Assembly (NCBI GenBank): GCA_003389385.1
Contig: QQVM01000020.1
Coordinates: forward strand, 186,001 to 250,000
Length of the DNA stretch: 64,000 bases
From: Bacteroidota bacterium
GTDB lineage: Bacteria > Bacteroidota > Bacteroidia > AKYH767-A > 2013-40CM-41-45
Reading direction: 5' to 3'
In this document: positions 1-64,000 of the stretch, piece after piece
Position numbering within the stretch: the stretch's first letter is position 1
How the letters are laid out: each line of letters starts with the position of its first letter
Notes under the pieces: model-generated
What the model was told of the DNA's origin: nothing
Databases searched by the model: none
Seen by the model: the letters and a program-made list of their open reading frames with translations, nothing else
Program-made: the position numbers and the translations under genes

Positions 1-662
1 TTGAGAGTTGAATTGTAACTGAATAAAACCCCGAATTCTTCTTTAAAATTCCAACTGCTGGTTCCATCATTATTTGTTACCTGGTACCAATACCCACCGC
101 CTTCACTTGTCATGCCGTAAATATTCCCGTTACTTGCCATCATTAAACTACCAACTGGATTGCTTCCATATATGAAGTAGTCGAAGTCGAGCAATTTTAC
201 AAACTGACTTGACGACGGTTCATAATAAAACATCACACCATTGTTATATAGTCCGCCTGATGAGGTCATGCCATATAGCTTGCCATCAGGGCTTTCAAAT
301 AAATTACCTGTAGGCCATGCGCCGTCATTGCCATTAAAGTCATGAAGCTTGGTAATGTCAAATGTCTTTGGATCAAGACTGAAAATAACTCCATTGTTAA
401 ATGTTCCTCCGCTTGTAGTCTGCCCGTACAACAATCCATTTGAACTCAAAGTCAGACTGCCTAAAGGCAGGCTTCCAATTGTGCCGTCAAATTCATAAAC
501 TTTATCAAAGCCGGATCCGTCAGGTTTGATTTTGAAGATAACACCCAGATTGTAGGATCCTCCTTCTTTAGAGGTGGACCATAGCTCAGTTTGTGCATTT
601 GTCCGGAATATGGATCCAATACAGATAAATGCAAACAGTAGTGTAATGATTTTGTGTTTCAT
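1..662 (-). CDS. GloVer-repeat secreted protein, 3' part outside window
   Basis: The minus strand is open from the window edge to an ATG at 662 (an in-frame ATG also lies at 680). It begins MKHKIITLLFAFICIG, a clear signal peptide ending near TNAQ. The mature part repeats units of about 55 residues containing LYGMTSSGGLYNNGVMF-type motifs. These match the Gloeo_Verruco (GloVer) tandem repeat, thought to form a beta-propeller-like fold in secreted proteins of Bacteroidota and Verrucomicrobia. About 220 residues are visible; the C-terminus, where a T9SS sorting domain would sit, is missing. The ORF track omits it because it has no stop in the window. Its biochemical role is unknown; a cell-surface or secreted location is inferred from the signal peptide. 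Confidence 0.8.
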   Translation of the reverse strand, partial: MKHKIITLLFAFICIGSIFRTNAQTELWSTSKEGGSYNLGVIFKIKPDGSGFDKVYEFDGTIGSLPLGSLTLSSNGLLYGQTTSGGTFNNGVIFSLDPKTFDITKLHDFNGNDGAWPTGNLFESPDGKLYGMTSSGGLYNNGVMFYYEPSSSQFVKLLDFDYFIYGSNPVGSLMMASNGNIYGMTSEGGGYWYQVTNNDGTSSWNFKEEFGVLFSYNSTL

Positions 663-984
663 TTGATTATTGTGTTTCATGTTAATAGTGCCTTTATTTG
701 TGAATTGCTTTTTTAATATTCATTAATTTGACATTGCCCTGAAAGGCCCTGTTTATAAGTATTTTGGGAGTTTAAATATAGAATTTAATTTTAATTTAAA
801 TGAATATTTATTTAAATACAATTCATGCCTGATTCCAAAGAATACGGCTGAAAAATCAAGTAATTTTAGCGTATTTATGATCTTTGTTTCTTTTTAAATA
901 AAACTGCAGAATCAGTCAATGAAACAGTATATTCATGCTGGTTCAGGACTAAGTTCATGCTATATTGGTACTACATTTGGTTCA

Positions 985-1812
985 ATGATACAAGTCAGAT
1001 TTTTTATACTACTCATGATTGCCCTTGTGTGCTCTTGTTCAGTGAGCGGGCAGGATTACATAATCAAATCGAATGGTGATTCGCTGTCCGTTAAAGTGCT
1101 GGATTTAAAAGGTGACAAAATTCGTTTCAGAATGTTCAATGATAATTCTGGAACAATCAGGGAGGTTTATAAAAATCAGGTTTCAAAAATCATTTATGAA
1201 AATGGAACTGAACTGAAAATTATTTACAATATGTATGAGGTCTCTCCTGACCTTTACGCTGATCTGCCGGCCGTTGTTTTTAAAGCAGATTTATTCGCTC
1301 CTTTGTTAAATCATGTCACATTCGGAGTGGAATTCAATGTTGCGGATAATACGAACATAGAAATAAAAGGAGGTGTGATTGGTCCAAGAATTTCCACAGC
1401 TCTAGATAAAGCGGATGGTTTCTTGCTTAAAGCCGGATTGAAATTCGTTTGGACAAAGGATGTCATACGCAGAGGATTAAAATATAGCCACCCATTTATA
1501 GGAAAATATGTAAAGCCGGAGCTTGTATATAATCAGTATCTTCTGTTTGAAACTGAAGATTCAGGGCCTGAGTCGCGATTGTTTCTCAGCAACTATTCGA
1601 TTCAACTTGATTTCGGAAACCAGCTTTTGATTTGGAATCGTTTCAGTATCGATTATTTTATAGGACTTGGATACGCGATCCAGACTAAATCACCCGACAA
1701 GCTGAATGCCAGAAGAGAAACTGATTATAGTTACAATTACACTCACTTGTATTTTGGAAAACAGTTTCCTTTGGCGCTAAGTGCTGGAATCACCGCAGGT
1801 TTTGTTTTCTAA
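985..1812 (+). CDS. Uncharacterised secreted protein, probable outer-membrane barrel
   Basis: The ORF opens at 919, but the ATG at 985 starts a good signal peptide (MIQVRFFILLMIALVCSC, cleavage near SGQ), so I prefer 985 (275 residues). After the signal comes a short basic/beta segment, DYIIKSNGDSLSVKVLDLKGDKIRF, typical of Bacteroidota proteins that start with a KxGDSI..KV module. The remaining 200 residues alternate hydrophobic and polar residues and end in an aromatic residue (TAGFVF), as outer-membrane beta-barrels do. No enzyme motif is visible. It is convergent with the SprB-repeat gene and has only 15 bp between the two stops. Function unknown. Confidence 0.65.
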   Translation: MIQVRFFILLMIALVCSCSVSGQDYIIKSNGDSLSVKVLDLKGDKIRFRMFNDNSGTIREVYKNQVSKIIYENGTELKIIYNMYEVSPDLYADLPAVVFKADLFAPLLNHVTFGVEFNVADNTNIEIKGGVIGPRISTALDKADGFLLKAGLKFVWTKDVIRRGLKYSHPFIGKYVKPELVYNQYLLFETEDSGPESRLFLSNYSIQLDFGNQLLIWNRFSIDYFIGLGYAIQTKSPDKLNARRETDYSYNYTHLYFGKQFPLALSAGITAGFVF

Positions 1813-1827
1813 ATTTCAATAAAAATT

Positions 1828-4800
1828 TCAACGGAACAATGTTACGTGACCTATCACCCGGTGTTTCTGATCTTTGTAGTCAAAAACATCAATGACGTAT
1901 TCATACACATCAGTTTGACAAACATTTCCGTTGCCGAAGTATGTGCCGTCCCAAGGCTGGCTCGTACTTGTGCAGTGAAAAATCTTTAATCCCCAACGAT
2001 CCAAAATCCACATTTCATAGCTTTTCCAGCCTATCCCCTGAGCGATAAAAAAGTCATTAATGCCGTCACCGTTCGGTGTAAAAGCATTCGGAACATAAAT
2101 TGTAAATTCCTGTTCAACCCTGATTATACTGTAAATGGTATCTGTACATCCACCTATGCTTGTTACAATAAGCCTTACAATATAGGTGCCTGTGTCAGTA
2201 TATTCATGAACAGGATGTTGGATAAATGAAATGTCCGAGCCATCTCCGAAATCCCATTCGAATCTGATTGCATTAAAACTGTTATCAGTAAAATTAACTA
2301 TCGGTTGGAAAATGGAAACTTCATCTGCGCTCTGCTGAAAATCAGCAACAGGATAGCCGTACACAATAACAGCATTCGGAATCAGCATTGAAGAAGTGCA
2401 TCCGGTTTCTGAAACAAGATTCAGTGAAACATCATACTCGCCGGGTATAGTGTAAATATGTGAAGGATTTTGTTCAGACGATGAGGTGCCGTCGCCCAAA
2501 TTCCAAGTATAAACTGTGCCAGGTGGAACAAATGAATAATCCTGAAAATTAGCATATACGGGTGTGCAGCCAATAATTGACTGCGGTAAGAATTGAGCAA
2601 CAGGGGCAGGTTCGACCAGGATAATTACTGACTGTGTTACAGTGGGGCTGCCGCATCCATCAGTGACGATCACCGTAAATGCTGAATCGGTCATAGGATA
2701 TACCGTATGTGCAGGGCCTGTGATCGCACCGGAGTTCCAAGTGTAAACATAGGGCCCGCCGTTTCCTCCGGTAGCAACAGCTGATATTGAAGCCGGTTCG
2801 CCTGCGCAAATTTCCAGAGGATCAGAAATTGTAAGCGACAAGGCTGGATAAACATCAACTGAGATTTGTTGGGCAGGAAGGCTGCATCCGTTTTGATCAG
2901 TCACGCTTACTGAGTAAATAGTGGCAGAATCGGGCGAAATTGTCTGAATGGAATCAGTTACGCCATTGCTCCAAAAATAGAAATACGGACTTGTGCCTCC
3001 GCTTACTGAAGCAGAAATTGTTGTGTACTGATTGATGCAAATTGTACCGGAACCACTAACTTGCATTTGAAGAGGTGTGGGTTGTTGAATATTAACTGAA
3101 CTTTGTTGAGTACATGAATTGGCATCCGTTACAATAACAGAATAGGTGCCTGATGGCAATCCGGAAATTTGCTGATTCGTAATTCCCAAACTTGTCCAGT
3201 TATAAGAATGTGGGGTAGTTCCGCCTGCTGAAGATACTGTGGCTGTTCCGTCTGATAATCCAAAACAACTTGCATCTGTATTTGAAGTGCTAATGGAAAG
3301 AATCGCCGGCTCTGAAATCTGTGTGCTGCTTTGTATTCCGCATCCATTTGCATCGGTAACAAATACTGAATATGAGCCTGGTGATAATCCTGTAGCGTTT
3401 GAAGAATTACTGACCTGAGGATTCCAGCTGTAAAAATATGGTGCTGTTCCGCCTGATGCACTAAGGCTTATGCTTCCGTTTGCCATACCATTGCATTGCA
3501 CGTTTGTGGATGTGCTTGTTGCGACCAATGCAGGAGGTTCGCTGATATTCAGATAGACAACTGTTATACATCCGTCATCATCAGTAACCTGAACTGTGTA
3601 ATTTCCTGCAATCAGGTTTGAAGCAGTATTTGAATTGCCTCCGAATGGCAGCCAGTTGTATGAATAAGGGGGTGTTCCTGCAGATGCGCTTACTGCTGCT
3701 GATCCGTCACTTCCTGCAAAGCAAGCCACATGGGTCAGCACTGAACCGCTTGCAGTTGGACCACCGATGTTTCCAACCAAAGCACTTGCAGTTGTTGTAC
3801 ACAGATTGCCGTCAGTTACGGTTACTGTATAAGTTCCTGGAACGAGTCCTCCTGCTGATGCATTTGTTGAACCAGTTGGTGACCAGTAGTATGTATAACC
3901 TGGCATTCCTCCGGTGGCATTTACACTGGCCGTGCCGTTCGGACTGCTTCCGCAGGATGCAGGTGTGCTGCTTGTGTTGAGATTTATCGCCGTAGGTTGA
4001 TTAATGTTAGCGGTGTTTGATGTTGTGCATCCGTTTGCATCCGTAACAATCACAGTGTAATTGCCTGCCTGGAGTCCGCTTGCCTGGCTCATAGTCCCGG
4101 CACTTCCAGACCAGATGTATGTATAACCTGGAGTTCCGCCTGATGCATTTACTGTCGCTGTTCCATCTGCTGATCCGAAACAGAGTGCGTCAGTGGAAAT
4201 TGTACTGGTATTCAATGCAGGTGGTTCATTGATCTGCATTGTTGAATTTGCTGTACAGCCATTCTGATCAGTTACAGTAACTGCATAAATTCCAATTCCG
4301 ATCTGGCTGAGTGATTGATTTCCATTCCCACCGGGACTCCATGTGTAAGCGAATGGCCCTGTCCCTGAATTTACATTTGCTGAAACTGATCCAGTATTGC
4401 CTCCGTTGCAAAGCACATTAGTTCCAGTAAGAATCACCGATGGCACAGAATATACACTTGTGGATCCGATGATACTGTCACTGCATCCATAAGGTGAAAC
4501 AACAATCAATTGTACATTGAAATTACCGTTACTCAGATAAGTGTGAGAAGGACTTTGAATTGTACTGGTGTTACCATCGCCAAAATTCCAATAATAATTT
4601 AAAGGATCGTTATTGCTGATTGTGGATGAGTTGGAAAAAACAGAAGGATTGTTTTGGCAAACAGGAATACTTGAAAATGAAGCAACTGGCAAGGGGGCTC
4701 CAATGAATGAAGAACTGGCTGTATGTACACAGCCTGAATCTGAAGTTACAGTTAACAAAACATTGAAAGTTCCTGTAGAAACAACATTTAATACAGGATT

Positions 4801-7476
4801 TTGATCTGTAGAATTCCCGAGCGATCCAAAGGTCCAATCAAAGCTCAAGCTTCCGGATGAAATCTGCGATGTATTAGTGAATGTGAAATTTGAATTGACA
4901 CAACTTACAGGAGGATGAGTGAATGATGCAAGCGGATTCGGATTAATATTTACAAATACAGTGGCAGTATCCTGACATCCATTAATATCAGTAATGGTTA
5001 ATAGGAATGCTGAATTGACATTCGGACTAACATTGATTGTCTGTGATGTGAAGCCGCCTGGGTTCCATGTGTAATTCAATCCACCGGATGCGGAAAGTGT
5101 TGCGCTTTCACCATTGCAGATGTATTGATCGGGGCTGGTAATGGCAATGGGAAGTGTGTTAACAGTCACAGCAACTGAATCACTCTCCACGCATCCGTTG
5201 ACGCTTGTCACTGTTAAAATATAAATAGTGTTGGATACAGGGGTGACCGTAACTTGCCTTCCGTTCAGGTTACCAGGATTCCATGTATAAGTATTTGTGT
5301 TTGGCCCTGGCCCGCCTCCTGATGCTGATAACATGATTACAGATCCATCGCAGACTGTTTGATCAGGTCCGGCATTGGCTTGTGGAAGCGGATGCACTGT
5401 CACATCCACATCAGCGTTATTAGTGCAGCCGTTCACATCAGTCACTTCCAATGTGTATGTGATTGACTGAGTGGGAGTAACTGTGATATTCTGAGAACTT
5501 ATTGCCCCGGGATTCCAGACATAAGTCACACCACCGTTCCCTGACAAATTCACGCTGCCACCTTCACAAATTGTCTGGGAAGTGCCTGCATTTGCTATTG
5601 GTAGCGGATACACTGTTAATGGTTGTGTGATCGAAGAAGTGCATCCGTCGGCGTTAGTTATAGTCAGGCTAATATTATAATTCCCTGCAGCAGCATAAGT
5701 GTTTGCCGGATTTGGTATTGTAGAGGAATTCCCGTCACCAAAATTCCAGGACCAGTTTGTAATTGCAGAGGATGAGGTCGAGGCGTCCATGAAGTTTGCC
5801 TGCTCACCGAGGCATACATTCGCCAGACTGAAAGCAGCAGCAGGTATGCTTGGTGCAATGACCAGGGTTTGAATCTGCGTGTCAATACAGCCACCTGCAG
5901 TTTGAACCGTAAGTGTAACCTGGTATGTACCGGCTGCCGCATATGTATGTGATGGGCTTGTGGAAGTTGATCCTGTTCCGTCACCGAAATCCCATGTCCA
6001 GGAACTTATATTCCCTCCTGAAATTGATGACTGATCGTTAAATTGGACATTCAATCCGGAGCATGCAAAATTCATATTGAAGGCAGCCACCGGAGTTGCA
6101 GAACCAGGATTGACCACTACTGTATCCTGCCTTGAACACAATCCATCTGAAGCTGTAACAATATAAGTGCCCGGTCCAGCTGAGATTGATTGTCCGCTTG
6201 CTCCATTATTCCAGGAATATGTATAGTTTCCGCTTCCTCCAATGGCGGTTGCGCTCAAGTTAACAGTGGAATTGCAACCCACAGAAACATCAGGACCTGC
6301 ATTCACATTGAGTCCTGAGACAATGATACAATAACTGAATACCTGACTGCCCAGGTAAGGGCAATTATCATCCTCAACCGTTACAGTAAAACAATAAGGA
6401 TTTGAACTGATCTGTGCCTGCGTAGGAGTCCAGCAGAAACTGGCCGACTGACGGTTACCAGGTATCACAGTGAATGTTGCGCCGGGAATGGAGTAGTCCC
6501 AGCTAACATATGTGTTCTGACTTGTATTCGGATCCGATGAAAAGAGATTGAAACATGTTTGCGTTCCTGCACAAATTGTTTGTGAGAAACTGCTTGTACC
6601 ATTGATGCCGCTCATGGCTGGCAATTGATTGTTGCAATTTATCACAGTAACCTGTATGTCCCTTTCAACACTTCCTATCAACACTCCGTTTCGGTATTCT
6701 CGCACCAGCACAGCCATAACCGTAACTTCCAGATTTGTCGGTGTCATGCAGATGTCTCCTGTCTGCGGATTGAAGGACATGGCTGGATTTGAAGTCAGTG
6801 GATTGCTTGCGGAGAAAGGAGGTCTGTATTGTATATTGAGATTAGGTGAATCATATGGTGTAATGAGTGTATACACAAGCGAATCACCGTCACTGTCGTA
6901 GGCTCCATGATTGTAACAATATTGTTGACCCTGACAGACGAATGGTACAGGACGGTTTCCAAATGTGGGTGAATTGTTGCACGGTGCAGCTACATTGTTC
7001 AAGGTGGCAAACACATACATTTGTGTTCCGCCTGGAATATTAATGTTGGTGATGGCATTGTTTCGGCAACATAAGTTGTACCCAAATGTCCAGTCTGTGC
7101 AAGGGCCGGGTAGATTAACTATGCCTCTGTAAATATACTCCTGCACTCCTGTGAATGTTCCTCCGCTACATGTGCTGGTTTGGGAAGGACAAAGCGGACT
7201 GATTTCGTTACCGGTACCCGTGATTGGATAAATGGTAGTGCTGAAAGCAGGGTAACATGAAGAAGAAAGAATGATGTTGGCAAAGCCGTCTGCTGGTACT
7301 CCAACGCAATCCCTGTAAAAAGAAAGTGTGATTTCGTATGTGTTTCCGCCAAGACAACGATAAGTAAGGTCTGAGCCCATAGAATGGGAGGCTTGCAGAT
7401 TTTCTGTGCAGCAAACAAAGAAGGCCATCACGAAACCCATTTTAAGTTCCCTGAATTGAAACGGTATTTTTACCAT
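1828..7476 (-). CDS. Giant SprB/PKD-repeat surface protein with T9SS type B sorting domain
   Basis: A 1882-residue secreted protein. A signal peptide spans about residues 1-29 (an alternative start is Met13). It is followed by an N-terminal domain beginning HSMGSDLTYRCLGGNTYEI, common in large Bacteroidota adhesins. Then come several PKD domains (WDFGDGTGS, WNFGDGNSS motifs) and Ig-like repeats with NAGPDQTVCDG motifs. Six or seven SprB-type repeats (ASGGTPGYTYIWSG) lie at about residues 1020-1540, followed by more PKD domains. The last 90 residues (FTPNGDGINDFF to GHVTLFR) are the gliding-motility-associated type B C-terminal domain recognised by the type IX secretion system. By family it should be exported to the cell surface and act in adhesion or gliding. 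Internal repeats make assembly errors possible, but the frame is intact. Confidence 0.9.
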   Translation of the reverse strand: MVKIPFQFRELKMGFVMAFFVCCTENLQASHSMGSDLTYRCLGGNTYEITLSFYRDCVGVPADGFANIILSSSCYPAFSTTIYPITGTGNEISPLCPSQTSTCSGGTFTGVQEYIYRGIVNLPGPCTDWTFGYNLCCRNNAITNINIPGGTQMYVFATLNNVAAPCNNSPTFGNRPVPFVCQGQQYCYNHGAYDSDGDSLVYTLITPYDSPNLNIQYRPPFSASNPLTSNPAMSFNPQTGDICMTPTNLEVTVMAVLVREYRNGVLIGSVERDIQVTVINCNNQLPAMSGINGTSSFSQTICAGTQTCFNLFSSDPNTSQNTYVSWDYSIPGATFTVIPGNRQSASFCWTPTQAQISSNPYCFTVTVEDDNCPYLGSQVFSYCIIVSGLNVNAGPDVSVGCNSTVNLSATAIGGSGNYTYSWNNGASGQSISAGPGTYIVTASDGLCSRQDTVVVNPGSATPVAAFNMNFACSGLNVQFNDQSSISGGNISSWTWDFGDGTGSTSTSPSHTYAAAGTYQVTLTVQTAGGCIDTQIQTLVIAPSIPAAAFSLANVCLGEQANFMDASTSSSAITNWSWNFGDGNSSTIPNPANTYAAAGNYNISLTITNADGCTSSITQPLTVYPLPIANAGTSQTICEGGSVNLSGNGGVTYVWNPGAISSQNITVTPTQSITYTLEVTDVNGCTNNADVDVTVHPLPQANAGPDQTVCDGSVIMLSASGGGPGPNTNTYTWNPGNLNGRQVTVTPVSNTIYILTVTSVNGCVESDSVAVTVNTLPIAITSPDQYICNGESATLSASGGLNYTWNPGGFTSQTINVSPNVNSAFLLTITDINGCQDTATVFVNINPNPLASFTHPPVSCVNSNFTFTNTSQISSGSLSFDWTFGSLGNSTDQNPVLNVVSTGTFNVLLTVTSDSGCVHTASSSFIGAPLPVASFSSIPVCQNNPSVFSNSSTISNNDPLNYYWNFGDGNTSTIQSPSHTYLSNGNFNVQLIVVSPYGCSDSIIGSTSVYSVPSVILTGTNVLCNGGNTGSVSANVNSGTGPFAYTWSPGGNGNQSLSQIGIGIYAVTVTDQNGCTANSTMQINEPPALNTSTISTDALCFGSADGTATVNASGGTPGYTYIWSGSAGTMSQASGLQAGNYTVIVTDANGCTTSNTANINQPTAINLNTSSTPASCGSSPNGTASVNATGGMPGYTYYWSPTGSTNASAGGLVPGTYTVTVTDGNLCTTTASALVGNIGGPTASGSVLTHVACFAGSDGSAAVSASAGTPPYSYNWLPFGGNSNTASNLIAGNYTVQVTDDDGCITVVYLNISEPPALVATSTSTNVQCNGMANGSISLSASGGTAPYFYSWNPQVSNSSNATGLSPGSYSVFVTDANGCGIQSSTQISEPAILSISTSNTDASCFGLSDGTATVSSAGGTTPHSYNWTSLGITNQQISGLPSGTYSVIVTDANSCTQQSSVNIQQPTPLQMQVSGSGTICINQYTTISASVSGGTSPYFYFWSNGVTDSIQTISPDSATIYSVSVTDQNGCSLPAQQISVDVYPALSLTISDPLEICAGEPASISAVATGGNGGPYVYTWNSGAITGPAHTVYPMTDSAFTVIVTDGCGSPTVTQSVIILVEPAPVAQFLPQSIIGCTPVYANFQDYSFVPPGTVYTWNLGDGTSSSEQNPSHIYTIPGEYDVSLNLVSETGCTSSMLIPNAVIVYGYPVADFQQSADEVSIFQPIVNFTDNSFNAIRFEWDFGDGSDISFIQHPVHEYTDTGTYIVRLIVTSIGGCTDTIYSIIRVEQEFTIYVPNAFTPNGDGINDFFIAQGIGWKSYEMWILDRWGLKIFHCTSTSQPWDGTYFGNGNVCQTDVYEYVIDVFDYKDQKHRVIGHVTLFR

Positions 7477-7580
7477 TGATTAAGTTGAAAGAAATTAAAA
7501 ATACTATACCGGTCCTTCAAAGTCTAAATCTAAACTAAGCTATGAAATATAATAACATGAAGAAAGTAAAAATGCTTTTG

Positions 7581-7600
7581 AAGGAATCAATTGATTCCTT
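7581..7600. repeat. Perfect 20-bp palindrome
   Basis: AAGGAATCAATTGATTCCTT is identical to its reverse complement, with no loop. It lies 105 bp upstream of the start of the giant SprB-repeat gene. Candidate operator for a dimeric regulator; it lacks a proper T-tract, so a terminator role is less likely. Confidence 0.5.
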
Positions 7601-7886
7601 TATTTACTGATAATAAATTCACACTTGAGGGTTAAAGCAAGGAGCATAATTTTCCTGTTGAAGCAAAGTAAATCATATGTGCCTCTCAAATGCTTATTGG
7701 TCGGGGCTTATGTATGCTTGAGAAAGTCCAATTGCAAATTATATAATATTCAAGAGAATAGTTTTTAATTCAAGCTCAGTTTGACTCTATTTTATATCCG
7801 GTTTAATTGCAAGAGATTCTTTAATTCTTACTCAGGGATAAAGTCCATTTTTGAGCCAATTTTAACCTAATGAAACTATATAGCAT

Positions 7887-7917
7887 AAAAAAACCCGGAT
7901 ATTATCCAGGTCTTTTT
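7887..7917 (-). terminator. Rho-independent terminator after the T9SS type A gene
   Basis: On the minus strand ACCTGGAT-AAT-ATCCGGGT forms an 8-bp stem (one G-T pair) with a 3-nt loop, followed by a run of seven T. It sits about 28 bp past the stop of the 7939-9945 gene. The A-run on the other side could make it bidirectional. Confidence 0.8.
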
Positions 7918-7938
7918 TAAACTAATTCTCTGTTTCGG

Positions 7939-9945
7939 TCATCTTCTGATGATGATCTTATGAGTGCTAATGCCGGTGTTTGACTGAATCCTTAAAAAGT
8001 ATATACCTGACGCAAGCTTGTTCGATTTAACAGTTTGCATTTGCGAAACGCTATTTAACCCAAGTATTACGGAACCCTGCATGTTTACAAGTTCAACTTT
8101 CCTTTCTTCAGAAGTCTTCCATTTCAGATGAATCAAATCTGATGCTGGATTAGGGTAGATGCTGATATCAGAATTCGAAGTAAGATTGTTGACGTTCAAT
8201 GTAAAATCAATTGTGTGCATAGTTGTATTTGTGATCACTGGAGGATTATAGTCAAAATATATTCCTGCTGTGTTATACAGTACAGTGCCATGTGTTGTAC
8301 CGCTAAGCGGACGAATTCTGTAACTCACATATCCATGACTTTGAGGTTCGTTAGTGTTACTGTCAGGCAGCATGATGTTGTTGAACGTGAATCTTAAAAT
8401 ATCACCTGTCAGGATGTTGAAGCTCATAGGATGGCTATGTCCGGTGATTTCAAAAGAGTTTAAATCAAAATTCCTGTCAAGTGTGTCAAGAATATAAATG
8501 TCATAAGCTTCGGCAGTTCCGGTATTCTGAAACCGAATTGTGAAATCAATTAAAGTTCCGGGACGAATGGCATTTGTCGGACCTTCTCCTTCAGGAAAGG
8601 CTAACTTGTCATTCGGGTCCCAGCTTGTTCTAACAGGTGCGCACTGAATCACAGTGTTGTCAGCTGGATTCGTATCACCGTTAACTGGTTCGAGCAACAT
8701 GGTAACGCAAGCCGTGTCACCAAGTGTTGCGGATGTGGAAGTCATTACGTTGGCGCAATAACTCCAGTAATTTTGTGAAGGGGTATAATTCCAAATGAGG
8801 GTATCACCGCTGATTGTATAACTGCTTTGCGAATCCGGAAGCGCAGTGAGCATTGGATCCAGTATTACTTTTATTTGTCCTGATGGTGCATTGCATCCTC
8901 TGTCGTAGGCGAAAACGCAAACTCGTCCGGTTCTGCCTGGAATTATTCCGCTCAAAGTAACTGTTCCGGTGAGGTCAAAACCAGCGGGACAACTCAGGTA
9001 AAAGTCATTGCCGGAAGAAGGAACTGTTGAGACAATAAAATTACCTCCCGCAGGGCAGTTAACTACATAGTTTCCGCCATACCAATTATTTTGATGCACT
9101 CTGATTTCATATAATGGTCCATTAGGCACATTAAATGAATAAACTCCATTAATGTCTGTATGTGTCAATGCGACAATATTCCCGCCTGTGCTCAGGCTGA
9201 TGTTGATCCCTGCTAAAGGTGTGTCACCTGAATTAAAGATACAGTCAGTGTTATTGTCAAGATAGACAGTTCCTGCCAAAGGTCCGCAGTTGGAATTCAC
9301 TACGATAGGAACAGATATCATGGTATCGGCCACTCCACGTCCGCTAACAATAACCTGAGCGGTATATGTGCCTGCATTCGCATATGAATAGATCCACTGC
9401 GTGAAGAAAAAGTTTTGAGGATTCCACAGGTAGAATGTTGTATCGTTTCCATCGCCGTAATTGACCTCTATCAAGACTGAATCGGTTGTAGAAAAGCCGT
9501 TCGTCTGACCTTGCAGCATAAACTGCGCGTTTGCAGGTGATGTGCAGAAAATAGAAGAGATTGAATCAGGTCCAAAAAAAACAATGTCTATGAATGGAAT
9601 TCCTACTGAAGGAATCATGACCGACATGCAAAGAGTGTCTGTGCATCCCAGATCTGTTGTAACTGTAAGACAGACTGTGTATATGCCTGGAAAGCGGAAC
9701 GAATGAACAGGGTTCTGACTGCTGTCTGACGTTCCATCACCATAATCCCAAAACCAGTCGATTATTGTCCCGGGGCTTGTGCTTGACATATCTATGAACT
9801 GAATGACGGAGGAGTCTGGCGCAGCTGCATAATTCCAGTTGAAGGAAGCTGTGCATTGTGCACTGGAATCATTATTAAACGATGTCAAAAGTATAACCAT
9901 CGTCAACATGATCAGTTTTAAATAGGAATGGTAGAGTTTTTTCAT
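7939..9945 (-). CDS. Secreted PKD protein with T9SS type A sorting domain
   Basis: A 668-residue protein with a signal peptide at residues 1-29 (cleavage near SSAQC). A PKD domain follows (WDYGDGTSDSS, about residues 35-110). A second PKD-like domain covers about 115-215. A prealbumin-like/SdrD-type domain (GTVYLDNNTDCIFNSGD) comes next. Then a conserved block beginning WDPNDKLAFPEG and ending YFDYNPPVITN, which I recognise as a domain common in T9SS cargo (a DUF11-like/DUF7619 type). The C-terminal 75 residues (ISIYPNPASDLIHLKW to KIIIRR) are the type A sorting signal, so the protein should be secreted and anchored through the type IX system. No catalytic motif is visible; binding or adhesion is an inference. 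A terminator follows the stop. Confidence 0.9.
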   Translation of the reverse strand: MKKLYHSYLKLIMLTMVILLTSFNNDSSAQCTASFNWNYAAAPDSSVIQFIDMSSTSPGTIIDWFWDYGDGTSDSSQNPVHSFRFPGIYTVCLTVTTDLGCTDTLCMSVMIPSVGIPFIDIVFFGPDSISSIFCTSPANAQFMLQGQTNGFSTTDSVLIEVNYGDGNDTTFYLWNPQNFFFTQWIYSYANAGTYTAQVIVSGRGVADTMISVPIVVNSNCGPLAGTVYLDNNTDCIFNSGDTPLAGINISLSTGGNIVALTHTDINGVYSFNVPNGPLYEIRVHQNNWYGGNYVVNCPAGGNFIVSTVPSSGNDFYLSCPAGFDLTGTVTLSGIIPGRTGRVCVFAYDRGCNAPSGQIKVILDPMLTALPDSQSSYTISGDTLIWNYTPSQNYWSYCANVMTSTSATLGDTACVTMLLEPVNGDTNPADNTVIQCAPVRTSWDPNDKLAFPEGEGPTNAIRPGTLIDFTIRFQNTGTAEAYDIYILDTLDRNFDLNSFEITGHSHPMSFNILTGDILRFTFNNIMLPDSNTNEPQSHGYVSYRIRPLSGTTHGTVLYNTAGIYFDYNPPVITNTTMHTIDFTLNVNNLTSNSDISIYPNPASDLIHLKWKTSEERKVELVNMQGSVILGLNSVSQMQTVKSNKLASGIYFLRIQSNTGISTHKIIIRR

Positions 9946-10124
9946 GGCGCTTGATTTTATGGAGATTGATTTTATAATCCTTATTTGGTATAAAAGTGCA
10001 AATTTATTTATGTCGGTATGAAATCAATAGTAAATAATCCTTACTCGTTCAATTGACTATTAGCGAAAGAGCCCGATGAACGTGTTTTATTGATTAATTC
10101 CAGCCATGATTTAAGCCCTGGCAA

Positions 10125-13100
10125 CTATTGCTGTTGAGCAATTGTAATAGGGTAGGAAGCAGTGCTCACATGTTTGCCGGATGTGTCAGATACAAACAGG
10201 AACAGTCTTAGGTTTTTTCCCCGGCCGGGCACTTTAAAACTTACGCGTTTATTTTTGTCATCCTGTATGAAATCAATCTTCATCTCCAGAAAATCTTCTG
10301 CACAAAGCATCCATTCAAGATTGAGTTTTTTGCCGTTCAGGTCCTCTAAAATTGCATAATATGTTGCTTCCTGTCCACGGGTGACTTTATCTGAAGCTGA
10401 AAATATGTATACATCCTTTACAGGAAATTCTAACTTCTTCCCAGTCCATTTTTCCCTTAATGCATAATATGATTTTTTTACCCGGTCTTTGTGATCCGTG
10501 AGACCAAACCATGTATAAGATCCTTCCATTCTGTCGCGCCATGAATAGGCGATACCTCCAATGTTAAATCCTTTTTTTCCTTCCACATGCCTGTCCCAGC
10601 GTTCTGTATAAAGCTTTGCCTTGACAGAGCCTGGATCTTCCAATACACGTCCATGCCTGTCATGCTTGCTGAAATAAGTATCCCAATATCCCTGCGGACC
10701 ATATTCGGAAACCAGATAAGGCCTAAGTGTATCGAACATATATTGGACATCATTCAATGCTTCGAGCTGATCATCATAATATGAATTGATGCCAACTGCA
10801 TCCACAGAAGGTGCCCTTTGTGCAAAGCCGTAAATCTCTCCTGGAAGTTGATGCGAATTTTCAGCGACCGAAAAAACCGGATGGTTCGGATCTGCAATGC
10901 GGATTTTAATTGTAAGAGATTCTATGAAGTCCAAATATGCGTTCCTGACCAGAGTAAGGTAAGGTTGTCCGAACTTGTGCTTGCTCAATCCCCATACTTC
11001 ATTACCAAGACACCAGCTCAATACCGCAGGTTCATTCTTGAACTTCTCCACATTTGCAAGCACTTCAGCTTCGAGTTTCTTCAGCTTTGCCTTGTCAGCA
11101 TAATAGTCAATGTCCTGATCAAACCAAAAACCATACATCACTTTGAGGTTTTTCTCATGTGCGACATTGAGGATATTCTGATCATACGCTGAAATTCCAT
11201 ATCTGCGTATGGTATTTGCACCCATTAATCGAATTTTTTCAAAATCTTCCTCCAGCTTCTTGCGTGTAAGTGGAACATTGCCGTCTCTCCAGTCGGAATG
11301 CGTATTATATGCAATTCCTCTGATATAAAACTCATTGTTGTCGATAAAGAGTTTAAATTCCGGATACTTTCCTTTGACAAATGTTTTTTGGATATTGTTT
11401 TTTACATCCGAGGAACTTAAAACCGGAATGGATGAATAATTAAAGCTATGGGTTAGGAATTTACTTTTAATATTTTCACTCAATATGGAAGCCAGTGTTT
11501 TGTCATTGTGAAATGTCCAGTCTATTCTTGTTGATCCGTCAGCCGGTCTCCACTTGGTGGCACCCCAATGCGGGTCTTCATCACTGCAGAAGAAAACGAC
11601 TGAACGTATCTCGGGATAATTATTTTTAATTTTGCTAAGGGCATCTTTAAACCATTCAGCCCTATTGCCTCCAAAGCCTGTGGTGCCAAACTCAGATAGC
11701 ATTACAGGTTTTTTATATTTACGCAGCTTTTCTGAAAAAGGCTTGTAAAGAGCTTCAAAGTCAACCCACACACCGTTGGAATTTGCCAGACCGTAGTTCA
11801 GGTTTGTCACACCAATCCAGTCTACAAATTCATCTCCGGGATAATATTTTTCAAGTTTATCCTCTTCCCATGGATTCCAAACCCAAGTAACATTTGTTGC
11901 ACCAAGCCGGTTGAAATATTTTACTATATAATGATGGGCTTTGATAAATTCATCGGGTGTATTACCCCCTGATTCATAAGACCAGGAATAGGAGGGATTG
12001 TCCATCTCATGTGCAAAGCGCAGCATCACAGGTTCATTCAGATTCCTGATTTTTTCAGCATATGCATGTATGTATTTGTCTAGCTTGCCTTCTGTAATTG
12101 CAAGAAACACTTTCCAGTTGACGCTCAAATAAGGATCATCTTTAAATTCCGGAAAGTTGCTTGTATAGGGTTCCCATGTAATCATGGGTATAGATCCTGA
12201 TTTGCGTATTTCTCTGAACAGTTTTTCCGGAAAGTCTTTCAGGCTTGCAGGGCCCCAGTGCTGATAAATAGAAACAATATTAAACTTAACATCAATGGAT
12301 TTTTCAATTTCATGCACCGGAGACATATTATTTTGTCGGTCTGTATTCGGTGAGTAAACGCCAAAATAAAATCCTCCGTATTCTTTTTCAATGTCTGCAC
12401 TTATGATTGCAGACTCAGGAAGATCGATGCTGTCCGGCAGACTGCTAAATCCGATAGCTAAAAAAGGAATGAGTATACCCGCAGCAAATGCAAATCGTCT
12501 TAACTGACGAACAAGACCGCGGTACATGATATTCAGCCTGTAAAACAACTGGTCTGTCATATTCTCAATGCTGTGATGTGAGCTGAATTTATTAATGAGT
12601 TTTTGTTGCGATAAAATTACACATATTGTAAGCAATAATCCATTTATCCCTGCAAAGGATGCCATGGCTATGCTGTATGGATTCCAGTCGATATTGAGCC
12701 CGTAGCCAATACAGCCAAAACAAAATAACGCTGCTATAATATTCGGAATGCTTTGTTTCCATTCATTATTTATTTCATCATCTTTGGGAGTGGGAATATA
12801 AGGGATTCGAACTCTCAGAATTGTTGTAAAAAATCCAAGCAGATAAATCCACCAGGTTCCAAACCTGAGTACACCTCCTGTCAGATTCAAACTTCTTTCA
12901 TGTTCTTCAATGAGCCATTTTTGCATATACAAGCGGATGCACAGTGCTACAGTGAACAATGGAACAAAGCGAATGAAAAACTCTTTCATGTCTAGTGTCC
13001 AGGCCACATCTGCATAGATAAGTGCCAGCGATGGAACGATAATGTCAATCAGCGTGATAAATCCGTATAAATAATACATCGGCAAGGTGAAATAATGCAC

Positions 13101-14153
13101 TTTTTGAAAAGTGCTGAACTTCCTGAATTTACTGATGAAAGTCGTAAACAATAATTCAAAGGTGCCTCTTGACCACTTTAACTGTTGTTTGTAATAAGCG
13201 GACAGGCTGAAAGGAACAAGTCCTTTAGAAAGAATTTCAGGAATATAAACAGACTTCCACCCTTGTGCGTGAAGCTTCATTGCAGTATGCATGTCTTCAG
13301 AAAGTCCTGCCGCATGTCCTCCGATTGATTCAAGTGCTTTACGCCTGAAGCTGCAATTCGCTCCTATAGCCTGAACTGTACCCAGGGAATGCATCCCCAT
13401 CATCATGGGCCCGTAAAAAGAATAGGTCTGCTCGGCTGCGCCTTTGGCTACAAAGCTATCATTGTGATTGCTGTATCCCTGAACACATTGTACGAATCCG
13501 ACATTTTCATCCTGAAAATAAGGCAGTACCCTGTCAATAAACTGCGGTACCGGCACATGGTCGGGATCCAATATGATGCATATTTCACCTTCAGATTGCT
13601 TTAATGCGTTGTTGATGTTTCCGGCCTTTGCATCGATTTTTACTTTTCGTGTAACATGGATCACCCCGAGTTCATGACACATTTGTCTCACCTCTGGATC
13701 ATCGGCTTCATCACACAGATAATTTTTATGAGTATGCCGGATGTTTACCATTGCTGTGAGCGTTCTCTTTAACATGTCCTTCGGCTCACCCGCACAATAG
13801 GTCGTAAATATGTCGACTGTGTATTTTTGTTCACTTTTTGTTTTGGGAGGGACAGCTATGTGTGAATAATGGAACCATTCATGATTCCATCTCAACAGCT
13901 TGAATACAAGTGCAACCGATAAAAGTGTGTACAATACCGGGTGACCGATATGATTGTCACTGAAAAACCACCAGAGAAAATTTATTGTCAGTGCTACGCC
14001 AATGATACTGAGTATCCTGATGCAGAGGACTTCTTTTTTTTCGGGTATCGGCGCCTTCTTGATAAGCTCAAGCTTTCGAGAAGGTGTACTCTTAACAAGC
14101 AATTCATTTACTTCCTGCATGATTGAAAAAAAATCTAATGTGGATTTATTCAT
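10125..14153 (-). CDS. GT2 polysaccharide synthase fused to GH26-like and GH2-like hydrolase domains
   Basis: A 1342-residue three-part fusion. Residues 45-90 hold two membrane helices. Residues 110-340 are a family 2 glycosyltransferase of the cellulose-synthase type with DPD (196-198), SED (285-287) and QQLKW (323-327, the QxxRW-type motif with K for R), followed by several more helices to about 575. Residues 590-890 resemble GH26 (RFAHEMD with likely acid/base E716; LSEFG with likely nucleophile E821). Residues 930-1240 resemble the TIM barrel of GH2 (GNEVW E1052; VSEYG E1150), followed by a beta-rich tail. By family the GT part would polymerise a beta-glycan at the inner membrane while both hydrolase domains face the periplasm. 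Polymer identity is unknown; GH26 suggests mannan or mixed beta-glucan. It stands alone, with no BcsB-like partner visible. Confidence 0.88.
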   Translation of the reverse strand: MNKSTLDFFSIMQEVNELLVKSTPSRKLELIKKAPIPEKKEVLCIRILSIIGVALTINFLWWFFSDNHIGHPVLYTLLSVALVFKLLRWNHEWFHYSHIAVPPKTKSEQKYTVDIFTTYCAGEPKDMLKRTLTAMVNIRHTHKNYLCDEADDPEVRQMCHELGVIHVTRKVKIDAKAGNINNALKQSEGEICIILDPDHVPVPQFIDRVLPYFQDENVGFVQCVQGYSNHNDSFVAKGAAEQTYSFYGPMMMGMHSLGTVQAIGANCSFRRKALESIGGHAAGLSEDMHTAMKLHAQGWKSVYIPEILSKGLVPFSLSAYYKQQLKWSRGTFELLFTTFISKFRKFSTFQKVHYFTLPMYYLYGFITLIDIIVPSLALIYADVAWTLDMKEFFIRFVPLFTVALCIRLYMQKWLIEEHERSLNLTGGVLRFGTWWIYLLGFFTTILRVRIPYIPTPKDDEINNEWKQSIPNIIAALFCFGCIGYGLNIDWNPYSIAMASFAGINGLLLTICVILSQQKLINKFSSHHSIENMTDQLFYRLNIMYRGLVRQLRRFAFAAGILIPFLAIGFSSLPDSIDLPESAIISADIEKEYGGFYFGVYSPNTDRQNNMSPVHEIEKSIDVKFNIVSIYQHWGPASLKDFPEKLFREIRKSGSIPMITWEPYTSNFPEFKDDPYLSVNWKVFLAITEGKLDKYIHAYAEKIRNLNEPVMLRFAHEMDNPSYSWSYESGGNTPDEFIKAHHYIVKYFNRLGATNVTWVWNPWEEDKLEKYYPGDEFVDWIGVTNLNYGLANSNGVWVDFEALYKPFSEKLRKYKKPVMLSEFGTTGFGGNRAEWFKDALSKIKNNYPEIRSVVFFCSDEDPHWGATKWRPADGSTRIDWTFHNDKTLASILSENIKSKFLTHSFNYSSIPVLSSSDVKNNIQKTFVKGKYPEFKLFIDNNEFYIRGIAYNTHSDWRDGNVPLTRKKLEEDFEKIRLMGANTIRRYGISAYDQNILNVAHEKNLKVMYGFWFDQDIDYYADKAKLKKLEAEVLANVEKFKNEPAVLSWCLGNEVWGLSKHKFGQPYLTLVRNAYLDFIESLTIKIRIADPNHPVFSVAENSHQLPGEIYGFAQRAPSVDAVGINSYYDDQLEALNDVQYMFDTLRPYLVSEYGPQGYWDTYFSKHDRHGRVLEDPGSVKAKLYTERWDRHVEGKKGFNIGGIAYSWRDRMEGSYTWFGLTDHKDRVKKSYYALREKWTGKKLEFPVKDVYIFSASDKVTRGQEATYYAILEDLNGKKLNLEWMLCAEDFLEMKIDFIQDDKNKRVSFKVPGRGKNLRLFLFVSDTSGKHVSTASYPITIAQQQ

Positions 14154-14530
14154 CGCTTGAATAAATAATCCACCAGGTTAAACAAAGATTTTAACAGCTT
14201 GTGTGCGGCAGAAAATGTTTCAGATTAGTTGATAATGGTTCATGCCTGATTCTGCCATTGACACGTTTACAAGTTAAAAAAAATATCAGTAATAAAAATT
14301 TATTCGTAGATATAATGTCTTTCCCTTCATAAAATCGCCAATATTTTTTGTATCAGGTTCATTGTTTGCCATGGTAAAATACTGTGAGTAAAGGCTTTTG
14401 TGCAGATTTTAGACGGAAATCCTTAAGATTGAATTAGACTAAATGAAATAAATAAAAAATATTTATAGTTTTTGTCATCCAGGTAAATAAGGGGCTATAT
14501 CTTAATTACAATTATGACAAGAAGTTTTAT
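14154..14530. other. Intergenic region of 377 bp
   Basis: AT-rich spacer between two minus-strand genes. It should contain the promoter of the GT2 fusion gene. I see no convincing hairpin, ORF or RNA gene in it. Confidence 0.5.
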
Positions 14531-14962
14531 TTAATCCTTAATTATATGTTCAGGTTTTCTGCCAAGTAGTTTGCCAATGACAGCTCCGGTGATGGTTGAC
14601 ATTATAATGGTGACAATTACGTCTGTTACAAGCATGTTAAACATCATGATATTGGTAGTGCCGTACATGATTAGATCATAAGAAAGGCTAATAAAGAAAC
14701 CCATGATTGCGCCGAGTTTAGCGCCATCAGAGGCATTCCTTATGTTTGCAAATTGTCCGAAAATTACGGAGTAAAAAATACCCCAGGTCAGGTTGCCCGC
14801 AATCAGTGGGATGAAGTCTGGCATTTCTTTCTGAACACCGCTCGCAGAACCGGTACTTGCCATCATGAAATCCATTAAGAGTATTCCGTAAAACAACCAT
14901 CCCAGAAAAAAGAACATGATTCCGCCGACCAGTCCGGCTACAACAATTTTGCTGCTTTTCAT
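14531..14962 (-). CDS. Small four-helix membrane protein of unknown function
   Basis: 143 residues with four predicted transmembrane segments (about 6-30, 50-70, 83-105, 110-132) and a short charged C-terminus. Glycines are frequent within helices (GLVGGIMFFFLGW, GAVIGKLLG). It vaguely resembles DUF1761-type membrane proteins, but I cannot confirm a family. It stands alone, 135 bp from the next minus-strand gene. Function unknown. Confidence 0.6.
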   Translation of the reverse strand: MKSSKIVVAGLVGGIMFFFLGWLFYGILLMDFMMASTGSASGVQKEMPDFIPLIAGNLTWGIFYSVIFGQFANIRNASDGAKLGAIMGFFISLSYDLIMYGTTNIMMFNMLVTDVIVTIIMSTITGAVIGKLLGRKPEHIIKD

Positions 14963-15097
14963 TTTGTGTTGGTTTTATCTTTTTGTGAAGAATAGAATTT
15001 CCTTTACTTTCAAAGGTTGTATAAATAAAAAGAAAGATATAAGCGCGTAGTGAAAAGTTTTGAACAAATTATAATTCAGCAATGCTGTCTTGCATTA

Positions 15098-15739
15098 TTA
15101 TCTGAAAAATATTCTGATGCCTGTGCCGAATACAAGGATTTCCTCAAGCCCTAATTCTCCGACATTCGGAACAATGCTGACCAAATAAGCATCATTTGTG
15201 CTGATTTCAAAGTATGATTCAAATTTCAGATTAAGCTTTCCAGATTCTCCGCGAATGGCAGAAGATATAAAAAATCCTTCCCTCAATGCTGTAGAAAACC
15301 AGTAATAATTTGGCGGATAATCGTTTGAAGAGGTGAAATTTTTCATGAAGAACTCTTTCCCGGTCGTATAACTGAGATATAATCCCGTTTGAACAGGAAT
15401 AAAACTGAGTTTCTGCACTGGAATTGAAAATGGTTCATAGGAGATCTTCAGAGTGAAAATATGAAGAGGGTCCAAGCTGAATTTTTCAGGAACATATCCG
15501 TATAGTAAATCAAATGATATTTTATTTTTCAAGACCTGGTAGCCTGGTCCTGCCGAAATCATTCCGATTCCTCCGGCGAATTGGGCCGTAACCCGATGTG
15601 GAAGAAGAGGATTCGGTTTTATAGCTGCTTTTTGAATAGGATTTTCTTTTTCCGGAGCAATGTTATTTAAATCATCACAAGCACTGTTGAATGACATGAA
15701 CATGATTCCTGCAAGTATGGTCAATGCTCTGTATGTCAT
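15098..15739 (-). CDS. Uncharacterised envelope protein, lipoprotein-like
   Basis: 213 residues. The N-terminus MTYRALTILAGIMFMSFNSAC has a lipobox-like end, so it may be a lipoprotein. The rest is beta-rich with alternating hydrophobic strands (GIGMISAGPGYQVL, FSLDPLHIFTLKISYEPF) and ends in FGTGIRIFFR, consistent with an outer-membrane barrel or a soluble beta fold. It starts 4 bp inside the end of the metallophosphoesterase gene, so the two are probably cotranscribed and translationally coupled. Function unknown. Confidence 0.6.
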   Translation of the reverse strand: MTYRALTILAGIMFMSFNSACDDLNNIAPEKENPIQKAAIKPNPLLPHRVTAQFAGGIGMISAGPGYQVLKNKISFDLLYGYVPEKFSLDPLHIFTLKISYEPFSIPVQKLSFIPVQTGLYLSYTTGKEFFMKNFTSSNDYPPNYYWFSTALREGFFISSAIRGESGKLNLKFESYFEISTNDAYLVSIVPNVGELGLEEILVFGTGIRIFFR

Positions 15740-16539
15740 AAATCTATTTTTTGAAAACTGAAACCTTCCCTGTCAAGACTTAATACAACAAAGCAATCTT
15801 TTTTAGGGCTGCTGGAGTTGAGATAAGTGACTCCGTCATTGAAAGGTGTATTGATCTGGAAGTTATGGTTATGCCCGTGCATGACGAGTAAAAGTTTTTC
15901 GGACCGGGCCATTGCATTCGCAAACTGATTACTCAAGGCCGGATCGAAGTCTCTGTCATATGGGGCTACATGGCAAATAACAAGAATATCTCTCACCTCA
16001 TCTCCGGTTTGAAGTTCAGCATCCAGCCAATTCATATCAGGAACATTGCCGTTAAAGCCGTATTCAAGTCCGTTGGTATTGACAAATATGTATTTAACTG
16101 AGTCATGGATAAATGAAAAATCAAGAGGGCCGTACATTTCCCTGAATACTTCGTCACCGTTTGCCAGTATATCATGATTGCCAATCACTGCCAGATATGG
16201 AAAACTCATCCTGCTCAGTCTCTCGTGCATCCACTCATATTCTCTTAACAGTCCGAAGTCCGAGAGGTCGCCGGAAACAATAACAAAGTCGATATCTTGT
16301 ATTTGATTTATTACTTCAGTGAATTCAGAGACGTCAGCGTAAAATCTTTGTGTATCTCCTATGAAGCCGATTTTATAACTCTGCTTATTTCCACCGTTTA
16401 GTATTTTGTAAATGGCTTTGGCATTCAGGTCACGGTATTCAGGTTTAATTCTTACTTCATTCGGACTAAATTCGAATTTTCCGCATGAAAGGAATATGAT
16501 TATTGTTGAAATAAAACCTATCAAAAAAAAGTTTTTCAT
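15736..16539 (-). CDS. Metallophosphoesterase lipoprotein (calcineurin-like)
   Basis: 267 residues with all the blocks of the calcineurin-like phosphoesterase fold: GDT (about 60), SGDLSDFG (GDxxD), GNHD, ICHVAPYD and MHGHNHNF (GHxH). These bind a dinuclear metal centre. The N-terminus FFLIGFISTIIIFLSC is a lipoprotein signal, placing the enzyme in the periplasm or on the outer membrane. Substrate unknown; family members hydrolyse phosphomonoesters, diesters or nucleotides. The gene overlaps the following uncharacterised gene by 4 bp, so the partner may act with it. Confidence 0.85.
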   Translation of the reverse strand: MKNFFLIGFISTIIIFLSCGKFEFSPNEVRIKPEYRDLNAKAIYKILNGGNKQSYKIGFIGDTQRFYADVSEFTEVINQIQDIDFVIVSGDLSDFGLLREYEWMHERLSRMSFPYLAVIGNHDILANGDEVFREMYGPLDFSFIHDSVKYIFVNTNGLEYGFNGNVPDMNWLDAELQTGDEVRDILVICHVAPYDRDFDPALSNQFANAMARSEKLLLVMHGHNHNFQINTPFNDGVTYLNSSSPKKDCFVVLSLDREGFSFQKIDL

Positions 16540-16765
16540 TCACTTAATATAATTAAAAAAATCCATCTAAAAAAAATCTCTAAATGAAGGAGATATTTCT
16601 AAAATTACATAAAGTCTATGCCCTGATGATTTAAAAGAAACTCATGGATACAATTGATTGTAACTGTGGATTCAGAAAGTCGCCGGAATATCTATGTTTT
16701 CAACAGAGTACATTGGTTGTGCTCTTACCCCGAACTCCGAACTAGTATTTCGAACCCTAACCAGT

Positions 16766-17821
16766 TCAGGGTTTTGCAAATGCAGGATTAGTAAGGAAAT
16801 TGTAATCTGTCAGTGTTTTCAGGAATGCGATAATGTCGTCCATATCCTGTTGTGTCATTCTTCCTTTTACACTGGTGCGAAGGTTTGCGTCAAGATTTTG
16901 AGGGTAATGAAATCCGGTGTTGTAGTGATCCATGACTTCCTGTAAAGTGAAAAATCTTCCATCATGCATGTATGGCGCTGTCACTTCGATGTTTCTAAGA
17001 CTTGGCGTTTTAAATTTGCCAATATCACTGGCAAGCAAAGTGATTCTGGCTCTGCCACTGTCTGCAGCGATTGAATCCAGTCCTGTGTTCCTGAACTCAA
17101 AGTCGGTAAATGTGCTTCCCATAGTGTGACAGTGCACACAATCCCCTTTAAAAGGATCGGCATATAAATCCATGCCTCTTTGTTCCTGGGCGGTAAACGA
17201 ATCGAGTCCGCGCCTTACGCGGTCAAATTTTGAATCACCCGAAACCATAGTGCGCTCAAACTGGGCAATCGCTTTCATGATCATCGGTGTAGTGACTGTA
17301 CTTGATCCAAATGCTTTCCTGAACAATTCCGGGTACTCCGGATGAGCATTGAGTTCCTGAATTACATTAGCCAGGTCTTCGTGCATTTCCACCGGATTCT
17401 GGATCGGTCCGATCACTTGTGATTCCAGGTCTGCAGCGCCACCGTCCCAGAAGAAATTGCTGGCATAGCCAAGATTGAACAATGGCATTGCATTTCTGTC
17501 ACCGGGTATTCTGTCAATTCCAATGCTAAACTGTATTGTGCTGTCTGAAAATCCGAAATGTTGCTTGTGACAATCTGCGCAGGCCATTGTATTATCGCCC
17601 GAAAGAATTGGGTCGTAAAATAGTTTCCTGCCCAATGCAATCCCTTCTTCCGTCATTGGGTTATTTGCTGGAATTGGCATTGCAGGTAAGCCTGGAGGAA
17701 TATCGAGAATGTAATGCGAATGATTGTGTCCGTCTCCCGGATCTATAACATCATCTTCTTTTTTCTTGCAGGCAATGATTACAAAGCCGGCCAGCAATGC
17801 TGTCAGTAATAATTTACGCAT
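16766..17821 (-). CDS. Diheme cytochrome c peroxidase family protein, MbnH-like (copy 1)
   Basis: 351 residues with an N-terminal lipoprotein signal (LLTALLAGFVIIAC). Two c-type heme motifs, CADCH and CVHCH, and the MauG/CcpA superfamily block FKTPSLRNIEVTAPYMHDGR are present. The family either reduces peroxide or oxidises protein side chains. It follows the MbnP-like gene by only 4 bp, the arrangement known for MbnP/MbnH, where the diheme enzyme oxidises a Trp of its MbnP partner to kynurenine to build a copper site. I therefore favour an MbnH-like protein-modifying role over a classical peroxidase. A second, diverged pair lies at 40780-42592. Confidence 0.85.
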   Translation of the reverse strand: MRKLLLTALLAGFVIIACKKKEDDVIDPGDGHNHSHYILDIPPGLPAMPIPANNPMTEEGIALGRKLFYDPILSGDNTMACADCHKQHFGFSDSTIQFSIGIDRIPGDRNAMPLFNLGYASNFFWDGGAADLESQVIGPIQNPVEMHEDLANVIQELNAHPEYPELFRKAFGSSTVTTPMIMKAIAQFERTMVSGDSKFDRVRRGLDSFTAQEQRGMDLYADPFKGDCVHCHTMGSTFTDFEFRNTGLDSIAADSGRARITLLASDIGKFKTPSLRNIEVTAPYMHDGRFFTLQEVMDHYNTGFHYPQNLDANLRTSVKGRMTQQDMDDIIAFLKTLTDYNFLTNPAFAKP

Positions 17822-17825
17822 TTGA

Positions 17826-18602
17826 TTATTCAGATCTGTCGTATGAGAATGAATTCTGGAAGTTTTCGAAAAGGGAAGTCAGCCAGTCGCGGTCATCCAC
17901 ACTTGAGGATTGCCGGATGTTATTACCGTTGAATTCCACAGTATGAGTGGATCCGTAGAGTGAATTGAGGTCAAAGTTCAGATAAAGCTTCTTTTCATTA
18001 TTATCAATTCTGAGAGCTCCAATTGGAAGTTCTATCTGTGCAAGCACAGGGTCAGTACCATAGTGGTATAACAGGGGCTCAATGCTGCCGGTGCTGTCCA
18101 TGAAATCTCCTTCATGCTTGAAAAATATATAGCCGGTATTCCAAGTCCAAATCATCCCATGCACCGGATCAAGATCTCCGTCCTGCGCGCCTGTATGATT
18201 TCTAACCGGATCAACTCCAAGATAAAATCGGATTCGGTTATAAGTCCCGTTCGGAACTACATTGCCGTAAATTCTGCATGTTGAATCGACTTTCGCATTG
18301 ATCAGATCGTAATTATTGAATTTGAATTCTGAACTGTCGTCTTTGATTAAAACCACATTTGTGACATAATACTTCAGCATGTCTACCTGGTAGTTATTCC
18401 CGGCCGCATTCGTGTAAAGCCTTTGGCCAAATTGAATTTCCTGTCCACCCGCAAGATTTCTGAAAAAGATGGTAAGCTTACCGCTGGTGCCCGGATTAAC
18501 AGGAACCGGATCTTCGTTCTTTTTCTTGCAGGATCCAAAAGCAATGGAGAACAAAACTGCATAAATCAGCAGACTGACAGCTGAGGCTGAGTAGGATTTC
18601 AT
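17826..18602 (-). CDS. MbnP family lipoprotein (copy 1)
   Basis: The ORF opens at 18707, but Met36 (18602) starts a proper lipoprotein signal (SLLIYAVLFSIAFGSC), so I use 18602 (258 residues). The family signature is clear: YYVTNVVLI, GVDPVRNHTGAQ, and the WTWNTGYIFFKHEGDF block in which a Trp is the expected oxidation target in characterised MbnP. MbnP proteins are periplasmic copper-binding partners of MbnH-type diheme oxidases, here encoded 4 bp downstream. Copper binding is inferred from the family. The promoter region is shared divergently with the stress block starting at 18802. Confidence 0.82.
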   Translation of the reverse strand: MKSYSASAVSLLIYAVLFSIAFGSCKKKNEDPVPVNPGTSGKLTIFFRNLAGGQEIQFGQRLYTNAAGNNYQVDMLKYYVTNVVLIKDDSSEFKFNNYDLINAKVDSTCRIYGNVVPNGTYNRIRFYLGVDPVRNHTGAQDGDLDPVHGMIWTWNTGYIFFKHEGDFMDSTGSIEPLLYHYGTDPVLAQIELPIGALRIDNNEKKLYLNFDLNSLYGSTHTVEFNGNNIRQSSSVDDRDWLTSLFENFQNSFSYDRSE

Positions 18603-18696
18603 GGACTCGTAAATATGAGGAATACTTTCGCTAAAGTAAGAAAAAAAGCGTAAATTTCCTGTAGTGAGAGTGAAGCATGATTTTAGAGTAATCATG

Positions 18697-18711
18697 ATGA
18701 ATGTCATTCAT
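18697..18711. promoter_or_regulatory. Palindrome midway between divergent genes
   Basis: ATGAATG-T-CATTCAT is a perfect 7-1-7 inverted repeat. It overlaps TGATGAATGTCA (18695-18706), which fits TGAY-N4-RTCA. It lies 95 bp from both the mbnP-like start at 18602 and the DUF2267 start at 18802, so it could serve both directions. Confidence 0.45.
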
Positions 18712-18717
18712 TTCAGA

Positions 18718-18760
18718 TGTGAAAGGTCAGATGCAATTAGATTCGGCCTTATTATCTTTA
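18718..18760 (+). promoter_or_regulatory. Candidate FNR-type promoter of the stress block
   Basis: TGTGAAAGGTCA (18718-18729; one perfect RTCA half-site) lies exactly 35 bp, start to start, ahead of TATCTTTA (18753-18760), a TAnnTTTG-like -7 element. This is the same geometry as the stronger FNR boxes in the window. The DUF2267 start is at 18802. Confidence 0.4.
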
Positions 18761-18801
18761 TAAGTACTAAAAAGCATTAAAAATATTTTAAAATCATCGA
18801 T

Positions 18802-19248
18802 ATGTCGCTACTGTTTGAAACCTACACTCACAAGGGCAATGAATTCCTGAATCATGTGTCTTCCTTCCTCACAATTAAGGAAAAATCCAGATCCGGGAGG
18901 ATCACAAGATGTGTCCTGAAAACTTTGCGAGACCGGCTCACACATGCTGAATCACTTCAATTACTCGCACAGCTTCCAATGGCCATCAAAGCACTATATG
19001 TGGACGGATGGAAATATTCTGAAAAGCCCAATAAAATAAAGACCATGCAGGAATTTATTGACGAAGTAATAAGGACAGACGGTAATTCTGCCTGGAAGGA
19101 TTTTTCCAGCGAAGAAGAAGTGATCGAAGGGATTAATGCTGTTTTCAAAACTTTGGCAATTTATGTGTCTCCGGGTGAAATAGAAGATGTGATGGCTGTT
19201 TTGCCAAGAGAACTGAAAATAATGCTAACCGAATCCATCATGTATTGA
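18802..19248 (+). CDS. DUF2267 domain protein
   Basis: 148 residues, almost entirely a DUF2267 domain: an alpha-helical repeat with LRDRLTHAESLQLLAQLP and the C-terminal AVLPRELKIML block. DUF2267 proteins are small cytosolic proteins often encoded with universal stress proteins and Hsp20 in low-oxygen regulons; biochemical function is not established. It is the first gene of a plus-strand series (DUF2267, baeRF3, USP, M50 protease) with gaps of 27, 56 and 66 bp, probably one operon. Regulation by the candidate FNR promoter upstream is inferred. Confidence 0.8.
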   Translation: MSLLFETYTHKGNEFLNHVSSFLTIKEKSRSGRITRCVLKTLRDRLTHAESLQLLAQLPMAIKALYVDGWKYSEKPNKIKTMQEFIDEVIRTDGNSAWKDFSSEEEVIEGINAVFKTLAIYVSPGEIEDVMAVLPRELKIMLTESIMY

Positions 19249-19275
19249 TTTGTAATATTTAAAAATGCAATAATT

Positions 19276-20367
19276 ATGAGCCAGTTAAAAGAAAATATAA
19301 GCATAATAGGTCAAACACATTTTCCGGCTATCTCCATTATTCTGCCACTTGCAGAAGGAAATGCGCGTGTGAAGGTTGCAAAGGATAGACTGAATACTTT
19401 GATAGAGCAAGCAGCCGTTGTCATGCTGAAAAAGTACAGCAAGCAAAAGACCGATGAAATGATTGATCGTATGCGCCGGACGGTGAATAAAATTGACTTT
19501 TCATCCAGTGCAGGTTCATTGGCGCTTTTTGTATCACCGGAATCAGACCGTGTAGTTCATTTACCATATTTTGCAGATGAGAAGGTTGTAGTGGACTCTT
19601 CATTTCAGGTGAGGGATTTAATCTATTCTGCCAAGCTCAATAAAAATTATTTGTTGGTGATAATATCCAGAAATAATGTGAAAACACTATTTGGATACGG
19701 AAGTATACTTCTCCCTATTGAGTTTGATGGTATGCCTGATAATGTCAATGAAATCAGGAATGAAAGAAGCTTTCCCGGATGGGACTATCTTGATACAAAT
19801 GCTTATGAGGAGAAAAACCTGAAAAACTATCTGAGATTCATAGATGAAGTGATTGAGGAAAATATCAAGTCTTCGAATTTGAATCTGATCATGACCGGCG
19901 ACATAAAAATTCTGGCCTACTTTCGAAATCATTCTAGGAATCGCGACAGGCTGATCGGCGAAATAGAAGGAAATTACGAAAAACATTCCCTAGCCCGGTT
20001 AAGTGCTCTGATTGAACCGCTTCTCAATAAGCTTATTTTGCAGGATCAGGAAGATGCGTTGAAGCTGCTTGAGCAATCAGTGAGTTCAGGAAATTTTTCG
20101 GCCGGAATTTCTCAGGTCTGGCGTGCTGCTGCTGAAGGCAGGGGCAGGTTGTTGCTGGTTGAAAAAGACTATTTTCAAAAAGCAGGTTTTGGCAAAGACA
20201 GCTATACTTTGATCTTAGATGAACTTGCTGATTCATCCCATAATGTTGTAGTCGACGCTGTGGACGATATCATTGAATTGGTACTAAAGCATAATGGTGA
20301 CGTTGTGTTTTTTGAAAAGGACACTCTCGCGAAATTTCAACGTATTGCAATTGTAAATCGCTACTGA
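19276..20367 (+). CDS. Balon-like ribosome hibernation factor (baeRF family 3)
   Basis: 363 residues without signal peptide or membrane helix. Overall architecture matches the bacterial archaeo-eukaryotic release factor family 3 (baeRF3): an N-terminal alpha/beta domain (PAISIILPLAEGNARVKVAKDRL), a central domain (VVDSSFQVRDLIYS) and a C-terminal domain ending in VDAVDDIIELVLKHNGDVVFF. Balon of Psychrobacter and its mycobacterial homologue belong to this group and occupy the ribosomal A site during cold or starvation-induced hibernation. I see no GGQ peptide-release motif, which agrees with a hibernation rather than a termination role. Neighbouring USP and Hsp20 genes support a dormancy function. 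Family by recognition, mechanism by inference. Confidence 0.75.
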   Translation: MSQLKENISIIGQTHFPAISIILPLAEGNARVKVAKDRLNTLIEQAAVVMLKKYSKQKTDEMIDRMRRTVNKIDFSSSAGSLALFVSPESDRVVHLPYFADEKVVVDSSFQVRDLIYSAKLNKNYLLVIISRNNVKTLFGYGSILLPIEFDGMPDNVNEIRNERSFPGWDYLDTNAYEEKNLKNYLRFIDEVIEENIKSSNLNLIMTGDIKILAYFRNHSRNRDRLIGEIEGNYEKHSLARLSALIEPLLNKLILQDQEDALKLLEQSVSSGNFSAGISQVWRAAAEGRGRLLLVEKDYFQKAGFGKDSYTLILDELADSSHNVVVDAVDDIIELVLKHNGDVVFFEKDTLAKFQRIAIVNRY

Positions 20368-20423
20368 ACGAAATATTTGACCCGGATAATATTATTTTAA
20401 TAAATTTCCTGAAAACCCAAATT

Positions 20424-21257
20424 ATGAAAACATTTCTTGTGCCTACGGATTTTTCTGAAAATGCTCTTCATGCTGCCAGATATGCTCTGACGATGAACAG
20501 GAAAATGAAGGCGAAAATTGTACTGTTTCACTCTTACGTGGTGCCTGTTTACGCAAGTGATATCCCTGTGATTGTTCCCATTGATGCAGAACTGCTGAAA
20601 GCAGGAGAAGAGTCATGCAGAAGGCTTCATGCAGCAATGCGTGCTGAATTTCCTGAGTCGGAGATAATAATGGACATCAAGCAGGGATATCCGGAGGAGG
20701 AGATAATTGAGGCGGCATCAAGTCACAAAGCAGACCTGATCATTATGGGTACAAAAGGAGCAAGTGGTCTGAGAGAGACTTTAATCGGAACCATTACTGC
20801 TTCGGTGATGGAAAATGCAACTTGTCCTGTCATGGCAGTTCCTTTTGAAACTGTTTTCAAGCCATTCGAAAGATTTGTTTTCGCGACAAATTACGCTGAA
20901 GGTGATTTCAGATATGTAGAGCAGGTACTAGAATTTGTGAAAGCTTTCGACGCAACATTAGTGCTCTTGCATATTTCTTCCGGGGAAATTGAAAAATCAT
21001 ACGAGTATGAAGCTATTGAAAGGTTTAAGGAGAGAATTAAGGACGACAGTGCTTATTCAAGACTTGAAATTAAGCTGATAGAAAGCACCGACGTATATGA
21101 AGTGCTGAATAAATTCATTGTAGATTCTAAAGCGGATGTAGTAGCAATGACAATGAGGAAAAGATCATTTATCCAGAAGCTTTTCAGCCGGTCAGTAACC
21201 AAAAGAATGGCTTATCATACTCACATTCCTTTGATTGCATTCCGGGCTGCAGATTGA
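20424..21257 (+). CDS. Universal stress protein, two UspA domains (copy 1)
   Basis: 277 residues with two tandem UspA domains. The first (about 1-145) starts KTFLVPTDFSENALHAARYA and carries the ATP-binding signature G-2X-G-9X-GT (GTKGASGLRETLIGT), so it should bind ATP. The second (about 148-275) starts FVFATNYAEGDF and has a divergent motif (MRKRSFIQKLFSRSVTKRMAYH), so nucleotide binding there is doubtful. Cytosolic. USPs of this tandem type support survival during energy limitation. It closely resembles the USP at 34401 (same RSxTKxxAYHxHIPL ending), indicating paralogy within the window. It follows the baeRF3 gene by 56 bp. Confidence 0.9.
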   Translation: MKTFLVPTDFSENALHAARYALTMNRKMKAKIVLFHSYVVPVYASDIPVIVPIDAELLKAGEESCRRLHAAMRAEFPESEIIMDIKQGYPEEEIIEAASSHKADLIIMGTKGASGLRETLIGTITASVMENATCPVMAVPFETVFKPFERFVFATNYAEGDFRYVEQVLEFVKAFDATLVLLHISSGEIEKSYEYEAIERFKERIKDDSAYSRLEIKLIESTDVYEVLNKFIVDSKADVVAMTMRKRSFIQKLFSRSVTKRMAYHTHIPLIAFRAAD

Positions 21258-21323
21258 ACTTGTCTTCAATTTTTTGTAATTTCAGTTAATTTATTTAAAG
21301 TCGTTTACAACTCATTTTAATAT

Positions 21324-22430
21324 ATGAATAAGAAAAGCAAATGGTCGATCAATCTTGGTCGTATTGCAGGAATCGAAGTGAGGATTCACTGGACATTCTT
21401 CATCCTGTTTTTATATGTATTGATTGTAGGCCGTTCCCAGGGACAAAACCTGTCAGACAGTTTGATGATGCTGGCATTCATTCTCGCGGTGTTTTTTTGT
21501 GTCACCCTGCATGAGTTTGGCCATGCTTTAATGGCTAAAAAATTCGGTTGCAAAACGCGTGACATCACACTGTTGCCAATCGGAGGCTTGGCCCGAATGA
21601 ACCGGCTTCCGGAAAATCCTTCACAGGAAATGCTTGTTGCACTCGCCGGGCCTTTTGTTAATTTGGTGATTGCCGTGATTCTATATGTGTGGCTTTCATT
21701 GAATGACGGCCTCACGGAGTTGATTGATTTCGCTAAGCTGGATGCAGAAAATTTTTTTCCTGCGCTTTTTGTCGCCAATGTCGTACTCGCGGTCTTCAAT
21801 CTGATTCCTGCTTTTCCAATGGACGGAGGCAGGGTGCTTAGGGCCTTGTTAAGCATGCGATTGCCCCGGCATAAAGCCACAAGGATCGCGGGAGGTGTTG
21901 GCCAGTTCATTGCGATATTATTCGTTTTCATCGGCCTGTTTTATAATCCCTTTCTTGTATTCATCGGTGTGTTTATCTTTTTAGGCGCTCAGATAGAGAC
22001 AGACTATTATCAGTCAAAATATCTTTTGAGAACGTTTCGAATAGGGGATGCCATGATTCACCAGTTTAAGCCTCTGCACCCTTCGGAACCGCTTTCTGCA
22101 GCTGTGAATGCGCTCCTTGACGGACATGCTTCAGAATTCGTCGTGCAGGATAATTCAGAACCTGCAGGAATACTCACCAGAAAGATAATTCTAGAAGCCT
22201 TAAAAACTCATGGACTTGATGTGCCGATTTCACAGGTGATGGAAAAGAATTTCAGTGTTGCAGAAGAAGAGGGTTTGCTCGACAAAGCCTATGAAAAAAT
22301 GAGAATGAATAATATCAGCATCATGCCGGTTGTGAAAGGAAAGAAACTCGTAGGACTGATTGATATGGAGAATATAATGGAATTCCTGCTGGTTAGGGCG
22401 GCCATTGCAAATAATAAAAAGCTATCTTGA
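21324..22430 (+). CDS. Site-2 protease family (M50) metalloprotease with CBS pair
   Basis: 368 residues. The membrane domain (about 1-235, six helices) carries the zinc motif HEFGH (63-67) and the second ligand motif NLIPAFPMDGG (D167), so the protease should be active. The C-terminus (about 240-355) is a pair of CBS domains, which in other proteins sense adenylate nucleotides. The family performs intramembrane cleavage, often releasing regulators. M50-CBS proteases beside USPs recur in low-oxygen regulons, including the mycobacterial DosR set. The substrate is unknown; energy-dependent control through CBS is an inference. Confidence 0.9.
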   Translation: MNKKSKWSINLGRIAGIEVRIHWTFFILFLYVLIVGRSQGQNLSDSLMMLAFILAVFFCVTLHEFGHALMAKKFGCKTRDITLLPIGGLARMNRLPENPSQEMLVALAGPFVNLVIAVILYVWLSLNDGLTELIDFAKLDAENFFPALFVANVVLAVFNLIPAFPMDGGRVLRALLSMRLPRHKATRIAGGVGQFIAILFVFIGLFYNPFLVFIGVFIFLGAQIETDYYQSKYLLRTFRIGDAMIHQFKPLHPSEPLSAAVNALLDGHASEFVVQDNSEPAGILTRKIILEALKTHGLDVPISQVMEKNFSVAEEEGLLDKAYEKMRMNNISIMPVVKGKKLVGLIDMENIMEFLLVRAAIANNKKLS

Positions 22431-22450
22431 ATTGGATGTGTTATTCCGGA

Positions 22451-22984
22451 TCACCACTTTTTTGATATGATGTCTATTTTTCCGAAGACTGCTCCTGCTT
22501 CTATCCTATAGGCCGGTTGATCCGATTTGTATGCAGCAGTTGTATAATTTGAATTCCCAATCATGGCCACACTTCTGCCGGGGGCATTCACCGCCCCGAA
22601 TACTGTACTCATTTCAACAATGGCAGGAATGCTGTCATTGAGGATGAGTGTGGCATTACCGAAAACCACACCGACTTCTATTTTTTTATTTTGAACAGGT
22701 ACTTCAGCTTTAAACAAGTCCACGGTTCCTGTGCCGAATACAAAGCCATATTCCTTTTCATCGCTGGAATATTTCATTTCCTGTTCGCTGAATACCGCGC
22801 TGCTGGATGATCGGGATTTCCACGTGCTTCCGCTGATTACTTTGATTCCCCAGTAAATAAGTAGAAGCCCGATGATGACTCTGAAAAATGGGAACTGTAT
22901 ATGAAAAACTTCTTTGAGTATAATCGAAACTCCAAGCAGGATGATGATTATTCCCCAAAATGTTGCTGACGATAAGAAGCTCAT
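22451..22984 (-). CDS. LiaF-like membrane protein
   Basis: 177 residues: two N-terminal membrane hairpins (FWGIIIILLGVSIIL, FRVIIGLLLIYWGIKVI), a Ser-rich linker, then a beta-helical cytoplasmic-type domain (VVFGNATLILNDSIPAIVEMSTVFGAVNAP) typical of LiaF/VraT-like and toast_rack proteins. LiaF in Firmicutes inhibits an envelope-stress sensor kinase; in Bacteroidota the role is not established. It is convergent with the M50-CBS gene and 35 bp upstream (on the minus strand) of the MlaD-like gene, so it could begin or belong to an envelope cluster on the minus strand. Confidence 0.75.
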   Translation of the reverse strand: MSFLSSATFWGIIIILLGVSIILKEVFHIQFPFFRVIIGLLLIYWGIKVISGSTWKSRSSSSAVFSEQEMKYSSDEKEYGFVFGTGTVDLFKAEVPVQNKKIEVGVVFGNATLILNDSIPAIVEMSTVFGAVNAPGRSVAMIGNSNYTTAAYKSDQPAYRIEAGAVFGKIDIISKKW

Positions 22985-23019
22985 GAGTTTGAATTTTTAT
23001 GAAACAAAATTATCGGAAT

Positions 23020-23985
23020 TTACTTAGTTGTTTTACTCTTCTTGAAATATTTTCTGAAAAGGAAGTTATCCTCCAGCGCTTTTGTAAGTTCATTAATTCC
23101 GGCAGCACTTGAATCTATGTTTGCAAGTGAGTTTTTCAGATGTATGGCACTGACGGAATCACGGAGCAATACTGAGGCAATGTTGTCTTCCTTCTCTAGT
23201 TGTGCAATTGTGCCGCGCAGAAGCTGACTTGTTTCCTGCAGATTCACGCTTGTTTCGTTGATAGAGTTCATTGTTTTCAGGAAAGTAATATGTAACTCGC
23301 TGCTGTCTTTTGACATGCTGCCTAAAAGCCCTTCACCCTTTTGTATCCCGGAACTAAGCTGATTAATAGCCGAACTTGCCTGCCTGAGATTTGCTGAAAT
23401 TATTTCGAGGTTTTTAAGAGTGTTGATTATGTTGCTTCCTGATGTAGTGTCTGAGAGAAGTGAAATAACAGTTCCCTGTCCACCTTTCAATTCGCCAGAT
23501 ATTTTTTTCAGATCTTCTGAAACCCTCGAAATGTTTTCATTTGTTACACTCAATGTGCTGAGCATTTGATCTGTATTCACAAGTGTATGTGAACTGATCA
23601 TATCGCCTTCTTGGATAAATCCTGCCTCGGATGTTCCTGGACTGATATTTATAAGCCTGTTACCAATCAGTCCGTCAGTTCCTATGCTCGCCGTAGAATT
23701 TTTCCGGATATAAGCTGCAGCACTTTTATCAAGAACCATGCTGACTAAAATTCCGGAGTCACCCTGAATTTTCACTTCTTCAACCGTACCGACTATAATT
23801 CCCGAGTATCTTACATTGTTTCCTTTCTGAAGGCCTTCCACATTATCAAAGCTGGTATAGAGTTTAATGTTGTTGCCAAAGAGATTCCGGTTATCACCGA
23901 TAAAATACATACCGCTGATGAAAAGAATGAGTCCGGCAATGATAAAAATTCCAAGCCTGACTTTATTTCCGCTTTCCAAGTCCAT
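23020..23985 (-). CDS. MlaD/MCE family lipid-transport protein
   Basis: The ORF opens at 24066, but Met28 (23985, MDLESGNKVRLGIFII) is the natural start, giving 321 residues and a 23-bp overlap with the ATPase gene. One membrane helix (about 10-30) anchors an MCE domain (GLQKGNNVRYSGIIVGTVEEV, about 45-125) followed by a long coiled-coil tail. MCE proteins hold hydrophobic ligands such as phospholipids in the periplasm and work with MlaE/MlaF-type ABC partners, encoded just upstream in the same operon. The order permease, ATPase, MCE is the usual Mla layout in Bacteroidota. Confidence 0.88.
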   Translation of the reverse strand: MDLESGNKVRLGIFIIAGLILFISGMYFIGDNRNLFGNNIKLYTSFDNVEGLQKGNNVRYSGIIVGTVEEVKIQGDSGILVSMVLDKSAAAYIRKNSTASIGTDGLIGNRLINISPGTSEAGFIQEGDMISSHTLVNTDQMLSTLSVTNENISRVSEDLKKISGELKGGQGTVISLLSDTTSGSNIINTLKNLEIISANLRQASSAINQLSSGIQKGEGLLGSMSKDSSELHITFLKTMNSINETSVNLQETSQLLRGTIAQLEKEDNIASVLLRDSVSAIHLKNSLANIDSSAAGINELTKALEDNFLFRKYFKKSKTTK

Positions 23986-24742
23986 GTGTAAAGAATGTTT
24001 TGATTTTTTCGTCTTCGCTGTTTTGAAGTTCTTCGAATGTACCCTCCGCATAATTGGTCCCGTCAATCAGTGCGACCAGACGATTTCCAGTAATTCTTGC
24101 GCAATACATGTCATGCGATATTGTTATGGATGATGTGTTGTATTTGTTCTGCATTTCCAGCATCAGCTTGCTTATTTCACTGCTGGTAAAGGGATCCAGA
24201 CCTGTAGTTGGTTCATCATAAAAGACAATTTCAGGTTTCAAGACCAATGCCCGGGCAAGCCCGACTCGTTTTTTCATTCCACCAGATAATTCGGATGGTA
24301 GCAGATTGATTGCATAATACAATCCGACGTTGTCCAGTGTTTCTTTGATGATATCATCCATTTCTGACTTACGAAGGTCTGGCCTGTTTCTTCGAAGCGG
24401 AAACTCAAGGTTTTCTCCTACAGTCATGCTGTCATACAAAGCACTGCTCTGAAAAACAAATCCCATCTTTACCCGTAATGCATCCAACTCCACAGCATTT
24501 AAATCCTTTATCTCCTGTCCCAGCACTTTAATTGAGCCACTGTCGTACTTCATAAGGCCAACCGCACATTTTATCATCACAGATTTACCTGAGCCGGATC
24601 TTCCCAGTACAACAATGTTTTCTCCTTTATAGAGTGTGAGGCTGAAGTTACGCAGAACATGATTGCTGCCGAAAGATTTATTCAGATTCTTTATTTCCAG
24701 AACAGATTCCATATTTTCATCCTGTATTTTAAGTGATGCCAA
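23963..24742 (-). CDS. ABC transporter ATPase, MlaF-like
   Basis: 259 residues with a complete ATPase set: Walker A GRSGSGKS (about 52), Q-loop FVFQSSALYDSM, signature LSGGMKKR, Walker B VFYDEPTTGLDP and H-loop SHD. The SALYDSMTVxENLxFPL block is typical of MlaF rather than of exporter ATPases. It would drive lipid trafficking between the membranes together with the MlaE-like permease (14-bp overlap upstream) and the MCE protein (overlap downstream). The start could be Met11 (24712), which would remove the upstream overlap. Confidence 0.9.
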   Translation of the reverse strand: MASLKIQDENMESVLEIKNLNKSFGSNHVLRNFSLTLYKGENIVVLGRSGSGKSVMIKCAVGLMKYDSGSIKVLGQEIKDLNAVELDALRVKMGFVFQSSALYDSMTVGENLEFPLRRNRPDLRKSEMDDIIKETLDNVGLYYAINLLPSELSGGMKKRVGLARALVLKPEIVFYDEPTTGLDPFTSSEISKLMLEMQNKYNTSSITISHDMYCARITGNRLVALIDGTNYAEGTFEELQNSEDEKIKTFFTHGLGKRK

Positions 24743-25535
24743 GGAAATCCGCTATTTGTACGGCAATCAGGTCTATTATGAAGATCAGCAGAGATGAAAC
24801 AACTACTGCTGAATTGGCTGAGCGTCCAACGCCTTCAGTTCCTTTTTGAGAATGATATCCTTTGTAGCAACCTACTAGGCCAATGGCAAAACCGAAAAAG
24901 AATGATTTGACAAAGGCAGGTAAGGCATCGGCGTATTCAAGTGATTCAAATACTTGTTGGTAAAATAACTTAAAGCTAACCGTATCACCAATGTTCACTC
25001 CTAAATATGATCCGTAAAGCGCAATAGCATCTCCTGTCACCACAAGCACAGGGAGCATAAATGTGGTGGCAATGATTCTCGTAACCACAATGTACTTGAA
25101 TGGGTTGGTTCCGGATACTTCCATTGCATCCAATTGTTCTGTCACTTTCATGGAGCCAAGTTCTGCCCCAATACTGGATCCGATTTTCCCTGCACAAATC
25201 AATGCAGTTAATACAGGTCCGATTTCACGGATAATAGAAATGCCTACCATGGCCGGAAGCCATGCTTCCGCTCCAAATCGCTCAAGGGTTGGGCGGCTCT
25301 GAATTGTCAGGACCAGTCCGATAATAAAGGTGGTGATCCCAACCAGGGGAAAGGATTTGTACCCCAGAAGAAAGCATTGACGAACAACTTCCCTGAATTC
25401 ATACGGTCGTCTCCAAAATTCCCTGAAAAATCTTATCGTAAACCGGCCAATATCTCCTGTTTCTTCAAGTTGCTTTTTCCACTTTAAAGGCAATAATTGC
25501 TTCACGAGTTTAATAAATAAGCTGCCCCCAACCAT
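24729..25535 (-). CDS. ABC transporter permease, MlaE-like
   Basis: 268 residues of the MlaE/PF02405 permease family: five to six membrane helices, with the conserved block ICAGKIGSSIGAELGSMKVTEQLDAMEVSG in the middle and GLVGCYKGYHSQKGTEGVGRSANSAVV near the end. First gene of the minus-strand mlaEFD-like operon. With MlaF and MCE partners it should form an inner-membrane complex that maintains outer-membrane lipid asymmetry. The 261 bp upstream are shared divergently with the DUF2892 gene. Confidence 0.9.
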   Translation of the reverse strand: MVGGSLFIKLVKQLLPLKWKKQLEETGDIGRFTIRFFREFWRRPYEFREVVRQCFLLGYKSFPLVGITTFIIGLVLTIQSRPTLERFGAEAWLPAMVGISIIREIGPVLTALICAGKIGSSIGAELGSMKVTEQLDAMEVSGTNPFKYIVVTRIIATTFMLPVLVVTGDAIALYGSYLGVNIGDTVSFKLFYQQVFESLEYADALPAFVKSFFFGFAIGLVGCYKGYHSQKGTEGVGRSANSAVVVSSLLIFIIDLIAVQIADFLGIT

Positions 25536-25727
25536 GCTTTTTCATGGTAAGCCGGGAGCCATTGCTAATGTATGAAATTCTGATAACAGAGTTTGAAAGT
25601 TACCCTGCAATCTGCATCTTCTTTGAATCTTTTTAAAGGTAAATTATTGTTGTTTCCTTTAACCAAATTAAGCATGAGTTAAATCATAAAATATCCTGGA
25701 TACTTATGATGTATGATTTATTAATCA

Positions 25728-25770
25728 TGACCGAATGCATATTTCATGGAATGTAAAGCATGTAAATTTA
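25728..25770 (+). promoter_or_regulatory. Weak FNR-type promoter candidate before DUF2892 gene
   Basis: TGACCGAATGCA (25728-25739; one good half-site) precedes TAAATTTA (25763-25770) with the 35-bp offset seen at the stronger boxes. An overlapping palindrome TGATT-TATT-AATCA lies at 25714-25727. Support is from geometry only. Confidence 0.3.
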
Positions 25771-25796
25771 GATCGAACAATTAAAATTCTATTATC

Positions 25797-26012
25797 ATGA
25801 AAGCTAATATGGGTAAAACGGATCGAATGATCAGAACTATGCTTGCAATAGTCTTTTTGGCATTCTACGCCTTGGAGGTAGTCACAGGATTTGCCGGAAT
25901 TGTATTGATTGTACTTGCTCTTGTTTTTGTGGCGACCAGTTTAATCTCATTTTGTCCCTTATATCTTCCGTTCGGATTAAGCACTTGCCGGAAGAGTGGC
26001 AAGTCGGCCTGA
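25797..26012 (+). CDS. DUF2892 small membrane protein
   Basis: 71 residues with two membrane helices (MLAIVFLAFYALEVV, IVLIVLALVFVATSLI) and the ending FCPLYLPFGLSTC characteristic of the DUF2892/YgaP-type membrane module. In other bacteria this module is sometimes fused to rhodanese domains, hence a suspected link to sulfur chemistry; nothing here shows this. A single-gene unit with its own upstream region. Convergent with the TerB-like gene. Confidence 0.75.
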   Translation: MKANMGKTDRMIRTMLAIVFLAFYALEVVTGFAGIVLIVLALVFVATSLISFCPLYLPFGLSTCRKSGKSA

Positions 26013-26036
26013 ATCTTGTCTTGGCAATTTGTGAAG

Positions 26037-26429
26037 TCATAAAGAATCAAGTTCTGATTTGACCCGATCAAGCAGTTTTTTTTCTTTTGAATTGATTCCA
26101 TGAAAGGAGCTTGCCAACCCGGTGGAAAGCTTCATGCATACATTTTTCAACTTATCGTCAAAAGAATATTTATATTCTTGTATAAAATTTAAGAATGAAT
26201 CGAGTGCTGTTTCCGGATCTGGTCTGTTCTCATCAAGGAAATCAAATTCAAACTCTGTATAATATGCGAGATCTGTGCCGTATTCGTCATTATAATTCTC
26301 CAGTGGCAACAATTCATCTTTTACAGATTGCTTCAGGGCGATTCTTTCCTTTTCGCTGATTGCACCATCAATATCGGCAATAGCATATAATAGCTTTCCA
26401 AGTTCTATATAGAAACGCCTGGCAATCAT
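26037..26429 (-). CDS. TerB-like domain protein
   Basis: 130 residues, helical, with the pattern LLYAIADIDGAISEKERIALKQ typical of TerB-like proteins, in which an acidic loop can bind metal. No signal peptide. Tellurite-resistance association is historical; most TerB-like proteins have no known function. It is divergent from the phosphoribosyltransferase gene with 93 bp between them. Confidence 0.6.
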   Translation of the reverse strand: MIARRFYIELGKLLYAIADIDGAISEKERIALKQSVKDELLPLENYNDEYGTDLAYYTEFEFDFLDENRPDPETALDSFLNFIQEYKYSFDDKLKNVCMKLSTGLASSFHGINSKEKKLLDRVKSELDSL

Positions 26430-26522
26430 ATCTGCTATAATTGATCTCTGATATTAAATTTACGAAAAAATATTTTTTTTTCCTTTTGAATTAATCAAAA
26501 CATCTAATTTAGCTTACGATTT

Positions 26523-27191
26523 GTGAAGAACAGAATTAAACAATTTTTTGAATCCCGGGAGAGTGCAGGGGAGGAGCTTTCACAAAAACTGTGGAAGTAC
26601 AGAAATGGTCGCACCGTTGTGATTGGAATACCGAGAGGAGGTGTTCCTCTGGCAGCTGTTGTGGCTAAAAATCTGAATTTGCCTTTGGATGTTGCAGTAG
26701 TTAAAAAAATTGGACACCCTTCAAATCCTGAACTGGCTATCGGTGCGGTCAGTTCTGAGGGATTAATATTGGATCCGGAAGCAGCTAAAATTCCTGAAGA
26801 TATTTTGATGGAAAGAATCAAAACTGTCAAGGAGCAGGTGAAAAGACAAAATGAACTCTATCGTGGCCAGATTAAAGAACAAAAACTTGACGGTGTAAGG
26901 GTGATTGTTATAGACGATGGAATGGCTACAGGAAATACCATGAGAGCAACTCTGAATTTATTGAGAAAAAAAAATCCGGCAAGCATTATTCTGGCTGTGC
27001 CTGTTGCTTCCCGGGAGAGTGTCAGGAAAACGCGCTTCATAGCAGACGAATTTATTTGTCTTATGGAGCCTGATTTATTTTTCAGCGTTGGGCAGTTTTT
27101 CAGGGATTTCAGAGCGGTTTCAGACAAAGAAGTTTCCCGGCTGATTGCTGATGCCAATAAAGGTAGGAATTCAGGCTTTGGGTATTTCTGA
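26523..27191 (+). CDS. Phosphoribosyltransferase family protein
   Basis: 222 residues starting at a GTG codon (GTG AAG AAC), the only plausible start before the first conserved block. It shows the type I PRTase PRPP-binding motif VIVIDDGMATGNTM (about 123-136) and the N-terminal GIPRGGVPLAAVVA block of a widespread stress-associated PRTase family that also occurs fused to alpha/beta hydrolases. Acceptor base unknown. Homologous PRTases sit in low-oxygen regulons beside Hsp20 and USP genes, as here. Its 3' end overlaps the convergent 27171-27569 gene by 21 bp. Confidence 0.85.
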   Translation: MKNRIKQFFESRESAGEELSQKLWKYRNGRTVVIGIPRGGVPLAAVVAKNLNLPLDVAVVKKIGHPSNPELAIGAVSSEGLILDPEAAKIPEDILMERIKTVKEQVKRQNELYRGQIKEQKLDGVRVIVIDDGMATGNTMRATLNLLRKKNPASIILAVPVASRESVRKTRFIADEFICLMEPDLFFSVGQFFRDFRAVSDKEVSRLIADANKGRNSGFGYF

Positions 27192-27569
27192 TTCAGCTGA
27201 TGGATCACTTTCATTGGAATGATCATCTTCCTCATGCTCGTCTTTTCCTGAGCTGAATTTTTCCTTCATCTGATAAAATATTTTCTGAACCCATTCAATA
27301 ATCTTGCTTTCAAGACTCAGTTCTTTCTTCCTGATCCATCTTTGCGCAAAGAAAGTGACTGCAACCAATAAAGCTCTCTTTAAAAAAGTATTGGCATTCA
27401 AATCCACACCTGTAATGGATGAAAATGAATTGATCATAACCTTGGCTGGTGAAAAGTTTTCGCGAATTTCAGTGAAGCGGTTTTTTATCACAGTTTCTTT
27501 CGCACAGCAGACTTTCTCCAGACGCTGTATCTCATCCAATAGTTGTTTGCTGTTTTCAATCATAATCAT
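27171..27569 (-). CDS. Uncharacterised protein, third gene of YtxH/holin operon
   Basis: 132 residues. The N-terminal half is helical with coiled-coil character (QLLDEIQRLEKVCCAKETVI). A short hydrophobic stretch lies in the middle (FLKRALLVAVTFFAQRW), and the C-terminus is strongly acidic (DEHEEDDHSNESDPSAESE). The start overlaps the upstream holin-like gene by 14 bp, so it is cotranscribed. By position it parallels the small third protein of the E. coli yqjDEK unit; this is analogy, not demonstrated homology. Confidence 0.6.
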   Translation of the reverse strand: MIMIENSKQLLDEIQRLEKVCCAKETVIKNRFTEIRENFSPAKVMINSFSSITGVDLNANTFLKRALLVAVTFFAQRWIRKKELSLESKIIEWVQKIFYQMKEKFSSGKDEHEEDDHSNESDPSAESEIPKA

Positions 27570-27915
27570 CAGGTTTATTGCAAAGAATGCGTATCAGATA
27601 GTTCCGAAGCGGTTTAATAACCCAGGTTCTTCGCATCATAAATATTAAAACAGCACAGAGGAGATAAAATAATGTGACCAGGGAATATCCCGCTAAGGGC
27701 GAATTGAGCCATTGAGATATTGCCATTGCCATTACCATACTGAGGAAAATGACGAAAAGGAAAAGGAGGAAGCCGATAATTAAAACTGCCATAACCCTGG
27801 CAGCAAGAGAGCTGCCATGGTTAATGGCTTTCAATTTGCTTAATTCAGTCCGGGCTTCTAAATATTCCTTTACATGGCTGATGAATTCATCAACCATTGT
27901 GTTGAGTTTATCCAT
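27556..27915 (-). CDS. Phage-holin-superfamily (YqjE-like) membrane protein
   Basis: 119 residues. An amphipathic N-terminal helix (VDEFISHVKEYLEARTELSKLK) is followed by two strong membrane helices (VMAVLIIGFLLFLFVIFLSMVM, YSLVTLFYLLCAVLIFMM), the layout of YqjE-like proteins placed in holin superfamily III. Despite the name these are housekeeping inner-membrane proteins, and there is no phage context. Second gene of the three-gene minus-strand operon headed by the YtxH gene 15 bp upstream. Confidence 0.75.
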   Translation of the reverse strand: MDKLNTMVDEFISHVKEYLEARTELSKLKAINHGSSLAARVMAVLIIGFLLFLFVIFLSMVMAMAISQWLNSPLAGYSLVTLFYLLCAVLIFMMRRTWVIKPLRNYLIRILCNKPDDYD

Positions 27916-27930
27916 AAAAGCTTAGAATGC

Positions 27931-28146
27931 TCAGACAAGTTCTTCTTCTTCAACAGAATGCTTGTCGGTTACCTTGCGTATACCGTCTTTGATTTTGCTT
28001 TTTGCTTTTTCAGCATACTTCTTGGCTTCCTCAGCAATCTTATGCCTGGTTTCACTGCCTTTGTCAGGTGCAAATAAAATTCCTAACAATGCTCCGGCGG
28101 CTGCTCCGCCTAAAAGAGCTAAAATGATTTTAGAGTTGTTGTCCAT
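27931..28146 (-). CDS. YtxH domain protein
   Basis: 71 residues: an N-terminal glycine/alanine-rich membrane helix ([20 protein letters not shown], the YtxH signature) followed by a charged amphipathic helix ([20 protein letters not shown]). Membrane-tethered small stress protein. It heads an operon with the holin-like and coiled-coil genes, and a perfect FNR-type box lies 104 bp upstream. The trio resembles E. coli yqjD-yqjE-yqjK in layout; YqjD tethers ribosomes to the membrane in stationary phase, but that activity here is only a hypothesis. Confidence 0.8.
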
Positions 28147-28603
28147 AGTAACCTTGAATTAAATTGGTGATTAATTAATTGGTTGATAATTGAATATTAA
28201 ATTCGTTCTAATGTTCCTAAAGATAATAAAAAAAATGATGAATTGCTAATGATATTTATCATTTTTTTAAATTCAATCTAAGTTTTACTGCATTGTTATG
28301 TATTATTGAGTTCATCATTACTCTTTTTGTTCTTGAGGAATAATGGTAAATCTGTCTGACAGGATCCTGATTTTGACTGTTCATGATGTTTAACTTACAA
28401 ATGTTAAATCTCAAATTAAGTGTCATTTTAACCGGGTGGCTTTGAATCAGGCTCACTTTGCTGAAATGCTTTTTAAAAATTCCGACTTTTCTTACACATT
28501 CAGTTTTCAAGTACTTTTTTCAAATCGAATTCAGGTCTTAGTAGCTACTTTGATCCTTGAATTTGTTTAACAGTTCCGATAATAATTTTAAAATACCTGC
28601 TTT
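28147..28603. other. Intergenic region of 457 bp between divergent genes
   Basis: Holds the minus-strand FNR-type promoter of the YtxH operon and, near its right end, the upstream region of the 76-residue gene. The 83-residue ORF at 28259-28510 lacks coding character. No RNA gene was recognised. Confidence 0.5.
28218..28261 (-). promoter_or_regulatory. FNR-type box and -7 element of the YtxH operon
   Basis: TGATATTTATCA (28250-28261) is a perfect TGAT-N4-ATCA palindrome. Reading the minus strand, TATCTTTA follows at 28225-28218 with a 36-bp offset, matching the arrangement at the other FNR-type promoters in the window. The start codon of the YtxH gene is at 28146. Confidence 0.65.
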
Positions 28604-28834
28604 ATGAAACACACAAGCTTATTCTTATTTAAATCTTCTTTAGTTATGGGAGTTATTTTAACCATGCTTAACTCTGCCAATGCAGAAGCGCTTGCCAGAT
28701 CTACTGAAACTTCTTCATCGGGTTCAGGATTGATTTTTGCAGTACCCTTGGCTATGGGCCTGACATTGCTCACGTTTGTTTGCATTTCATCCTTTGCCAA
28801 AATGATGGAGAAGAAATCACAGGAAAAAAATTGA
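28604..28834 (+). CDS. Small membrane protein, 76 residues, unknown
   Basis: MKHTSLFLFKSSLVMGVILTMLNSANAEA is a clear signal peptide or N-terminal helix. A Ser/Gly linker and a second hydrophobic helix (LIFAVPLAMGLTLLTFVCISSFA) follow, then a short charged tail (KMMEKKSQEKN). A mature protein of about 47 residues with one membrane helix is expected. No family recognised. It lies between the YtxH operon and a USP/DnaJ/Hsp20 group, so a stress-related role is plausible but unproven. Confidence 0.6.
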   Translation: MKHTSLFLFKSSLVMGVILTMLNSANAEALARSTETSSSGSGLIFAVPLAMGLTLLTFVCISSFAKMMEKKSQEKN

Positions 28835-28863
28835 ATCGAAGCAAAAGCTTGGATCAATATCCT

Positions 28864-28906
28864 GTGTTGATATCATGTAAATTCAGGTATCATTGTTTTA
28901 TATTTG
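28864..28906 (+). promoter_or_regulatory. Promoter candidate of USP-cbpA operon
   Basis: TATATTTG (28899-28906) is a perfect TAnnTTTG -7 element. The ATCA half-site of TGATATCA (28868-28875) falls at the position expected of an FNR box with a 35-bp offset, but the left half does not match. The very short gap to the ATG at 28913 would make the transcript nearly leaderless. Confidence 0.4.
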
Positions 28907-28912
28907 TATACC

Positions 28913-29737
28913 ATGAATTTCATCATTTGTCCTTTAGATCTTCCAGCGGCACCTGAGTCTGTCAATTATGCTTCGGCCATCGCAGGAAAATCTTCATCCT
29001 GTGTCATGCTGCTACATGTCATCAGGAATTACAGAAATCCTGAAAAATCGAAATCAGTCAGATCAGCCGCATTGCTCAGCCTGAAAAAACTTATCGTGGA
29101 ATTTCAACAGCAATTTCCCAATGTTAAGTATTCGGCAAGGGTTATGTCTGGAGCTCCTGATGAAGCCATCCGAAAAAGCGCCGCAAAGATGAACGCAGAT
29201 CTGATTGTAATGGGTTCAGCCGGTAAAGGCACACTGAGAAGAATTGTATTAGGAAGCACTTCAGAAGCAGTGATTTCAGATGTCGGTTGTCCAGTAATGA
29301 TCATTCCACATGCCTGGGATCAGTTCAGCCTGACCAACATAGTCTACGCCACTGACCTGAAAGAAGACAATCTTCATTCCTCTCAGGCTATCACAACTCT
29401 TGCGGGATTGTTCAATGCCAATTTATATTTCGTTTACATTTCGAATAAAAAATTTGTTCAGACAAATGAAGCCTTGGATGATATGACACGGAAAATCAGA
29501 AGGCATATTAAGTATAAAAAAATGTCCGGTTATATGTTAAGCGATAGCAATGTGTCTTCGGGGATTGTAAAATTCATAAAATCAGTCGACATTGATTTGA
29601 TCGTAATGATGACCCATCTGAATGATGGGGCGCCGAAAATATTCAGGAAAAGCGATACAGTTTCTGTCCTTCACAAGATACGCATCCCGCTTCTTGTGCT
29701 AAGACCTTCAATGAAAGAAGTATTAACAGAAAATTAA
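28913..29737 (+). CDS. Universal stress protein, two UspA domains (copy 2)
   Basis: The first conserved strand begins [16 protein letters not shown], so I take the ATG at 28913 (274 residues) rather than 28904. Domain 1 carries G-2X-G-9X-GS ([15 protein letters not shown]), predicting ATP binding. Domain 2 ([14 protein letters not shown] onward) lacks a full motif ([21 protein letters not shown]). It is more diverged from the other two USPs in the window than they are from each other. The DnaJ-like gene follows after 11 bp, so the two are cotranscribed. Confidence 0.88.
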
Positions 29738-29748
29738 TTTATAACCAA

Positions 29749-30654
29749 ATGGAATACAAAGATTATTATTCTGTTTTGGGAGTGGATAAAAGTGCAACGG
29801 AATCTGATATTAAGAAAGCATTCCGCAAATTGGCTGTGCGTTATCATCCAGACAAGAACCCCGGTGACAAAAAAGCAGAAGAAAAATTCAAAGAACTGAA
29901 TGAAGCTTATGAAGTATTAAAGGATCCTGCAAAGAGAAAAAAGTATGATGATATAGGTAAAAACTGGAAGCAGTATGCAGGAAGACAAGGCGATCCTGGA
30001 CATAGCTGGTCTGGTTTTCAGGGCAGACAGGGTAGGTCTTCCGCTTCTGATTTTTTCAGTGATTCAGGTTTTTCAGATTTCTTTGAGTCCTTTTTCGGTT
30101 CGGGATTTGATGAAAGCAGATTTCAGAGCCAGTCTGCCCGTGGAAGTGATATGCATGCTTTCATGGATGTTTCATTGGAGGATGTTTATTTTGGTTCTCA
30201 ACGGACAATCTCTATCAACGGCAGCAAAATCGAAATGAAATTGCGGCCAGGTCTTACAGACGGTCAGGTCCTGCGGCTGCGAGGCAAAGGTAATCCAGGC
30301 AGTAAGGGAGGCCCTTCAGGAGACCTTCTCCTCACCATTCGGCTGCTTCCCCATCAGAAATTCAAGGTAAGCGGAAAAGATCTTTACATGGATGTTTACA
30401 TCGATGTGCTGACTGCTGTGCTGGGTGGAAAGATAGTTCTGAGTCATTTCAATGACTCTGTTTCAATCAAGGTGCCTGCGGGAACTGACAGTGGTAAAAT
30501 GCTTCGCTTGAAAGGAAAAGGATTGCCGTATTATGAAGAAGCGAATCGCCATGGCGATTTGTTTGTGCGAATTTTTATCAAAGTGCCTCAAAGATTGAGT
30601 GAGCGGGAAAAAAAACTCTATCAGGAGCTGAAATCCATTCAGAACGGAACCTGA
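29749..30654 (+). CDS. cbpA: CbpA-type DnaJ co-chaperone
   Basis: 301 residues: a J-domain at 1-70 with HPD ([17 protein letters not shown]), a Gly/Phe/Ser-rich linker (about 75-130), then two DnaJ C-terminal substrate-binding domains (about 135-295, [20 protein letters not shown]). There is no CxxCxGxG zinc domain, so it is of the CbpA/DnaJB class that stimulates DnaK and, in E. coli, also binds curved DNA in stationary phase. It is coupled to the USP gene upstream and followed by hsp20, forming a protein-quality-control group. Confidence 0.9.
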
Positions 30655-30667
30655 TTTAGGAATTTCA

Positions 30668-30710
30668 TGACATCAGTCATTTTCTTTGTTTCACTTGTTA
30701 GATACTTTTA
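30668..30710 (+). promoter_or_regulatory. FNR-type box and -7 element of hsp20
   Basis: TGACATCAGTCA (30668-30679) is a perfect TGAC-N4-GTCA palindrome, and TACTTTTA (30703-30710), a TAnnTTTG-like element, follows at exactly 35 bp offset. The hsp20 start is at 30757. Confidence 0.65.
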
Positions 30711-30756
30711 AGGTGTAATTATCATTATCTAATTAATACTTTAAATTCACTTTACC

Positions 30757-31191
30757 ATGACACTCGTAAAAAGTAACACCGAAAGATTTCCAGCATTTCG
30801 TTCTCTGCTGTCCGACTTTTTCAATGCAGAAAACTTATCCATTAACGACTTGTTCGAAAAGAGCCGTATTCCGGCTGTAAATGTTTCCGAAACCGAAAAG
30901 TCATATGAACTTGAACTTGCCGCTCCTGGCATGAAAAAGGGTGATTTCAAAATCCGTGTCGACGATGGGATTATATCAATCTCTTCTGAGCAAAAGGATG
31001 AAAAGGAGGAAAAGAACAAGCATTACACCAGGAGAGAATTCAGCTATCGCTCATTTGAACGTTCTTTTACATTGCCCGATAATGCAAAAGAAGACAGTGT
31101 AAAGGCCGTTTATGAAGAAGGAGTTTTGCGAATCAGTATAGACAAGAAGGAAATCGTTTCAAATAAGACAAAAGAAATAAAGGTTAGTTGA
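30757..31191 (+). CDS. Hsp20/alpha-crystallin small heat-shock protein
   Basis: 144 residues with a full alpha-crystallin domain (about 40-135: PAVNVSETEKSYELELAAPGMKKGDF to VLRISIDKKE, including the conserved A-x-x-x-G-V-L-x-I motif as YEEGVLRISI) and a short IKVS tail. ATP-independent holdase that keeps unfolding proteins soluble during energy limitation. A strong FNR-type box 77 bp upstream suggests low-oxygen induction, as for the Acr/HspX protein of mycobacteria. A terminator follows 25 bp after the stop. Confidence 0.93.
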   Translation: MTLVKSNTERFPAFRSLLSDFFNAENLSINDLFEKSRIPAVNVSETEKSYELELAAPGMKKGDFKIRVDDGIISISSEQKDEKEEKNKHYTRREFSYRSFERSFTLPDNAKEDSVKAVYEEGVLRISIDKKEIVSNKTKEIKVS

Positions 31192-31215
31192 ATTTTAATT
31201 GAATTTAATCCAAAG

Positions 31216-31254
31216 AAAAAAACCGGGCAGCCCGATTGGATGCCCGGTTTTTAT
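31216..31254. terminator. Bidirectional terminator between hsp20 and the response regulator
   Basis: AACCGGGCA / TGCCCGGTT forms a 9-bp perfect stem (31221-31229 with 31241-31249) with an 11-nt loop, flanked by an A-run on the left and TTTTATT on the right, so it can work for both convergent genes. Confidence 0.88.
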
Positions 31255-31274
31255 TAATTGAAGTAGTTCTGATT

Positions 31275-32339
31275 TTAATTTTTCATCCGAACAAGTTTTT
31301 CTGCATTCAATATGTGAATGTTTTTGTCTCTGATGTCAATCAGTTTCTCTTCCTTGAAATCAGACAAGGTGCGAATCACTGATTCAGTAGCTGTGCCTAC
31401 TATGCTGGCAAGGTCTTCCCTTGAAACTGTAAAAGCCGTTTTGTCGGAATTATCAGATTTATATCTCGACTGTAAGTCAATGAGGGCGCTAGCCACTCTC
31501 TTGCGCACTGAATTATATGCAAGATTTATCAATCTTTCCTCAGACTCCTGCAGGTTGTTGGAAAGCATTTTGATAAACTTTGCGGCAACATCCCTGTTCG
31601 AATAAAGCAAAGCGAAGAAATCCTGCTTAGGAATAATGCTGATTTCTGAATCCTCAAGAGCTTCTGCTGATTCCCGGTATTCTGTGTTTTCAATCAAATC
31701 AAGATAACCAATGAAATCACCTTTTCCATGCATTGAAATAATGAATTCTTTTCCATTCTCATTTGTCTTGAAAGTTTTGATGTTTCCCTTGCTGATGAAT
31801 ATGAGTCCGTTGGGCTCATCACCTTCCATGTACAGTATTTCCTTTTTCTTGTAGTGATGTGTCTTTTTTTCGGAAGATATCTTTCTTAACTCCTCCAGTC
31901 CCTGTGCCTGAGCGAGAAATTCATTGAGTCCTTCCACATTCTTGGAAAACTCCTTTTTAAAAATTTCATTTTTTCTCAGCCGGGCTTCCACTGCATTCAG
32001 CAATTCCATTTCCTCAAAAGGTTTGGTCAGATAATCATCAGCGCCCATGGTCATTCCTTTCCTGACATCCGATTTTTCCGTTTTGGCAGTTAAGAATATA
32101 AAAGGGATTCCGGCTGTTTCTGGGTTTTTACCCAATAAATAAAGCACTCCGTATCCGTCTAGATCAGGCATCATGATATCACAAATTATCAGGTCGGGCT
32201 TTTCTACGCCTGCTTTTTCAACACCTGCTCTTCCATTTTCAGCACTTATCACCTTAAAGTTTGCCAGTTCAAGAATTTCAGCAGTATTCTCCCTCATTTC
32301 GGGGTTGTCTTCGATTAATAAAATTTTTTTCATAATCAC
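31275..32339 (-). CDS. Response regulator with Crp/Fnr-type output
   Basis: 354 residues: a receiver domain (1-125; phospho-acceptor D54 in ICDIMMPDLDG), a cyclic-nucleotide-binding-like domain (about 165-280, GDEPNGLIFISKGNIKTF) and a Crp-type winged helix (about 285-345). The recognition helix reads GTATESVIRTLSDF and keeps the E and R that contact TGA half-sites in CRP, but has I where FNR has S. The start overlaps the kinase stop (ATGA), with an alternative Met at 32333. Phosphorylation by the neighbouring kinase would link a membrane/PAS signal to TGAY-type promoters, possibly the same ones used by the FNR protein at 46915. That overlap is inference. Confidence 0.88.
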   Translation of the reverse strand: MIMKKILLIEDNPEMRENTAEILELANFKVISAENGRAGVEKAGVEKPDLIICDIMMPDLDGYGVLYLLGKNPETAGIPFIFLTAKTEKSDVRKGMTMGADDYLTKPFEEMELLNAVEARLRKNEIFKKEFSKNVEGLNEFLAQAQGLEELRKISSEKKTHHYKKKEILYMEGDEPNGLIFISKGNIKTFKTNENGKEFIISMHGKGDFIGYLDLIENTEYRESAEALEDSEISIIPKQDFFALLYSNRDVAAKFIKMLSNNLQESEERLINLAYNSVRKRVASALIDLQSRYKSDNSDKTAFTVSREDLASIVGTATESVIRTLSDFKEEKLIDIRDKNIHILNAEKLVRMKN

Positions 32340-34246
32340 TGATTTGTTTCCAAAGGTAATTCTAATTTGAATGTGCTTCCTTTGTTTATTTCACTGGTAA
32401 AAGAAATTTTTCCGTTCAACAGTTTTGCGTAGCGATTTATAATGTTCAGTCCCAAACCGGTTCCCTGGATGGCGGTTACATTGCCGGCTCTGAAAAACCT
32501 TTCGAAAAGGTGAGCCTGATCCTCTGCAGGGATTCCTATTCCGTAATCCCTTATCAGGATCGTGGCAAAATTGTCGCCGATTTCTGAATTAAATTCAATG
32601 ACACTGTGTTCCGGAGAATATTTGATGGCATTGTTGAGAAGATTAATGCAAATATTTCTCAGAAGTTGTTTGTCAGAATAGATCAATTCTGATTTCCCCG
32701 AATGGTGATGTATAATTTGCTGCCCGTTTTTTGAAAGGTTTTGAAACTCCTCACGAAGTTCATCGCAAAACGATATCAGGTTGAACCTGGAATAATGCAC
32801 TTCAATTTTACCTGCTTCCAGTTTTTCAAGACTCAGAAAGTCATTCAATATCTCTGTCAGGTTTTTAACGGAATATTTAATCCTTTCTATATGCTTGTTG
32901 CGTTTCTCCTCATCTCCTGTGGCCAGGTACTTTTCTATCAGTGACACAGACGACAGAATAGTACTGAGTGGAGTCCTGAATTCATGGCTTGCAGTGGAAA
33001 CAAACCTGGATTTCATTTCATTCAGTTTTTTTTCCTTCTCCAGGGAGGCTAATATCTCGGCTTCAGCCTTTTTAATATCTGTGACATTTTGAATGACAAC
33101 GAGAATTTCTTTTACAAAACCTTTCAGGTCTGGCAGTGGCACTGCATTGAGATTGTAATGACTCGAATCATAGCTGAAGTCATGGCTCTGGCTTTCCCAG
33201 TTGAAAACCCTTCGCAATTTGGTCAGAATCGCATTGGAGTCAGTCCAAAAAGGAAGTGATTCAAAGGGAATATTCAGAAGTTCATCTCTTTTCCAATTGA
33301 GGTGATGCAATTCCCTGCCGTCCAAAAACAATATATTCAGATTCCTGTCAAGTACACAAATAATTCCGTCTGGAAAATTTCTTGCCATTGCGCTGTATAG
33401 CCTTTCACTGACACGGAGGGCTTCTTCAATCTGGCTTCTTTCTTCCATTTCAGACTTTAAGTTAATGTTAGCCTGTGCAAGTGAAACATTCGCTGCCTCC
33501 AGTTCTTTTGTCCGGCTGACCACTCGTAATTCAAGTTGTTCATTAATTTGCCGGATTAAATCCTCGTTCTTTTTTCTTTCAGTAATGTCAATGATAAAGC
33601 TGATAACATAAAGTTGGTCATCTATCTGGAATGAGCTGAGGCTTATCTCAACCGGAAATTCACTGTCATCTTTTCTTCTGGCAAACAAGGTCATGCCTTT
33701 ACCCATTGGCCTGTTGCGTTGTTCTTTGTAATAATGTTTTCTGTGTCCTGCGTGGGATGCTGAAAATCTTCTTGGAACCAAACTGTCAATTCCTATTCCC
33801 AGCATTTCATCCTGTTCGTATCCGAATAAATTGGCAGCTCTTGGATTGGCCATCACAATTAGTCCTTTTTGATTGCTTATGATGAGTCCTTCAGTGGCAA
33901 ATTTGAACATCGCATTGAGGTGTTCATTTGAGTGCAGTAATTTCTCCTGGGTTCTCTTGTATTTGATAACCAAATAGGAAAAAGCCCAAAGTAGAACCAA
34001 GGGCAGCAGCATGGAAGGAATGCTGGAAGCAGAAAGGTTTTCTTCACTTAAAAAATATCCCAGAAGCATGAACCCACTGATAGCCACACTTGCATCAAAA
34101 GTGCTTCTCATTCCAGGAAGCCATATTGTCATCAGGATAATAAGAGTGTATAGGTATTCTAAATGATATTGATGGGGAAGAAAAAGCGATAAAGTAAAAA
34201 TCGACAGACTTAATATAATGCCAGAAATTTGGATTCGTCTTTTCAT
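32336..34246 (-). CDS. PAS-domain sensor histidine kinase
   Basis: 636 residues. Four or five N-terminal membrane helices (about 8-105), PAS domain 1 (about 118-225, MFKFATEGLIISNQKGLIVMAN) with a PAC segment (VISFIIDITERKK), a coiled coil, a second PAS-like domain (about 285-395), HisKA with the phospho-acceptor His near residue 418 (STASHEFRTPLST), and a HATPase domain with N, G1 and G2 boxes (NLLNNAIKYS, DYGIGIPAED, GTGLGLNI). It is translationally coupled to the response regulator. No heme- or FAD-binding residue is evident to me, so the signal is unknown; redox or oxygen sensing is a guess from context. Confidence 0.9.
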   Translation of the reverse strand: MKRRIQISGIILSLSIFTLSLFLPHQYHLEYLYTLIILMTIWLPGMRSTFDASVAISGFMLLGYFLSEENLSASSIPSMLLPLVLLWAFSYLVIKYKRTQEKLLHSNEHLNAMFKFATEGLIISNQKGLIVMANPRAANLFGYEQDEMLGIGIDSLVPRRFSASHAGHRKHYYKEQRNRPMGKGMTLFARRKDDSEFPVEISLSSFQIDDQLYVISFIIDITERKKNEDLIRQINEQLELRVVSRTKELEAANVSLAQANINLKSEMEERSQIEEALRVSERLYSAMARNFPDGIICVLDRNLNILFLDGRELHHLNWKRDELLNIPFESLPFWTDSNAILTKLRRVFNWESQSHDFSYDSSHYNLNAVPLPDLKGFVKEILVVIQNVTDIKKAEAEILASLEKEKKLNEMKSRFVSTASHEFRTPLSTILSSVSLIEKYLATGDEEKRNKHIERIKYSVKNLTEILNDFLSLEKLEAGKIEVHYSRFNLISFCDELREEFQNLSKNGQQIIHHHSGKSELIYSDKQLLRNICINLLNNAIKYSPEHSVIEFNSEIGDNFATILIRDYGIGIPAEDQAHLFERFFRAGNVTAIQGTGLGLNIINRYAKLLNGKISFTSEINKGSTFKLELPLETNQ

Positions 34247-34338
34247 GAGAAGTCAAAGGACGCGCAAAAATAAAAAACCTTTATTATCAATACTATAAGC
34301 ATTCAAAACTTTATTCTGATGAATATCAAAAGCAGACA

Positions 34339-34381
34339 TGATTTACATCATGATTACTGGTTAAAACTTTTTATAGGTTTG
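34339..34381 (+). promoter_or_regulatory. FNR-type box and -7 element of USP copy 3
   Basis: TGATTTACATCA (34339-34350) is a perfect TGAT-N4-ATCA box, and TAGGTTTG (34374-34381) is a perfect TAnnTTTG element with a 35-bp offset. The USP start is at 34401. The divergent histidine kinase starts at 34246 and could also be affected. Confidence 0.75.
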
Positions 34382-34400
34382 AACTTCAAGTGAAAAGTAA

Positions 34401-35279
34401 ATGACAAAGTCTTCAGATTCAGGCCCAGTAAAGAAAATACTGATACCGACCGATTTTTCGGGGAATGCTTATAATGCGGTAATGTATGGAGTGAAGCTTG
34501 CAGAGAGCCTGAAATGCACAGCAATACTTTTTCATTCAGCTCATTTGCCAAAGATTGGCAGATTGGAAGATGTTATTTCTGGTGCTGGTTTAAATCGTGA
34601 AGATGAGTTGAATGCTGGCCTTTCAAACCTGAAGCAGCAGATGTTGTCCGCACATCAGAATGTCAATATCGAGACACTTCTGTCGGGAGGATTTGCTGTT
34701 GAGGAAATTATTCGTTGTGTTAAGGAACACAAGATTGACTTGGTTGTAATGGGCACCAAAGGGGCAGGCGCGATTTCCCAAGTGCTGATAGGAAGCAACA
34801 CTGCAAAAGTAATTGAGATGTGTCCGTGTCCGGTTCTGGCAATTCCGGAAAATGCAGGATTGGGTTCCTTGGACAAAATTGTTTTCGCTACGAATTTTGC
34901 TGATAATGATTTCCAGTCAATTTATCTTCTGGCAGGTATTTTCAAGCCATTCAATCCAGAGATTACCATCCTTCATATCGGAGACAGAACAGACCTGAAT
35001 ATAGAAAAGAAAATGTTCGACTGGTTTAAAGAACAAATCAGCACTACAATACCGTATGATAATTTCAAGTTTGAAATGATAGATTCAACAAATGTTCTTG
35101 AATCTCTGAATCGCTTTGTTGAGGATAATTCTGTCAATGTTATATCGGCTTCCACTCGTAAACGCAAGTTTTTTGATAAACTGACCAGCAGAAGTTTGAC
35201 GAAAAAACTGGCTTATCACAGCCATATTCCTTTGCTGGCTTTTCATGCACAGCATTCGGGAGGTGTGCCTCTTTTTTAA
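34401..35279 (+). CDS. Universal stress protein, two UspA domains (copy 3)
   Basis: 292 residues. Domain 1 starts KKILIPTDFSGNAYNAVMYG and carries the ATP motif GTKGAGAISQVLIGSNTA. Domain 2 starts KIVFATNFADNDFQSIY and ends TSRSLTKKLAYHSHIPLLAFH, nearly the same layout as the USP at 20424, so the two are paralogues. A single-gene unit with one of the best FNR-type promoters in the window. Predicted role: survival under low oxygen or energy limitation. Confidence 0.9.
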   Translation: MTKSSDSGPVKKILIPTDFSGNAYNAVMYGVKLAESLKCTAILFHSAHLPKIGRLEDVISGAGLNREDELNAGLSNLKQQMLSAHQNVNIETLLSGGFAVEEIIRCVKEHKIDLVVMGTKGAGAISQVLIGSNTAKVIEMCPCPVLAIPENAGLGSLDKIVFATNFADNDFQSIYLLAGIFKPFNPEITILHIGDRTDLNIEKKMFDWFKEQISTTIPYDNFKFEMIDSTNVLESLNRFVEDNSVNVISASTRKRKFFDKLTSRSLTKKLAYHSHIPLLAFHAQHSGGVPLF

Positions 35280-35304
35280 ACAGCATCATTTCGTAATGTT
35301 TTTG

Positions 35305-35370
35305 ATGACCGGAGTCAATACTTAGTTTGACTGCGGTCATTCGAACTTTATGAATTGTGTATCAATTTTG
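35305..35370 (+). promoter_or_regulatory. Twin FNR-type boxes upstream of ric
   Basis: Two palindromes, TGACCGGAGTCA (35306-35317) and TGACTGCGGTCA (35328-35339), stand 22 bp apart (two helical turns). Together 35305-35340 also forms one long inverted repeat (ATGACCG..AGTCAA / TTGACT..CGGTCAT) that could fold as a hairpin. The second box has CAATTTTG (35363-35370) at the 35-bp offset. The ric ATG is at 35391. Confidence 0.65.
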
Positions 35371-35390
35371 CATTAAAAATCTGACAAAAA

Positions 35391-36104
35391 ATGATAGAAA
35401 GTAAAAGTTTATCTCAAATAGTGATGGAATATCCATTCACAGTGCCCGTCTTAGAGAAGTATCATATGGACTATTGCTGCAAAGGCAAGCGACTGTTGTC
35501 TCATAGTGTTGAAGATAAGAATTTGCTTAATGAAATTGTTTCTGAGATCGAAGTAGAAATTGAAAGGCAAAAACATTTGAGTGAATTGCCGGATTTTGAT
35601 AAACTCAATCTTCAGGATCTGATCCAGTACATTGTTGATAAGCATCACACTTACGTAAGAGAGTCTGTGCCGCTTATTTTATTTCATCTTGATAAGGTTG
35701 CCGGAAAGAAAGGGGACAGATATCCTGAAATGTTAAAAATTCGGGAACTTTTCAATGTGTTGAAAGAAGATTTGTTCTCACACATGGAAAAGGAAGAGCA
35801 AATCCTGTTCCCAAGGATACTGAGCCTTTTGAATAAGGGAGAGAATATCCCTGCCAGTGATGAAATTGATCAGTCATTCATCGCAGCTCCGGTGGGTGTT
35901 ATGGAGTGGGAGCATGAAAATGCAGGAAACATTCTGGCTGAGATCAGATCAGTTTCATCAAATTATAAACAGCCTAAAGATGCCTGCACAACACATACTT
36001 TGTGTTACCAGGAGTTACGCGAATTTGAAAAAGACCTTCACATGCACATTCATCTGGAGAACAATATTCTTTTCCCTAAATCACTTGGACTTTTTAAACT
36101 GTAA
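35391..36104 (+). CDS. ric: Iron-sulfur cluster repair di-iron protein (RIC)
   Basis: 237 residues. The N-terminal ScdA_N domain holds the CC motif (YHMDYCCKGKRLL). The hemerythrin-like domain (about 80-235) supplies the di-iron ligands: HHTYV near 85, HLDKV, HMEKEEQILFP, WEHENAG, and HIHLENNILFP. RIC proteins (YtfE/ScdA) repair or deliver iron to Fe-S clusters damaged by nitric oxide or oxidants, and are cytosolic. It heads a co-directional series followed after 23 bp by a NorC-like cytochrome, consistent with a nitrosative-stress theme. The twin FNR boxes predict strong induction at low oxygen. Confidence 0.92.
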   Translation: MIESKSLSQIVMEYPFTVPVLEKYHMDYCCKGKRLLSHSVEDKNLLNEIVSEIEVEIERQKHLSELPDFDKLNLQDLIQYIVDKHHTYVRESVPLILFHLDKVAGKKGDRYPEMLKIRELFNVLKEDLFSHMEKEEQILFPRILSLLNKGENIPASDEIDQSFIAAPVGVMEWEHENAGNILAEIRSVSSNYKQPKDACTTHTLCYQELREFEKDLHMHIHLENNILFPKSLGLFKL

Positions 36105-36127
36105 GCATTGCTGAGAAGAATGATGTG

Positions 36128-36514
36128 ATGCAAAAAAAACTTTCAAGAGTATATCAGCTTCTCATTGTAATTTTTGCATTGTTTACTGTTTGGGTGTATC
36201 TCGGTGCAACAAATTTGGCGGATAACGATATGGAATTCAGTGATGAGGCACTGTCCGGGAAAAAGTTGTTTCAGGATTATAACTGTTCATCCTGTCATCA
36301 GATATACGGACTGGGAGGATATCTGGGACCTGACTTAACTGATTTTGCATCGAAAGAATATAAAGGAGAAGATTACCTGAATGCGATGTTGCAGACAGGA
36401 CCTGGACAAATGCCGATATATTACTTCGATAGCGGGCAAGTTAGAAGTCTGTATGCTTATTTAAACGAGCTTTATCAAATTGATAAGAAAATGCAAAGTA
36501 TGTATCTAAAATAA
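36128..36514 (+). CDS. NorC-like membrane-anchored cytochrome c
   Basis: 129 residues from ATG 36128 (a GTG at 36125 is possible). One N-terminal membrane helix (YQLLIVIFALFTVWVYLG) anchors a mono-heme domain with NCSSCHQIYGLGGYLGPDLT, the CxxCH plus GxYxxPDLT pattern of NorC, and a likely axial Met in GQMPIYYF. NorC passes electrons to NorB in cytochrome c-dependent nitric oxide reductase. Unusually, the NorB-like gene is not adjacent: two lyase genes (2.8 kb) intervene. Gap to the first lyase gene is 11 bp, so all are probably cotranscribed. Confidence 0.8.
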   Translation: MQKKLSRVYQLLIVIFALFTVWVYLGATNLADNDMEFSDEALSGKKLFQDYNCSSCHQIYGLGGYLGPDLTDFASKEYKGEDYLNAMLQTGPGQMPIYYFDSGQVRSLYAYLNELYQIDKKMQSMYLK

Positions 36515-36525
36515 CTCATCGGGTA

Positions 36526-37914
36526 ATGAAGAAAAGTTCAGTAAAAAGATCCTGGGCCGAACCGTATAAGATTAAAATGGTCGAGCTACTTAAAATGAGC
36601 AGCAAAGAGGATCGGGAAAAGGCATTGATCGCTGCAGGTTACAATACCTTTTTGCTGAGATCGGCTGATGTGTACATAGACCTGCTGACTGACAGCGGAA
36701 CTTCTGCGATGTCTGACAGACAGTGGGCAGGAATGATGATGGGAGATGAAGCATATGCGGGCAGCGAAAATTATTACAACCTTGAAAAAGTTGTAAAAAA
36801 AGTATACGGGTACCGATATCTCATTCCAACACATCAAGGGCGCGGAGCCGAGCATATCCTTTCAAAAATCCTTATAAAAAAAGGCGATGTCATTCCTGGA
36901 AACATGTATTTCACTACCACAAGGCTTCACCAGGAGCTTTCCGGAGGTCGTTTCGAAGACATTATAATTGATGAAGCACATGATCCTGAAAGTGAGTTTC
37001 CTTTTAAGGGTAATGTAGATCTAGGAAAACTCGATCAAATCGTCAGCAGACACGGTGCCTCAAAAATCCCTTATGTTTCGATTGCAACTTCTGTGAACAT
37101 GGCAGGAGGACAACCGATTTCAATGGAGAATCTCAGGAACTTGCGCCAATATACTGCTGAGAAAGGAATAAGAGTGATTCACGACATGACCAGAGTAGCA
37201 GAGAACGCCCACTTTATTAAAGTTCGTGAAAAAGGATATTCCGGGAAATCCATTCGGGAAATTATACATGAAATATGCAGCCTTACCGATGGAGCAACGA
37301 TGAGTGCAAAAAAAGATGCATTGGTAAACATTGGTGGATTTCTCGCAGTCAACGAACGACAAGTTTTCGAACAGGCTCGAAGTCTTGTTGTTGTTTATGA
37401 AGGATTGCACACCTATGGAGGACTTGCCGGCAGAGATATGGAGGCAATGGCCATCGGAATTGAAGAATCTGTCCATGATGATCATATTCAGGCCAGAATA
37501 GGGCAGGTTGAATACCTTGGCAGAAAGCTCATGGAAAGTGGAATTCCTATTGTAAGACCTATCGGAGGTCATGGCATTTTCATAGATGCAAAAAAGTTTC
37601 TGCCTCATATAGATCAGAATAATTATCCTGCTCAGTCACTTGCTGCGGAGATATTCCTTGACTCAGGTGTGCGATCCATGGAAAGGGGAATTGTTTCTGC
37701 CGGAAGAAACCCAGACACCGGTAAAAACAATAAGCCTGAATTGGAGCTTGTCCGTCTTACCATCCCAAGAAGAGTGTACACACAAGCACATATGGATGTG
37801 GTGGCTGAAAGTGTGATTGAAGTGCACAGAAACCGAAAGCGAATCAGAGGGCTTAAAATGATTTATGAACCGAAGTACCTGCGCTTTTTTCAGGCCAGGT
37901 TCAAGCCTGTGTGA
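36526..37914 (+). CDS. tpl: Tyrosine phenol-lyase
   Basis: 462 residues of the beta-eliminating lyase family (fold type I, PLP). PLP-binding residues: Lys264 in TMSAKKDALVN, D221 and R224 in HDMTR. The substrate markers are those of tyrosine phenol-lyase, not tryptophanase: T130 in YFTTTR (Thr124 of the Citrobacter enzyme), VRSMERG with the phenol-binding Arg, and Phe454 in LRFF. Reaction: L-tyrosine + H2O to phenol, pyruvate and ammonia. No signal peptide, so cytosolic. It sits between the NorC-like and tryptophanase genes in one transcript. Very similar in motifs to enterobacterial TPL, but base composition is like its neighbours, so recent transfer is not evident. Confidence 0.92.
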   Translation: MKKSSVKRSWAEPYKIKMVELLKMSSKEDREKALIAAGYNTFLLRSADVYIDLLTDSGTSAMSDRQWAGMMMGDEAYAGSENYYNLEKVVKKVYGYRYLIPTHQGRGAEHILSKILIKKGDVIPGNMYFTTTRLHQELSGGRFEDIIIDEAHDPESEFPFKGNVDLGKLDQIVSRHGASKIPYVSIATSVNMAGGQPISMENLRNLRQYTAEKGIRVIHDMTRVAENAHFIKVREKGYSGKSIREIIHEICSLTDGATMSAKKDALVNIGGFLAVNERQVFEQARSLVVVYEGLHTYGGLAGRDMEAMAIGIEESVHDDHIQARIGQVEYLGRKLMESGIPIVRPIGGHGIFIDAKKFLPHIDQNNYPAQSLAAEIFLDSGVRSMERGIVSAGRNPDTGKNNKPELELVRLTIPRRVYTQAHMDVVAESVIEVHRNRKRIRGLKMIYEPKYLRFFQARFKPV

Positions 37915-37936
37915 TAATTTGGACTAAATGAGCTAA

Positions 37937-39313
37937 ATGGAATTCAAGACTATCATAGAACCCTTCCGAATAAAGTCAGTTGAACAAATTCAGTTGTCAA
38001 CTGCTGAACAAAGGCAAAAATTCATCAGGGAAGCCCATTACAATCCTTTCCTGCTGAGAAGCAACCAGGTGATCATCGACTTGCTGACTGACAGCGGAAC
38101 ATCAGCGATGAGCGCTGATCAATGGGCGGCAATCATGCGTGGTGACGAATCTTATGCAGGAGCTGAAAGCTGGTATCGTTTTGAATCTGCAGTTTCCGAT
38201 CTGACAGGAATGCCTTTCATTCTTCCAGCTCATCAGGGTAGAGCGGCGGAGAGAATTCTTTATTCAATTCGCGGAGGAAAAGACAAAATGTTTGTAAGCA
38301 ATACGCATTTTGATACAACTCGCGCAAACATTGAATTTACTGGAGCGATGGCAATGGATATTCCAGTGAAGGAATCTGCAAATTTCAGCAGCGAGGAAAG
38401 GTTTAAAGGGAACCTTGACCTGAAACTTTTAGAAGACCAAATTCTTGCTAATGGTCCGGAAAACATGGGAGGAGTGATTGTTACTGTAACAAATAATTCT
38501 GGTGGCGGTCAGCCCGTTAGTTTCAGCAACCTAAAGGAAGTAAGCAGAATATGCAGGCAACACAATGTCATGCTGATTCTGGATGCATGCAGGATTGCTG
38601 AAAACGCTTATTTCATCAGGGAGTTTGAAAAAGGATGTGAACAATATTCATATTCTGAAATCGCGAGGATGATGTGTGATCTCTGCGATGCTGTCATCAT
38701 GAGCGCGAAAAAAGACGCGCTTGTTAATATGGGTGGTTTTCTTGCATTACGGGATAAAAAGTTAGCGGATGAATGTATCCAGTCTTTGATCATTACTGAA
38801 GGTTTCACGACTTATGGCGGACTTAGTGGAAGAGATATGGAAGCGATCGCTGTAGGACTTAAGGAGGTTTTTAATCCGGATTATCTCAGATACAGGGTGC
38901 GAAGTACCGGTTATCTCGGAGATTCATTGAAAAAATCCGGAATACCTGTAATGTCTCCTTCTGGTGGACATGCCGTATACATAGTAGCTTCAGAGTTTTA
39001 TTCTCATATACCAGTGAATCAGTATCCCGGACAAACTCTTGTTTGCGAGTTGTACAAAGCAGGAGGAATCCGCGCAGTAGAAGTTGGTTCCGTAATGTTT
39101 GGAAAGTATGATGAGAAAGGAGATCTGATTCCTGCCAGATATGAACTTGTCCGTCTTGCAATACCAAGAAGAGTTTACACTCAAAGTCACATAGATTATG
39201 TCATTGAAGTTTGTGATCATGTATACAAGAACAGAAAGGAAGCTAGAGGAATGAAAATCACTTATGAGCCAGGTTTTTTGAGACATTTTACATCCAGATT
39301 TGAACCTGTATGA
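37937..39313 (+). CDS. tnaA: Tryptophanase
   Basis: 458 residues, same family as the preceding gene but with tryptophanase markers: D126 in HFDTTR (Asp137 of E. coli TnaA), IRAVEVGS in place of VRSMERG, and His450 in LRHF (His463 of E. coli). The PLP lysine is K259 in VIMSAKKDALVN. Reaction: L-tryptophan + H2O to indole, pyruvate and ammonia. No TnaC-like leader peptide or separate promoter is visible; the 22-bp gap to tpl implies cotranscription. The tpl/tnaA pair therefore covers two aromatic amino acids and is an old duplication with distinct specificities. The NorB-like gene follows after 35 bp. Confidence 0.92.
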   Translation: MEFKTIIEPFRIKSVEQIQLSTAEQRQKFIREAHYNPFLLRSNQVIIDLLTDSGTSAMSADQWAAIMRGDESYAGAESWYRFESAVSDLTGMPFILPAHQGRAAERILYSIRGGKDKMFVSNTHFDTTRANIEFTGAMAMDIPVKESANFSSEERFKGNLDLKLLEDQILANGPENMGGVIVTVTNNSGGGQPVSFSNLKEVSRICRQHNVMLILDACRIAENAYFIREFEKGCEQYSYSEIARMMCDLCDAVIMSAKKDALVNMGGFLALRDKKLADECIQSLIITEGFTTYGGLSGRDMEAIAVGLKEVFNPDYLRYRVRSTGYLGDSLKKSGIPVMSPSGGHAVYIVASEFYSHIPVNQYPGQTLVCELYKAGGIRAVEVGSVMFGKYDEKGDLIPARYELVRLAIPRRVYTQSHIDYVIEVCDHVYKNRKEARGMKITYEPGFLRHFTSRFEPV

Positions 39314-39348
39314 TCTGATTTCTAAAGTAAATAACAGATAAATAATAC

Positions 39349-40719
39349 ATGAGACTTATAACTGAGAATAAAATCAGCCTTCTTACCTCAGTTTCTGTTA
39401 TCTCTGCGTTATTGTTTTTACTGATTGGCCTGTTGGCAGGATTAGCTTCCAGCCTACAATATATATTTCCCGATTTTCTGAAATCATCGCTGCCATTTTC
39501 TCATTTGCGTCCAATTCATACTTCACTTGTCATTTCCTGGATAGTAATGGCAGCCTGCGGTGGGATCTATTTTTACCTCAGGGAAATCAAAGGAAATGAA
39601 TTGAAATTTCAGCGGTTTGGATGGCTTCAGGTAATCATGTTTATTACAGCGAATATCATTGCCTGCTGTGCATACGCTTTCGGATACTTCGGTGGCAGAG
39701 AGTATCTGGAGTTTCATCCGTCAATAGCGATTCCCTTGCTGGTTTCATGGCTGGCTTTCGGAATTTTCTTCGTAAAAAATACCGCAGAAGTCCGAAAAAA
39801 TCCTCCGGTTTATATTTACATGTGGATTACCGGTATAGTATTTTTTATTCTGACACTTACAGAGTCTCAACTGTGGTTATTCAGGCATTTCTCCGGAAAT
39901 CCGGTAAGGGATGTCACTGTCCAGTGGAAAGCGCTAGGAATGATGGTCGGAAGTTGGAACATGCTTGTCTATGGAACAGCATTTTATCTTCTTGTCAGGA
40001 TAAGCGGTGATGAAAATTCCGCACGATCAGGCAAGTCTTTCTTCTTCTATTTTCTTGGATTTATAAATCTGCTGTTCAACTGGGGGCATCACACTTATGT
40101 TGTGCCAGCTTCTCCCTGGATAAAAAATATCGCTTACATCATCAGCATGACCGAATTAATCATTCTGTTCAGGATTATTTGGGAATGGAAGCAATCACTC
40201 AGAGAAAGTGCAAAACACCTTCATTTGATGTCTTACAGGTTCATCATGGCAGCGGACGTGTGGATTTTCATTAACCTTATACTTGCAATTGGAATATCAG
40301 TGCCTTGGGTCAATTCTTTCACTCATGGAACTCATATTACTGTGGCTCATGCAATGGGCGCAACAATTGGCATCAACTGCATGATTCTTTTCGCATCACT
40401 GATTTATATTCAGGAAAAAGTAAACAGTTCAGTCATATCAGGTAAAAGAAAATCACTCAATGCGGGATTTTTCGTCAGCAACTTTTCCTTATTTGTCTTC
40501 TGGATGGCCTTACTAGCCGCTGGGATGCAAAATATCATAAACCGAAATGAAATGCATTTCGGGCTTTTAAAGAGTTTGCTTCTCCCATACTACAAAGTTC
40601 TCTTTTTTTCAGGGGCTATGCTCTTCATTGGTTTATTGTTTTTGATTCTTCCTTTGATTTCACTTTATATACAAAGAAAATATCAGATTTCAAATAATCT
40701 TTCGTTTTCTCAACTTTGA
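39349..40719 (+). CDS. NorB-like heme-copper oxidase superfamily protein with altered metal ligands
   Basis: 456 residues, about 12 membrane helices. Recognisable landmarks: low-spin heme His57 (HLRPIHTSL), the GHH pair H247/H248 (two of three active-site metal ligands) and H334 in THITVAHAMG (heme b3 ligand). Compared by eye with Paracoccus NorB and with CcoN of this window, the segment VQWKALGMMVGSW (191-203) lacks the third metal His and the Glu of NorB, and M336 replaces the second low-spin heme His of the HxH motif. It may be a divergent nitric oxide reductase, or a heme protein with another activity. It is coexpressed with the NorC-like cytochrome. The stop codon lies inside an FNR-type box. 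Confidence 0.72.
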   Translation: MRLITENKISLLTSVSVISALLFLLIGLLAGLASSLQYIFPDFLKSSLPFSHLRPIHTSLVISWIVMAACGGIYFYLREIKGNELKFQRFGWLQVIMFITANIIACCAYAFGYFGGREYLEFHPSIAIPLLVSWLAFGIFFVKNTAEVRKNPPVYIYMWITGIVFFILTLTESQLWLFRHFSGNPVRDVTVQWKALGMMVGSWNMLVYGTAFYLLVRISGDENSARSGKSFFFYFLGFINLLFNWGHHTYVVPASPWIKNIAYIISMTELIILFRIIWEWKQSLRESAKHLHLMSYRFIMAADVWIFINLILAIGISVPWVNSFTHGTHITVAHAMGATIGINCMILFASLIYIQEKVNSSVISGKRKSLNAGFFVSNFSLFVFWMALLAAGMQNIINRNEMHFGLLKSLLLPYYKVLFFSGAMLFIGLLFLILPLISLYIQRKYQISNNLSFSQL

Positions 40720-40759
40720 TGCTGGTCATTTTTTTGCCGAGTATTTCCGCGGACATTTG
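40717..40759 (+). promoter_or_regulatory. FNR-type box and -7 element of second mbnP
   Basis: TGATGCTGGTCA (40717-40728) contains the stop codon of the NorB-like gene. GACATTTG (40752-40759), one mismatch from TAnnTTTG, follows at exactly 35 bp. This gives the mbnP/mbnH pair its own promoter in addition to read-through, and supports the ATG at 40780 as its start. Confidence 0.6.
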
Positions 40760-40779
40760 TGGGAAATTGCTCAACAATC

Positions 40780-41511
40780 ATGAGATTACGCCTTTTGTTT
40801 TTCCTGCTGCTCATCGCAGTCATAAATGCTTGCAAAAAAGATGATGAGCAGAGTGTTGCCCCTGGTATTGTTAATACAAGTCTGAATATTGAGATATCTT
40901 ATGAAGTAGACGGTCAGTCTCTTCGATTTGATACTTCAGGCTATACATGTGATGCAGGATATAATTACAGCGTAAGCCGGCTTTGGTATTACCTTGGGAA
41001 TGTATGCATGATACGTCAGGATTCTTCATTGGAACTTTTGAAGAATTTTCATTTCGCTGACGCAGCAGATGCAAGCACTTCTCAAATTGCAATATCAAAT
41101 GCAAAGGAAGAAAGCTACATAGGATTGCAGTTTTTAATAGGTTTGGATTCCTTGCACAATCAGCCCGGATATTTACCTGCTACCAGCCAGAATCTGAATA
41201 TGGAATGGCCTGTCATGATGGGAGGGGGTTATCATTTTCTCAAGTTTGAAGGTCACTTTAGTGACTCTTCGGGACTTCATGGTTTTGCAATGCATCTTGG
41301 TACTAATAATGCTTTGGGAAAATGTGTCATTTATCATCCAATACTTATTCAATCAGGAACTAACAAGTTGCGACTCGCCATGAACCTTAATGAATGGTTC
41401 AGGAATCCTTTTTTGTATGACTTTAATATTGATGGAAATTATTCCATGGGTAATATGGCCGCAATGATGAAATTAAGCCAAAACGGAAATGATGTGTTTA
41501 TTGTCAAATAA
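40780..41511 (+). CDS. MbnP family lipoprotein (copy 2)
   Basis: The ORF opens at a GTG (40759), but the ATG at 40780 starts a lipoprotein signal (MRLRLLFFLLLIAVINAC), giving 243 residues. MbnP features: SRLWYYLGNVCMI, GLDSLHNQPG, and the MEWPVMMGGGYHFLKFEGHF block. Compared with copy 1 (WTWNTGY) only the first Trp of the W-x-W motif remains, so this belongs to a different MbnP subfamily. It should be a periplasmic copper-related partner of the diheme protein whose gene overlaps its end by 23 bp. Confidence 0.8.
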   Translation: MRLRLLFFLLLIAVINACKKDDEQSVAPGIVNTSLNIEISYEVDGQSLRFDTSGYTCDAGYNYSVSRLWYYLGNVCMIRQDSSLELLKNFHFADAADASTSQIAISNAKEESYIGLQFLIGLDSLHNQPGYLPATSQNLNMEWPVMMGGGYHFLKFEGHFSDSSGLHGFAMHLGTNNALGKCVIYHPILIQSGTNKLRLAMNLNEWFRNPFLYDFNIDGNYSMGNMAAMMKLSQNGNDVFIVK

Positions 41512-42592
41512 AGTAATTAGGTCTTTGTACCTCTTAATCCCCGCATTCTGCCTTACATTCTTTTTCAATTCCTGTACAAGAGAGAATGAGGAGGAGATTA
41601 TCGCGAACAATCAATACCAGACTGTTCCTTATCATATCAGAGTGCCTTCAGGCTGGCCTGAACCATCCATCCCGGATTTTAACCAGACGACTGTGGAAGG
41701 TGTTCGACTGGGACGAATGCTTTTTTACGATCCAATCCTTTCCAGCAACGGACTAACCTGTTCTTCCTGCCATCCTCAGGACAGGGCCTTTGCTGTTCCA
41801 TTCAGAATTAACAGCAGAAATGAAGTTGTCAGTATCCCTCCGATAATGAATCTGGCTTTCAATCCGGATTGGGGATGGAAAGGACAGGATCTGGTTCTTG
41901 ACCATTTACCGCTGACGGATTTCAGTCCTGAATTTTTTAATACCAATATGGACACACTTGTCAGCAGAATTAAAAAGCATAATCTCTACCCGCTTTATTT
42001 TCGAGAAGCGTTCGGAATCGGAGATGTGGCCAATATTTCACATTCAGAACTGCAGCACAAAATTTCTTATGCTTTGATACAGTTTGTCAGAACAGTGATT
42101 TCTGATAATTCAAAATTTGATAAAGTGATGAGGCGCGAGGCAGCTTTTTCGCCGGAAGAACTTTCCGGAGCAAATATCTTCTTCACTGAAAAAGGGGATT
42201 GTTTTCATTGTCACGGCACACCATTATTTACTAACAATACTTTCAATAATACAGGACTGGATTCCATTTTGTCCGGTCAAAATCTTGGCCGTTACCTTTT
42301 CACCGGACTTAACAGCGACAAGGGAAAGTTTAGTTCACCTTCTTTACGGAACATTGAGCTGACAGCGCCTTATATGCATGACAGTCGCTTCAATACCCTC
42401 GAAGAAGTTGTGGAGTTCTATAATTCCGGCGTTAGATGGAATTCTCCGAATATTGATCCGGTGATGACTAAGCCATTCAAAGAATACGGATTAAATCTGA
42501 CTCCTTCCGAAAAAAGTGATCTTATCTCTTTTCTGAAAACACTGACAGATACTTCATTTTTAACCAACCCGGATTATGCAAATCCCTTTTAA
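41489..42592 (+). CDS. Diheme cytochrome c peroxidase family protein, MbnH-like (copy 2)
   Basis: 367 residues with a lipoprotein-type signal (LLIPAFCLTFFFNSC), two heme motifs (CSSCH and CFHCH) and the superfamily block FSSPSLRNIELTAPYMHDSR. It differs from copy 1 at MHDS versus MHDG and is about as diverged from it as two members of one family. The 23-bp overlap with mbnP copy 2 shows a dedicated pair. The expected role is oxidation of the partner protein (Trp to kynurenine in known MbnP/MbnH), with peroxide reduction as the alternative. Starts at 41489 or 41492 are equivalent. Confidence 0.83.
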   Translation: MMCLLSNKVIRSLYLLIPAFCLTFFFNSCTRENEEEIIANNQYQTVPYHIRVPSGWPEPSIPDFNQTTVEGVRLGRMLFYDPILSSNGLTCSSCHPQDRAFAVPFRINSRNEVVSIPPIMNLAFNPDWGWKGQDLVLDHLPLTDFSPEFFNTNMDTLVSRIKKHNLYPLYFREAFGIGDVANISHSELQHKISYALIQFVRTVISDNSKFDKVMRREAAFSPEELSGANIFFTEKGDCFHCHGTPLFTNNTFNNTGLDSILSGQNLGRYLFTGLNSDKGKFSSPSLRNIELTAPYMHDSRFNTLEEVVEFYNSGVRWNSPNIDPVMTKPFKEYGLNLTPSEKSDLISFLKTLTDTSFLTNPDYANPF

Positions 42593-42718
42593 TAAATTTT
42601 CTGAGCAGGATCATTCATCCTTCCAGCATGATTATACAATTCTTTTCATGACATTTTTCATCTTTTTATCTGCTCTTTCTTTTTGTTAAAAAAAATGTTT
42701 ATTAAATTTAATAATGCA

Positions 42719-42762
42719 TGATTTGCATCATACTTCAATTATTTTTTGTCATGCTATTTCAC
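42719..42762 (+). promoter_or_regulatory. FNR-type box upstream of B12 ribonucleotide reductase
   Basis: TGATTTGCATCA (42719-42730) is a perfect TGAT-N4-ATCA palindrome ending 55 bp before the ATG at 42786. A weak -7-like TATTTCAC lies at 42755 (offset 36). Confidence 0.65.
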
Positions 42763-42785
42763 CCGGAATTTGAAAATCGCATGTG

Positions 42786-45700
42786 ATGAAAAAACAACGC
42801 AATAGAAAACAGGCAGAAGAGAAGTACAAGGCTCTTAAAATCGAAAGATATTTTACTGACAATTCTCTTTCACCTTACGAACAATTTACTTTTGAATTGA
42901 GGAAGTCCTGTATTCGGGGGCCAAAGGGCGAGGTTGTTTTTGATATGGATAATGTGGAAGTCCCTTCAGCCTGGTCGCAAGTGGCTACAGATGTATTGGC
43001 ACAAAAATATTTCAGGAAAACAGGTGTTCCAATGAATGACGGCAGTACTGGCAGCGAGACCTCATTGAAGCAGGTTGTTCACAGAATGGTTTCTTGCTGG
43101 ACCGAATGGGCAAATCGTTATGGGTATTTTGAATCGAAGAACGATTCCCAGGCATTTTATGATGAACTAGCCTTTATGCTTCTCGGACAATATGCCGCAC
43201 CTAATTCACCTCAGTGGTTTAATACAGGTTTATATTCTGTTTATGGAATCAAAGGAAAGGGACAGGGGCATTATTATGTGGATCCGCAAACAGAAGCAGT
43301 TAAGCTGTCAGACAGCGCTTATGAAAGACCGCAGCCGCATGCCTGTTTCATTCTTTCTGTGAAAGATGATTTGGTCAATGAGGGAGGTATTATGGATCTC
43401 TGGCTCAGAGAAGCCAGGATATTCAAATACGGTAGCGGAGTTGGAACAAATTTCTCGAATATCAGAGGTGTAAATGAAAAGTTGAGCGGAGGCGGTTATT
43501 CATCCGGCCTTATGTCATTCCTCAAGATTGGAGACAGAGCTGCAGGAGCAATCAAATCAGGAGGAACAACACGCCGGGCAGCAAAAATGGTTTGTCTTGA
43601 CATGGATCATCCGGAAATTGAATCTTTTATTCAATGGAAAATGAATGAAGAACTCAAGGCCGCCGCTCTAATTGCCGCCGGATATGAAAGGGACTACGAG
43701 GGAGAGGCATACAACACCATTTCCGGACAAAACTCAAACAACTCTGTAAGAGTTCCTGATGCTTTTATGGAAGCTTTGGGTAAAAATCATTACTGGGATC
43801 TTGTCTCCAGAACAGACGGAAGTGTAGTTAAATCTGTTAAAGCTGTAAAACTGTGGAATGAAATTGCTGAGGCGGCATGGAGATGCGCTGACCCTGGCTT
43901 GCAGTTTGACACAACAATTAACGACTGGCATACATGTCCTGAGTCAGGGCCAATCCGCGCATCTAATCCCTGTTCCGAGTACATGTTCCTCGACGATACA
44001 GCATGCAATTTGGCGAGCCTTAATCTTGAAAAGTTTTTCGATCTGGAAAACGGAGAACTCAACATACCTGCATTTCGACATGCATGCCGCCTCTGGACTA
44101 TCGTACTTGAAGTATCAGTTCTTATGGCACAGTTCCCAAGCAGCGATGTTGCACGACTCAGTTATGAGTATCGCACGCTTGGACTTGGATTTGCAGGTCT
44201 TGGATCAGTGCTTATGCGATCTGGTATTCCTTATGACAGTGACAAAGGCCGTGCAATTGCTTCGGCGGTTTCTGCGATTATGACTGGGTCTGCTTATTCG
44301 GCATCCGCTGAAATGGCCAGGTATTTTGGACCTTTTAAGGGCTATCATAAAAATAAATCCAGTATGCTGAGAGTGATAAGGAATCACAGATATGCGGCAT
44401 ATCACGCAGCTGATGCCTATGAAAATCTACACGTCAAACCTGAAGGCCTCGATGCTGCAAATTGTCCGGATTATTTATTAAAAGCAGCCTGCGAAAGTTG
44501 GGATCTCGCGCTTCGTCTTGGAGAGCAGTACGGCTACCGAAATGCTCAGGTTAGCGTCATCGCTCCAACCGGTACAATCGGGCTTGTGATGGATTGTGAT
44601 ACAACAGGGGTGGAACCGGACTTTGCATTGGTAAAATTTAAAAAACTTTCTGGTGGAGGTTATTTTAAAATAGTTAATCAAAGTGTTCCTCATGCGTTGA
44701 AGTTCCTAGGTTACAGTAAAAGTGAGATTCGTGAAATGATAGATTTTGTCCGCGGAAGCGGAAGCTTTAAAAACGCTCCCTTTATCAATGTGGAGACCTT
44801 AAGATCGAAAGGATTCACTGATGATGATTTAAAAAAACTCGATGAACTGGCTTCGTCTGCATTTGACATACGCTTTCTTTTCAATGAACAGGTACTGGGA
44901 AAGAACTGTGTAGAAAGAACAGGTTTTAGTCAGAAGGCATCAGGTTCAAGTAGTGAAGGACTCCTTGAATTTATGGGTTTCACTACATCTCAAATTGAAG
45001 AAGCAAATCACTTTGTGTGCGGCAACATGACACTGGAAGGGGCGCCTCATTTAAACGATGCGCATCTGGCAGTATTTGATTGTGCCAACAAATGCGGAAC
45101 AGGAAGCAGATTTATACATCCATTTGGACATATAAAAATGATGGCCGCTGTGCAGCCTTTTATTTCCGGGGCGATCTCAAAAACAATTAATCTCCCGAAT
45201 GAAGCAACTGTAGAAGATATCATGTCATGTTATGCATTGAGCTGGGAAAAAGGCTTAAAAGCAATTGCGTTGTACAGAGATGGCTCAAAGTTTTCTCAGC
45301 CGCTCAGTTCGAAAAAGTCAGAAATGAAAAAAACACACACGGAAAACATTGCGGCTCTCCCGGATGAGCTTACAGCCGACCAGGTGCTTGATGCAGCTAA
45401 GAGACTGATATCATTATCTTCTGATACGAAATTTAAAAGACAACTCTCAAATATCGTTCACAGGAAAAGACTGCCGGAAAAACGGCAAGGCTTCACGCAG
45501 AAGTCTAAAGTGGGAGGTCACACTATCTTTGTAAGAACCGGCGAGTATGATGACGGAACATTGGGTGAGATATTCATTGATATGCACAAAGAAGGAGCCT
45601 CTTTCAGGTCCTTGCTTAATTGTTTTGCCATCTCAGTTTCCATTGGCTTGCAATACGGAGTCCCACTTGAAGAGTTTGTGGAAAAATTCATCTTCACAAG

Positions 45701-46043
45701 ATTTGATCCTTCAGGACCTGTGGAGCATCCGAACATTAAATCCTCCACCTCTGTGATCGACTTTATTTTCCGGCTTCTGGCTCTTGAATATCTTAGCCGC
45801 ACAGATCTGGTTCAAGTGCCTCCTGTTAAAGCTGAAGGAGAAAGTCGTGAAGTAAAATCTTCTAAGCCACAAATGAACATCCCTCAACCAGAAGAAATGC
45901 AGACAGGAGCAATGCAGTCGCAATATCATTTGAGCAGTATGATGGGTGACGCTCCTGTTTGTCATTCTTGCGGACATATCACGATTCGTTCAGGATCCTG
46001 CTACAAATGTCTTAACTGCGGATCAAGTCTCGGTTGCAGCTGA
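42786..46043 (+). CDS. nrdJ: Adenosylcobalamin-dependent (class II) ribonucleotide reductase
   Basis: 1085 residues from ATG 42786 (a GTG three bases earlier is possible). Class II hallmarks: a long single chain, NPCSEY (active-site Cys and Glu, about residue 400), PTGTIGLVMD (phosphate-binding loop), and a C-terminal extension ending in a zinc ribbon (CHSCGH, CYKCLNCG) used by this B12-dependent subgroup. It converts ribonucleotides to deoxyribonucleotides via adenosylcobalamin-generated thiyl radical, needing no oxygen. A perfect FNR-type box upstream predicts induction at low oxygen, complementing an oxygen-dependent class I enzyme presumably elsewhere. No cobalamin riboswitch-like structure was recognised in the 190 bp upstream. 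Confidence 0.93.
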   Translation: MKKQRNRKQAEEKYKALKIERYFTDNSLSPYEQFTFELRKSCIRGPKGEVVFDMDNVEVPSAWSQVATDVLAQKYFRKTGVPMNDGSTGSETSLKQVVHRMVSCWTEWANRYGYFESKNDSQAFYDELAFMLLGQYAAPNSPQWFNTGLYSVYGIKGKGQGHYYVDPQTEAVKLSDSAYERPQPHACFILSVKDDLVNEGGIMDLWLREARIFKYGSGVGTNFSNIRGVNEKLSGGGYSSGLMSFLKIGDRAAGAIKSGGTTRRAAKMVCLDMDHPEIESFIQWKMNEELKAAALIAAGYERDYEGEAYNTISGQNSNNSVRVPDAFMEALGKNHYWDLVSRTDGSVVKSVKAVKLWNEIAEAAWRCADPGLQFDTTINDWHTCPESGPIRASNPCSEYMFLDDTACNLASLNLEKFFDLENGELNIPAFRHACRLWTIVLEVSVLMAQFPSSDVARLSYEYRTLGLGFAGLGSVLMRSGIPYDSDKGRAIASAVSAIMTGSAYSASAEMARYFGPFKGYHKNKSSMLRVIRNHRYAAYHAADAYENLHVKPEGLDAANCPDYLLKAACESWDLALRLGEQYGYRNAQVSVIAPTGTIGLVMDCDTTGVEPDFALVKFKKLSGGGYFKIVNQSVPHALKFLGYSKSEIREMIDFVRGSGSFKNAPFINVETLRSKGFTDDDLKKLDELASSAFDIRFLFNEQVLGKNCVERTGFSQKASGSSSEGLLEFMGFTTSQIEEANHFVCGNMTLEGAPHLNDAHLAVFDCANKCGTGSRFIHPFGHIKMMAAVQPFISGAISKTINLPNEATVEDIMSCYALSWEKGLKAIALYRDGSKFSQPLSSKKSEMKKTHTENIAALPDELTADQVLDAAKRLISLSSDTKFKRQLSNIVHRKRLPEKRQGFTQKSKVGGHTIFVRTGEYDDGTLGEIFIDMHKEGASFRSLLNCFAISVSIGLQYGVPLEEFVEKFIFTRFDPSGPVEHPNIKSSTSVIDFIFRLLALEYLSRTDLVQVPPVKAEGESREVKSSKPQMNIPQPEEMQTGAMQSQYHLSSMMGDAPVCHSCGHITIRSGSCYKCLNCGSSLGCS

Positions 46044-46063
46044 AATGCTTTCCGGCTGCTCAA

Positions 46064-46711
46064 TTAGTGAACAATGCTAAAGTTGAATTCAGCACTGCCT
46101 AGTTTGTCATTGACTCTAAGCCATAGCGGTAATAACATCTCTGTGCCTCTGCAGGTGCTGATGTCACCAAGATCAATTATTTCTTTCCAGTCAAAATCCG
46201 CTTTCAACATATCTTTGACAATTCTTTTGGCACTTTCATCGTTTCCGCTTACAAATACACAATGCTTGCCTTTGATCATGGAAGGATTAACCATGATTTT
46301 GGAGTTCATAGTGTTTAAAGTTTTAACGACTTTCAACTCCGGAAATGCTTGTTGAATCCTCTCTCCAAGAGAGTCAGTATTGCAGACAGAGAGTGAGGGC
46401 GGCATACCTTTGGAAAAATCCAATGGATTAGATACATCCACAAGTATTTTTCCGTCAAGGTGCGATTTGCCTGCCTGCCTTAGGGCTTCCAGACTGCTCA
46501 TTCCAAGTGTGCAATTGAAGATAATTTCTCCGAAAGAAGCTGCGTCTGAAAAAGTGCCATGACTTGCATGGCTTCCATTTTCTTTTGTCCACCTGATTGC
46601 CTTTTCGTTGTTAGTCGTTCTAGAACCTAGTTTAACCTTATGTTTTCTTTGAATGAGATGGGATCCGATGGCCCTTCCGACATTTCCTGTTCCTAATATT
46701 CCTATGTTCAT
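46064..46711 (-). CDS. NADPH-dependent F420 reductase-like oxidoreductase
   Basis: The track ORF starts at 46729, but the Rossmann strand begins MNIGILGTGNVGRAIG, so I use 46711 (215 residues). GxGxxG is at residues 7-12 and SRTTNNEKA follows the second strand, suggesting NADP rather than NAD. Other family blocks: FNCTLGMSSLEAL and VDVSNPLDF. Members reduce F420 or act as ferric or quinone reductases; Bacteroidota normally lack F420, so the physiological partner is unknown. Convergent with nrdJ and divergent from fnr. Confidence 0.8.
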   Translation of the reverse strand: MNIGILGTGNVGRAIGSHLIQRKHKVKLGSRTTNNEKAIRWTKENGSHASHGTFSDAASFGEIIFNCTLGMSSLEALRQAGKSHLDGKILVDVSNPLDFSKGMPPSLSVCNTDSLGERIQQAFPELKVVKTLNTMNSKIMVNPSMIKGKHCVFVSGNDESAKRIVKDMLKADFDWKEIIDLGDISTCRGTEMLLPLWLRVNDKLGSAEFNFSIVH

Positions 46712-46848
46712 ACGGGTAAAAATTTGCAAAATGAAAATTTCTGATAGAATTGTCTATTAAAGTTAATTATTTGCCCGACATGATAAAATAGAGCCTGCAG
46801 ATTTATTTGTCAGATTAATTATTGGATGAGGCCGGTCAAGATATTTAT

Positions 46849-46891
46849 TGATTTATATCATGTTTCAGGAACTGATTTGAATTTACCTTGT
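46849..46891 (+). promoter_or_regulatory. FNR-type box and -7 element of the fnr gene
   Basis: TGATTTATATCA (46849-46860) is a perfect TGAT-N4-ATCA box. TACCTTGT (46884-46891), TAnnTTTG-like, follows at 35 bp offset. The fnr start is at 46915. This suggests autoregulation. Confidence 0.7.
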
Positions 46892-46914
46892 AATCTCAAG
46901 AAAGCTAAGAATCC

Positions 46915-47658
46915 ATGCAGGAAAATCTAAGGAAGTATTATAAAAACAGGAAAATTGCACCGGGCATCATCAAAACCGATTGTATGGAATGTGAGATGAA
47001 GGATTGTTCCATCTTGAAAGAATGTACGGATGAATGCGTAAAGCAATTTTCAGGAATGAAAAAAGTTTACGTTTTCAAATCCGGCCAAAGAATATTTATG
47101 GAGGGGAATTCCATGAGGGGGATTTATTTTGTGGAAGAAGGTCAGATTAAAATTTATAAGTCGGATGCCAAAGGACAGGAAATTATTCTTCGATTTGCCG
47201 GGTCAGGTGATATGATAGGATTGAGCTGCAATACTGAAAACAATGAATATGCTGCATCGGCAGTTTCACTCTCGGATTCAACTTTGTGTTTTGCAGATGC
47301 TGAAAGTTTTTCTGCGCTTTATATGAATCATCCTGATCTGGCCCTACAGCTGATTAAATATTTTAAATCTGAGCTATGCACTATGGAAACCAGGGCACTG
47401 AAACTGGCATCCTTAAGTGTGTTTCGAAAGGTTGCCGACACTTTACTCACTTTACTTGAAAAGTTTGGTGTGGAACCTTTCAGCGGCACTCTGAATGCCG
47501 TACTCAGCCGTCAGGAAATGGCATCCTTTGCAGGCACGACAAAAGAGCAGGTTTCAAAAATTATTTCTGAATTAAAGCAGGATGGAATTATTGATACAAA
47601 TGGCAAACTAATCAGAGTGCTGAAACCTGATTTGCTTATGGAAATGGCTTCGGATTAA
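46915..47658 (+). CDS. fnr: FNR-type transcription regulator with N-terminal Cys cluster
   Basis: 247 residues. Five cysteines at 23, 26, 31, 37 and 41 (DCMECEMKDCSILKECTDEC) precede the effector domain (about 50-165), a layout able to hold an oxygen-labile 4Fe-4S cluster as in E. coli FNR. The winged helix (about 180-235) has LSRQEMASFAGTTKEQVSKI; its recognition helix keeps E and S of FNR (E-xx-S-R) with K for the Arg, which fits TGAT half-sites. It is the likely regulator of the TGAY-N4-RTCA boxes throughout the window, including its own. It lies just ahead of queD-hemN and the cbb3 genes. Confidence 0.9.
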   Translation: MQENLRKYYKNRKIAPGIIKTDCMECEMKDCSILKECTDECVKQFSGMKKVYVFKSGQRIFMEGNSMRGIYFVEEGQIKIYKSDAKGQEIILRFAGSGDMIGLSCNTENNEYAASAVSLSDSTLCFADAESFSALYMNHPDLALQLIKYFKSELCTMETRALKLASLSVFRKVADTLLTLLEKFGVEPFSGTLNAVLSRQEMASFAGTTKEQVSKIISELKQDGIIDTNGKLIRVLKPDLLMEMASD

Positions 47659-47699
47659 AAGTTTATTCTATCATTGAGGTTCCAAATCATCTGGATTTT

Positions 47700-48173
47700 A
47701 TGAATGCAGTTCAAATACACTTAGCTTTAAATCATGTGGCAATTTTGGGAACAATTTTTTCACTCGTGATCTTGTTGTCCGGGTTCGTATTTTCCCAAAA
47801 AGTACTTCTGAAGACAGCCATGGTTGGCTTTGTCTTTTCGGCGATTGTTGCAATCCCTGTGTATTTCAGTGGAGAAGATGCAGAACATGAAGTTGAACAT
47901 TTGCAGGGAATAGAAGAGTTTAGAATTGAAGCACATGAAGAATCAGCAGGTCTTTCTTTTGCTCTGATCCTGGTCAGCGGAATTGTTGCTGCGGCCGGAC
48001 TGTACTTCAGGGAAAAATATAGCAGGTTAATTATGTTCGCGCTGATTATCGTTTCACTTGCTGCTTCTGCCTCACTTACATATACTGGTTTTCTTGGCGG
48101 AAAAATCAGGCATAGCGAGCTTTCCAAAGATACTTTGAAGGGCGATGTGCTTCATGAGCACGTACACGACTGA
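47700..48173 (+). CDS. DUF2231-like four-helix membrane protein
   Basis: 157 residues with four membrane helices. The start NAVQIHLALNHVAILGTIFSL carries two His in the first helix, the LNH-type pattern of DUF2231-like proteins. An acidic/His segment (GEDAEHEVEHLQGIEEFRIEAHEE) joins helices 2 and 3, and the tail is His-rich (LHEHVHD). The conserved His suggest heme or metal binding, which I cannot verify. It follows fnr by 41 bp and may be cotranscribed with it. Confidence 0.65.
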   Translation: MNAVQIHLALNHVAILGTIFSLVILLSGFVFSQKVLLKTAMVGFVFSAIVAIPVYFSGEDAEHEVEHLQGIEEFRIEAHEESAGLSFALILVSGIVAAAGLYFREKYSRLIMFALIIVSLAASASLTYTGFLGGKIRHSELSKDTLKGDVLHEHVHD

Positions 48174-48207
48174 ATCCGGTCATGAAATTGTTATAAAACA
48201 CTCTCCA

Positions 48208-48249
48208 TGATCTTTGTCATGTCATGATTACGCTCCTGCAATATTTTTG
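48208..48249 (+). promoter_or_regulatory. FNR-type box and -7 element of queD-hemN
   Basis: TGATCTTTGTCA (48208-48219) fits TGAY-N4-RTCA, and TATTTTTG (48242-48249) is a perfect TAnnTTTG at 34 bp offset. The -7 element ends only 7 bp before the ATG at 48257, so the transcript would be essentially leaderless. Confidence 0.65.
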
Positions 48250-48256
48250 ACGAATC

Positions 48257-48712
48257 ATGATAAGCCGAAATGTGATTCTCACCAGAAAATTTAATATCGA
48301 AATGGCTCATGCCTTATACGGGTATGACGGATCTTGCAGGAATATTCACGGCCATTCTTATTTACTCGAAGTTTCAATTTCCGGCATTCCACTTGATGAT
48401 GATAAAAGTCCGAAAAATGGAATGTTGATGGATTTTAAAGACCTTAAGAGAATCGTCAGCGACAATATCGTTTCTGTATTCGATCATGCTTTGGTATTGA
48501 ATGGAAATTCTCCGCACAAGGAAATTAACGGCTTGCATGAAAATTTTGAGAAAGTGGTTTTCACTAAGTATCAGCCGACATGTGAAAATTTACTGCTTGA
48601 CTTCTGTGACAGGCTTTCAGGATGCTTTTCCGGTAGTATACGTCTTCATTCCGTTAAATTACATGAAACTTTAAATTCATCGGCAGAGTGGCTTAATGAT
48701 AGTTTGAAATGA
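48257..48712 (+). CDS. queD: 6-carboxytetrahydropterin synthase / PTPS family
   Basis: 151 residues with the three zinc histidines (H18 in EMAHAL, and the HGHSY pair) and the catalytic Cys of the DGSCRNIHGHSY block, followed by MLMDFKDLKRIV and FDHALVLN blocks of the QueD/PTPS fold. QueD makes the queuosine precursor 6-carboxytetrahydropterin; other PTPS proteins serve folate or biopterin. No other queuosine gene is nearby. The stop overlaps the hemN start (ATGA), so the two are translationally coupled under an FNR-type promoter, an association I cannot explain biochemically. Confidence 0.87.
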   Translation: MISRNVILTRKFNIEMAHALYGYDGSCRNIHGHSYLLEVSISGIPLDDDKSPKNGMLMDFKDLKRIVSDNIVSVFDHALVLNGNSPHKEINGLHENFEKVVFTKYQPTCENLLLDFCDRLSGCFSGSIRLHSVKLHETLNSSAEWLNDSLK

Positions 48713-50055
48713 AAGACCTTGTAAAAAAATACAATGTGCCTGGTCCCAGATACACAAGTTATCCGACTGTGCCATTTTGGAAAAACACTCCGTCAGAACT
48801 AGAATGGATTGAAAACCTCAACGGCGCAATTGCGAGCTCATGTAATAAAGCAGGTATTTACATTCACCTTCCTTATTGTGAAAGCTTATGCACCTACTGT
48901 GGCTGCAATACGCGAATTACTGTAAATCATTCAGTTGAAGAGCCATATGTTAAAGCAGTATTGGATGAATGGAAAATGTACTTAACCAGCCTCCCGGCAT
49001 TGTCGGGAATTGCAGAGCTACACCTTGGCGGCGGAACACCTACATTCTTTAGTCCTTCCAATCTTCAGAAATTAATTCAAGGCATTTTAAAAGAAACTGA
49101 TGGCAACATTGTACCCGTGATGAGCTTCGAAGGCCATCCTTCCAGTACAAGTTCCGGGCATCTAAAAATCTTAGCTGAATTGGGCTTCAACCGGATAAGT
49201 CTCGGGATTCAGGATTTCGACCCGATTGTACAAGCTGCGATTAACAGGAAACAATCTTTTAACGAAGTTAAATCAGTTACAGAATCAGCCCGGGAATATG
49301 GGTATGATTCGGTCAATTATGATGTGATATTCGGCCTTCCGTTTCAGACCTTGCAAAGTATAGAAGATACAATCAGAAAAGTCATTCTTTTGAGACCTGA
49401 CAGAATTGCATTTTACTCCTATGCTCATGTTCCTTGGATGAAACCGGGTCAGCGTAAATATTCTGAAAAAGATATACCTGACGGTGAAGAGAAACTGAGC
49501 TTGTATAAAAAAGGAAAAGACATATTCCTGGAATCAGGGTATGTCGAGATTGGTATGGATCATTTCGCATTAAAGAGCGATGATTTGTATAAAGCCATGA
49601 CCGCAGGAAAATTGCATAGGAATTTTATGGGTTACACTGTGGCACAATCTTCCGCTGTAATTGGTTTGGGAGTGTCGGCTATAGGTGACTCATGGAACGC
49701 TTTCGCTCAGAATAAAAAGATTGTGGAAGATTATATTCAGAATGTTTCGGAGGGTAAATTTCCCATATTCCGAGGACATTTACTCAGCGAACGTGAATTG
49801 AAACTGAGAAAGATAATTCTCGATCTGATGTGCAACTTTAAAGCAAGCCTGAATTGTTTTGAAAATGATGATTTGCTCATTCAATCATTGGTCAGGCTCG
49901 AATCACTGAAAGAAGATGGGCTTGTTCAAACTGTTGGTCATACTGTGCTTGTCACAGATTCAGGTCGTCCTTTTATTCGAAACATCTGTATGGCATTTGA
50001 CGAAAGTTTATGGATGGAAAATCCTGAATCACAAATGTTCAGCAGTACTGTATGA
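48709..50055 (+). CDS. hemN: Oxygen-independent coproporphyrinogen III oxidase
   Basis: 448 residues of the radical SAM HemN family. The cluster motif CESLCTYCGC (CxxxCxxCxC) follows YIHLPY at about residues 50-65, and LHLGGGTPTFFSP lies near 105. The true-HemN N-terminus (LVKKYNVPGPRYTSYPTVPFW) separates it from HemW. It decarboxylates coproporphyrinogen III to protoporphyrinogen IX without oxygen, allowing heme synthesis for the cbb3 oxidase encoded downstream. Coupled to queD by a 4-bp overlap; FNR-type control is inferred from the shared promoter. Confidence 0.94.
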   Translation: MKDLVKKYNVPGPRYTSYPTVPFWKNTPSELEWIENLNGAIASSCNKAGIYIHLPYCESLCTYCGCNTRITVNHSVEEPYVKAVLDEWKMYLTSLPALSGIAELHLGGGTPTFFSPSNLQKLIQGILKETDGNIVPVMSFEGHPSSTSSGHLKILAELGFNRISLGIQDFDPIVQAAINRKQSFNEVKSVTESAREYGYDSVNYDVIFGLPFQTLQSIEDTIRKVILLRPDRIAFYSYAHVPWMKPGQRKYSEKDIPDGEEKLSLYKKGKDIFLESGYVEIGMDHFALKSDDLYKAMTAGKLHRNFMGYTVAQSSAVIGLGVSAIGDSWNAFAQNKKIVEDYIQNVSEGKFPIFRGHLLSERELKLRKIILDLMCNFKASLNCFENDDLLIQSLVRLESLKEDGLVQTVGHTVLVTDSGRPFIRNICMAFDESLWMENPESQMFSSTV

Positions 50056-50065
50056 AAATTGAGCG

Positions 50066-50788
50066 TTAAAATATTATACCTTCATTTTCGTCAATCACAA
50101 GACTTAAAGGGACAAAATTATCCAATCTGGGAATCTCTGCAAGACGGTGTTGCTTTTTGTCTTTATGTTTTTTGGTTGAGCTATCTGTTTCACTGAATTC
50201 ATAGTTGAGCTCGCCTGAGAATGGATAATACTCATATGAAAAGCTTTCAATTTCACTTTTGCCGGTGCTGAATGCATGCGCTAAATAAAATGCATCAGTA
50301 ATAAACTTGAATGAATAGCGTATTTCCCAGCTGGCTTTGACAGTTTTTCCTTTGAAGTTCACAATCAGATTGTTATCCTTTATTTCAAGTGAATGAAAAG
50401 GATCTGTGGAACTGCTCCAACCGCTGTCTGAAAATATGATATGTTCTGATTGGCTCACCCGAAAAAAGTTTCCGCTTTCAGAACTGGTAAGAATAATTAA
50501 TATTCTGTCTCTTTCAGATTGAGTTGGGCTTTCAGCGGCTTCAGCTTCCAGCTCTGGATTATTCACATGCTTTTTTTGAATAACCATTGCTGTTTCCTGT
50601 CCAGGCAACAAATCCAGATCTCCGCTTACTGTTTTAATCAGTTCCCAGCCAACGGGGATGAAGGATTCAAGGTCAGAAGCGCTCAGGGGAATTTCCGGCA
50701 ACTGGCTTGCAGGTATGAATTCCTGAGCATGTGTAACATGCATAATAAAAATCAGAGACATGAAAAGAATTGGGAGAGGCTTTTTCAT
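50066..50788 (-). CDS. Uncharacterised secreted protein
   Basis: 240 residues with a signal peptide (PLPILFMSLIFIMHVTHAQ). The mature part begins with a segment (FIPVGWELIKTVSGDLDLLPGQETAMVIQKK) typical of beta-propeller-like secreted proteins of Bacteroidota in which a calculated value is stored in a gene product; no known domain is clear. The rest contains ISYxFxTDAFYLAHAFST-like strands and a Lys/His-rich patch (STKKHKDKKQHR). It is convergent with hemN, 10 bp between stops. Function unknown. Confidence 0.6.
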   Translation of the reverse strand: MKKPLPILFMSLIFIMHVTHAQEFIPASQLPEIPLSASDLESFIPVGWELIKTVSGDLDLLPGQETAMVIQKKHVNNPELEAEAAESPTQSERDRILIILTSSESGNFFRVSQSEHIIFSDSGWSSSTDPFHSLEIKDNNLIVNFKGKTVKASWEIRYSFKFITDAFYLAHAFSTGKSEIESFSYEYYPFSGELNYEFSETDSSTKKHKDKKQHRLAEIPRLDNFVPLSLVIDENEGIIF

Positions 50789-50877
50789 TGTTTGCGACTA
50801 ATTTAGCTATTCTGTTCAAATTGTGAAATTCAATTTACATATCTTGTTTGTTACATTTAATCGAAAAATATTTATCT

Positions 50878-51402
50878 ATGGAATTTTCTGTCGCACATTC
50901 TGTTGAGGTGTTGAGGGTCACTCCTTATGTTCTGAGAGCAATGTTGTCAGGACTGAGTGATGAATGGCTTTACTCGAATGAGGGTAAAGATACATGGTCT
51001 CCATTTGACATACTTGGACATCTTATTCATGGGGAAAAGACAGATTGGGTTCCTCGCATGAACATCATTCTCTCTGGAAATAATGATCGAAAGTTTAAAC
51101 CATTCGATCGTTTCGCGCAGCTGGAGTTGAACAAAGGAAAATCTATCAGCGATTTATTGAATGAGTTTGAGGTTCTTCGTGCTGAAAATATCGGAATTCT
51201 GGAATCGGAGAATTTGACCGCCGATCAGCTGATGCTGACAGGCATACATCCTGAATTTGGAAGGGTGGACCTGAAGCAATTGCTTGCTACATGGATTGTA
51301 CATGATCTCAATCACATTTCCCAGATCTCAAGGGTGATGGCAAGCCAATATTCCGGCTATGTCGGACCATGGAAGACTTATCTTTCAATATTGACAAAGT
51401 AA
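50878..51402 (+). CDS. DinB family metalloenzyme-like protein
   Basis: 174 residues from ATG 50878; the track start (50848) is upstream of the conserved region. A four-helix DinB fold with the three metal His at the usual places: DILGHLIHGE, and VHDLNHISQISRV near the C-terminus. The GEKTDWVPRM block is typical. DinB-like proteins include bacillithiol-S-transferases and glutathione- or mycothiol-dependent enzymes; the thiol cofactor here is unknown, bacillithiol being common in Bacteroidota. Single gene. Confidence 0.8.
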   Translation: MEFSVAHSVEVLRVTPYVLRAMLSGLSDEWLYSNEGKDTWSPFDILGHLIHGEKTDWVPRMNIILSGNNDRKFKPFDRFAQLELNKGKSISDLLNEFEVLRAENIGILESENLTADQLMLTGIHPEFGRVDLKQLLATWIVHDLNHISQISRVMASQYSGYVGPWKTYLSILTK

Positions 51403-51513
51403 TGCATTCCATAGCCAGGCAGGTGTGAATTTTGTGACCAGCCTCATTTCTCCGGATGATTTTGCTCATGTGAGTCCTTAGCTCTGCATATGATCTTCGT
51501 AAAAAAAACTAAG

Positions 51514-51963
51514 ATGTCAGATACAGAAACTCTTGCGCATACTTATAATACAAGCCTTATTTGGGTAACAGGAGAAGATGAGGGAATCATCAAATCAGGT
51601 ACCCGCATGCCATTGCTTTTCGGTCCCCCGCCGGAGTTCAATGGTACCGATACGGTATGGTCACCCGAGCATTTGTTGCTGGCTTCAGTTTCTTCTTGTT
51701 ACACTACTACCTTGAGGTATTTTGTGAAACTGCTTAAACTGAATATTCATGATTATAAAATGGATGCTGAAATGATCATCACTAAGGAAGGTGCATCCCC
51801 GTTTTCAGTCAGTAAGATTATTTTGAATCCGCACATAGTATTTGCTCATACTCCCGCCCCTAATGTGATTGATAATTTGCTCAGCAAAGCAAAAAGATAT
51901 TGCATTATCAGTAATTCGGTTAATGCCGAGATTGAAGTAAAACCAGAAATCAGTTTTTATTGA
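51514..51963 (+). CDS. OsmC/Ohr family protein
   Basis: 149 residues from ATG 51514 (the track start 51490 adds eight residues without conserved sequence). OsmC fold with WSPEHLLLASVSSCYTTTLRYF, including one of the redox Cys, and a second Cys in KAKRYCIISNSV near residue 130, the pair that reduces organic hydroperoxides in OsmC/Ohr. The spacing suits the OsmC branch. It sits between the DinB gene and ccoI without clear operon linkage. Confidence 0.82.
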   Translation: MSDTETLAHTYNTSLIWVTGEDEGIIKSGTRMPLLFGPPPEFNGTDTVWSPEHLLLASVSSCYTTTLRYFVKLLKLNIHDYKMDAEMIITKEGASPFSVSKIILNPHIVFAHTPAPNVIDNLLSKAKRYCIISNSVNAEIEVKPEISFY

Positions 51964-51998
51964 AATAGTTTTTTTAAATCAGAAATTTCAATCCTGAC

Positions 51999-52010
51999 TG
52001 ATCTTCATCC
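51999..52010 (+). promoter_or_regulatory. Degenerate FNR-type box upstream of ccoI
   Basis: TGATCTTCATCC matches TGAY-N4-RTCA except the last base, and ends 51 bp before the ccoI ATG, the same distance as at ric and mbnP copy 2. The -7 element is poor (TATAGTAC at 52035). Confidence 0.4.
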
Positions 52011-52061
52011 CTGATCATAAAGCTATTGTGACTGTATAGTACACTGGTGAATTCTGACTAA

Positions 52062-54479
52062 ATGAATCTATTGGAAATTAAAGAGAAACTGGTTTGCTTT
52101 CATTGCGGAGAAGATTGCAGGGATGATTTGGTGTTAAAAGATGAAAATACTTTTTGTTGTGATGGTTGTCGGTTAGTATATGAAATTTTAACCGAAAATA
52201 AGCTCGATAATTACTATTGTCTGAATAGCAATCCGGGCTTGAGCCAGAAGTCAGAAAGCCGAAGAAAAACATTTGAATTTTTAGATAATGATGAAGTGAA
52301 ACGCAAGCTGCTTCAGTTTGATTCAGGTGGCATTAGCGGTATTACTCTTTCAATTCCAAGGATGCATTGCAGCAGCTGCATATGGTTGTTAGAAAATCTG
52401 AGCAGGTTCAGCGATTCAGTGATTTATTCGAATGTAAACTTCATGCGAAGGGAGCTTGTGGTTCAATTCGAAAATAAGAATTTTAGTCTAAAGAATCTGG
52501 TGGAGCTTTTAACTAAAATCGGTTATGAGCCGGAACTGAATCTGAAACATCTTGAAGGAGAGAGAAAGTCCAAGAAGAACCACAGCAAATATTATCGAAT
52601 TGGTATTGCAGGCTTTGCCTTTGGAAACATTATGCTTTTCAGCTTTCCTGAATATCTGTCTCATGATGACCTGCAACATCCCGGCTTTTCAAAAATGTTC
52701 AATTATCTGAACATGCTCTTGTCTGTTCCGGTTTTTTTTTATTGCAGTCTTCCTTTTTTCAGAGCTGCCATTGACGGGATTAAACAAAAATTTTTCAATA
52801 TCGATGTTCCGATAGCATTGGGTATCCTTGTTATGTTTGTCAGAAGTCTGCACGAGATCCTTGCTGAGATAGGACCAGGATACCTTGATACAATGACAGG
52901 ATTAGTGTTTTTCATGCTTATTGGAAGAAATTACCAGGAGAAATCTTATAGAGCCTTATCCTTCGACAGAGATTATAAATCTTTCTTTCCCATTGCTGTG
53001 ACAATTCTAAAAGATGATAAAGAAATTTCTGTACAACTTTCTGATTTGACTCCCGGTGATAAAGTTCTGATTCGAAACGAAGAGCTCGTTCCTGCAGATT
53101 CAATTGTTTTATCCGGTGAAGCAAGGATTGACTACAGCTTTGTAACAGGGGAGTCAAGAATTGTAAGTGTGGGTCGTGGCGAGCTTATTTACGCCGGAGG
53201 AAGACACTTTGGATCCAGTGTGATTTTGGAAGTGAAGAAAGAAGTGTCACAGAGTTACCTGACAGAGTTATGGAATAAAACAGACCGCTCAACAGAAAAC
53301 CGTGAATCAGGTTTTGAACAATTGGTAAATAAGATCAGTCATTATTTTACGATTGCGATTGTCGGGATAGCATTGTCAGGTCTGGTATACTGGACCTACT
53401 TTGGTCAGGCAAGTATTGGTTGGAATGCTTTCACTGCGGTGCTGATCATTGCCTGTCCCTGCGCCTTGGCGATTTCGTCACCATTTACGCTCGGAAGTAT
53501 CCTGCGCATTTTCGGAAATCAAAAGCTCTATTTAAGAAATGCGAAAGTCATTGAAAAGCTTGCTCAGATTGATACGGTCATATTTGATAAAACCGGAACA
53601 CTGACTGTTCGAAACCAAAATTCTGTCCGCTATCAGGGTATTGTCTTAAGTGATGACGAACTGTCGGCGGTGTCAAATCTCGCATCAGAATCTTTGCATC
53701 CTCTTAGTCAGGCTGTAAGCAAGTATATCCCTCAAAAAAAGATAAGACAAATTGAATCATTTCGTGAAATACCCGGGCATGGGATTGCAGGGGTCAGCGA
53801 ATCTTTACAGATTAAAATTGGTTCAGCTGAATTTGTTGGATTGGATCAGGATAAGCATGCGCCTTTATCGAGCCGTGTTCATCTTAAGATCGGCGATGAG
53901 TATAAGGGTTTTTTTAGCATTGAAAACAGCTATCGGGAAGGAATTGACAAACTTGTTCGACAACTTGAAAAAATGAATATGAAGTTAGAAGTTCTTAGCG
54001 GAGATAATGAGGCAGAATACGAAAACCTGAGATCAATATTTGGTGAAAACACATTGATAAGATTTAATCAATCTCCTTCTGATAAACTCGAGGCCGTAAA
54101 GAAACTTTCTATTCAGGGACGAAAAGTCATGATGGTAGGTGACGGATTGAATGATGCTGGTGCCTTGAATCATAGTTACGCAGGGGTGTCTGTTGCTGAA
54201 GATGAAACTTGTTTCACTCCTTCATGCGATGCTATTTTGCACTCATCCGGAACAAATAGAATTGCCAGGTTTATAGCTGCTTCTGCAGTAAGTCACAAAG
54301 TAATATACTCCAGTTTCGTAATTGCCTTGATATATAATATCGTCGGACTGTTTTTTGCTCTCAGGGGCGAGCTTTCACCTTTGTTTGCAGCAGTCGTCAT
54401 GCCCCTCAGCTCTGTATCAATCATTTTATTCACAACCCTGGCTTCCCGATTTTTAACAATCAGGATTCTGAATCGCTGA
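52062..54479 (+). CDS. ccoI: Copper-transporting P-type ATPase, CcoI/FixI type
   Basis: 805 residues. An N-terminal Cys-rich metal-binding domain (CFHCGEDC, CCDGCR; 1-50), an HMA-like domain with MHCSSCIW (about 100), eight membrane helices including CPC in IACPCALAIS, the phosphorylation motif DKTGTLT and the hinge GDGLNDAGAL. This is the CcoI/CopA2 subtype needed to load copper into the cbb3 oxidase. It exports Cu(I) to the periplasmic face for CcoN assembly. It directly precedes ccoS and ccoNO in the classical order, supporting the assignment. Confidence 0.93.
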   Translation: MNLLEIKEKLVCFHCGEDCRDDLVLKDENTFCCDGCRLVYEILTENKLDNYYCLNSNPGLSQKSESRRKTFEFLDNDEVKRKLLQFDSGGISGITLSIPRMHCSSCIWLLENLSRFSDSVIYSNVNFMRRELVVQFENKNFSLKNLVELLTKIGYEPELNLKHLEGERKSKKNHSKYYRIGIAGFAFGNIMLFSFPEYLSHDDLQHPGFSKMFNYLNMLLSVPVFFYCSLPFFRAAIDGIKQKFFNIDVPIALGILVMFVRSLHEILAEIGPGYLDTMTGLVFFMLIGRNYQEKSYRALSFDRDYKSFFPIAVTILKDDKEISVQLSDLTPGDKVLIRNEELVPADSIVLSGEARIDYSFVTGESRIVSVGRGELIYAGGRHFGSSVILEVKKEVSQSYLTELWNKTDRSTENRESGFEQLVNKISHYFTIAIVGIALSGLVYWTYFGQASIGWNAFTAVLIIACPCALAISSPFTLGSILRIFGNQKLYLRNAKVIEKLAQIDTVIFDKTGTLTVRNQNSVRYQGIVLSDDELSAVSNLASESLHPLSQAVSKYIPQKKIRQIESFREIPGHGIAGVSESLQIKIGSAEFVGLDQDKHAPLSSRVHLKIGDEYKGFFSIENSYREGIDKLVRQLEKMNMKLEVLSGDNEAEYENLRSIFGENTLIRFNQSPSDKLEAVKKLSIQGRKVMMVGDGLNDAGALNHSYAGVSVAEDETCFTPSCDAILHSSGTNRIARFIAASAVSHKVIYSSFVIALIYNIVGLFFALRGELSPLFAAVVMPLSSVSIILFTTLASRFLTIRILNR

Positions 54480-54505
54480 ACACTAACAGTTTGCAATAGT
54501 CTGAC

Positions 54506-54548
54506 TGATTATTGTCATGCAGTGTGCTGACACTGATCATTATTGTGA
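54506..54548 (+). promoter_or_regulatory. FNR-type box upstream of ccoS-ccoNOQP
   Basis: TGATTATTGTCA (54506-54517) fits TGAY-N4-RTCA perfectly. A poor -7-like TATTGTGA lies at 54541 (offset 35). The next gene, ccoS, starts at 54593. Confidence 0.55.
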
Positions 54549-54592
54549 ATAAGAATGCAGGATAGTTTTGGCATCCGGGATCATTGATTATC

Positions 54593-54769
54593 ATGTCTGT
54601 AATCTTCCTCCTTATCATTATTAGCCTTCTGATTGCCATTGGTTTTCTGCTCGCCTTTTTATGGAGCGTCAGAGATGGTCAATATGATGATGATTATACT
54701 CCTTCTGTACGGATACTTTTCGAAGAAGAAACTGACAACAGCAAAAAAGAACCAAACTCTGAAATATGA
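54593..54769 (+). CDS. ccoS: cbb3 oxidase assembly protein CcoS
   Basis: 58 residues from ATG 54593 (MSVIFLLIIISLLIA); the track start at 54584 adds three residues. One membrane helix with FLLAFLWSVRDGQYDDDYTPS, the xFxWAxxxGQFDDxxxP signature of CcoS. It helps insert heme and copper into CcoN. The stop overlaps the ccoNO start (ATGA), so translation is coupled. Confidence 0.93.
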   Translation: MSVIFLLIIISLLIAIGFLLAFLWSVRDGQYDDDYTPSVRILFEEETDNSKKEPNSEI

Positions 54770-56904
54770 ATGTTGAAAAATTCAGTTACGACAACAAGAT
54801 TGTAAAATACTTCGCAGTCGCCACGGTACTGTGGGGAATGGTAGGGATGCTGGTTGGAATTATAATTGCAATTCAGCTCATCGATCCGGCTTATAATGCT
54901 GCTTCTTATCTGAGCTTTGGCAGACTCAGGCCGCTTCACACTAATGCGGTAATTTTCGCATTTGTTGGAAACGGCATGTTCATGGGTGTTTATTATTCTC
55001 TTCAACGTCTGATGAAAGCCAGAATGTTCAGTGATACGCTGAGTTGGCTGCATTTTTGGGGTTGGCAGCTAATCATCGTCCTTGCAGCACTTACACTGCC
55101 TTTTGGTATTAGCTCCGGAAAGGAATATGCTGAGTTAGAGTGGCCAATAGACATAATGATCGCTCTTGTCTGGGTGATCTTTACCGTAAACATGTTCGGA
55201 ACAATCTTTAAGAGAAGAGAAAGACATCTTTATGTTGCAGTATGGTTTTACATAGCTACAGTTATAACCGTTGCTGTATTGCACATTGTAAACTCACTTG
55301 CTATTCCTGTCAGCCTTTTCAAAAGTTACTCTGTTTTTGCAGGTGTACAGGATGCGTTGGTTCAATGGTGGTATGGGCATAATGCAGTAGCATTCTTTTT
55401 AACAACTCCTTTCCTTGGTCTTATGTATTATTTTATTCCAAAGGCAGCGAACCGTCCGGTTTACTCTTATAGGCTTTCAATCATTCACTTCTGGGCTTTA
55501 ATTTTCATCTATATCTGGGCAGGCCCTCATCACTTGCTTTACAATGCATTGCCTGACTGGGCACAGTCTCTCGGAGTTGTATTTTCAGTTATGTTGATAG
55601 CTCCTTCATGGGGAGGAATGATAAATGGTCTTCTGACGCTCAGGGGTGCATGGGATAAAGTAAGGGAAAGTCCGGTGCTTAAATTCATGGTAGTGGCAAT
55701 TACCGCATATGGCATGGCGACTTTCGAAGGACCAATGCTTTCTCTTAAAAATGTAAACGCAATTGCGCATTTCACTGACTGGATTGTTGCTCACGTTCAT
55801 GTCGGAGGATTGGGATGGAATGGTATGCTGACTTTCGGAATACTTTACTGGCTTGTGCCCAAAATGTACAATACAAATCTTTATTCGAAAAAGCTGGCTG
55901 GTTTCCATTTCTGGGCAGCGACTCTTGGAATTATCTTTTACGCAGTTCCAATGTATTGGGCAGGCTTCACTCAGTCTTTAATGTGGAAAGAGTTTACCGC
56001 AGAAGGTGTACTTCGTTATCCGAATTTCCTTGAGACAGTAATTCAGATTATGCCTATGTACAAATTGCGTGTGTTGGGTGGTATTCTATACTTCATTGGT
56101 GCCGGTGTGATGATTTACAATCTTGTGAAAACGGCAAAAGCCGGATCATTTGTATCACAGGAAGGCGCCGAAGCTCCTGCATTGACTAAGCTGGTTAAGG
56201 AGCCCAAGGGTCACTGGCACAGATGGATTGAGCGTCGCCCTGCCCAACTCATGTTCTGGAGCCTAATTGCTATTCTGATTGGAGGTTTGGTTGAGTTAGT
56301 ACCAATGATGACTGTAAAATCAAATGTACCGGTCATATCTTCAGTGAAACCATATACACCCCTTGAACTTCATGGAAGAGATATTTATCTAAGGGAAGGT
56401 TGTTACACTTGCCATAGCCAGATGATTCGTCCTTTCAGGTCAGAGACTGAGAGGTACGGCGAATACAGCAAGGCTGGAGAGTTCGTATACGATCATCCAT
56501 TTCAGTGGGGTTCAAAAAGAAACGGTCCTGATTTGGCCCGTGTTGGGGGTAAATATCCGAATTCATGGCACTACAATCACATGATTGATGTGGAGACAAT
56601 GTCACCCGGCAGTCTCATGCCATCATATCCATTTCTTGCCGAAGATAATCTTGATCTGTCAACCACTGCAGATAAAATAAGAGTCATGAAAAAACTCGGA
56701 GTTCCTTACTCTGAAGGATATGAAAGCAAAGCCGTTGATGATCTTAAGGCGCAGGCTAAAGCGATAGCAGATGATCTGGAAAGCACGGGAATAAAAGTTG
56801 ATCAGGGGAAAGAAATTATTGCTCTGATTGCTTATCTGCAAAAGCTGGGTGTTGACATCAGATCTGATCAGGAAAAGAAACTTACTCAAAACGTAAACCG
56901 ATAA
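54766..56904 (+). CDS. ccoNO: cbb3-type cytochrome c oxidase subunits I and II fused (CcoNO)
   Basis: 712 residues. Residues 1-480 are CcoN: 12 helices, low-spin heme His in RPLHTNAVIF, Cu(B) ligands in QWWYGHNAV and GPHHLLY, and heme His in IVAHVHVGG. After a linker, residues about 500-700 are CcoO: a membrane helix (LMFWSLIAILIGGLVELVPM) and a mono-heme domain with CYTCHSQM. The two subunits are separate genes in most Proteobacteria; the fusion is common in Bacteroidota, so it is not a sequencing artefact. The enzyme reduces oxygen to water with high affinity and pumps protons. Confidence 0.95.
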   Translation: MNVEKFSYDNKIVKYFAVATVLWGMVGMLVGIIIAIQLIDPAYNAASYLSFGRLRPLHTNAVIFAFVGNGMFMGVYYSLQRLMKARMFSDTLSWLHFWGWQLIIVLAALTLPFGISSGKEYAELEWPIDIMIALVWVIFTVNMFGTIFKRRERHLYVAVWFYIATVITVAVLHIVNSLAIPVSLFKSYSVFAGVQDALVQWWYGHNAVAFFLTTPFLGLMYYFIPKAANRPVYSYRLSIIHFWALIFIYIWAGPHHLLYNALPDWAQSLGVVFSVMLIAPSWGGMINGLLTLRGAWDKVRESPVLKFMVVAITAYGMATFEGPMLSLKNVNAIAHFTDWIVAHVHVGGLGWNGMLTFGILYWLVPKMYNTNLYSKKLAGFHFWAATLGIIFYAVPMYWAGFTQSLMWKEFTAEGVLRYPNFLETVIQIMPMYKLRVLGGILYFIGAGVMIYNLVKTAKAGSFVSQEGAEAPALTKLVKEPKGHWHRWIERRPAQLMFWSLIAILIGGLVELVPMMTVKSNVPVISSVKPYTPLELHGRDIYLREGCYTCHSQMIRPFRSETERYGEYSKAGEFVYDHPFQWGSKRNGPDLARVGGKYPNSWHYNHMIDVETMSPGSLMPSYPFLAEDNLDLSTTADKIRVMKKLGVPYSEGYESKAVDDLKAQAKAIADDLESTGIKVDQGKEIIALIAYLQKLGVDIRSDQEKKLTQNVNR

Positions 56905-56908
56905 AAAG

Positions 56909-57106
56909 ATGTTCAAAAATTATTTGCAGTCAATAGACGGAATCGAAATCTATCCTATCATTTCACTTGTGGTCTTTTTTCTGTTCTTCATCATAATGAC
57001 CATTTATGTGATTGGACTTAAGAAAAGAGATATGAGTCTTCTGAGCAATATTCCGTTCACTGGTGAAGATGAATTCAAAACATCAATTCAGAAACAAAAT
57101 AAGTGA
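56909..57106 (+). CDS. ccoQ: CcoQ-like small cbb3 subunit
   Basis: 65 residues with one membrane helix (ISLVVFFLFFIIMTIYVIGL) followed by KKRDMSLLSNIPF, the layout of CcoQ. It lies 4 bp after ccoNO and just ahead of ccoP, where CcoQ belongs. It stabilises the oxidase complex in other bacteria. The assignment rests on position and topology because CcoQ is poorly conserved. Confidence 0.8.
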   Translation: MFKNYLQSIDGIEIYPIISLVVFFLFFIIMTIYVIGLKKRDMSLLSNIPFTGEDEFKTSIQKQNK

Positions 57107-57113
57107 TTGTAAT

Positions 57114-58052
57114 ATGAAAAATATCATTTATCCTGCAATTTCAGGATTAGTTTTTACTCTTGTTCCTCACATCGCTTTTTCAGAAGGCCTTAATACGTCG
57201 AAGGAGTATGTGATTAATACAGCTGCAATCCCGAATGCATTTTTCGACCCTATGGTTTATCTTGGAATATTCATTGCTGTAATAGTTGTGACTGTTTTAA
57301 TTGTGCAATCTATTGCAATCGGTGCAATCACTGAACAACTACGCGGGGAGAAAATTAAAGTCCATGAAGAATCTTATTTAAAGCCGGAGCACAAAAGAAT
57401 TTCTGTTTGGTCTAAGCTCATGAAAGCAATGACCCGGACAGTTCCTGTTGAAAGAGAAGCCGATGTGATGCTAGATCATGATTATGATGGAATCAAGGAG
57501 CTGGATAACAGGTTGCCTCCCTGGTGGCTTTGGGGCTTCTATGTCACTATTGTCTTTTCCCTGATCTATATGGTCGCGTATCATATAACTGGCACCTGGA
57601 AGTTGCAGGATGAAGAATATCTCGCTGAAGTCAAAAAAGCTGAGACGGAAAAAGAAATAAGAATCAAGTCAGGCCAAAATTTGGTGACAGCGGAATCGGT
57701 AGTATTTCTAGACGATCAGCTTTCATTGAGTTCCGGAAAAAAACTTTATGATAATTTCTGCGTCGCATGCCACGGAACCGCAGGGCAGGGTGGAGTCGGT
57801 CCAAATCTGGTAGATGATTTCTGGATTCATGGTGGAGGTGTAAAAAATATATTTAAAGTGATAGAGCAGGGCGTGCCATCCAAAGGAATGATATCATGGA
57901 AGTCTCAATTGTCACCGAAGCAAATGCAGGAACTCTCGAGTTATCTGATGACATTCAAAGGAACAAATCCCCCTGACCAAAAAGCCCCGCAAGGAGAACT
58001 TTGGATAAGTGAGTCTTCCAAAATTGATTCAATGGCATCAGTTAAAATTTAA
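57114..58052 (+). CDS. ccoP: cbb3 oxidase cytochrome c subunit CcoP, single heme
   Basis: I use ATG 57114 (312 residues), since the track start at 57063 runs through ccoQ. N-terminal helices (YPAISGLVFTLVPHIAF; DPMVYLGIFIAVIVVTVLIVQSI), a second membrane segment after DNRLPPWWLWGFYVTIVFSLIYMVAYH (the CcoP N-domain), and one c-type heme domain with CVACH (about 225-300). Most CcoP proteins have two heme domains; only one is present here. It delivers electrons to CcoNO. Confidence 0.93.
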   Translation: MKNIIYPAISGLVFTLVPHIAFSEGLNTSKEYVINTAAIPNAFFDPMVYLGIFIAVIVVTVLIVQSIAIGAITEQLRGEKIKVHEESYLKPEHKRISVWSKLMKAMTRTVPVEREADVMLDHDYDGIKELDNRLPPWWLWGFYVTIVFSLIYMVAYHITGTWKLQDEEYLAEVKKAETEKEIRIKSGQNLVTAESVVFLDDQLSLSSGKKLYDNFCVACHGTAGQGGVGPNLVDDFWIHGGGVKNIFKVIEQGVPSKGMISWKSQLSPKQMQELSSYLMTFKGTNPPDQKAPQGELWISESSKIDSMASVKI

Positions 58053-58055
58053 TGA

Positions 58056-59462
58056 ATGCCTGAAAATGCTCCATATAATCTGGATAACGCTTCTTTTCGC
58101 GACAGCGTTGCAACTATAGGTGACGACGGGAAGAGAAACTGGATTTATCCTAAAAAACCGTCAGGGAGATACCATACATACCGATTAATTGCCAGCATTG
58201 TATTTCTTTCATTCCTTTTCACAGGACCTTTTTTGCAAATAGATGGTCATCCGATGTTTCTCTTCAATATCTTAGAGAGAAAATTCATCATATTTGGATT
58301 TCCTTTCTGGCCGCAGGATTTTTTTCTTTTTGTTCTGGCCATGCTCACATTTTTTGTTTTCATCATTTTGTTTACTGCAATATTCGGAAGGCTGTGGTGT
58401 GGCTGGGCTTGCCCACAGACAATATTTATGGAAATGGTATTCCGGAAAATTGAATATTGGATAGAAGGTGACGCAGGCAGTCAGAAAAAATTGAACAATC
58501 AAAATTGGACCTCCGAAAAAATTGCCAAGAAAGCTTCAAAGCATTTTTTATTTTTCCTGATCTCTTTCATTATTTCCAATACTTTTCTTGCATACATAAT
58601 TGGAGTCGAACGTTTATGGCAATTAATGGAACATGGACCTGCGCGACATTCCGGTACATTTATTGCACTTGTGCTTTTCACTTCTGTTTTTTACGGAGTG
58701 TTTTCAAGATTTAGAGAGCAGGTTTGTCTTGTCGTTTGTCCATATGGAAGACTTCAGGGTGTCCTGCTTGACAGGAATTCGGTGGTAATAGCCTATGATT
58801 ACACACGCGGTGAACAAAGAGGAAAGATAACTAAAAACTCGGTGAGAAAGGAAGGCGACTGTATCGACTGCTCTCTTTGTGTTCAGGTATGTCCGACAGG
58901 TATCGATATCAGGAATGGAACCCAGCTTGAATGTGTGAACTGCACCGCTTGTATAGATGCTTGCGACCATGTCATGGATAAAGTTGGATTTGAAAAGGGA
59001 CTCATACGATATGCCAGCGAGAATGAAATTGCGAATAAGTCGAAATTCAAGTTTACAGGAAGGATTGCCGGTTACAGCTTGGTTTTGGCAGTTCTGTTTA
59101 CAGTGTTGGCCTCCTTTGTGGCGTTTAGGTCAGATGTCGAAGCTACCATTCTTCGAACACCGGGACAGCTTTATCAACTGATAGGCGAAGACAGTATAAG
59201 TAATCTGTATAACATTCAGCTTGTGAATAAGACTTTTAAAGATATTCCGGTTACCCTTGTTCTGAACGGCTTTAAAGGAAAAATCAGGTATGTAGGAAAT
59301 GAATTAAGTGATTTGAAAAGGGATTCAGTTTCCTCTGCCGTCTTTTTTCTGGTTTTGCCCAGAAATGAAATCGATCAATCAAAAACGAAAGTAAGTTTCA
59401 CTTTGAGTTCTGAAGGTAAGCCACTGCAGAATATTGAAACATATTTCATGGGAGTTAAATAA
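58056..59462 (+). CDS. ccoG: cbb3 oxidase accessory ferredoxin CcoG
   Basis: 468 residues. Five membrane helices, with the CcoG/RdxA blocks RYHTYR, WCGWACPQT and YWIEGDA, a double 4Fe-4S ferredoxin domain (CIDCSLCVQVCPTGID and CVNCTACIDACDHV) and a C-terminal periplasmic Ig-like domain. CcoG has been shown elsewhere to reduce copper for delivery to the cbb3 site. Gap of 3 bp to ccoP. Confidence 0.94.
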   Translation: MPENAPYNLDNASFRDSVATIGDDGKRNWIYPKKPSGRYHTYRLIASIVFLSFLFTGPFLQIDGHPMFLFNILERKFIIFGFPFWPQDFFLFVLAMLTFFVFIILFTAIFGRLWCGWACPQTIFMEMVFRKIEYWIEGDAGSQKKLNNQNWTSEKIAKKASKHFLFFLISFIISNTFLAYIIGVERLWQLMEHGPARHSGTFIALVLFTSVFYGVFSRFREQVCLVVCPYGRLQGVLLDRNSVVIAYDYTRGEQRGKITKNSVRKEGDCIDCSLCVQVCPTGIDIRNGTQLECVNCTACIDACDHVMDKVGFEKGLIRYASENEIANKSKFKFTGRIAGYSLVLAVLFTVLASFVAFRSDVEATILRTPGQLYQLIGEDSISNLYNIQLVNKTFKDIPVTLVLNGFKGKIRYVGNELSDLKRDSVSSAVFFLVLPRNEIDQSKTKVSFTLSSEGKPLQNIETYFMGVK

Positions 59463-59472
59463 AGGAGGCATT

Positions 59473-59916
59473 ATGAAAATAAACTGGGGTTGGTCTATCG
59501 TTATTGCATTGGCGATTTTCATGTCATTCATTCTTTATCTTGTATTCAGTTGCATTGGAGAGAAGGTAGAGTTGGTCGCAAAAGATTATTATGACAGAGA
59601 GTTAAGATATCAGGATCGAATCAACAAGGAAGATAATTATTCAAGGCTTAGTTCAAAGTTTCGTTTTGAGCAGGTGGATTCTGTGCTGATTGTTCATTAT
59701 CCGGAAAAGCTCCCTCATGCTGATGCATCAGGGGAAATTGTTTTCTTCCGGCCAGATGATTCCGGAAGCGATTTTATTGTTCCGGTTAAACCGGAAATCG
59801 ACAATTCTCAACTTATAAGCATGGCAGGTATCCGGAAAGGTTTATGGTTGTTGAAAATCTCCTTAAGCATGGATGGCGTTGATTATTATTCTGAACAAAA
59901 GCTGATGATTCGCTGA
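59473..59916 (+). CDS. ccoH: FixH/CcoH family assembly protein
   Basis: 147 residues from ATG 59473; the track start (59434) lies inside ccoG. One of the few clear Shine-Dalgarno sequences in the window (AAAGGAGG, 59461-59468) precedes it and supports this start. One membrane helix (WGWSIVIALAIFMSFILYLVF), the KDYYDRELRYQDRI motif of the FixH family, then a beta-rich periplasmic domain. Required for cbb3 maturation in other bacteria. It overlaps the next start by one base. Confidence 0.92.
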   Translation: MKINWGWSIVIALAIFMSFILYLVFSCIGEKVELVAKDYYDRELRYQDRINKEDNYSRLSSKFRFEQVDSVLIVHYPEKLPHADASGEIVFFRPDDSGSDFIVPVKPEIDNSQLISMAGIRKGLWLLKISLSMDGVDYYSEQKLMIR

Positions 59917-60578
59917 TGGTATTGATGACGGCATTTGCTTTAGGTTTTTTAGGAAGTGCACATTGTATAGGTATGTGCGGACCTATTGCTGTGATGCTGC
60001 CAGGTAGAGATTCTTCATGGTTCGTTTTGATCTCCGGTCGTTTATTGTATAATGCAGGCAGAATCTCAACCTATGTAATAATGGGCTTAGCAGCAGGACT
60101 AATTGGCTTCACTTTTAGTATGAACGGGTTTCAAAAATGGCTTTCTGTGTTAACAGGTTGCGGGTTGATACTAAGTGTCAGTATTCCTTTAGTGAACAGT
60201 AAATTCAGAATTTCATTTTCCGCTATCACAAAATTAACAGTATACATTAAAGGAGCTTTTAAAAGAGTGTTTAAGTTCAAGTCTCCTCTTTCATTGTTTT
60301 TAACGGGCACTGTAACCGGATTGTTGCCCTGTGGTCTTGTTTATGTGGCAATGGCGGCTGCTGTCGCAATGGGAAGTATCAGCAATAGCTCATTGTACAT
60401 GCTTTCATTCGGTCTTGGTACTTTGCCTGTAATGTTTGCCACCTCAATTTCACACAAGTTATTCGGTGGAAAAATTGTATCTAGTTTCAGAAATCTTTAT
60501 CCTGTTCTGATTATAGTTCTGGGAATATTCCTCATTTACCGTGGTATAAGCATGAACAGTGCCTCTTGTTGTCATTGA
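59916..60578 (+). CDS. SafE/TauE-type membrane protein of the cbb3 cluster
   Basis: 220 residues, six helices. It has the HCIGMCGP motif near the N-terminus and GLLPCGLVYVAMAAA in the middle, both with Cys. This is the CcoA-unrelated sulfite-exporter-like (UreH/DsbD-like) family routinely placed after fixH in Bacteroidota cbb3 operons. The CxxxC pairs suggest copper or thiol handling during oxidase assembly. Starts at the last base of the ccoH stop (TGATG). Confidence 0.85.
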   Translation: MVLMTAFALGFLGSAHCIGMCGPIAVMLPGRDSSWFVLISGRLLYNAGRISTYVIMGLAAGLIGFTFSMNGFQKWLSVLTGCGLILSVSIPLVNSKFRISFSAITKLTVYIKGAFKRVFKFKSPLSLFLTGTVTGLLPCGLVYVAMAAAVAMGSISNSSLYMLSFGLGTLPVMFATSISHKLFGGKIVSSFRNLYPVLIIVLGIFLIYRGISMNSASCCH

Positions 60579-60640
60579 TTTATTCAAGACTTTGAAAATC
60601 TCTGAAATGATGGTTACATTCGTATGTAAAATGTTAAGCT

Positions 60641-61069
60641 ATGTCATTGCATGAGATGCATCTTGCATTGGGTATGTTGCTGCTTCGTCTTGTAACTGGG
60701 ATCATTTTCTTCTTTCAGGGTTATGCTAAGATTTTCCGGGTTTCAATAAAGGAGGTAGTTGAAGTGTTTAAAGAGCCTATGGATAAAACATGGATACCGA
60801 CTGCCTTTCTTAAACCTTTCGCATGGATTACTTCAATTCTTGAACTTGTAGGGGGATTTATGCTAGTCATGGGAATATTCCGCGACTTTGCGCTTTACCT
60901 GCTGGCTTTCGACTTATTTTTAGTTGCTTTTGCTTTTAGTTCGATTAAAGCAATGTGGGATATGCAATATTACTTTCCCCGATTTGTGTTTGTGCTTCTC
61001 TTGCTTATGCTGCCCCCTGAATGGGATTCACTCTGCCTTGAAACGGTCATTCCAATGCTATTCAAATAA
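60641..61069 (+). CDS. DoxX family membrane protein
   Basis: 142 residues with four membrane helices and the DoxX blocks LLLRLVTGIIFFFQGYAKIF and LELVGGFMLVMGIFRDFALYLLAFD. DoxX-like proteins are associated with redox and thiol homeostasis in some bacteria; no specific reaction is known. Gap of 62 bp to the SafE-like gene, so it may be a separate unit. The stop lies within the terminator that serves the convergent yceI gene. Confidence 0.8.
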   Translation: MSLHEMHLALGMLLLRLVTGIIFFFQGYAKIFRVSIKEVVEVFKEPMDKTWIPTAFLKPFAWITSILELVGGFMLVMGIFRDFALYLLAFDLFLVAFAFSSIKAMWDMQYYFPRFVFVLLLLMLPPEWDSLCLETVIPMLFK

Positions 61070-61097
61070 AAAGCCATCTCGATGATCCGAAATGGCT
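61066..61097 (-). terminator. Terminator of the YceI gene
   Basis: On the minus strand AGCCATTTCG-GATCAT-CGAGATGGCT makes a 10-bp stem (with one G-T pair) and a 6-nt loop, followed by TTTTTATTTG. It starts about 27 bp beyond the YceI stop and reaches into the DoxX stop codon. Confidence 0.8.
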
Positions 61098-61123
61098 CTG
61101 AACTAGAATGACCAGAATAAAAA

Positions 61124-61693
61124 TCAGGAGGATTTCATAGGCTCATAATCAACTTTCACGGTTATTTTTGCTTCTTTGTTTACTTTGTCTCTGACAAGTG
61201 TAGGTACTTCAATATTGAAATCAGACAGCAAAATAACAAATTCAGAAATTCCTGATGTAACACTTCCGCCCTTTACGGTCAGTTTGCCTTTGGCTTCCAC
61301 TTCTTTCTTCACACCGTGAATTGTGAGTGTTCCTTTTATACTTACGTCGTACATGCCATCTTTAGACAGATTAAGCTCCGGGAAGTTCGAAATGCTTCCT
61401 TTGAAATCTGCTTTAGGAAATTTGTCGGATTCAACATAGTTTTCATTGAAATGTTCTTGCATCAGTGCCTTTTCAAAATGGAATGCTTTCATCAAAACGG
61501 CAAACTGCATTGCTCCGGTTTCAAGATCAAGCACACTGGTTGCTTTTTGATTTACAGCATGAATTGTTTCAGGGCTTGAAGGTGCAGTTGCGTCAAACTC
61601 AATTTTTCCGGTTTTGGTGAACACTCTGTTTTGAGCCGTTGTAATTCCGGCGATGAACATAAAAGTTGTGATTAACAATGCTAATTTTTTCAT
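61124..61693 (-). CDS. YceI family periplasmic lipid-binding protein
   Basis: 189 residues with a signal peptide (LALLITTFMFIAGITTAQ) and the YceI lipocalin-like barrel: GKIEFDATAPSSPETIHAVNQ, FEKALMQEHFNENYVESDKFPKADFKG, and TLTIHGVKKEVEAKGKL. YceI proteins bind long isoprenoids such as ubiquinone-like molecules in the periplasm. In Bacteroidota yceI often lies next to c-type cytochrome lipoproteins, as here. Followed by a strong terminator. The 40-bp gap to the upstream PAS gene suggests one operon. Confidence 0.88.
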   Translation of the reverse strand: MKKLALLITTFMFIAGITTAQNRVFTKTGKIEFDATAPSSPETIHAVNQKATSVLDLETGAMQFAVLMKAFHFEKALMQEHFNENYVESDKFPKADFKGSISNFPELNLSKDGMYDVSIKGTLTIHGVKKEVEAKGKLTVKGGSVTSGISEFVILLSDFNIEVPTLVRDKVNKEAKITVKVDYEPMKSS

Positions 61694-61733
61694 ATTTTCT
61701 AATTTTAAATTTTATTATTTTTTGATTAGGTAC

Positions 61734-62102
61734 TCAACAGGTGCTTTCAGATAATTTAATTTTTTCAGGTTGAAATCCGAATAGAAGTGTATAGCCGCTG
61801 CCTCGTCTTGAACACAGGCCAAATTTCATCTTCCCGGCTTCAAGTAAAAGTTCTATCACTTCATTAGCATTACGGCTTAGAATTGATGGATACATTTTAA
61901 GTATTTCAGATGGAATAATGTTTTTCGCCACACAGTTCCACATCTTTAGTAATGGAGTGGCAGCGCTGTTTGAATATATGATTCTTCCATTACGGTTGAT
62001 TTTAAGCACTGGCAACTCAGAGTCATGCATTCTGATTTTATTTTCATCGAAGTTTACTGTACTTAAAAAATTTGTCTTTCTGTTTAAGCTTGCAGTTTTC
62101 AT
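61734..62102 (-). CDS. Stand-alone PAS-like domain protein
   Basis: 122 residues, mostly a PAS-like domain (SELPVLKINRNGRIIYSNSAATPLLKMWN). No signal peptide, no output domain, and no clear ligand-binding residue. It could be a sensor subunit or a protein-interaction module. A perfect palindrome lies 14 bp upstream of its start. It is transcribed with yceI. Confidence 0.65.
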   Translation of the reverse strand: MKTASLNRKTNFLSTVNFDENKIRMHDSELPVLKINRNGRIIYSNSAATPLLKMWNCVAKNIIPSEILKMYPSILSRNANEVIELLLEAGKMKFGLCSRRGSGYTLLFGFQPEKIKLSESTC

Positions 62103-62115
62103 AGCTTTGTGATTT

Positions 62116-62130
62116 GGTTAATTATTAACC
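62116..62130. promoter_or_regulatory. Palindrome at the PAS-gene start
   Basis: GGTTAAT-T-ATTAACC is a perfect 7-1-7 inverted repeat just upstream of the PAS-gene ATG (62102) and past the OB-fold gene stop (62136). A candidate operator, differing in sequence from the FNR-type boxes. Confidence 0.4.
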
Positions 62131-62135
62131 TGCAA

Positions 62136-62576
62136 TTACAATGCCTGTTTTTTTTCTTCAGCCGGCAGGCATTGCACCAGAACCACGTCAATGAGGATCC
62201 CTGTGCAAAACCCTTTAATGCTTGTGCGTTTGCCCTCACTAAATTGCCCTTGTATTGGCCTGAAGCCCTTTTCAAACTGGCAACTCACAGCTGCCAGATC
62301 CGGCCCTTCGAGCATGACATTCAGATTGCCTTCCTTGTCAATACTCGAGCTTATCACGGTTCCACTTACCTGTACGACTTTACCTAAGTATTTTCCGTTG
62401 GCAGATTCTTCATCTGACTCAAATTCTGAAATCAGATCTGAACTGTCAATAAATGCCACAGGTGTTATGTTTCTCACGCTCTTATGCGGTTTGTTGTATA
62501 AGTAGATTCCGAATGCTGCTGCACCCAGGAAAACCAATACTCCAATAAGCAATATTTTATTTCTTAAATTTTTCAT
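62136..62576 (-). CDS. OB-fold (tRNA_anti-like) membrane-anchored protein
   Basis: 146 residues: one N-terminal membrane helix (ILLIGVLVFLGAAAFGIYLY), then an OB-fold domain (GKYLGKVVQVSGTVISSSIDKEGNLNVMLEGPDLAAVSCQF) of the tRNA_anti-like family. The same fold is used for oligosaccharide or nucleic-acid binding, but the periplasmic location argues against tRNA. It follows the small cytochrome gene by 15 bp, and this trio (cytochrome, cytochrome, OB-fold) recurs in Bacteroidota. Precise role unknown. Confidence 0.75.
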   Translation of the reverse strand: MKNLRNKILLIGVLVFLGAAAFGIYLYNKPHKSVRNITPVAFIDSSDLISEFESDEESANGKYLGKVVQVSGTVISSSIDKEGNLNVMLEGPDLAAVSCQFEKGFRPIQGQFSEGKRTSIKGFCTGILIDVVLVQCLPAEEKKQAL

Positions 62577-62591
62577 TTTTCTTCCTTTCGT

Positions 62592-62969
62592 TTAATTGTT
62601 CGCAGCCCCTTGTCTGATCCATTCCCTCAACTTTGAAATGTTGCAATCGCTTATTTTTCCTCCGCCTTTTGGCATGGGAGAGAATCCCTGTTGGTGTGTT
62701 ACTGAACCTAAAAGACTCCCATCTGTGATGTATGAGGCGAGAGCTGTGTAAGGTTCAAGTGTAACGCCTCCCAGCCCGACTCCTGTTCCATGACATGAAT
62801 AACAGACATTCTGCAGTATAGGTACTATGTCTTCGGAATACGTCACTGTGCCTGTGTCACATTTGTTGTAAAACTCTGTTGGGTACAATTCCTCCTGAAC
62901 ATCATAATAACAGGAATTCAAAGTTAGCATTCCGGAAATGATCAAAGGGATATTTAAACGAGATTTCAT
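62592..62969 (-). CDS. Mono-heme c-type cytochrome lipoprotein
   Basis: 125 residues with a lipoprotein signal ending in NSC and one heme motif (NVCYSCHGTG). The C-terminal 40 residues (LLGSVTHQQGFSPMPKGGGKISDC) provide an axial Met candidate and are clearly homologous to the C-terminal domain of the next gene, so the two arose by duplication. An extracytoplasmic electron carrier or surface protein; partners unknown. 4 bp from the upstream gene and 15 bp from the OB-fold gene. Confidence 0.82.
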   Translation of the reverse strand: MKSRLNIPLIISGMLTLNSCYYDVQEELYPTEFYNKCDTGTVTYSEDIVPILQNVCYSCHGTGVGLGGVTLEPYTALASYITDGSLLGSVTHQQGFSPMPKGGGKISDCNISKLREWIRQGAANN

Positions 62970-62973
62970 TGAA

Positions 62974-63738
62974 CTAATTGTTTATTGCTCCGTTTTGTAC
63001 CCAGGTTCGGATTAGAGCGATTTCACAATCGCTGAGTTTTGGAGATCCTTGTGGCATCGGAGTCCAGCCGGTCTGATGGGTGATTGATCCAAGCAAGCTT
63101 CCGTTGAGAGCAGCAGAGTTGACTCCCTGATAATTACTCAGGTTTATCTGACCACTCATAACAGTGCTATTGTGACAGCCGCTGCATTTAGCAGAAATAA
63201 TTTGACTGACCTCAACAGAATATCTGCTGATGCTTGAATCACAATTGTTCTCGGTGCAATTATTATTGAGAGCGCCCTGATTTATCCATTGCGCAATTTG
63301 GTTTATCTGTGTCTGGCTTAGAGCCTGCAAGGGAAGCGGAGGCATTCTTTTATCAGGATCGTTGTCAGTTATTACTTCATATAATTCACTTGACCCCGGT
63401 CTTCCTGCTCTGATGTCGCCGTACACCATAATATTTTGGTATGAATCCAGTACAATTCCGTCCTGGTGGCTTGCAGCATCATGACATCCGCTGGTTGCAC
63501 AATTGGATACAATCAATGGCAGGATTGTGTTTTGAAAGTAAACGGAATCAGGCGAACAGGTATTAATAGGGTTGTTATTATTATTGTTATTGTTGCCATT
63601 TTGAGAGATGGTGATGCCTTCTGGAAGAATTGGTTCATGCTTGCAGGAGCTTACTGAAAGCAGGAGCAGGGTCAGAATAAAAATCAATCCAGCTATTACA
63701 AGGTCAGTTTTTATTATTTCTCCGGAATTTTTATTCAT
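62974..63738 (-). CDS. Di-heme c-type cytochrome lipoprotein with poly-Asn linker
   Basis: 254 residues. A lipoprotein signal ends in VSSC; a run of eight Asn (encoded by AAT/AAC triplets) separates it from the first heme domain. That motif is CATSGCH, the expanded CX4CH form seen in several Bacteroidota surface cytochromes, and the second is CSGCH. Possible axial Met residues are in DKRMPPLP and GWTPMPQGS. The second domain matches the neighbouring 62592 gene. The first gene of the minus-strand cytochrome/OB/PAS/YceI cluster. Confidence 0.82.
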   Translation of the reverse strand: MNKNSGEIIKTDLVIAGLIFILTLLLLSVSSCKHEPILPEGITISQNGNNNNNNNNPINTCSPDSVYFQNTILPLIVSNCATSGCHDAASHQDGIVLDSYQNIMVYGDIRAGRPGSSELYEVITDNDPDKRMPPLPLQALSQTQINQIAQWINQGALNNNCTENNCDSSISRYSVEVSQIISAKCSGCHNSTVMSGQINLSNYQGVNSAALNGSLLGSITHQTGWTPMPQGSPKLSDCEIALIRTWVQNGAINN

Positions 63739-63814
63739 TGTCTTATCGTAAAAATTCTATGATGAAATTCAATAGTAAATATAGCCTGATGTCCCCTTAA
63801 AGGATTGGAAATGT

Positions 63815-63848
63815 TGCTGAACCGGAAGATTCACATGCTGAACCGGAA
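63815..63848. repeat. 13-bp direct repeat with 21-bp period
   Basis: TGCTGAACCGGAA occurs at 63815 and again at 63836, two helical turns apart, in the 262-bp noncoding stretch at the right end of the window. Upstream of the cytochrome operon (start 63738), so it may be a tandem regulator site. No other feature was found in this stretch. Confidence 0.4.
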
Positions 63849-64000
63849 TAAATGCTGGAAAGATAAAATTCTGAGCAAAACATGAAGAGCCTTTACTGTC
63901 TACATGCTTGTCAATCTGGAATCGATTTATAATTCCTATTTAAGATTTACACTTGTTCTTCGCCTGCGAGCCAGTTTTTAAAATGCGGAGATCTCTCTGT

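Follow-up and report, generated by a model that had tools for sequence, protein, structure and literature searches.

The gene at positions 10125–14153 on the minus strand of the window, by which we mean the whole analysed stretch of 64,000 nucleotides of the Bacteroidota contig QQVM01000020.1, encodes a GT2 synthase fused to two different glycoside hydrolase barrels of the families GH26 and GH158. The gene is one unbroken ATG frame of 1342 amino acids that occupies exactly this interval, and the fusion is real and conserved and, judged by its sequence, looks functional. We consider it probable that the protein is a processive inner-membrane β-glucan synthase that processes its own chain by means of periplasmic GH26 and GH158 barrels.

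The Pfam scan of the protein identified, in this order, a GT2 domain (E 2.5e-24), a GH26 domain (1.8e-11) and a barrel of the GH2_C type (1.6e-6), and phmmer against the PDB retrieved BcsA with the N-terminal part, CtLic26A with the middle one and GH158 enzymes (6pal, 9oro) with the C-terminal one. An AlphaFold2 model of residues 31–1230, computed with 51 relatives as input, reached a mean pLDDT of 87 and a pTM of 0.79, and a Foldseek search of this model against the PDB returned BcsA, CtLic26A and BuGH158. The original prediction of a GT2 synthase and two hydrolase barrels in one chain was thus borne out by all three approaches. Its four putative catalytic residues E716, E821, E1052 and E1150 are indeed glutamates at these numbers, align with the catalytic pairs of CtLic26A and BuGH158 and occupy the β-4 and β-7 places that clan GH-A demands, at a strand of the modelled barrels or immediately behind it. 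Because of these E-values and of a full-length relative in the genome G070 that is about 50% identical to the window fusion, the domain matches are not due to chance. A viral fold library searched with the fusion gave matches limited to GT2 and generic glycoside hydrolases, an Rfam search of the region gave no match, and the signal in promoter and terminator scans of the locus was no better than in shuffles.

All features given in the following lie on the minus strand. The GT2 catalytic domain (residues 100–345, positions 13119–13856; Pfam, phmmer and Foldseek) contains D148, D196/D198 and E286-D287, so that the D, DxD and (T/S)ED elements of a processive GT2 enzyme are present together with a Q-W motif, a TM channel and the fold match to BcsA. 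The Q-W motif reads QQLKW (residues 323–327, 13173–13187) and possesses a lysine where BcsA, BgsA and a cyanobacterial GT2 have the arginine of QxxRW. Across 84 synthases compared, D148, D196, D198, E286, D287, Q323 and W327 are invariant, QQ-x-KW is likewise found in all 84, and QQ[LI]KW recurs in 12 further loci. The channel part (residues 346–515, 12609–13118), delineated by hydropathy, comparison with BgsA and BcsA and the model, comprises TM3-TM4, an interfacial helix, a gating-loop-like YIPTPK and TM5-TM6.

Hydropathy places two TM helices before the GT2 domain, four after it and one more at residues 554–572 (12438–12494). The first two form an N-terminal hairpin (TM1-TM2, residues 42–87, 13893–14030) that is also helical in the model. 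The extra helix is preceded by RQLRR and followed by acidic residues, with five Lys/Arg before it and none after, and 68 of the 84 relatives possess a hydrophobic stretch at its position. Since the number of helices is odd and the GT2 domain is cytosolic, both barrels would come to lie on the periplasmic side. A topology prediction had been proposed as a check of the original prediction, and hydropathy combined with the positive-inside rule indeed assigns the C-terminal half with both barrels to the periplasm.

GH26 enzymes are GH-A barrels with an acid/base Glu (in an HE motif) on β-4 and a nucleophile Glu on β-7. The first barrel of the fusion (residues 590–880, 11514–12386), described as GH26-like from the outset, scores 44 bits against PF02156 with its cut-off of 20, matches CtLic26A ('Endoglucanase H', a GH26 lichenase) with an E-value of 1e-25 and superimposes on 2vi0 with a Foldseek TMt of 0.87. 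Its acid/base E716 (12006–12008) and nucleophile E821 (11691–11693) align with E109 and E222 of CtLic26A, as numbered by counting on the alignment.

The second barrel (residues 925–1250, 10404–11381) had been called GH2-like. While the barrel and both of its glutamates held, the family did not: GH2 was indicated just by the PF02836 barrel model (28 bits), whereas phmmer gave 1e-22 for the GH158 structures 6pal and 9oro versus 6e-6 for the best GH2 enzyme, and Foldseek matched 6pal with an E-value of 1.7e-13. GH158 enzymes are GH-A barrels with an N-E acid/base, a Glu nucleophile, a C-terminal Ig-like domain and no N-terminal GH2 domains; in the fusion, the barrel is preceded by GH26, and the sugar-binding and Ig-like sandwich domains that stand before the barrel in GH2 enzymes are not found. 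BuGH158 has E137 and E220 as its catalytic residues (PMC7157763), and its WGIGNE and ITEWGP motifs are matched in the alignment by the acid/base E1052 of a GNE motif (10998–11000), together with N1051, and by the nucleophile E1150 (10704–10706). The C-terminal tail (residues 1251–1342, 10128–10403), which lies outside the modelled range, is probably Ig-like, as behind GH158 barrels, judging from a weak second match to the C-terminus of 9oro. The domain searches thus recovered two distinct hydrolase families, GH26 and GH158.

The assignment of the second barrel to GH158 rather than GH2 points to a β-1,3- or mixed-linkage glucan as product. The best solved relatives of both hydrolases, a lichenase and an endo-laminarinase, act on β-1,3-containing glucans, and their specificities would make β-1,3- or mixed-linkage glucan the sugar and linkage of the product. 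CtLic26A and BuGH158 share fold and catalytic glutamate pairs with the fusion, but are secreted degradative enzymes free of any synthase. We discarded the GT2 domain as a guide to linkage, as its matches to BgsA (encoded on a plasmid), BcsA and a cyanobacterial GT2 all lie at about 25–34%, which leaves cellulose, BgsA and other synthases at much the same distance and unseparated. In the reading we prefer, the cytosolic GT2 domain would polymerise UDP-glucose and drive the product through the TM channel of the same protein, and the extra TM helix would set the two retaining GH-A barrels, arranged in tandem, where the chain emerges into the periplasm. At this point, the lichenase-type GH26 and the laminarinase-type GH158 may hold, cleave and/or rejoin the growing chain, and a short, possibly cyclised or branched, β-1,3- or mixed β-1,3/1,4-glucan would be released into the periplasm. 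The processing would thus consist of trimming, release or transglycosylation, with release or transglycosylation presumably preferred over full degradation.

A species scan with one genome per species yielded 232 relatives of the fusion synthase, of which the best 79 loci, the best-scoring third and thus a non-random sample, were used for locus comparisons. These 79 all belong to Bacteroidota or Balneolota, with Chitinophaga, Pedobacter, Flavobacteriaceae, Cytophagales, Prolixibacteraceae, Pontibacter and many MAGs among the hosts, and in nearly all of them GT2, GH26 and GH158 form one ORF. Among 396 genomes sampled evenly across the phylum, 16 gave a match; 14 of the matches are fused and two have a GT2-only frame. 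Ten genomes sampled from the window's own genus or family were free of the fusion, which indicates a patchy presence. A common and well characterised fusion would have counted against the original prediction; the fusion is widespread, but no publication treating GT2, GH26 and GH158 together was found in the open-access literature, outside of which most subscription journals lie. The fusion hence represents a widespread, apparently undescribed Bacteroidota architecture.

Most relatives are accompanied by a further hydrolase. In the analysed stretch of 79 of 83 loci, there is a GH158 gene apart from the fusion, about 440 codons long and mostly less than 300 bp from the synthase; by a rough test, 59 of 71 of its products start with a lipobox or a hydrophobic N-terminus. 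Its acid/base is Glu in all 79 readable cases and its nucleophile in all 81. The domains also occur in other combinations: next to GT2-GH26-GH158 we encountered GT2-GH26, GT2-GH158 accompanied by an intact GH26 that is encoded separately (L129, L130), and, in L131, a free-standing GT2 of 538 amino acids adjoining a likewise separate and intact GH26. Since the same domains appear both fused and as neighbours, there is good evidence that GT2, GH26 and GH158 act on one product. In the window genome, neither a separate GH158 nor a separate GH26 was detected, the sole such stretches being those of the fusion protein itself, and with BcsB missing as well, everything resides in one chain. Separate GH26-like proteins were also seen near the synthase at L075:8996–10711, L087:15124–16818, L129:3469–5148 and about ten other loci. 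They mostly measure about 540–577 amino acids, begin with a hydrophobic segment and retain HE and the nucleophile Glu in the examples checked, and the two that were scanned gave no Pfam GH26 match. In Chitinophaga japonensis (L037:4812–15056), a two-gene unit of GH158 and synthase is present twice in tandem.

In a sharper form of the preferred explanation, which is possible though rather unlikely, the barrels mainly transglycosylate and give rise to cyclic or branched periplasmic β-1,3-glucans, the protein being a Bacteroidota functional counterpart of NdvB, with later phospho-alcohol decoration by an MdoB/BcsG-like enzyme. GH26 and GH158 are both retaining clan GH-A families capable of transglycosylation, an activity that is, however, not readable from sequence. 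A precedent exists in the GH17-GT2 'Orphan'/NdvB enzymes of Pseudomonas and other genera, in which TM helices connect a BcsA-like GT2 with a GH-A barrel in the periplasm; this GH17 barrel has been proposed to cleave and cyclise the β-1,3-glucan of its own GT2, the cyclic glucan is phosphoglycerol-substituted, and an MdoB-like partner has been suggested (PMC10237404). Although this is the nearest published concept, the comparison marks our fusion as analogous to these enzymes and not a member of their group: they carry one GH17, whereas GH26 and GH158 are attached here at the opposite, C-terminal side, the Pfam scan of the fusion gave no match to GH17 (PF00332), and the QQ-x-KW motif and the separate GH158 gene of most relatives set it further apart. 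The fusion is a variation on the known synthase-hydrolase fusion idea, not a new category. Regarding decoration, several loci (L021, L022, L028, L030 and L036) harbor a membrane sulfatase-fold gene directly after the synthase, no more than about 12 bp away or overlapping. Those of its products that were read contain APATNNSM, with Thr at the place of the sulfatase Cys/Ser, presumably as in phosphoglycerol and phosphoethanolamine transferases, and such a neighbor recalls MdoB and the phosphoethanolamine transferase of the E. coli cellulose synthase. Two of the three proteins of this kind encoded at L021:10562–12997, L022:6819–9641 and L030:13794–16229 additionally show a weak CBM53 or Ig-like match at the N-terminus. 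Beside the window synthase, in contrast, there is no sulfatase-fold gene, and the window genome holds just two general sulfatase-fold proteins, 23–25% alike, neither of which was accepted as an MdoB-like orthologue.

That the product is instead a cellulose-like β-1,4-glucan, with the barrels acting as editing hydrolases in the manner of BcsZ, appears improbable, although the nearest named synthase is BcsA and the BcsA-BcsB-BcsZ system shares the GT2 fold, the D/D/D residues, the Q-W motif, the gating loop and the TM channel. The window synthase scores 152 bits against TIGR03030 (CelA), whose cut-off is 699, and the Pfam scan of the fusion revealed no PilZ domain. BcsB is absent not only from the vicinity of the gene, as originally noticed, but from the whole window genome, and we therefore rejected membership in the BcsA cellulose synthases. 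Moreover, the hydrolases are fused and belong to other families than in the BcsA-BcsB-BcsZ system, their nearest relatives being a lichenase and a laminarinase and not cellulases. By their families, they suggest a product similar to that of BgsA from Sinorhizobium meliloti and RiGT2 from Romboutsia ilealis, GT2 synthases of mixed-linkage glucan, of which RiGT2, like the window synthase, has no adjoining BcsB gene (PMC10374906). The presumed BgsA, unlike the window fusion, comprises 664 amino acids, lies beside a periplasmic adaptor gene and carries no fused hydrolase.

The hydrolase halves might also mainly grip the product while a separate GH158 cuts it, the glutamates of the window protein persisting by inertia or its fused GH158 having taken over; we give this explanation little chance, even if the states of the fused barrels lend it some substance. 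As many as 64 of the 84 synthases combine an intact GH26 pair with a fused GH158 devoid of its catalytic pair, a few of these sequences ending at a contig edge and being scored by the acid/base position alone. In 12, the situation is reversed, with the GH158 of the fusion intact and GH26 degenerate, and degenerate fused GH26 domains number 14 overall. Both barrels are intact in only four, namely the window protein, the G070 relative (L022), Pontibacter L025 and L026; of the remainder, three have no fused GH158 and one is truncated. On a tree of the GT2 domains, the 64 with a dead GH158 group together in a single clade with strong support, and GH26 switches between its states at least five times. 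As one barrel is dead in most relatives, at least one barrel can serve as a binding domain, and the separate GH158 keeps both glutamates wherever readable. Against mere gripping stands the window genome, which is without separate GH158 or GH26 and yet has kept all four glutamates on a long branch of the tree. With both sites intact and no separate hydrolase partner, the window copy is unusual by its sequence; intact glutamates are in themselves no proof of activity.

Most characterised GH26 enzymes are mannanases, which would make mannan a conceivable product and GH26 a mannanase. We dismissed mannan as substrate and consider it very improbable, since mannanases match the GH26 barrel merely with 1e-5 to 1e-4, far behind the lichenase, and GH158 acts on β-1,3-glucan (PMC7157763).

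Downstream of the gene, positions 1828–7476 of the window encode a large secreted-type protein with PKD, SprB repeats and a CHU_C type IX secretion signal, and positions 7939–9945 another with PKD, DUF7619 and Por_Secre_tail, which suggest a host with type IX secretion. At 16766–18707, a di-haem cytochrome c peroxidase of the MauG type adjoins an MbnP-family protein, and the two together may have to do with copper handling; a plus-strand row of genes at 18802–21257 encodes DUF2267, bacterial archaeo-eukaryotic release factor family 3 and universal stress proteins.

Our preferred reading of a self-processing β-glucan synthase can be extended, if only tentatively, to an undescribed class of Bacteroidota and Balneolota enzymes that combine polymerisation, export and transglycosylating maturation by cyclisation or branching in one polypeptide, with the barrels evolving by alternate inactivation and the window gene as the single-gene form. 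Catalytic residues have been lost from GH26 in some relatives and from GH158 in others, a natural experiment that could tell the cutting barrel from the gripping one. The fusion would define an uncharacterised glucan-making system, present in 14 of the 396 sampled genomes of the phylum, and provides a testable case of a self-processing synthase. Should this system make a periplasmic glucan, its product would be a Bacteroidota counterpart of the osmoregulated or cyclic glucans of Proteobacteria, and the fusion would constitute a compact enzyme for mixed-linkage or β-1,3-glucan oligomers.

Follow-up and report, generated by a model that had tools for sequence, protein, structure and literature searches.

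A widespread NorB-like family with a remodelled active site, sister to the bacterial NO reductases and associated with NosZ

Can a NorB-like protein that has lost a histidine and a glutamate of the active site, and that carries methionine in place of a low-spin haem ligand, be a NO reductase? The question is raised by a gene, here called norB', in the window, the whole 64,000-nucleotide stretch of DNA that was analysed. A reading-frame check confirmed that the gene is intact, as the preliminary description had stated, with an open frame running from the ATG at 39349 to 40719 on the forward strand (+) and encoding 456 aa. Its product matches Pfam COX1 in a profile search (1.6e-33), and an AF2 model (pLDDT 92, pTM 0.92) finds its best solved match in cNOR chain 3o0r_B (TM 0.82); the COX1 match and a TM of about 0.8 to both cNOR and cbb3 place the protein in the multi-helix COX1 fold. 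By sequence, the closest solved chains, and the only ones matched, are the cNOR NorB chains 3o0r_B and 4xyd_A. No NCBIfam family claims the product in an NCBIfam scan, the best being CcoN with 45 bits against a cut-off of 583.

Alignment with Pseudomonas cNOR (Pa NorB), together with the residue census given below, bore out the claim that one FeB histidine and the glutamate are missing and that methionine replaces a low-spin haem histidine. The FeB ligand His207 corresponds to Gly197, Glu211 falls in a gap (Gly201 if ungapped from the QW anchor), Glu215 becomes Asn204, and the low-spin haem ligand His349 becomes Met336. The histidines said to remain had been numbered exactly: H57 is equivalent to His60, H247/H248 to His258/His259 and H334 to His347. 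Ser277 is likewise S266, while S317 corresponds by position to Thr330 and E118/E121 to Glu135/Glu138, of which Glu138 has a role in the periplasmic proton entry region of cNOR (PMC3431322). The third active-site glutamate, Glu280, on which the preliminary description was silent, is kept as E269; in cNOR simulations it is water-bridged to FeB, and it forms a cluster with Glu211 and Glu215 (PMC3431322). The gene and its informative codons are as follows.

39349..40719 (+): norB'-like gene, 456 aa, COX1/NorB fold with remodelled active site (Pfam, alignment, census, model)
39517..39519 (+): His57 codon, low-spin haem ligand, equivalent to Pa NorB His60 (alignment, census)
39700..39711 (+): E118-E121 codons (EYLE), equivalent to Pa NorB Glu135/Glu138, periplasmic proton entry region (alignment, census, PMC3431322)
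39928..39930 (+): Lys194 codon, almost invariant and preceding the lost His by one helix turn (census)
39937..39939 (+): Gly197 codon, position of FeB ligand His207 (alignment, census)
39949..39951 (+): Gly201 codon, at or beside the site of Glu211, itself deleted or replaced (alignment, census)
40087..40092 (+): His247-His248 codons, the two remaining FeB ligands (alignment, census, 57-sequence alignment)
40153..40155 (+): Glu269 codon, counterpart of Pa NorB Glu280, invariant and put forward as third metal ligand (alignment, census, PMC3431322)
40348..40356 (+): His334-Ala-Met336 codons, with the proximal His of haem b3 retained and Met in place of the low-spin haem His (alignment, census)

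A lone sequence with ligands missing would suggest a non-functional relic, or else a misalignment. Orthologues with 39-53% identity, however, turned up in roughly half of the 42 genomes examined from the window's order, and GTDB genomes contain 511 loci that code for relatives; the best 80 of these 511, which form the loci set, come mostly from Bacteroidota (Chitinophagales, Flavobacteriales, Cytophagales, Saprospiraceae), with a few Pseudomonadota MAGs. A residue census of these best 80 loci plus the order and phylum relatives covered about 108 real family members (36-53% identity) and revealed G197 in 107, M336 in 107, H334 in 108, H247/H248 in 107/108 and H57 in 105. E269 is present in nearly every real member, and the helix VI His and Glu are missing from nearly all; deviants are few, and two of them are rows with the wrong ORF extracted. 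In a 57-sequence family alignment G197, G201, N204, H247, H248, E269, H334, M336 and N343 are invariant, and S266 and S317 stay invariant or nearly so across the family.

A displaced third His was sought in the family alignment, and no new invariant His appeared elsewhere: the only invariant histidines are 247, 248, 326 and 334, with H57 and H329 nearly so, H326 being also present in ordinary NorB and H329 varying to R, Q or Y. With the helix VI His replaced by Gly and the low-spin His by Met family-wide, four are kept of the six conserved histidines that are cited as a signature for the haem-copper superfamily as a whole (PMC3413370). Judged by sequence, this is a selected site and not a decayed one, because the substitutions are fixed in about 108 homologues while H57, HH247/248, E269, H334, S266 and S317 stay. 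A relic, a pseudogene or a wrong alignment was rejected, since the same odd residues are invariant in about 108 divergent homologues with intact ORFs and a conserved operon, and this explanation can be dismissed for practical purposes. The sequences do not bear out the expectation that normal NO reduction should be disabled once a FeB ligand is missing: two FeB His stay invariant, as does the Glu280 equivalent, and the putative NO dismutase is also without one FeB His (PMC3413370).

In a maximum-likelihood tree the family forms one clade (support 100/99), so the substitutions do define a clade, a point that had been marked for checking. It is sister to cNOR, qNOR and NO dismutase (NOD) together (98/94), outside CcoN and far from the A-type and sNOR-like sequences, with a long-branch warning that makes monophyly more certain than the exact sister relation. 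The proteins thus lie outside the known cNOR/qNOR/NOD clade, in a family of their own that lacks the helix VI residues. The earlier suggestion of an unrecognised NOR family is strengthened by this position, by the lack of an NCBIfam claim and by a genomic context of NO and N2O genes. The group occurs widely, had carried no label before, and is sister to the bacterial NO reductases. No description of a NorB-like family of this kind was found in the literature searched, a 2024 PNAS paper on NOR diversity lying outside that search; the HCO catalogue in that paper may contain the clade unlabelled.

The window holds, on one strand, the order RIC - norC' - two tryptophanase-like genes - norB' - MbnP - MbnH, with gaps of about 10-40 bp or overlaps. 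The full order recurs in locus L034 and partly in L036, L042 and L038, which makes the claimed cotranscription with a NorC-like gene plausible.

35391..36104 (+): RIC/YtfE/ScdA-type di-iron protein that deals with nitrosative Fe-S damage; the putative operon starts with this gene (TIGR03652 hit of 209.5 bits, exceeding the cut-off)
36125..36514 (+): norC', encoding the partner subunit, a NorC-like cytochrome c with one haem (CSSCH) and a membrane anchor (Pfam, structure-chain match, cluster adjacency)
36526..39313 (+): tandem pair of tryptophanase/tyrosine phenol-lyase-like genes lying between norC' and norB' (an arrangement shared by L034, L036, L042 and L038)
40759..42592 (+): MbnP-like and MbnH/MauG-like pair downstream of norB', probably in the same transcription unit (Pfam/NCBIfam)

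The norC' product matches the NorC chain 3o0r_C (2.1e-6), and a NorC-like cytochrome c gene lies immediately upstream (-1) of norB' in 69 of the best 80 of the 511 loci. In L034, L036 and L038 too, the MbnP/MbnH-MauG pair stands 3' of norB', in the order seen here. Recurrent neighbours in the same best 80 are Rrf2 regulators (31), RIC (21) and Crp/Fnr regulators (18), the two regulator types being named from their sequence without a family scan; nos genes lie within about 8 genes in 13. In six Flavobacteriaceae loci (L071, L075, L076, L080, L103, L113) norC'B' is found downstream of norCBQDE, and in six loci (L069, L073, L087, L088, L089, L091) it adjoins a qNOR-like (NOD-like) gene of 780-820 aa. 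Three such proteins were read and carry the NOD changes HH to HN and SALE to STLQ, the features used for comparison being HH to HN and Glu280 to Gln (PMC3413370).

These adjacent NOD-like genes, the sister relation to a clade that contains NOD and the precedent that NOD sets for loss of a FeB His (PMC3413370) would suit NO-dismutase-like or otherwise new nitrogen-oxide chemistry at the altered binuclear centre. NOD, however, loses a different His (helix VII, HH to HN) and exchanges Glu280 for Gln, both of which norB' keeps, and it is a fused qNOR-type protein, whereas norB' has a cytochrome c partner, suggesting net electron input. Such chemistry is accordingly held to be quite improbable.

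Several further genes were seen beside these. NOD-like proteins (HH to HN, Glu280 to Gln) occur in Bacteroidota at L165 3427-5838, L166 1445-3790 and L167 1097-3445, in two of these loci divergently adjacent to a norB'-like gene. L166 also encodes (8210-9874) a COX1 protein of 555 aa whose helix VI active-site position is Gln (GHSSQQ) and in which GHFK replaces GHFH, so that Lys takes the place of the low-spin haem ligand; it lies near NOD and the norB' family in genome G479. A COX1 protein of 633 aa with additional sequence at its N-terminus (L173 425-2323, reverse strand (-)), in a norB'-bearing genome, groups near CcoN on a long branch. A membrane protein of about 400 aa recurs near norC'B' and RIC (L072 11312-12559 (-), L175 14911-16119 (-)); the L072 copy has no Pfam match and the L175 copy no NCBIfam match, and it may be NO-related. 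The window itself holds a second MbnP-like/MbnH-MauG-like pair at 16766-18707 (-), assigned by similarity of appearance alone.

Upstream of the operon, putative control sites were detected.

35306..35339 (strand not applicable): tandem CRP/FNR-type palindromes TGAYN4RTCA at 35306 and 35328, 22 bp apart, upstream of the RIC-norC'-norB' operon

A TGAYN4RTCA palindrome precedes norC' in 19 of 69 loci against 1.3 expected, while a search there for TTGAN6TCAA and other fixed motifs gave nothing. Identical 22-bp pairs precede a stress-protein gene at 34401 (34317/34339) and ccoNO at 54766 (54506/54528) in the window, as well as a nosL-like gene in the nos cluster elsewhere in the genome (L174 11980/12002); none of 5000 random placements gave three equal spacings. 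Placed before redox and stress operons, the tandem pairs look like a two-dimer activator site. Tandem pairs were also seen in L034, L042 and L038.

Genome content ties the family closely to N2O reduction. Clade II NosZ is encoded in 45 of 49 norB'-bearing genomes, the members without it including three proteobacterial ones. NirK is present in 17 of the 49 and NirS in 2; true cNOR or qNOR occurs in 12 and NOD-like genes in 6 (18/49 together), so that norC'B' is often additional to a NOR and not a replacement for one, and simple NOR replacement was rejected as a general rule. Four more of these genomes carry a sNOR-like gene with Asn in the active site, and most nirK-positive norB' genomes also have a true NOR, NOD or sNOR-like gene. 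NorD is found in exactly the nine cNOR-bearing genomes and in 0/40 of the others. In a phylum sample of 396 genomes NosZ occurs in 130 (33% background), compared with all eight norB' family genomes, two of which are partial matches; this 8/8 co-occurrence has a chance probability of about 1e-4, ignoring kinship. The genome samples were scored on the best few candidates per genome, so that counts are lower bounds, with kinship uncorrected.

Ordinary NOR or NOD is only weakly linked to NosZ in the same sample (21/130 vs 30/266), and the tight norB'-NosZ link may therefore mean something other than NO reduction. The complex might be an accessory of N2O respiration that passes electrons to NosZ or protects it, its NO chemistry being incidental; nos genes close by in 13/80 of the best loci and the same tandem sites before nosL in the window's genome agree with such a role. 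As 122/130 NosZ genomes in the sample are without the family, it is nonetheless no general NosZ partner, the three proteobacterial members do without clade II NosZ, and Rrf2, RIC, cNOR and NOD neighbours point to NO. A NosZ-supporting role is thus considered rather unlikely.

Individual genomes bear on NO reduction itself. Aequorivita aquimaris (G453) encodes three COX1 proteins, namely A-type, CcoNO and norB', and has nirK and nosZ, with no cNOR, qNOR or NOD found in its genome. An island of about 32 kb unites nirK (318609-320075), ccoNO, RIC, Rrf2, norC'B' (339062-340808) and nosYFDL-nosZ (to 350052); in A. vladivostokensis, norCBQDE adjoins the same norC'B'. A MAG of the window's genus-mate (G437) likewise has nirK and nosZ and no cNOR, qNOR or NOD. 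If nitrite is in fact reduced all the way to N2 in G453 and G437, norC'B' would be required for it. In the window's own genome NosZ was found, and no NirK, NirS, cNOR, qNOR or NorD.

We infer that norC'B' has about an even chance of being a separate complex of the NO-reductase type whose binuclear centre has been remodelled, and NO reduction as its function is rated at much the same level. Fixed substitutions, the clade, the cNOR-like model, the NorC-like partner, the NosZ link, the NO neighbours, the palindromes and genomes G453 and G437 all argue for this reading, and the absence of a FeB His and of Glu211, both regarded as essential in cNOR, argues against it. The norB' product would be the large subunit of a two-subunit, cytochrome-c-linked complex on a separate branch of the cNOR/qNOR/NO-dismutase lineage. 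Electrons would pass from the NorC'-like haem c to low-spin haem b, with predicted His57/Met336 ligation expected to raise its potential, and on to haem b3, five-coordinate with His334 as its ligand. The metal at the distal site, opposite haem b3, would be held by His247/248, with E269 moving in as third ligand to give a 2-His-1-carboxylate site instead of 3-His plus Glu, a ligand role deduced for E269 from its homology to Glu280 only. Protons would arrive from the periplasm via the retained E118/E121-S266-S317-E269 positions, as in cNOR. The most likely reaction, in which 2 NO with 2e- and 2H+ give N2O, would remove NO leaked or made by nitrite reduction and feed NosZ, with norC'B' presumably induced at low O2 or by NO.

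The preliminary description had also offered a sensor or an electron conduit, and nothing here is specifically in favour of either. A membrane NO sensor or scavenger, binding NO without reducing it and signalling to or protecting the NO/N2O machinery, would have haem b3 facing a distal pocket that is free of metal or filled by Lys194. In its favour, two catalytic residues have gone, the pocket would be opened by Gly197/Gly201, nearly invariant Lys194 lies one turn before the lost His, Rrf2 and RIC are NO-responsive neighbours, and norC'B' often stands beside a true NOR or NOD. NorD, which is required for FeB insertion in cNOR, is confined to the nine genomes with true cNOR, but qNOR too works without NorQD (PMC9976466), making its absence weak evidence. 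The protein has no output domain, most loci keep the NorC-like donor, and (near) invariance of HH247/248, S266, S317 and E269 is nothing that a metal-free pocket needs. We regard this alternative as a minority possibility, the foremost among the rivals.

The NO-reductase reading has a wider form, in which a family whose non-haem metal sits in a 2-His-1-Glu site and whose low-spin haem has His/Met ligation is a new NO reductase lineage, performs the NO-to-N2O step in many nosZ (and sometimes nir) Bacteroidota without recognised nor, and was missed by surveys for want of the canonical ligands; this falls somewhat short of an even chance. A combination of nir and nosZ without nor has been reported for 9% of Bacteroidota denitrifiers in a study that removed Nor candidates without ligand residues by hand (PMC12569097), a step that would hide the norB' family. 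For many bacteria that consume N2O, norC'B' may supply the step of NO handling that was missing; if so, N2O sources and sinks are to be partitioned differently, and the idea can be tested in isolates such as Aequorivita aquimaris. A family in hundreds of genomes without two signature His also asks which ligands NO chemistry really needs.

Among known systems, cNOR (PDB 3o0r, 4xyd) is closest: it shares the fold, a single large subunit with a NorC-like monohaem cytochrome c (by the 69/80 and 3o0r_C matches given above), the gene pair and operon setting, and the positions H57, HH247/248, H334, H326, E118/E121, S266 and E269. The norB' product differs in having G197 and a gap or G201 in place of the third FeB His and Glu211, Asn for Glu215 and a predicted H57/M336 low-spin haem instead of a bis-His one; it belongs to a separate clade, and maturation genes, judged on NorD, are missing from 40/49 norB' genomes. 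NOD (qNOR-like; PMC3413370) shares the larger clade, the loss of one FeB His and sometimes the neighbourhood, yet it loses the helix VII His and Glu280, keeps the helix VI His and HxH, and is fused, whereas norB' keeps HH and E269 without fusion. qNOR, a member of the same larger NOR clade, carries an N-terminal fusion domain and retains all six His. CcoN, the cbb3 oxidase subunit I, resembles norB' in fold (TM about 0.8) and is its best NCBIfam match, far below cut-off, but keeps the CuB His in WYGHN and HxH and is separated from the norB' clade at 100/99. Murali et al. (2024, PNAS) reportedly proposed sNOR, eNOR, gNOR and nNOR and catalogued new HCO families. These four are described as B-family related (PMC11388526) and are alternative NORs whose active-site residues are altered, as those of norB' are; gNOR and nNOR were compared by description only, and the sNOR-like set (GHxxxN) from norB'-bearing genomes falls far from the norB' clade in the tree.
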